10,048 bases of DNA from Acidobacteriota bacterium (GTDB lineage: Bacteria; Acidobacteriota; Terriglobia; UBA7540), in the NCBI GenBank assembly GCA_021789565.1, contig JAJYJL010000172.1, positions 1 to 10,048 on the forward strand. The letters run 5' to 3'. Below, one piece after another: positions 1-10,048 of the stretch. Below the pieces are notes generated by a model. It worked only from the letters and a program-made list of their open reading frames with translations, made no database searches and was not told the origin of the DNA. How positions within the stretch are numbered: the stretch's first letter is position 1; every line of letters starts with the position of its first letter. The translations under genes were made by a program, and so were the position numbers.

Positions 1-666
1 AGGGACCCTGTCCCAATAAACCCAGCCGCCGAAAGGATCGTTCAGCGGAATGCCATCTTCCAGGACCAGGGCCCGGCTGGCCCCGCTGGCTCCCACACCG
101 CGCAATGAGACTCCCTGGGCCGTTGGATTGGCCACCCGGCTGCCGGTGCGGCGGAAAAGGGTGAAGCCGGGCACCTGCTGGAGGATGCCATCCAGCGTGA
201 GGGCCGGCGTTGCGGCGATCTCGCGGTGCGTCAGGACGCGAACGTCGGCGGTGGTCTGGCTCAAGGGCGTCTGCATCCTTGTGGCCGTCACGGTCATCTG
301 CTCTGCCGTCGAGGCCGGATGCATGACCGCTTCCACCGACGCAGTTTCATCCGTTCCGGCACTCCAGTGCTCTTCCAATGTGGCGAATCCCTGGGCGCGG
401 ACCAGCAGGCTGCCACTGGATGCGGGAACACCACGGAAAACAAAATGTCCAACGGCGTCTGTGGTTCTTGTTGCCTTGTAACCCGCCGCGCGCAGAGTGA
501 CCTGGGCTGCCCTGATGACGGCGCCGCTCGGGTCCTTGACAACGCCTTCGACCCGATAAGAGGGGTTGGCGGTCTGCGGGCGCGGCGCCGCTTTCACGGC
601 CGGCAGCGCGGCGAATGCCATCAGTCCAGCCAGGGCGGCAACACAATGTCTGAAAAGAAATCTCAT
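1..666 (-). CDS. TonB-dependent outer-membrane receptor, N-terminal part (runs off the window)
   Basis: The first 222 codons of a TonB-dependent receptor are present; the beta-barrel lies beyond the left edge. Residues 1-27 form a signal peptide (MRFLFRH, a hydrophobic stretch, then an Ala-rich end near VKAA). Residues 38-118 resemble a carboxypeptidase-regulatory-like beta-sandwich, with GVVKDPSGA near 41-49 and DAVGHFVFRGV at 70-80. A TonB-box-like MTVTATR lies at 124-130. The plug domain follows, with LDGILQQVPGF (158-168), GVSLRGVGASGASR (185-198) and LVLEDGIPLNDPFGGW (200-215), which are strong family signatures. The ATG at 666-664 was chosen because it begins the signal peptide and has a purine-rich AAGG-containing stretch just upstream. 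Such receptors use TonB/ExbBD energy to import scarce ligands such as siderophores and cobalamin; the ligand here cannot be told from the plug. It lies downstream of egtB-egtD on the same strand after a 176-bp gap, so it may be co-transcribed or have its own promoter. Confidence 0.92.
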   Translation of the reverse strand, partial: MRFLFRHCVAALAGLMAFAALPAVKAAPRPQTANPSYRVEGVVKDPSGAVIRAAQVTLRAAGYKATRTTDAVGHFVFRGVPASSGSLLVRAQGFATLEEHWSAGTDETASVEAVMHPASTAEQMTVTATRMQTPLSQTTADVRVLTHREIAATPALTLDGILQQVPGFTLFRRTGSRVANPTAQGVSLRGVGASGASRALVLEDGIPLNDPFGGWVYWDRVP

Positions 667-679
667 CTCACCCTTGTAT

Positions 680-747
680 GTGGGCGATGCCAACCGGCCG
701 CCGGTAACCGGACAGCCGGCGCCTGTGCCGCAGAGGCCCAAGCCCAC
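680..747 (-). promoter_or_regulatory. Possible structured 5' leader of the TonB receptor gene
   Basis: The 176 bp between the egtD stop and the receptor start hold no convincing gene. On the transcribed (minus) strand, GTGGGC (747-742) can pair with GCCCAC (685-680) and close a branched structure. Inside it are a hairpin at 721-737 (arms GCCT/AGGC, extended by TG/CA across one C-C mismatch) and a second arm, GCCGG (720-716) with CCGGC (704-700). The structure would end about 13 nt before the receptor ATG. It resembles the shape of a cis-regulatory leader. I could not match it to the cobalamin, TPP or SAM riboswitch consensus, and GC-rich sequence pairs easily by chance. Confidence 0.25.
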
Positions 748-842
748 TAGACTAATCCCCCTGCGGTCCTGCGGCAAATCATTATTGCGAAGCGGCTGGA
801 AAAGGAACCTGCGAAGGTGGGGCAGAAGAAGCGCCGGATTCG

Positions 843-1820
843 TCAGGCGGGGATGAGCAGATTTTCCGCGAAGGGCCATTCGTGGTCGAACCACTGCCCG
901 TCGCATTGGTACCCGGTGCGGCGGCCCATCTGGATGACCTCTTCGGCATTGTATTTGTGCGAACTTTCCGTCCAGATGGTTTCGCCTTCCTCGAAGGGAA
1001 CCAGGATTCTGCTATTGCGTACGCAAACCGTCTGCCGGGCCGTCGAGACCAGGTGCATCTCGACGCGGCGCTCCCGCTCATTCCATTTTGCGAGGTGTCG
1101 GAACTTCTGAAGGTCGAAATCCCCGTCAAGCTCACGGTTGATTCGCGCCAGCAGATTGAGGTTGAAGGCTGCCGTGACGCCCAAAGGATCGTCGTAGGCT
1201 TCAAGCAATTGTTCAACCGGTTTCAGAAGGTCGGTGGCCAGCAGAAGCGCATCGGCCCTGGTCAGGACTTCACGGATTTTTCGCAGAAACTCTTCGGCCG
1301 GCGCGCGTTCAAAGTTTCCGATGGAGCTTCCCAGGAAAAGCACCAGCAGGTGCTGGCCGGGTTTGCGCCGGGCGGCGGCTTTGCGCAGGCCGTCGAGGTA
1401 GCTGGTTTCAAATCCCAGAACGCTGACCGCATCGATTTGATTCAGTTCGCGCTCGCACATCGAGAGCGCGGTGCGGGAGATTTCAATGGGATGGTAAAGC
1501 GTGGGCTGGCGGCGCGCGATGGCTTCCAGAATCAGCCGGGTTTTTCGGCCGCTGCCGCTGCCCAACTCCGCCACCACAATTGGAGAAGGAATGCGGGCCG
1601 TAATCTCTTCCGCGTGCCGCTGCAGGATGCGCTCGCCCGCGCGCGTCAGGCCGTACTCGGGCAGCACGCTGATGACTTCAAACAGGGCGGAGCCGACGGC
1701 GTCGTAAAAATATTTGGAGGGAAGTTCCTTCTGGCCTGGTTTTTCAAGGCCCGCGCGCACGTCCGCGGCAAACTGAGCGGTGAAGTCGGCAACCGGGTTG
1801 GCGGTGGCGGCCTGTGGCAT
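843..1820 (-). CDS. egtD: L-histidine N-alpha-methyltransferase EgtD
   Basis: This cytoplasmic enzyme transfers three methyl groups from S-adenosylmethionine to the alpha-amino group of histidine, giving hercynine, the first step of ergothioneine synthesis. The 325-residue length is normal for the family. Visible landmarks are KYFYDAVGSALFE (36-48), LPEY (53-56), the SAM-binding loop ELGSGSGRKTRLIL (85-98), the GSSIGNF segment (164-170) and AYDDPLGVTAAFN (208-220). From memory of Mycobacterium EgtD, the histidine-pocket residues N166, Y206, M252, E282 and S284 all align with a constant +3 shift to N169, Y209, M255, E285 and S287 here. The intact pocket supports histidine as substrate rather than a divergent methyltransferase role. 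The ATG at 1820 lies 21 bp after the egtB stop with a purine-rich AAGAGAA site upstream, so the two genes are almost certainly one operon. Confidence 0.95.
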   Translation of the reverse strand: MPQAATANPVADFTAQFAADVRAGLEKPGQKELPSKYFYDAVGSALFEVISVLPEYGLTRAGERILQRHAEEITARIPSPIVVAELGSGSGRKTRLILEAIARRQPTLYHPIEISRTALSMCERELNQIDAVSVLGFETSYLDGLRKAAARRKPGQHLLVLFLGSSIGNFERAPAEEFLRKIREVLTRADALLLATDLLKPVEQLLEAYDDPLGVTAAFNLNLLARINRELDGDFDLQKFRHLAKWNERERRVEMHLVSTARQTVCVRNSRILVPFEEGETIWTESSHKYNAEEVIQMGRRTGYQCDGQWFDHEWPFAENLLIPA

Positions 1821-1841
1821 GGCAGTTCTCTTGCAAAAAGG

Positions 1842-3170
1842 CTAATTGCTGACGCAGCGGAACCCGGAATAAACGTACTGGTAATGCGGCTGGAACCAGT
1901 TCCGGAATGAGCGGCGCAGCATGCACGCCGCCGTCCGCGACGAGCCGCCCTTCATCACGTAATGTTTGCCGTCAAAAAAGTTGGCGGAATAGCCCCGATA
2001 GAAGGGAAAAGGTTCAAAGCCCTCAAAGGGCTGGAAGACCGTCGAGGTCCATTCCCAGCCGTTGCCCAGCAGGTCCGCCACGCCGAAGGAACTGCAGCCG
2101 GCGGGATGCGCCTGCACGGGAGTAGGGTCCCAGTTCCAGAAATCAAAGTTGCCGCGGTTCTTCTCCGGAGCGCCGGAGCCCCACGGATAGTCGGTTTCCT
2201 TTCCTTCACGTGTGCCGTAGGCGGCGCGATGAAACTGAGCCTCGGTGGGCAATTCTTTGCCGGCCCATCGGGCATAGGCCGCGGCTTCTGCGTGGCTCAC
2301 ATAGACCGGCCAGTCGAGCGGGAGGGGAATCTCCGCAAACATGGTCCGGTAGTTCCAGGCGCCTTCGCGCGGAACCCAGAAACGGGGATGGCGGATGCCC
2401 TCGCGTTCCTTCCACTCCCAGCCGGCATCGTCCCACAGGCTTCTCGTCTCGTAGCCGCCTTCGCGAAGGAACTTCAGGAACTCTCCGTTCGTTACTTTAA
2501 ATTCATCGATGGCAAAGGCGGGAACATGCGCCGTGTTGAGCTCGAATTCGTTGTCCCATCCAAAAACGCGGCCGGCCCTGGGCAGCCCCAGCGTTGCGGT
2601 TCCTGCGGGAATTTCGATCATTCTTCCGGTTTCGACTGGCGAGGCAGGTGCGTGGCTCTCCGACTGCTTCACTTTGCGATGGAGCGGCAACTGGTGCAGC
2701 ATGTAGGCAAGCGTTTCGGCGTGCATCAGGCGATGCTCGAGGGCAACGTTCACGTAGACGCCGGCTGACGAAAGATTGCCCGCGACATCCGTGAGGGGCT
2801 CATTCTCGAGCCGCGCATCCAGTTCTTCGCGCACGCGGTTGTTGTATTCATGGACTTCTTCGAGCGTGGGCCAGTCCGAGGGCTGGTCACTCGGCAGGCC
2901 GCCGTCAACCGGATCGATTCCAAACGCAAAAAGCTGGTCAAACTCAGGATGGAAGGATTGAGCCTGGTACGCATAATTTCCAAGCAGGTTCCAGTCAAAC
3001 GCCTCCAGGTGCCCAATGTAGAAAACAATGCGATGCCGTTCGGGAATGGGACGGTCATAGAGCGCATCGCGCAGGGGAACCTCGAAGAGTTGGTCCGTTG
3101 CAGCCCGAGCCTGGCCAAGCCTGGTCAGAAGGTCCGAAGATGGAGAAAGCTTCTGTTGGGTCTTGGTCAT
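1842..3170 (-). CDS. egtB: Hercynine oxygenase (ergothioneine sulfoxide synthase) EgtB
   Basis: This non-heme iron enzyme uses O2 to form the C-S bond between hercynine and a thiol donor, giving the sulfoxide precursor of ergothioneine. The 442 residues show an N-terminal DinB-like four-helix domain (about 15-165) and a C-terminal formylglycine-generating-enzyme-like (sulfatase-modifying factor) domain (about 183-442). Probable iron ligands are H54 in YIGHLEAFDW and the pair H146/H150 in EHRLMHAE, matching the three-histidine site of the family. The C-terminal fold shows WAGKELPTEAQF (302-313), LLGNGWEWT (367-375), KGGSS (407-411) and SGFRCV at the end. The arginine-rich segment that binds gamma-glutamylcysteine in mycobacterial EgtB is not evident at about 85-115, which instead reads GLPSDQPSDWPTLEEV; cysteine may therefore be the donor (inference). 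The adjacent egtD argues for EgtB over the ovothiol enzyme OvoA, which also usually carries an extra methyltransferase domain missing here. The start at 3170 has only a weak GGGGG-type ribosome site. Confidence 0.93.
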   Translation of the reverse strand: MTKTQQKLSPSSDLLTRLGQARAATDQLFEVPLRDALYDRPIPERHRIVFYIGHLEAFDWNLLGNYAYQAQSFHPEFDQLFAFGIDPVDGGLPSDQPSDWPTLEEVHEYNNRVREELDARLENEPLTDVAGNLSSAGVYVNVALEHRLMHAETLAYMLHQLPLHRKVKQSESHAPASPVETGRMIEIPAGTATLGLPRAGRVFGWDNEFELNTAHVPAFAIDEFKVTNGEFLKFLREGGYETRSLWDDAGWEWKEREGIRHPRFWVPREGAWNYRTMFAEIPLPLDWPVYVSHAEAAAYARWAGKELPTEAQFHRAAYGTREGKETDYPWGSGAPEKNRGNFDFWNWDPTPVQAHPAGCSSFGVADLLGNGWEWTSTVFQPFEGFEPFPFYRGYSANFFDGKHYVMKGGSSRTAACMLRRSFRNWFQPHYQYVYSGFRCVSN

Positions 3171-3191
3171 CTTGTTTTGCCCCCGCTACCG

Positions 3192-3222
3192 ATTAGATGA
3201 AATCGTGGCCGGCAGGTTGCAA
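3192..3222 (-). promoter_or_regulatory. Candidate promoter for egtB-egtD
   Basis: Reading the minus strand upstream of egtB, TTGCAA (3222-3217) could be a -35 box and TCTAAT (3197-3192) a -10 box with five of six consensus bases. They are separated by 19 bp, which is longer than ideal. Transcription would begin about 15-20 nt before the egtB ATG. The spacing and the weak -35 make this tentative. Confidence 0.25.
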
Positions 3223-3257
3223 TTTTTATGATTTTGGGGAGATCCGCCCCGCGCTGC

Positions 3258-3266
3258 TGTGATAAT
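3258..3266 (+). promoter_or_regulatory. Candidate extended -10 promoter for the ABC importer operon
   Basis: TGTGATAAT contains GATAAT (five of six -10 consensus bases) preceded by TG one base upstream, the extended -10 arrangement that can work without a good -35. No convincing -35 box lies 16-18 bp upstream. Transcription would start near 3273, giving a leader of about 70 nt before the ATPase ATG at 3345. That leader would contain the palindromes at 3289-3309. Confidence 0.3.
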
Positions 3267-3288
3267 AACAAATTGAGTCCGGCGATTT

Positions 3289-3309
3289 AAGCGCTTTCCG
3301 GAAAATTCC
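3289..3309. promoter_or_regulatory. Overlapping palindromes, possible operator before the importer operon
   Basis: Three symmetric elements overlap in 21 bp: AAGCGCTT (3289-3296, perfect), TTTCCGGAAA (3295-3304, perfect 10-mer) and GGAA-AA-TTCC (3300-3309). They lie just downstream of the candidate extended -10 promoter and 36 bp before the ATPase start, where a repressor could block transcription. The regulator is unknown, and no regulator gene is in the window. Confidence 0.3.
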
Positions 3310-3344
3310 AGATCTTCACGCTGTGCAAACTGGAGTCTCCCGCC

Positions 3345-4106
3345 ATGCCGCAACAGGAACAACACCCTGCATTGATTGACTTCCGCAACGTGCGTTACTC
3401 ACCCGATGGGCAGCGGGACGTGCTCTCAAACCTCAACCTGAAAGTTGAAGCTGGGGAAACGCTGGTATTGCTGGGCCGCAGCGGCGGCGGCAAGACGACA
3501 ACGCTGAAGATGATCAACCGGCTGATCGATCCCACGGAGGGCGAGGTGCTGGTGGAGGGCAGGTCCGTGCTGGAGTGGGACCCCATCCGGCTGCGGCGCG
3601 GAATCGGTTATGTCATTCAGGAAGTCGGGCTGCTTCCTCACCTCACGATTGAACGCAACATCGGCCTGCTTCCGCGGCTGGAGGGCTGGCCGCCGGAGCG
3701 GGCGCGGCGGCGCGTTGAAGAACTTCTTGAAATGGTGGCGCTCGATCCCGCAACCTTCCGCCATCGCTATCCGCGCGAGCTTTCCGGGGGGCAGCGGCAG
3801 CGGGTGGGCGTGGCGCGGGCGCTGGCCGCCGACCCGCCTATTCTTCTCATGGACGAGCCGTTCGGCGCGCTCGACCCGCTCACACGGACTGAAATTCAAA
3901 AGGAGTTTATTGCCTTGCAGCAGCGGCTGCGCAAGACCATCGTTTTTGTCACGCATGACATTCAAGAGGCCCTGATGGTGGGCACACGCATCGCTCTGCT
4001 TGAAGGCGGCCAACTGGTGGGAACTTACACACGAACGGAATTCCTGAATTCCAGCGATCCCACGGTGAATGCCTATCTCAGCGTATTGCGTGCCGCGGCG
4101 CCGTGA
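3345..4106 (+). CDS. ABC importer ATP-binding protein, OpuCA/OsmV (quaternary amine) type
   Basis: This is the cytoplasmic ATPase subunit that powers the importer encoded by the next two genes. The 253 residues show every ABC motif: Walker A GRSGGGKT (44-51), Q-loop Q92 in IQEVGLLPHLT, signature LSGGQRQR (146-153), Walker B ILLMDE (166-171) with catalytic E171, the D-loop at GALDPLT, and the switch histidine H204 in VTHD. The IQEVGLLPH and DPLTRTEIQKEF segments are typical of the glycine betaine/carnitine/choline/osmoprotectant group. The protein stops soon after the ATPase core and lacks the C-terminal CBS pair that senses ionic strength in OpuA/OpuC ATPases, so osmotic gating by that route is unlikely. 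The ATG at 3345 has GGAG (3332-3335) nine bases upstream. The operon is transcribed divergently from egtB. Family is certain; substrate is not. Confidence 0.93.
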   Translation: MPQQEQHPALIDFRNVRYSPDGQRDVLSNLNLKVEAGETLVLLGRSGGGKTTTLKMINRLIDPTEGEVLVEGRSVLEWDPIRLRRGIGYVIQEVGLLPHLTIERNIGLLPRLEGWPPERARRRVEELLEMVALDPATFRHRYPRELSGGQRQRVGVARALAADPPILLMDEPFGALDPLTRTEIQKEFIALQQRLRKTIVFVTHDIQEALMVGTRIALLEGGQLVGTYTRTEFLNSSDPTVNAYLSVLRAAAP

Positions 4107-4118
4107 GCGTTTTGTTCA

Positions 4119-4175
4119 GGGGCCGAAGCCCCGAGAGAAGATTTCGTGGCACTCTAACGGCACGACTGAAGTCGT
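4119..4175. repeat. Two-hairpin palindromic (REP-like) element within the importer operon
   Basis: The 135-bp gap between the ATPase and permease genes holds two short hairpins: GGGGC-CGAA-GCCCC (4119-4132) and ACGAC-TGAA-GTCGT (4162-4175). Both loops end in GAA and the hairpins are about 30 bp apart. This resembles a dispersed double-hairpin repeat I recall from acidobacterial genomes, with arms of the form GGGGCTnAAGCCCC and GCACGACTGAAGTCGTGC. The outer arms here are partly degraded (C-C mismatch outside the second stem). Only one copy is present in the window, so its repeat status rests on memory. A terminator is less likely because no T-run follows either stem and the same operon continues. 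Confidence 0.5.
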
Positions 4176-4227
4176 CTTTCACGGGGCCCTATTGCAGCGT
4201 GAATGGCCCGGTCGGACTGCCCAAATG

Positions 4228-4233
4228 AAGGAG
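4228..4233 (+). promoter_or_regulatory. Ribosome binding site that fixes the permease start
   Basis: AAGGAG lies eight bases before the ATG at 4242. The upstream in-frame ATG at 4203 would add 13 polar residues to a membrane protein, would place this ribosome site inside the coding region, and has no comparable site of its own. Confidence 0.8.
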
Positions 4234-4241
4234 AATTTTTC

Positions 4242-4883
4242 ATGAGCCTGCTGGATTTTTTCGTTAGAAATCGCGCGGAAATCTGGATGCTGACGCTCGA
4301 GCACTGCTGGCTGGTGGGCATGTCGATGCTGCTGGCCGTGGCGATTGGCGTTCCGCTGGGAATTGTGATCACCCGCCGCCCGTCGCTCAACAAGCCCATT
4401 CTGGGAAGCGCCAACATCATCCAGACAATACCCAGCCTGGCGCTTTTCGGGTTCCTGCTGCCTATGCCCTGGCTGGGCGCGCGGGCCGACCGGCTGGCCA
4501 TCGCCGCCCTCACCGGATACGCTTTGCTGCCGGTCATCCGCAACACTTACACCGGCATCGTGGGGGTTGACCCGAGCGTGCGTGAGGCCGCGCGCGGCAT
4601 GGGCTTGACGGACTGGCAACTGCTGTGTCACGTTGAACTCCCGCTGGCTTTGGGCGTGATCCTGGCGGGAATCCGCGTGGCCACGGTGATCACCGTGGGC
4701 GTGGCCACCATTGCCGCAGCCATTGGCGCCGGCGGCCTGGGCGAGTTCATCTTCCGGGGCCTGGCCATGGTGGATAATCGCGTCATCCTGGCCGGAGCGA
4801 TTCCGGCGGCGCTGATGGGGCTGCTGGCCGATTTCCTCCTGGGCTGGGCCGGACGCCATCTGGTTCCTTCGGCGAAGTTATGA
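4242..4883 (+). CDS. ABC importer permease, OpuCB/OsmW (quaternary amine) type
   Basis: This is the inner-membrane channel subunit. The protein has 213 residues from the ATG at 4242. Hydrophobic segments lie at about 20-43 (CWLVGMSMLLAVAIGVPLG), 52-78, 86-108, 134-165 and 182-204, consistent with five or six membrane helices and the usual size for OpuCB-like permeases. The cytoplasmic EAA loop that docks on the ATPase is clear: REAARGMGLTDWQLLCHVELP (114-134). The IIQTIPSLALFGFLLP segment (59-74) and IGAGGLGEFIFRG (161-173) are hallmarks of the betaine/osmoprotectant permease family. The next gene starts inside its stop codon (ATGA, 4880-4883), so they are translationally coupled. The ergothioneine permease EgtU is a fusion of this type of permease with its binding domain; here the two are separate proteins. 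Confidence 0.93.
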   Translation: MSLLDFFVRNRAEIWMLTLEHCWLVGMSMLLAVAIGVPLGIVITRRPSLNKPILGSANIIQTIPSLALFGFLLPMPWLGARADRLAIAALTGYALLPVIRNTYTGIVGVDPSVREAARGMGLTDWQLLCHVELPLALGVILAGIRVATVITVGVATIAAAIGAGGLGEFIFRGLAMVDNRVILAGAIPAALMGLLADFLLGWAGRHLVPSAKL

Positions 4884-5761
4884 AGAAGGCATTCTGGACA
4901 ATTCTGCTGGCCACCATCCTCTGCTCCTGCGGACCGTCGCGCCGCAAGGTGCTTGTGGTGGGCGCCAAGAACTTCACGGAGCAGACCATCCTAGGCGAGA
5001 TGCTGGCGCAATACCTGCATGCGCAGACCGGAATCGAGGTGGAGCGGCGTTTCGACCTGGGCGGGACCTACGTCTGTCAGGCGGCGCTGATGGCCGGGCG
5101 CATCGATGTCTACGTTGAATATACCGGGACCGCTCTGACGGCCATCCTCAAGCAGCCTGTCGAGCACAACGCCGCGGACGCTTACAATAAAGTCAAAGAG
5201 CTCTACGCCACGCGTTTCAATCTCGACGTGATGCCCCCGCTGGGATTCGACGACACTTTTGTTCTGGTGGTTCGCGGCGAGACGGCGCGGAAAGACCACA
5301 TCCGGACCATTTCACAAGCCGCGCCGTACGCCCGCCACTGGCGGCCGGGATTCGGCTATGAATTTATGGAAAGGGAAGATGGTTATAAAGGTCTGGTCAA
5401 AACCTATCATCTGAAGTTTGGCGAGCCGCCCAGAATTATGGACCTGGGGTTGCTCTATCGTGCTCTTCTCGAAAAGCAGGTGGACGTGGTGGCCGGCAAT
5501 TCCACCGATGCCCAGCTTGAAGCTCAGGATTTCGTCGTGCTGCGGGACAACAAGCATTATTTCCCGCCCTACGAAGCCGTCCCGATTGTTCGCACCAAAA
5601 CACTTTCAGAGTATCCTGCCGTCTACGCCGCCCTGGAGCAACTGGCCGGCAAAATCTCAGAGACCGACATGCGGCATTTGAATTACGAAGTCGTGGCAGA
5701 GCACCGCGACGCCAAGGCAGCGGTGGAGGAGTTCCTGCGCGCTAAGAATCTGGTCCCGTAA
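4880..5761 (+). CDS. Substrate-binding lipoprotein of the quaternary-amine ABC importer (OpuAC/OsmX family)
   Basis: This is the extracytoplasmic receptor that captures ligand for the permease. The 293 residues begin with a short signal ending in lipobox L14-C-S-C17, so C17 is probably lipidated and anchors the protein on the periplasmic face. Family motifs are GAKNFTEQTILGEM (28-41), DVYVEYTGTALT (76-87), GYEFMEREDGYKGL (159-172), VDVVAGNSTDAQL (201-213) and HYFPPYEAVPIV (226-237). The family binds quaternary ammonium compounds such as glycine betaine, choline and carnitine, and in EgtU ergothioneine. AGNSTD stands where many relatives have A-Y/F-S/T-TD, so ligand contacts may differ. The 4-bp overlap with the permease stop and the divergent egtB-egtD pair suggest, but do not prove, a hercynine- or ergothioneine-type ligand. 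It ends 12 bp from the convergent sucB stop. Confidence 0.92.
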   Translation: MKKAFWTILLATILCSCGPSRRKVLVVGAKNFTEQTILGEMLAQYLHAQTGIEVERRFDLGGTYVCQAALMAGRIDVYVEYTGTALTAILKQPVEHNAADAYNKVKELYATRFNLDVMPPLGFDDTFVLVVRGETARKDHIRTISQAAPYARHWRPGFGYEFMEREDGYKGLVKTYHLKFGEPPRIMDLGLLYRALLEKQVDVVAGNSTDAQLEAQDFVVLRDNKHYFPPYEAVPIVRTKTLSEYPAVYAALEQLAGKISETDMRHLNYEVVAEHRDAKAAVEEFLRAKNLVP

Positions 5762-5773
5762 AAGCACTGTTAC

Positions 5774-7087
5774 TTAAAGTGTGAAAAGCAGGCTGGCCGG
5801 GTCTTCCACCAGTTCCTTCACGCGCACCAGGAACTGCACCGCTTCCGTGCCATCGACAATGCGGTGGTCATAGCTGAGGGCCAGGTACATCATGGGGCGG
5901 ATTTCAACTTTGCCATCCACGGGCACGGCGCGGTCCTCAATCTTGTGAAGCCCCAGGATGCCCACCTGTGGCGGGTTCAGGATGGGAGTGCTGAGCAGCG
6001 AGCCGTAAACGCCGCCGTTGGAAATGGTGAAGGTCCCGCCGCGGAGTTCATCCAGAGTCAGTTCGCCGGCCGAGGCTTTGCGGGCGAATTCCTTGATGGC
6101 GGTTTCGATTTCCGCGAAGCTCATCTGGTCCGCGTCGCGCAGCACGGGAACCACCAGTCCCTCGGATGCGCCGACTGCCACGCCGATGTCGTAGTAATGC
6201 TTCAGGACCATCTCGGTCCCCTGGATTTCGGCGTTCAGGCGGGGAAACTGCCGCAGGGCGCCGATCGAGGCTTTGACAAAGAACGAGGCGATGCCCAGGC
6301 TCACGCCGTGCTGCTTCTTGAAGTTTTCTTTCCATCGCGCCCGCAGCTTCATCACTTCCGTCATGTCGACTTCGTTAAAAGTGGTCAGCATGGCGGCGGA
6401 GTGCTGCGCTTCCACCAGTCGCCGCGCAATCGTCTGCCTGCGGCGAGACATTCGGACGCGCTCTTCCAGTCTTGCGCGGGGCGCGGCAGAGCCGGGAACA
6501 AGCTGGGGCGCGGCCATGCTGGCAGGGGCAGATTTTCCCCCAGGTTTTGTTGGTGCCGCGGCTTCGGCGCGATGGTTCTCAATGAAATTCTCGACATCGC
6601 GCTGCCGGATGCGGCCTGCCGCGTCACTGGGCTGGACCCGGGAAAGATCAACGCCGTGCTCTTCGGCAATGCGCCGGGCCAGAGGTGTTACCGTGCGTTT
6701 CGGTGCGGCTTCCACAGTTTCTTCTTCTGCTTCTTCACTGGCAGCAATGGCAGCGGCAGCTTTCGGTTGAACTTTCGCTTCCCCGGGGTCTTCTTTTTTG
6801 GCGGGTTTGGTTTCACCGCCTTTCGTGGCAGCCGCTTCTTCAGCGGGCGCTTCCTCGATCACTCCAAGCAGGTCGCCAATTTTGACGTCCTCGCCTTCTT
6901 TTCTCTCGATGCGGGCCAGCACGCCACTTCGTTCGGCGCCGACTTCCAGATCCACTTTCTCGGTCTCAAGTTCCACCAGGACATCGCCCACGGCCACACG
7001 GTCGCCCTGCTGCTTTCTCCAATGTCCAACCGTGGCTTCAACAACGGATTCACCCAGTTCGGGCACGACGATTTTGGTCGTCACCAT
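5774..7087 (-). CDS. sucB: Dihydrolipoyllysine succinyltransferase, E2 of the 2-oxoglutarate dehydrogenase complex
   Basis: E2 forms the core of the cytoplasmic 2-oxoglutarate dehydrogenase complex and passes the succinyl group from E1 to coenzyme A. The 437 residues show, in order: a lipoyl domain (1-78) with lipoylated K44 in ETEKVDLEV; an Ala/Glu/Lys/Pro linker (79-130); the peripheral-subunit-binding domain (132-169, [19 protein letters not shown] and [12 protein letters not shown]); a second flexible linker; and the catalytic domain (about 207-437) with H408 and D412 in [17 protein letters not shown] (236-243) and [15 protein letters not shown] (355-369) favour succinyl- over acetyltransferase. 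The start at 7087 follows a strong ribosome site and begins the lipoyl domain exactly; an upstream in-frame ATG at 7177 would add 30 out-of-family residues encoded within sucA. The first 38 bp overlap the end of sucA. No E3 (lpd) gene is in the window. Confidence 0.95.
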
Positions 7088-9911
7088 CTCTCCTCCCTGA
7101 ACCTTCCGCGACGTTTTCCACCAGGACCATATCTTCTTCATGCTCGGCCAGCCGGATGCTGAAGGCCTTCTGCACAATGGCTTCCTGGTTCAGCGCATGC
7201 CGGGCCGTGGAGCCTTCGGCCGGGCTGGAACTCCGCGAGCGCCCAATATAACTTAACCGCCACCGGTTGCGCACCAGTTCGCTGAGCAGGGGCCGGACAA
7301 ATTCCCAGGCGCCCATGTTTTCCGGCTCTTCCTGCACCCAGACAACTTCCTGAAGTTTTGGATAGCGGTCGAGCACCTGCTGGACTTCATCCGTGCGGAA
7401 CGGATAAAGCTGTTCAACCCGGCAGATGGCAATGTTGTTCTTCTTTTCGCGGTACTCGCTGGTCACCAGGTCCACATAAATCTTGCCGCTGCACAGCACC
7501 AGCCGCCGGATTTCGTCCAGCCGCTCGCCGGCCTCAGCATCATCAATCACCGCCTGCCAGCTTCCGTCGGCCAGTTCGCGTGGAGAGGAAGCCACCAGGG
7601 GATGGCGCAGCAGGCTCTTGGGCGTCAAAACGATCAAGGGCAGGGGATCAACCTTCAGCAGTGAAGCCTGCCGCCGCAGCAGATGAAAATACTGGGCCGC
7701 CGTGGTGCAGTTGGTAACCCGAAGGTTGGTGCCTGCGGCAAGCTGCAGGAAGCGCTCCGGGCGGCCACTCGAATGGTCGGGCCCCTGGCCTTCGAACCCA
7801 TGCGGCAGCAGCATGACGAGAGAGGGCGTCAGCCCCCATTTCGCTCTGGCGGTCAGCAGGAATTCGTCAATCATCACCTGCGCGCCGTTGATGAAGTCGC
7901 CGTATTGCGCTTCCCAGATGACCAGCCGGCTGGGCTCCTGCAGGCTGTAGCCGTACTCGAACCCCACCACCGCGTTCTCAGTCAGTGGGCTGTTGTGGAT
8001 TTCAAAAGCTGCCCGGGCCTGCTCCAGGGCCTGCAGCGGCGTGTGCTTCTGCCCGGTTTTGACGTCGTGCAGAACGGCGTGCCGCTGGCTGAACGTCCCC
8101 CGCTCAACATCTTCTCCCGTCATGCGGATGGCAGTGCCATCGGCGAGAATCGAAGCCAGCGCCAGCTCTTCCGCGGTTGCCCAGTCAATGGTTCTGGCAT
8201 CGGGGTCGTCGAGGGCCTCCGCCCGGCGATGGCGGGCGCGCTCCAGTTTGCGGTGGAGGTTGAAGCCTTCCGGTAAATCCAGCAGGCTCCGATTGAGTTC
8301 TCGCAGCATGTCAAGCGGCACCGCAGTCTTTGCATGAAGAGCAGCTCCGGGAGGAGGCGGTTCCGGCGGCTCCTCGGCCAGTTTTTCGGCGGGCTTCAGC
8401 GATTCCAGGACCGCCTGGAGCTGTTCCATGGATTCCTGCACGAGTTCATCCGGCCGGGTTTCCGCTACCACTCCGCGCTGGACCAGGGCCTCCGCCCACT
8501 GCTGGCGCACCGTGGGGTGGCTGGAAATTTTCTCATAAAGCAGCGGCTGGGTGAAGCTGGGTTCATCGCCTTCGTTGTGCCCGTAGCGCCGGTAGCCGAC
8601 CAGGTCAATCACAAAGTCCTTGCCGAACTTTGCCCGATAAGCGAAGGCGAGCCGCGCCACCTCGATGCACGCCAGGGGATCGTCGGCGTTCACGTGCACC
8701 AGCGGGATCTTGAATCCACGCGCCAGGCCGCTGGCGTATAGCGAGCTGCGATACTCCTCCGTCGTGGTGGTGTATCCCAACTGGTTGTCTGCAATGATGT
8801 GGATGGTTCCCCCGGTGCTGTAACCGGGCAGCCGGTAGAAGTTGAGGGTCTCGGCCACCACGCCCTGGCCGGAAAACGCCGCGTCGCCGTGAATGAGGAT
8901 CGGAAGGGTGCGCGTGGGATCGAACTGTGGCGCACCTTTTTTATCAACCACGGTTCCCGCCGCGCGGGCCATCCCCTCGGCGACTGGATTTACCGCCTCG
9001 AGATGGCTGGGATTGGGAGGCATGGTGATGACGAGTCCCACGGCCTCGCCGCCCTTCACGGCCCGCTGTGCACCCAGGTGGTACTTGACGTCGCCGGTCC
9101 ACCCCAGGTCTTCCTTGAAGTTTCGCGACTGCACCGGGTCCTTGAAAATGGCCAGGATTTCCGCATAAGGTTTCTTCAGAATGTGGGCCAGCACATTCAG
9201 TCGCGCGCGGTGCGCCATGCCGATCAGAACGTTGTGCACGCTGGCCTCGGCCGCGCCTCCCACCAATTCATCCAGGATGGGAATCAGCATGTCCAGGCCT
9301 TCAACCGAAAAGCGGGTCTTGCCTGGAAAAGTGCGGTGGAGAAAATGTTCGAAGGTTTCCACCTGTGTCAGCCGTTCCAGCAGCGCCTCGGCATCCACCG
9401 GATCGTTGGGATCGCGGAAGCGGCGCGATTCCGCCGCCTCATGCAGCCAGCGCCGTTCTTCCGGGTCGCGAAGATGGCCGTAGTCGTAGCCCGTCGACGT
9501 GCTGTACACATTCCGCAGCGCCTCGATCACTTCAAAAGCGCTCGACTTGCCCGCGGCGATGGGGCCCACGATCAGACTGGCGGGCAGCCGGCGCAAATCG
9601 TCTTCACTGACGCCGTGCGACGCTGGGAGCAAGGAATAATCTCCGCGAGGCTGGCTGCCCAGCGGGTCGAGACGCGCGTCCATGTGCCCGAACTTCCTGA
9701 TGGATTCCCCCAGGTTCACCGTGCCGACAATCTTGTCGATCTGGGCGGCCGGGAGACCTTCGGCTGAAACTTGAACTTCTTCAGGCGGGGTCCAATGTTC
9801 AAAGTATGCCCGCGTTCCTGCGTCGACAGATTGGGGATCGGAGAGGTATCTTTCGTATAACTCCAGAACGTAACCGAGATTAACTCCCTGAAAATCAGTT
9901 CCAGTGTTCAT
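7050..9911 (-). CDS. sucA: 2-oxoglutarate dehydrogenase E1 component (thiamine diphosphate-dependent)
   Basis: E1 decarboxylates 2-oxoglutarate on thiamine diphosphate and succinylates the lipoyl arm of E2, in the cytoplasmic TCA cycle. The 953 residues are slightly longer than E. coli SucA. The order is: an N-terminal E2-binding segment (about 6-45, ending in YFEHW); the dehydrogenase domain (about 190-510) with H234 in [12 protein letters not shown]303 in [10 protein letters not shown], and the ThDP/Mg motif from GDAAFSGQG (342-350) to N376 in [10 protein letters not shown]; a Pro/Glu-rich linker (510-523); the transketolase-like pyrimidine domain with [15 protein letters not shown] (598-611) and FEYGYS (651-656); and a C-terminal domain with RVEQLYPF (831-838) and [10 protein letters not shown] (860-869). 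The usual HRGRLNVL reads HRARLNVL here. The ATG at 9911 has AGGA (9922-9919) upstream. The last 12 codons extend into sucB in another frame. Confidence 0.96.
7091..7098 (-). promoter_or_regulatory. Strong ribosome binding site of sucB inside sucA
   Basis: The minus strand reads AGGGAGGA immediately upstream of the sucB ATG, within the sucA reading frame. Spacing to the ATG is only about 3-4 bases. The second codon is GTG, which would sit at a more standard distance, so initiation could be at either codon; the protein differs by one residue. It allows re-initiation by ribosomes finishing sucA. Confidence 0.7.
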
Positions 9912-10048
9912 GATGGTGTCCTGAGCTGATGCCGGTCGCTTCAGGTTGCCTCAGGACATTCGCAGTTGCCGGCCAGAGTTGGGTGTTGGCCGGCGCTGAC
10001 TGTTCCTGAAGCCCCTTTGGACCTTGCGGGTCCGGCGTTTATTAGATT
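9912..10048 (-). promoter_or_regulatory. sucA upstream leader with two inverted repeats
   Basis: No gene is seen in the 137 bp upstream of sucA. One inverted repeat has perfect 7-bp arms, GCCGGCC (9968-9974) and GGCCGGC (9988-9994), with a 13-nt loop. Another hairpin, GGACC-TTGCG-GGTCC, lies at 10019-10033. On the minus strand TCTAAT (10046-10041) could be a -10 box near the window edge, which would put both hairpins in the sucA leader transcript; its -35 box would fall outside or at the edge of the window. The right-hand hairpin could instead be a remnant of a terminator for a gene further right, although it has no clean T-run. Confidence 0.3.

Follow-up and report, generated by a model that had tools for sequence, protein, structure and literature searches.

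The OpuC, OpuB and ProX importers take up glycine betaine, choline and carnitine by means of a separate lipoprotein or periplasmic binding protein, and CBS domains are a feature of the osmoregulated OpuA and OpuC ATPases. In the ergothioneine importer EgtU (EgtUV) of Streptococcus pneumoniae, Listeria and Helicobacter pylori, the permease and the binding protein are fused. Published work on these proteins reports dedicated ergothioneine importers from bacteria that are unable to make ergothioneine (PMC9732360). The same work reports that S. pneumoniae EgtU (SpEgtU) contacts ergothioneine through K242, T296, E375 and R379, with Glu375 reaching the imidazole N-epsilon, and prefers ergothioneine over hercynine ~10,000-fold; that the G244F substitution weakens ergothioneine binding ~100-fold and lowers stability; that AfProX, a glycine-betaine binder, has Phe at the G244 place; and that H. 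pylori-type EgtU has an ergothioneine affinity significantly below that of SpEgtU (PMC9732360).

Here we analyse a 10,048-nucleotide stretch of Acidobacteriota DNA (hereafter referred to as the window), in which a betaine-type importer adjoins ergothioneine-making genes, in contrast to the bacteria unable to make ergothioneine with which the EgtU work is concerned. Within the literature listings and abstracts surveyed, we found no description of an importer adjoining egtB-egtD.

Architecture of the locus

The synthesis genes occupy positions 843-3170 of the minus strand and resemble known EgtB-EgtD pairs. The egtD gene (843-1820, minus strand, 325 residues) encodes an L-histidine N-alpha-methyltransferase, the hercynine-forming enzyme, which scores 298.8 bits against TIGR03438, over the curated cut-off of 290.9 bits, and 308 bits against PF10017. 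The adjacent egtB-like sulfoxide synthase gene (1842-3170, minus strand, 442 residues) encodes FGE-sulfatase and DinB_2 domains (Pfam). Its product falls below every NCBIfam cut-off (OvoA N-terminal, 301 against 400 bits; EgtB TIGR03440, 251.3 against 360; SenA, 248 against 420), and the solved structure closest to it is EgtB-IV (8vih, 268 bits), so that it is likely an EgtB-IV-like enzyme.

Transcribed divergently from these genes is a three-gene importer (3345-5761, plus strand). The ProV-like ATPase (3345-4106, 253 residues) contains only ABC_tran (PF00005) and AAA_21 among Pfam domains, a search that revealed no CBS domain, and scores 272.3 bits against TIGR01186 (ProV-type, betaine/proline/choline subfamily), under the curated cut-off of 326.6 bits. 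The permease (BPD_transp_1, PF00528, 83 bits) lies in an open frame from 4203; it more likely starts at 4242 (4242-4883, plus strand), since a ribosome-binding-like AAGGAG directly precedes ATGAGCCTG. Its stop overlaps the ATG of the gene for the substrate-binding protein (4880-5761, plus strand, 293 residues), an OpuAC-family protein (PF04069, 197.5 bits, above the cut-off) whose fold matches cluster F-III and which scores 116.1 bits against NF049931 (OsmF-type glycine betaine binder), under the curated cut-off of 400 bits. As read from the sequence, it is a lipoprotein with the lipobox LCSC, and the lipidated Cys17 (codon 4928-4930, plus strand) is invariant in 18 aligned sequences, the window included. 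Thus, the preliminary description of a complete importer divergent from egtB-egtD, with a lipoprotein binding protein encoded separately from the permease rather than fused to it as in S. pneumoniae-type EgtU, is borne out, and the 174-bp gap that it gave between the two units (3171-3344) is exact by the open frames.

This gap may serve as a shared control region for both units. It has blocks conserved in two relatives (G066 and G080), and in 29 other divergent loci (among L165-L209) the gap measures 145-479 bp between match ends. A promoter scan of positions 3100-5850 found 0 sigma-70-like sites against 0.8 expected, and promoter and terminator scanning together gave nothing over chance level.

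Recurrent linkage with EgtD

The survey covered 299 genomes of the class to which an acidobacterial relative belongs. EgtD occurs in 160 of the 176 genomes with the binding protein and in 49 of the 123 without it (Fisher p 1e-21, a value that ignores kinship among genomes), and was undetected in the remaining 16 of the 176. Linkage was counted from the best 150 places each for the binding protein and EgtD, which excludes 26 of the 176 binding-protein genomes as well as EgtD genomes below the best 150 places. In 90 of the 299 genomes the matches listed include the binding protein together with a close-type EgtD, and these genomes are hereafter the testable set; the division into close and distant EgtD is our own, placed where the E-values jump from 2.8e-77 to 1.9e-73.

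The two genes lie no more than 6 kb apart on one contig in 45 members of this set of 90, and every same-contig pair with close-type EgtD among the matches listed falls within that distance. The other 45 have no visible linkage, and contig breaks mask some cases, such as a genome (G008) with EgtB-EgtD-ATPase-permease on one contig and the binding protein on another. For the control gene sucA, which in the window lies ~1.3 kb past the binding-protein gene, 3 of 59 cases among the matches listed fall inside the 6-kb limit (matched in 244 of the 299 genomes; best 150 places used). Distant-type EgtD (19 listed places) was never found linked to the binding protein; two of the 19 are on its contig, 1.0 and 2.8 Mb off. 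One place on the distant side (G159) is a short piece with 59% identity.

Viewed from the binding protein, the linked loci comprise 29 divergent arrangements, 10 with EgtD downstream and 5 with it upstream, both on the same strand, and 1 convergent; viewed from the ATPase gene, the counts are 31, 8, 5 and 1, because the binding-protein gene is turned or moved in two genomes (G005 and G264). Some loci are tight same-strand runs, with egtD and the ATPase gene 20-46 bp apart (L195-L198). Neighbours other than egtB-egtD are rarer or limited to a single clade. One set of importer loci inspected comprised the best 80 of 574. The starred branches of the tree force at least three changes between linked and unlinked states and at least two changes of the divergent label. 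The only outside rows are the S. pneumoniae, Listeria and H. pylori EgtU proteins and one Rhizobium protein; the latter and H. pylori EgtU (HpEgtU) sit on long branches.

The linkage therefore extends well beyond one genome, to half of the testable set, four gene orders and several clades, and being this widespread and recurrent it supports a functional tie of the importer to ergothioneine metabolism.

Substrate-binding pocket

We compared the pocket across 135 distinct proteins, the window included, with that of SpEgtU. The carboxylate clamp K30, T84 and R165 matches K242, T296 and R379 and is invariant in all 135 proteins, and E161 at the Glu375 place is Glu in 132 and Asp in 3. Unlike SpEgtU, all 135 proteins have Phe (F32) in place of G244, where HpEgtU has Ser. 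The Phe293/Tyr337 switch is replaced by Y81 and F123; HpEgtU, solved with ergothioneine according to the PDB title of 8dp7, likewise has Tyr and Phe at these places, which shows that this one 'EgtU signature' is dispensable. The cage comprises Y81, F127, N207 and Y231 at the places of F293, Y341, Y419 and Y443, that is, three aromatics plus Asn rather than four aromatics. Position 207 is Asn in 127 of the 135 proteins and Ser or Ala in 8, whereas its counterpart is Tyr in SpEgtU, Phe in HpEgtU and Tyr in 3ppn, and is aromatic in the solved betaine binders compared. At the thione contact place (SpEgtU I243), the importer proteins have N, F or D.

Two positions were considered as markers that might separate linked from unlinked importers by specificity: position 63 (Thr in 49/54 linked, Ser in 29/43 unlinked) and position 31 (Phe in 20/54 linked, 0/43 unlinked). 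By inspection both read as clade patterns, and neither was counted as evidence.

The likeness to EgtU therefore holds for the clamp and the key Glu but not for the G244 place, occupied by Phe, or the cage Tyr, replaced by Asn; judged by its residues, the pocket is neither plain EgtU nor plain glycine-betaine type.

Nearest solved structures

Engineered sensors for acetylcholine and nicotine, built from a betaine/choline-type binder, head the solved matches of the binding protein by sequence (157 to 183 bits). OpuCC (3ppn) scores 165 bits, HpEgtU 161, the Listeria ergothioneine binder Lmo1422 157, OpuBC 144-147, S. pneumoniae EgtUC and its mutants 139-145, and AfProX 137-138. The protein shares its fold and 30-34% identity with OpuC/OpuB and ProX and resembles AfProX in F32 and the Y81/F123 pair, but differs from these systems in Asn207 (Tyr in 3ppn), in an ATPase without CBS domains and in the tie to egtB-egtD. 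Neither tight grouping with glycine betaine or choline binders nor grouping with EgtU was found, as judged from sequence matches and a tree whose outside rows are three EgtU proteins and one Rhizobium protein. Its relatives are currently annotated as glycine betaine or osmoprotectant binders.

A first AF2 model (18 sequences, pLDDT 74) ranked 8dp7 first, tied with others. With a better model (25 sequences, pLDDT 92.6), the sensor, OpuCC and AfProX structures ranked above or level with EgtU, and fold similarity was therefore dropped as a criterion for the substrate.

Candidate substrates

The importer may instead serve general uptake of glycine betaine, choline or carnitine under osmotic or desiccation stress, lying beside egtB-egtD as one of a set of co-controlled stress genes. 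Its binding protein is the only OpuAC-family (PF04069) protein found in each of the 40 relatives tested, and a search for a BCCT carrier found none in any of the 40. F32 and the Y81/F123 pair match AfProX, the best solved matches are choline-type sensors, and unlinked importers, cyanobacteria among them, have a nearly identical pocket. We nevertheless regard general betaine uptake, the chief alternative, as unlikely, if well short of negligible: it leaves the recurrence of egtB-egtD in four orders, far above other neighbours, unexplained, and it fits poorly with the lack of CBS domains and of an aromatic residue at position 207.

Uptake of outside hercynine, the histidine betaine product of EgtD, to feed EgtB would save three SAM-dependent methylations. 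A 40% relative on the Rhizobium plasmid pRL12 (L164) adjoins a histidine-lyase-like gene. Among solved structures, its product matches ergothionase best (265 bits; a histidine ammonia-lyase scores 242), so relatives may handle histidine betaines, but this evidence is a single cluster. The N, F or D at the thione contact place also counts in favour of hercynine, and two linked loci (L193 and L206) have EgtD beside the importer with no adjacent EgtB, so EgtD may be the gene to which the importer is tied. Against this, EgtD is kept in linked loci, where it would be partly redundant, and SpEgtU strongly favours ergothioneine; a hercynine importer is accordingly improbable. Least probable is a chance or inherited neighbourhood of no functional meaning. 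Synteny can last among relatives, and one clade accounts for 28 of the 54 tree rows with linkage, but the linkage recurs in four gene orders and several clades, and sucA seldom shares it.

Our preferred reading, held with modest confidence, is that the importer carries ergothioneine, perhaps hercynine too, in ergothioneine producers. Of the preliminary assignment as an ergothioneine or hercynine importer, the tie to ergothioneine gains support from the linkage, whereas the pocket and nearest relatives by sequence would also fit general betaines.

Discussion

If the importer carries ergothioneine, synthesis and import would form one functional module. EgtD would make hercynine from histidine and EgtB would add cysteine sulfur to give ergothioneine, while the single-copy ABC importer would bring ergothioneine, perhaps hercynine, back from outside. 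The lipoprotein would capture the trimethylated betaine, with K30, T84 and R165 binding the carboxylate, the cage of Y81, F127 and Y231 enclosing the trimethylammonium and E161 reaching the imidazole, and would pass it to the permease for transport driven by the ATPase. A producer cell could thus recapture leaked or secreted ergothioneine, or take that of soil fungi and actinobacteria nearby. We give an even chance to the broader proposal that Acidobacteriota producers carry a dedicated single-copy ergothioneine/hercynine importer, on a branch separate from EgtU and with a three-aromatic-plus-Asn cage, and that the genes for synthesis and import belong to a single module that has been rearranged repeatedly.

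Many related soil bacteria keep genes for synthesis of the antioxidant ergothioneine beside a betaine-type importer and, besides making the compound, may import it. If so, ergothioneine uptake would extend beyond non-producing bacteria, and the unusual pocket would widen the definition of an ergothioneine-binding site and make OpuAC annotation safer. Ergothioneine would then count as a metabolite traded in soil, with the five-gene module as a simple genomic marker for it.

The importer and its divergent neighbours

In the window, egtD (843–1820, minus strand), whose product passes the curated EgtD cut-off, lies beside an egtB-like gene (1842–3170, minus strand), and a 174-bp gap separates this unit from three plus-strand importer genes encoding an ATPase (3345–4106), a permease (likely 4242–4883) and a lipoprotein binding protein (4880–5761). 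The ATPase is assigned from its open frame and family profiles. Open frames and family assignments thus agree with the preliminary description, in which a three-gene importer diverges from egtB–egtD across 174 bp. The window EgtB falls below the curated cut-offs for EgtB, OvoA and SenA; among solved proteins it is closest to EgtB-IV (8vih, 268 bits). EgtB-IV is described as an ergothioneine-making relative of OvoA. The closest binding proteins come from sources whose names include Terriglobia and Acidobacteriota. The rest of the window is occupied by the receptor gene described below and by what we take, from sequence, to be sucA–sucB, on the minus strand and convergent with the importer.

The start of a TonB-dependent receptor gene with a Plug domain (1–666, minus strand) begins about 176 bp past egtD on the same strand. 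Relatives of this receptor (59–61% identity) also adjoin egtD or its fragment at loci L137/L188 and L108, and none was found at locus L177. The receptor is a possible outer-membrane partner of the importer–egtB–egtD module.

Linkage of the importer to egtD and egtB

A locus scan with the binding protein, using one genome per species, returned 574 relatives, of which the best 80 loci were kept. At 45% identity or more, egtD is present at 14 of these 80 loci and egtB at 11; sucA, sucB and the TonB receptor are found at none of the best 80. Many of these loci end at contig breaks, and one of the 14 with egtD (L036) has pieces only. We extended the search to 299 genomes, evenly sampled from a larger group, in the class of the acidobacterial relative G003. 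The binding protein is present in 176 and EgtD in 209 (both in 160, binding protein only in 16, EgtD only in 49, neither in 74), a co-occurrence with a Fisher odds ratio of 15 (p = 1e-21) in a statistic that ignores kinship.

Distances between the genes were scored on the best 150 places listed per search. Close-type EgtD, defined by our own cut of E 2.8e-77 or better, occupies 131 places in 129 genomes among the matches listed, and 90 genomes carry both it and the binding protein. The linkage of the importer to egtB/egtD proposed for checking in relatives proved recurrent: among the matches listed, the two genes share a contig and are separated by no more than 6 kb in 45 of these 90 testable genomes, and no same-contig pair is farther apart. 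In the remaining 45 they lie on different contigs, so the distance is hidden in fragmented genomes. Distant-type EgtD is linked at none of 19 places among the matches listed. As a control, sucA and the binding protein are no more than 6 kb apart in 3 of 59 genomes and no more than 14 kb apart in 6 of 59 (matches listed); the three nearest cases (G066, G080 and G117) belong to the window's own clade, with 80–82% identity. In three related genomes (G033, G041 and G049), a distance of 7 to 14 kb separates the binding protein from a sucA of 43–44% identity, reflecting either chance or an old neighbourhood.

The class holds two kinds of EgtD, that of linked genomes being 53–80% identical to the window protein and the distant kind mostly 42–47%, and, in the 12 genomes tested, two kinds of EgtB (57–80% versus 26–34%). 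Among those found, only the close kind of either enzyme adjoins the importer; genome G080 has both EgtB kinds. Two linked regions, L193 and L206, lack EgtB; genome G187 encodes an EgtB of 57% identity at another place, and G005 has a 34% relative only.

Gene order and its history

Genes were mapped in all 45 linked regions and 15 unlinked ones. Viewed from the binding protein, 29 pairs are divergent, 10 have EgtD downstream and 5 have it upstream, in both cases on the same strand, and 1 is convergent; viewed from the ATPase gene, the corresponding counts are 31, 8, 5 and 1, because G005 (L206) and G264 (L209) carry an inverted or relocated binding-protein gene. The gap separating the egtB match from the ATPase match spans 145–479 bp in 29 divergent loci and 145–222 bp in 26 of them. 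At L195–L198, egtD and the ATPase gene are 20–46 bp apart, as expected for one transcript. Neighbour clustering over 57 loci placed the most frequent family, presumably glycosidase-like, in 19 loci, all from one divergent clade and two from one genome, and a second, which we take to be PhzF-like, in 7 loci, two from one genome; other families occur at 5 loci or fewer, a few of them spanning clades.

A tree was built by a quick method from 101 binding proteins, of which 97 have an assigned linkage state and 4 are outside rows; 38 distinct proteins lacking an assigned state were excluded. It requires 6 changes between linked and unlinked states, with starred branches forcing at least 3 of these, and gene order changes 11 times. 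L108 was counted as linked on the strength of an egtD fragment, and L036 on that of egtD pieces. The window falls in a four-member clade with L106, L107 and L108 (support 100); a separate clade (support 87) holds 28 rows, 27 divergent and 1 convergent. Because several near-base branches are linked, repeated gain is no likelier than old linkage followed by losses and rearrangements; we regard the two histories as equally likely. Under either, the importer–EgtD pairing survived rearrangement.

At L108 (G117), an egtD fragment and a broken permease lie beside a full-length binding-protein match, with neither egtB nor the ATPase found between them, reflecting either a deletion or an assembly join. 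At L036, egtD-like pieces in short matches (11446–11780) adjoin the importer, and an EgtD with an open frame occurs elsewhere in that genome, at L087. In four close metagenome relatives (P0028, P0040, P0041 and P0047), the permease end is lost and its frame continues into the binding protein, so that a truncated permease is joined to the binding protein, representing either decay or a real fusion.

Binding pocket and candidate substrates

Pocket positions were mapped by alignment onto the ergothioneine contacts of Streptococcus pneumoniae EgtU, taken from the accessible part of PMC9732360. K30, T84 and R165 (carboxylate) and E161 (imidazole) of the window protein match EgtU contact residues. 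F32 occupies the position of an invariant Gly in EgtU, where the glycine-betaine binder AfProX has Phe; Y81 and F123 lie at the Phe/Tyr switch, and F127 and N207 at positions of Tyr. In 135 distinct proteins including the window's, K30, F32, Y81, T84, F123, R165, D167 and Y231 are invariant. Asn occupies position 207 in 127 of the 135, with Ser in 7 others and Ala in 1. These residues suggest a pocket that would suit a carboxylate-bearing betaine, with one wall of the usual cage predicted to be lost. Helicobacter pylori EgtU, whose structure was solved with ergothioneine according to the structure title, likewise carries Tyr and Phe at the switch positions, with Ser in place of the Gly and Phe at the site of N207; ergothioneine can therefore be bound without the switch, and the Gly is not shared by every EgtU. 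The affinity of the H. pylori type for ergothioneine is significantly lower, according to the accessible part of PMC9732360.

We rejected the assignment of the window importer as EgtU, as three of the sequence features tested and the fusion are lacking; this makes identity as EgtU less likely, and leaves EgtU-like working no less likely. The accessible part of PMC9732360, in which the term EgtB does not occur, describes a permease–binding-domain fusion in bacteria without ergothioneine synthesis of their own, whereas the window encodes the permease and binding protein separately, as the preliminary description held, beside egtB–egtD. Among titles and abstract openings, drawn mostly from outside the subscription literature, we found no report of an importer beside egtB–egtD.

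The importer could instead carry betaines in general, or hercynine. The pocket residues alone do not discriminate among ergothioneine, hercynine and glycine betaine, and the nearest solved sequences are engineered choline-type sensors, followed by EgtU and OpuC proteins level with each other. According to the accessible part of PMC12689799, the medium of Corynebacterium glutamicum contained slightly more ergothioneine when betP, which encodes a betaine carrier, was deleted, so carriers of betaines in general may accept ergothioneine too; this result fits a general betaine importer and ergothioneine uptake alike. In each of 40 genomes tested (26 linked and 14 unlinked), exactly one OpuAC-family match (E 1e-8) was found, at the binding protein, and there was no BCCT match in any of the 40. 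Elsewhere, on plasmid pRL12 of Rhizobium ruizarguesonis (L164, 4372–6879), a 40% relative of the binding protein lies beside annotated hutC and hutH. This hutH scores below the HutH cut-off (387 versus 539 bits) and, among solved proteins, matches an ergothionase best (265 bits; histidine ammonia-lyases reach 243 bits), making L164 a candidate breakdown cluster for ergothioneine or hercynine. As one cluster, it hints, short of proof, that binding-protein relatives elsewhere also serve histidine betaines.

In the mechanism that we propose, the lipoprotein would capture ergothioneine, and perhaps hercynine too, in the periplasm, and the permease and ATPase would bring it in. The binding protein occurs without detected EgtD in 16 of 176 genomes, part of which may reflect incomplete assemblies, and EgtB was not found in the five of these 16 tested; such genomes could represent pure scavengers. 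Cells carrying the whole module would also synthesize ergothioneine through EgtD and EgtB, and might benefit by recapturing the compound that they secrete or by taking up that of fungi and actinobacteria.
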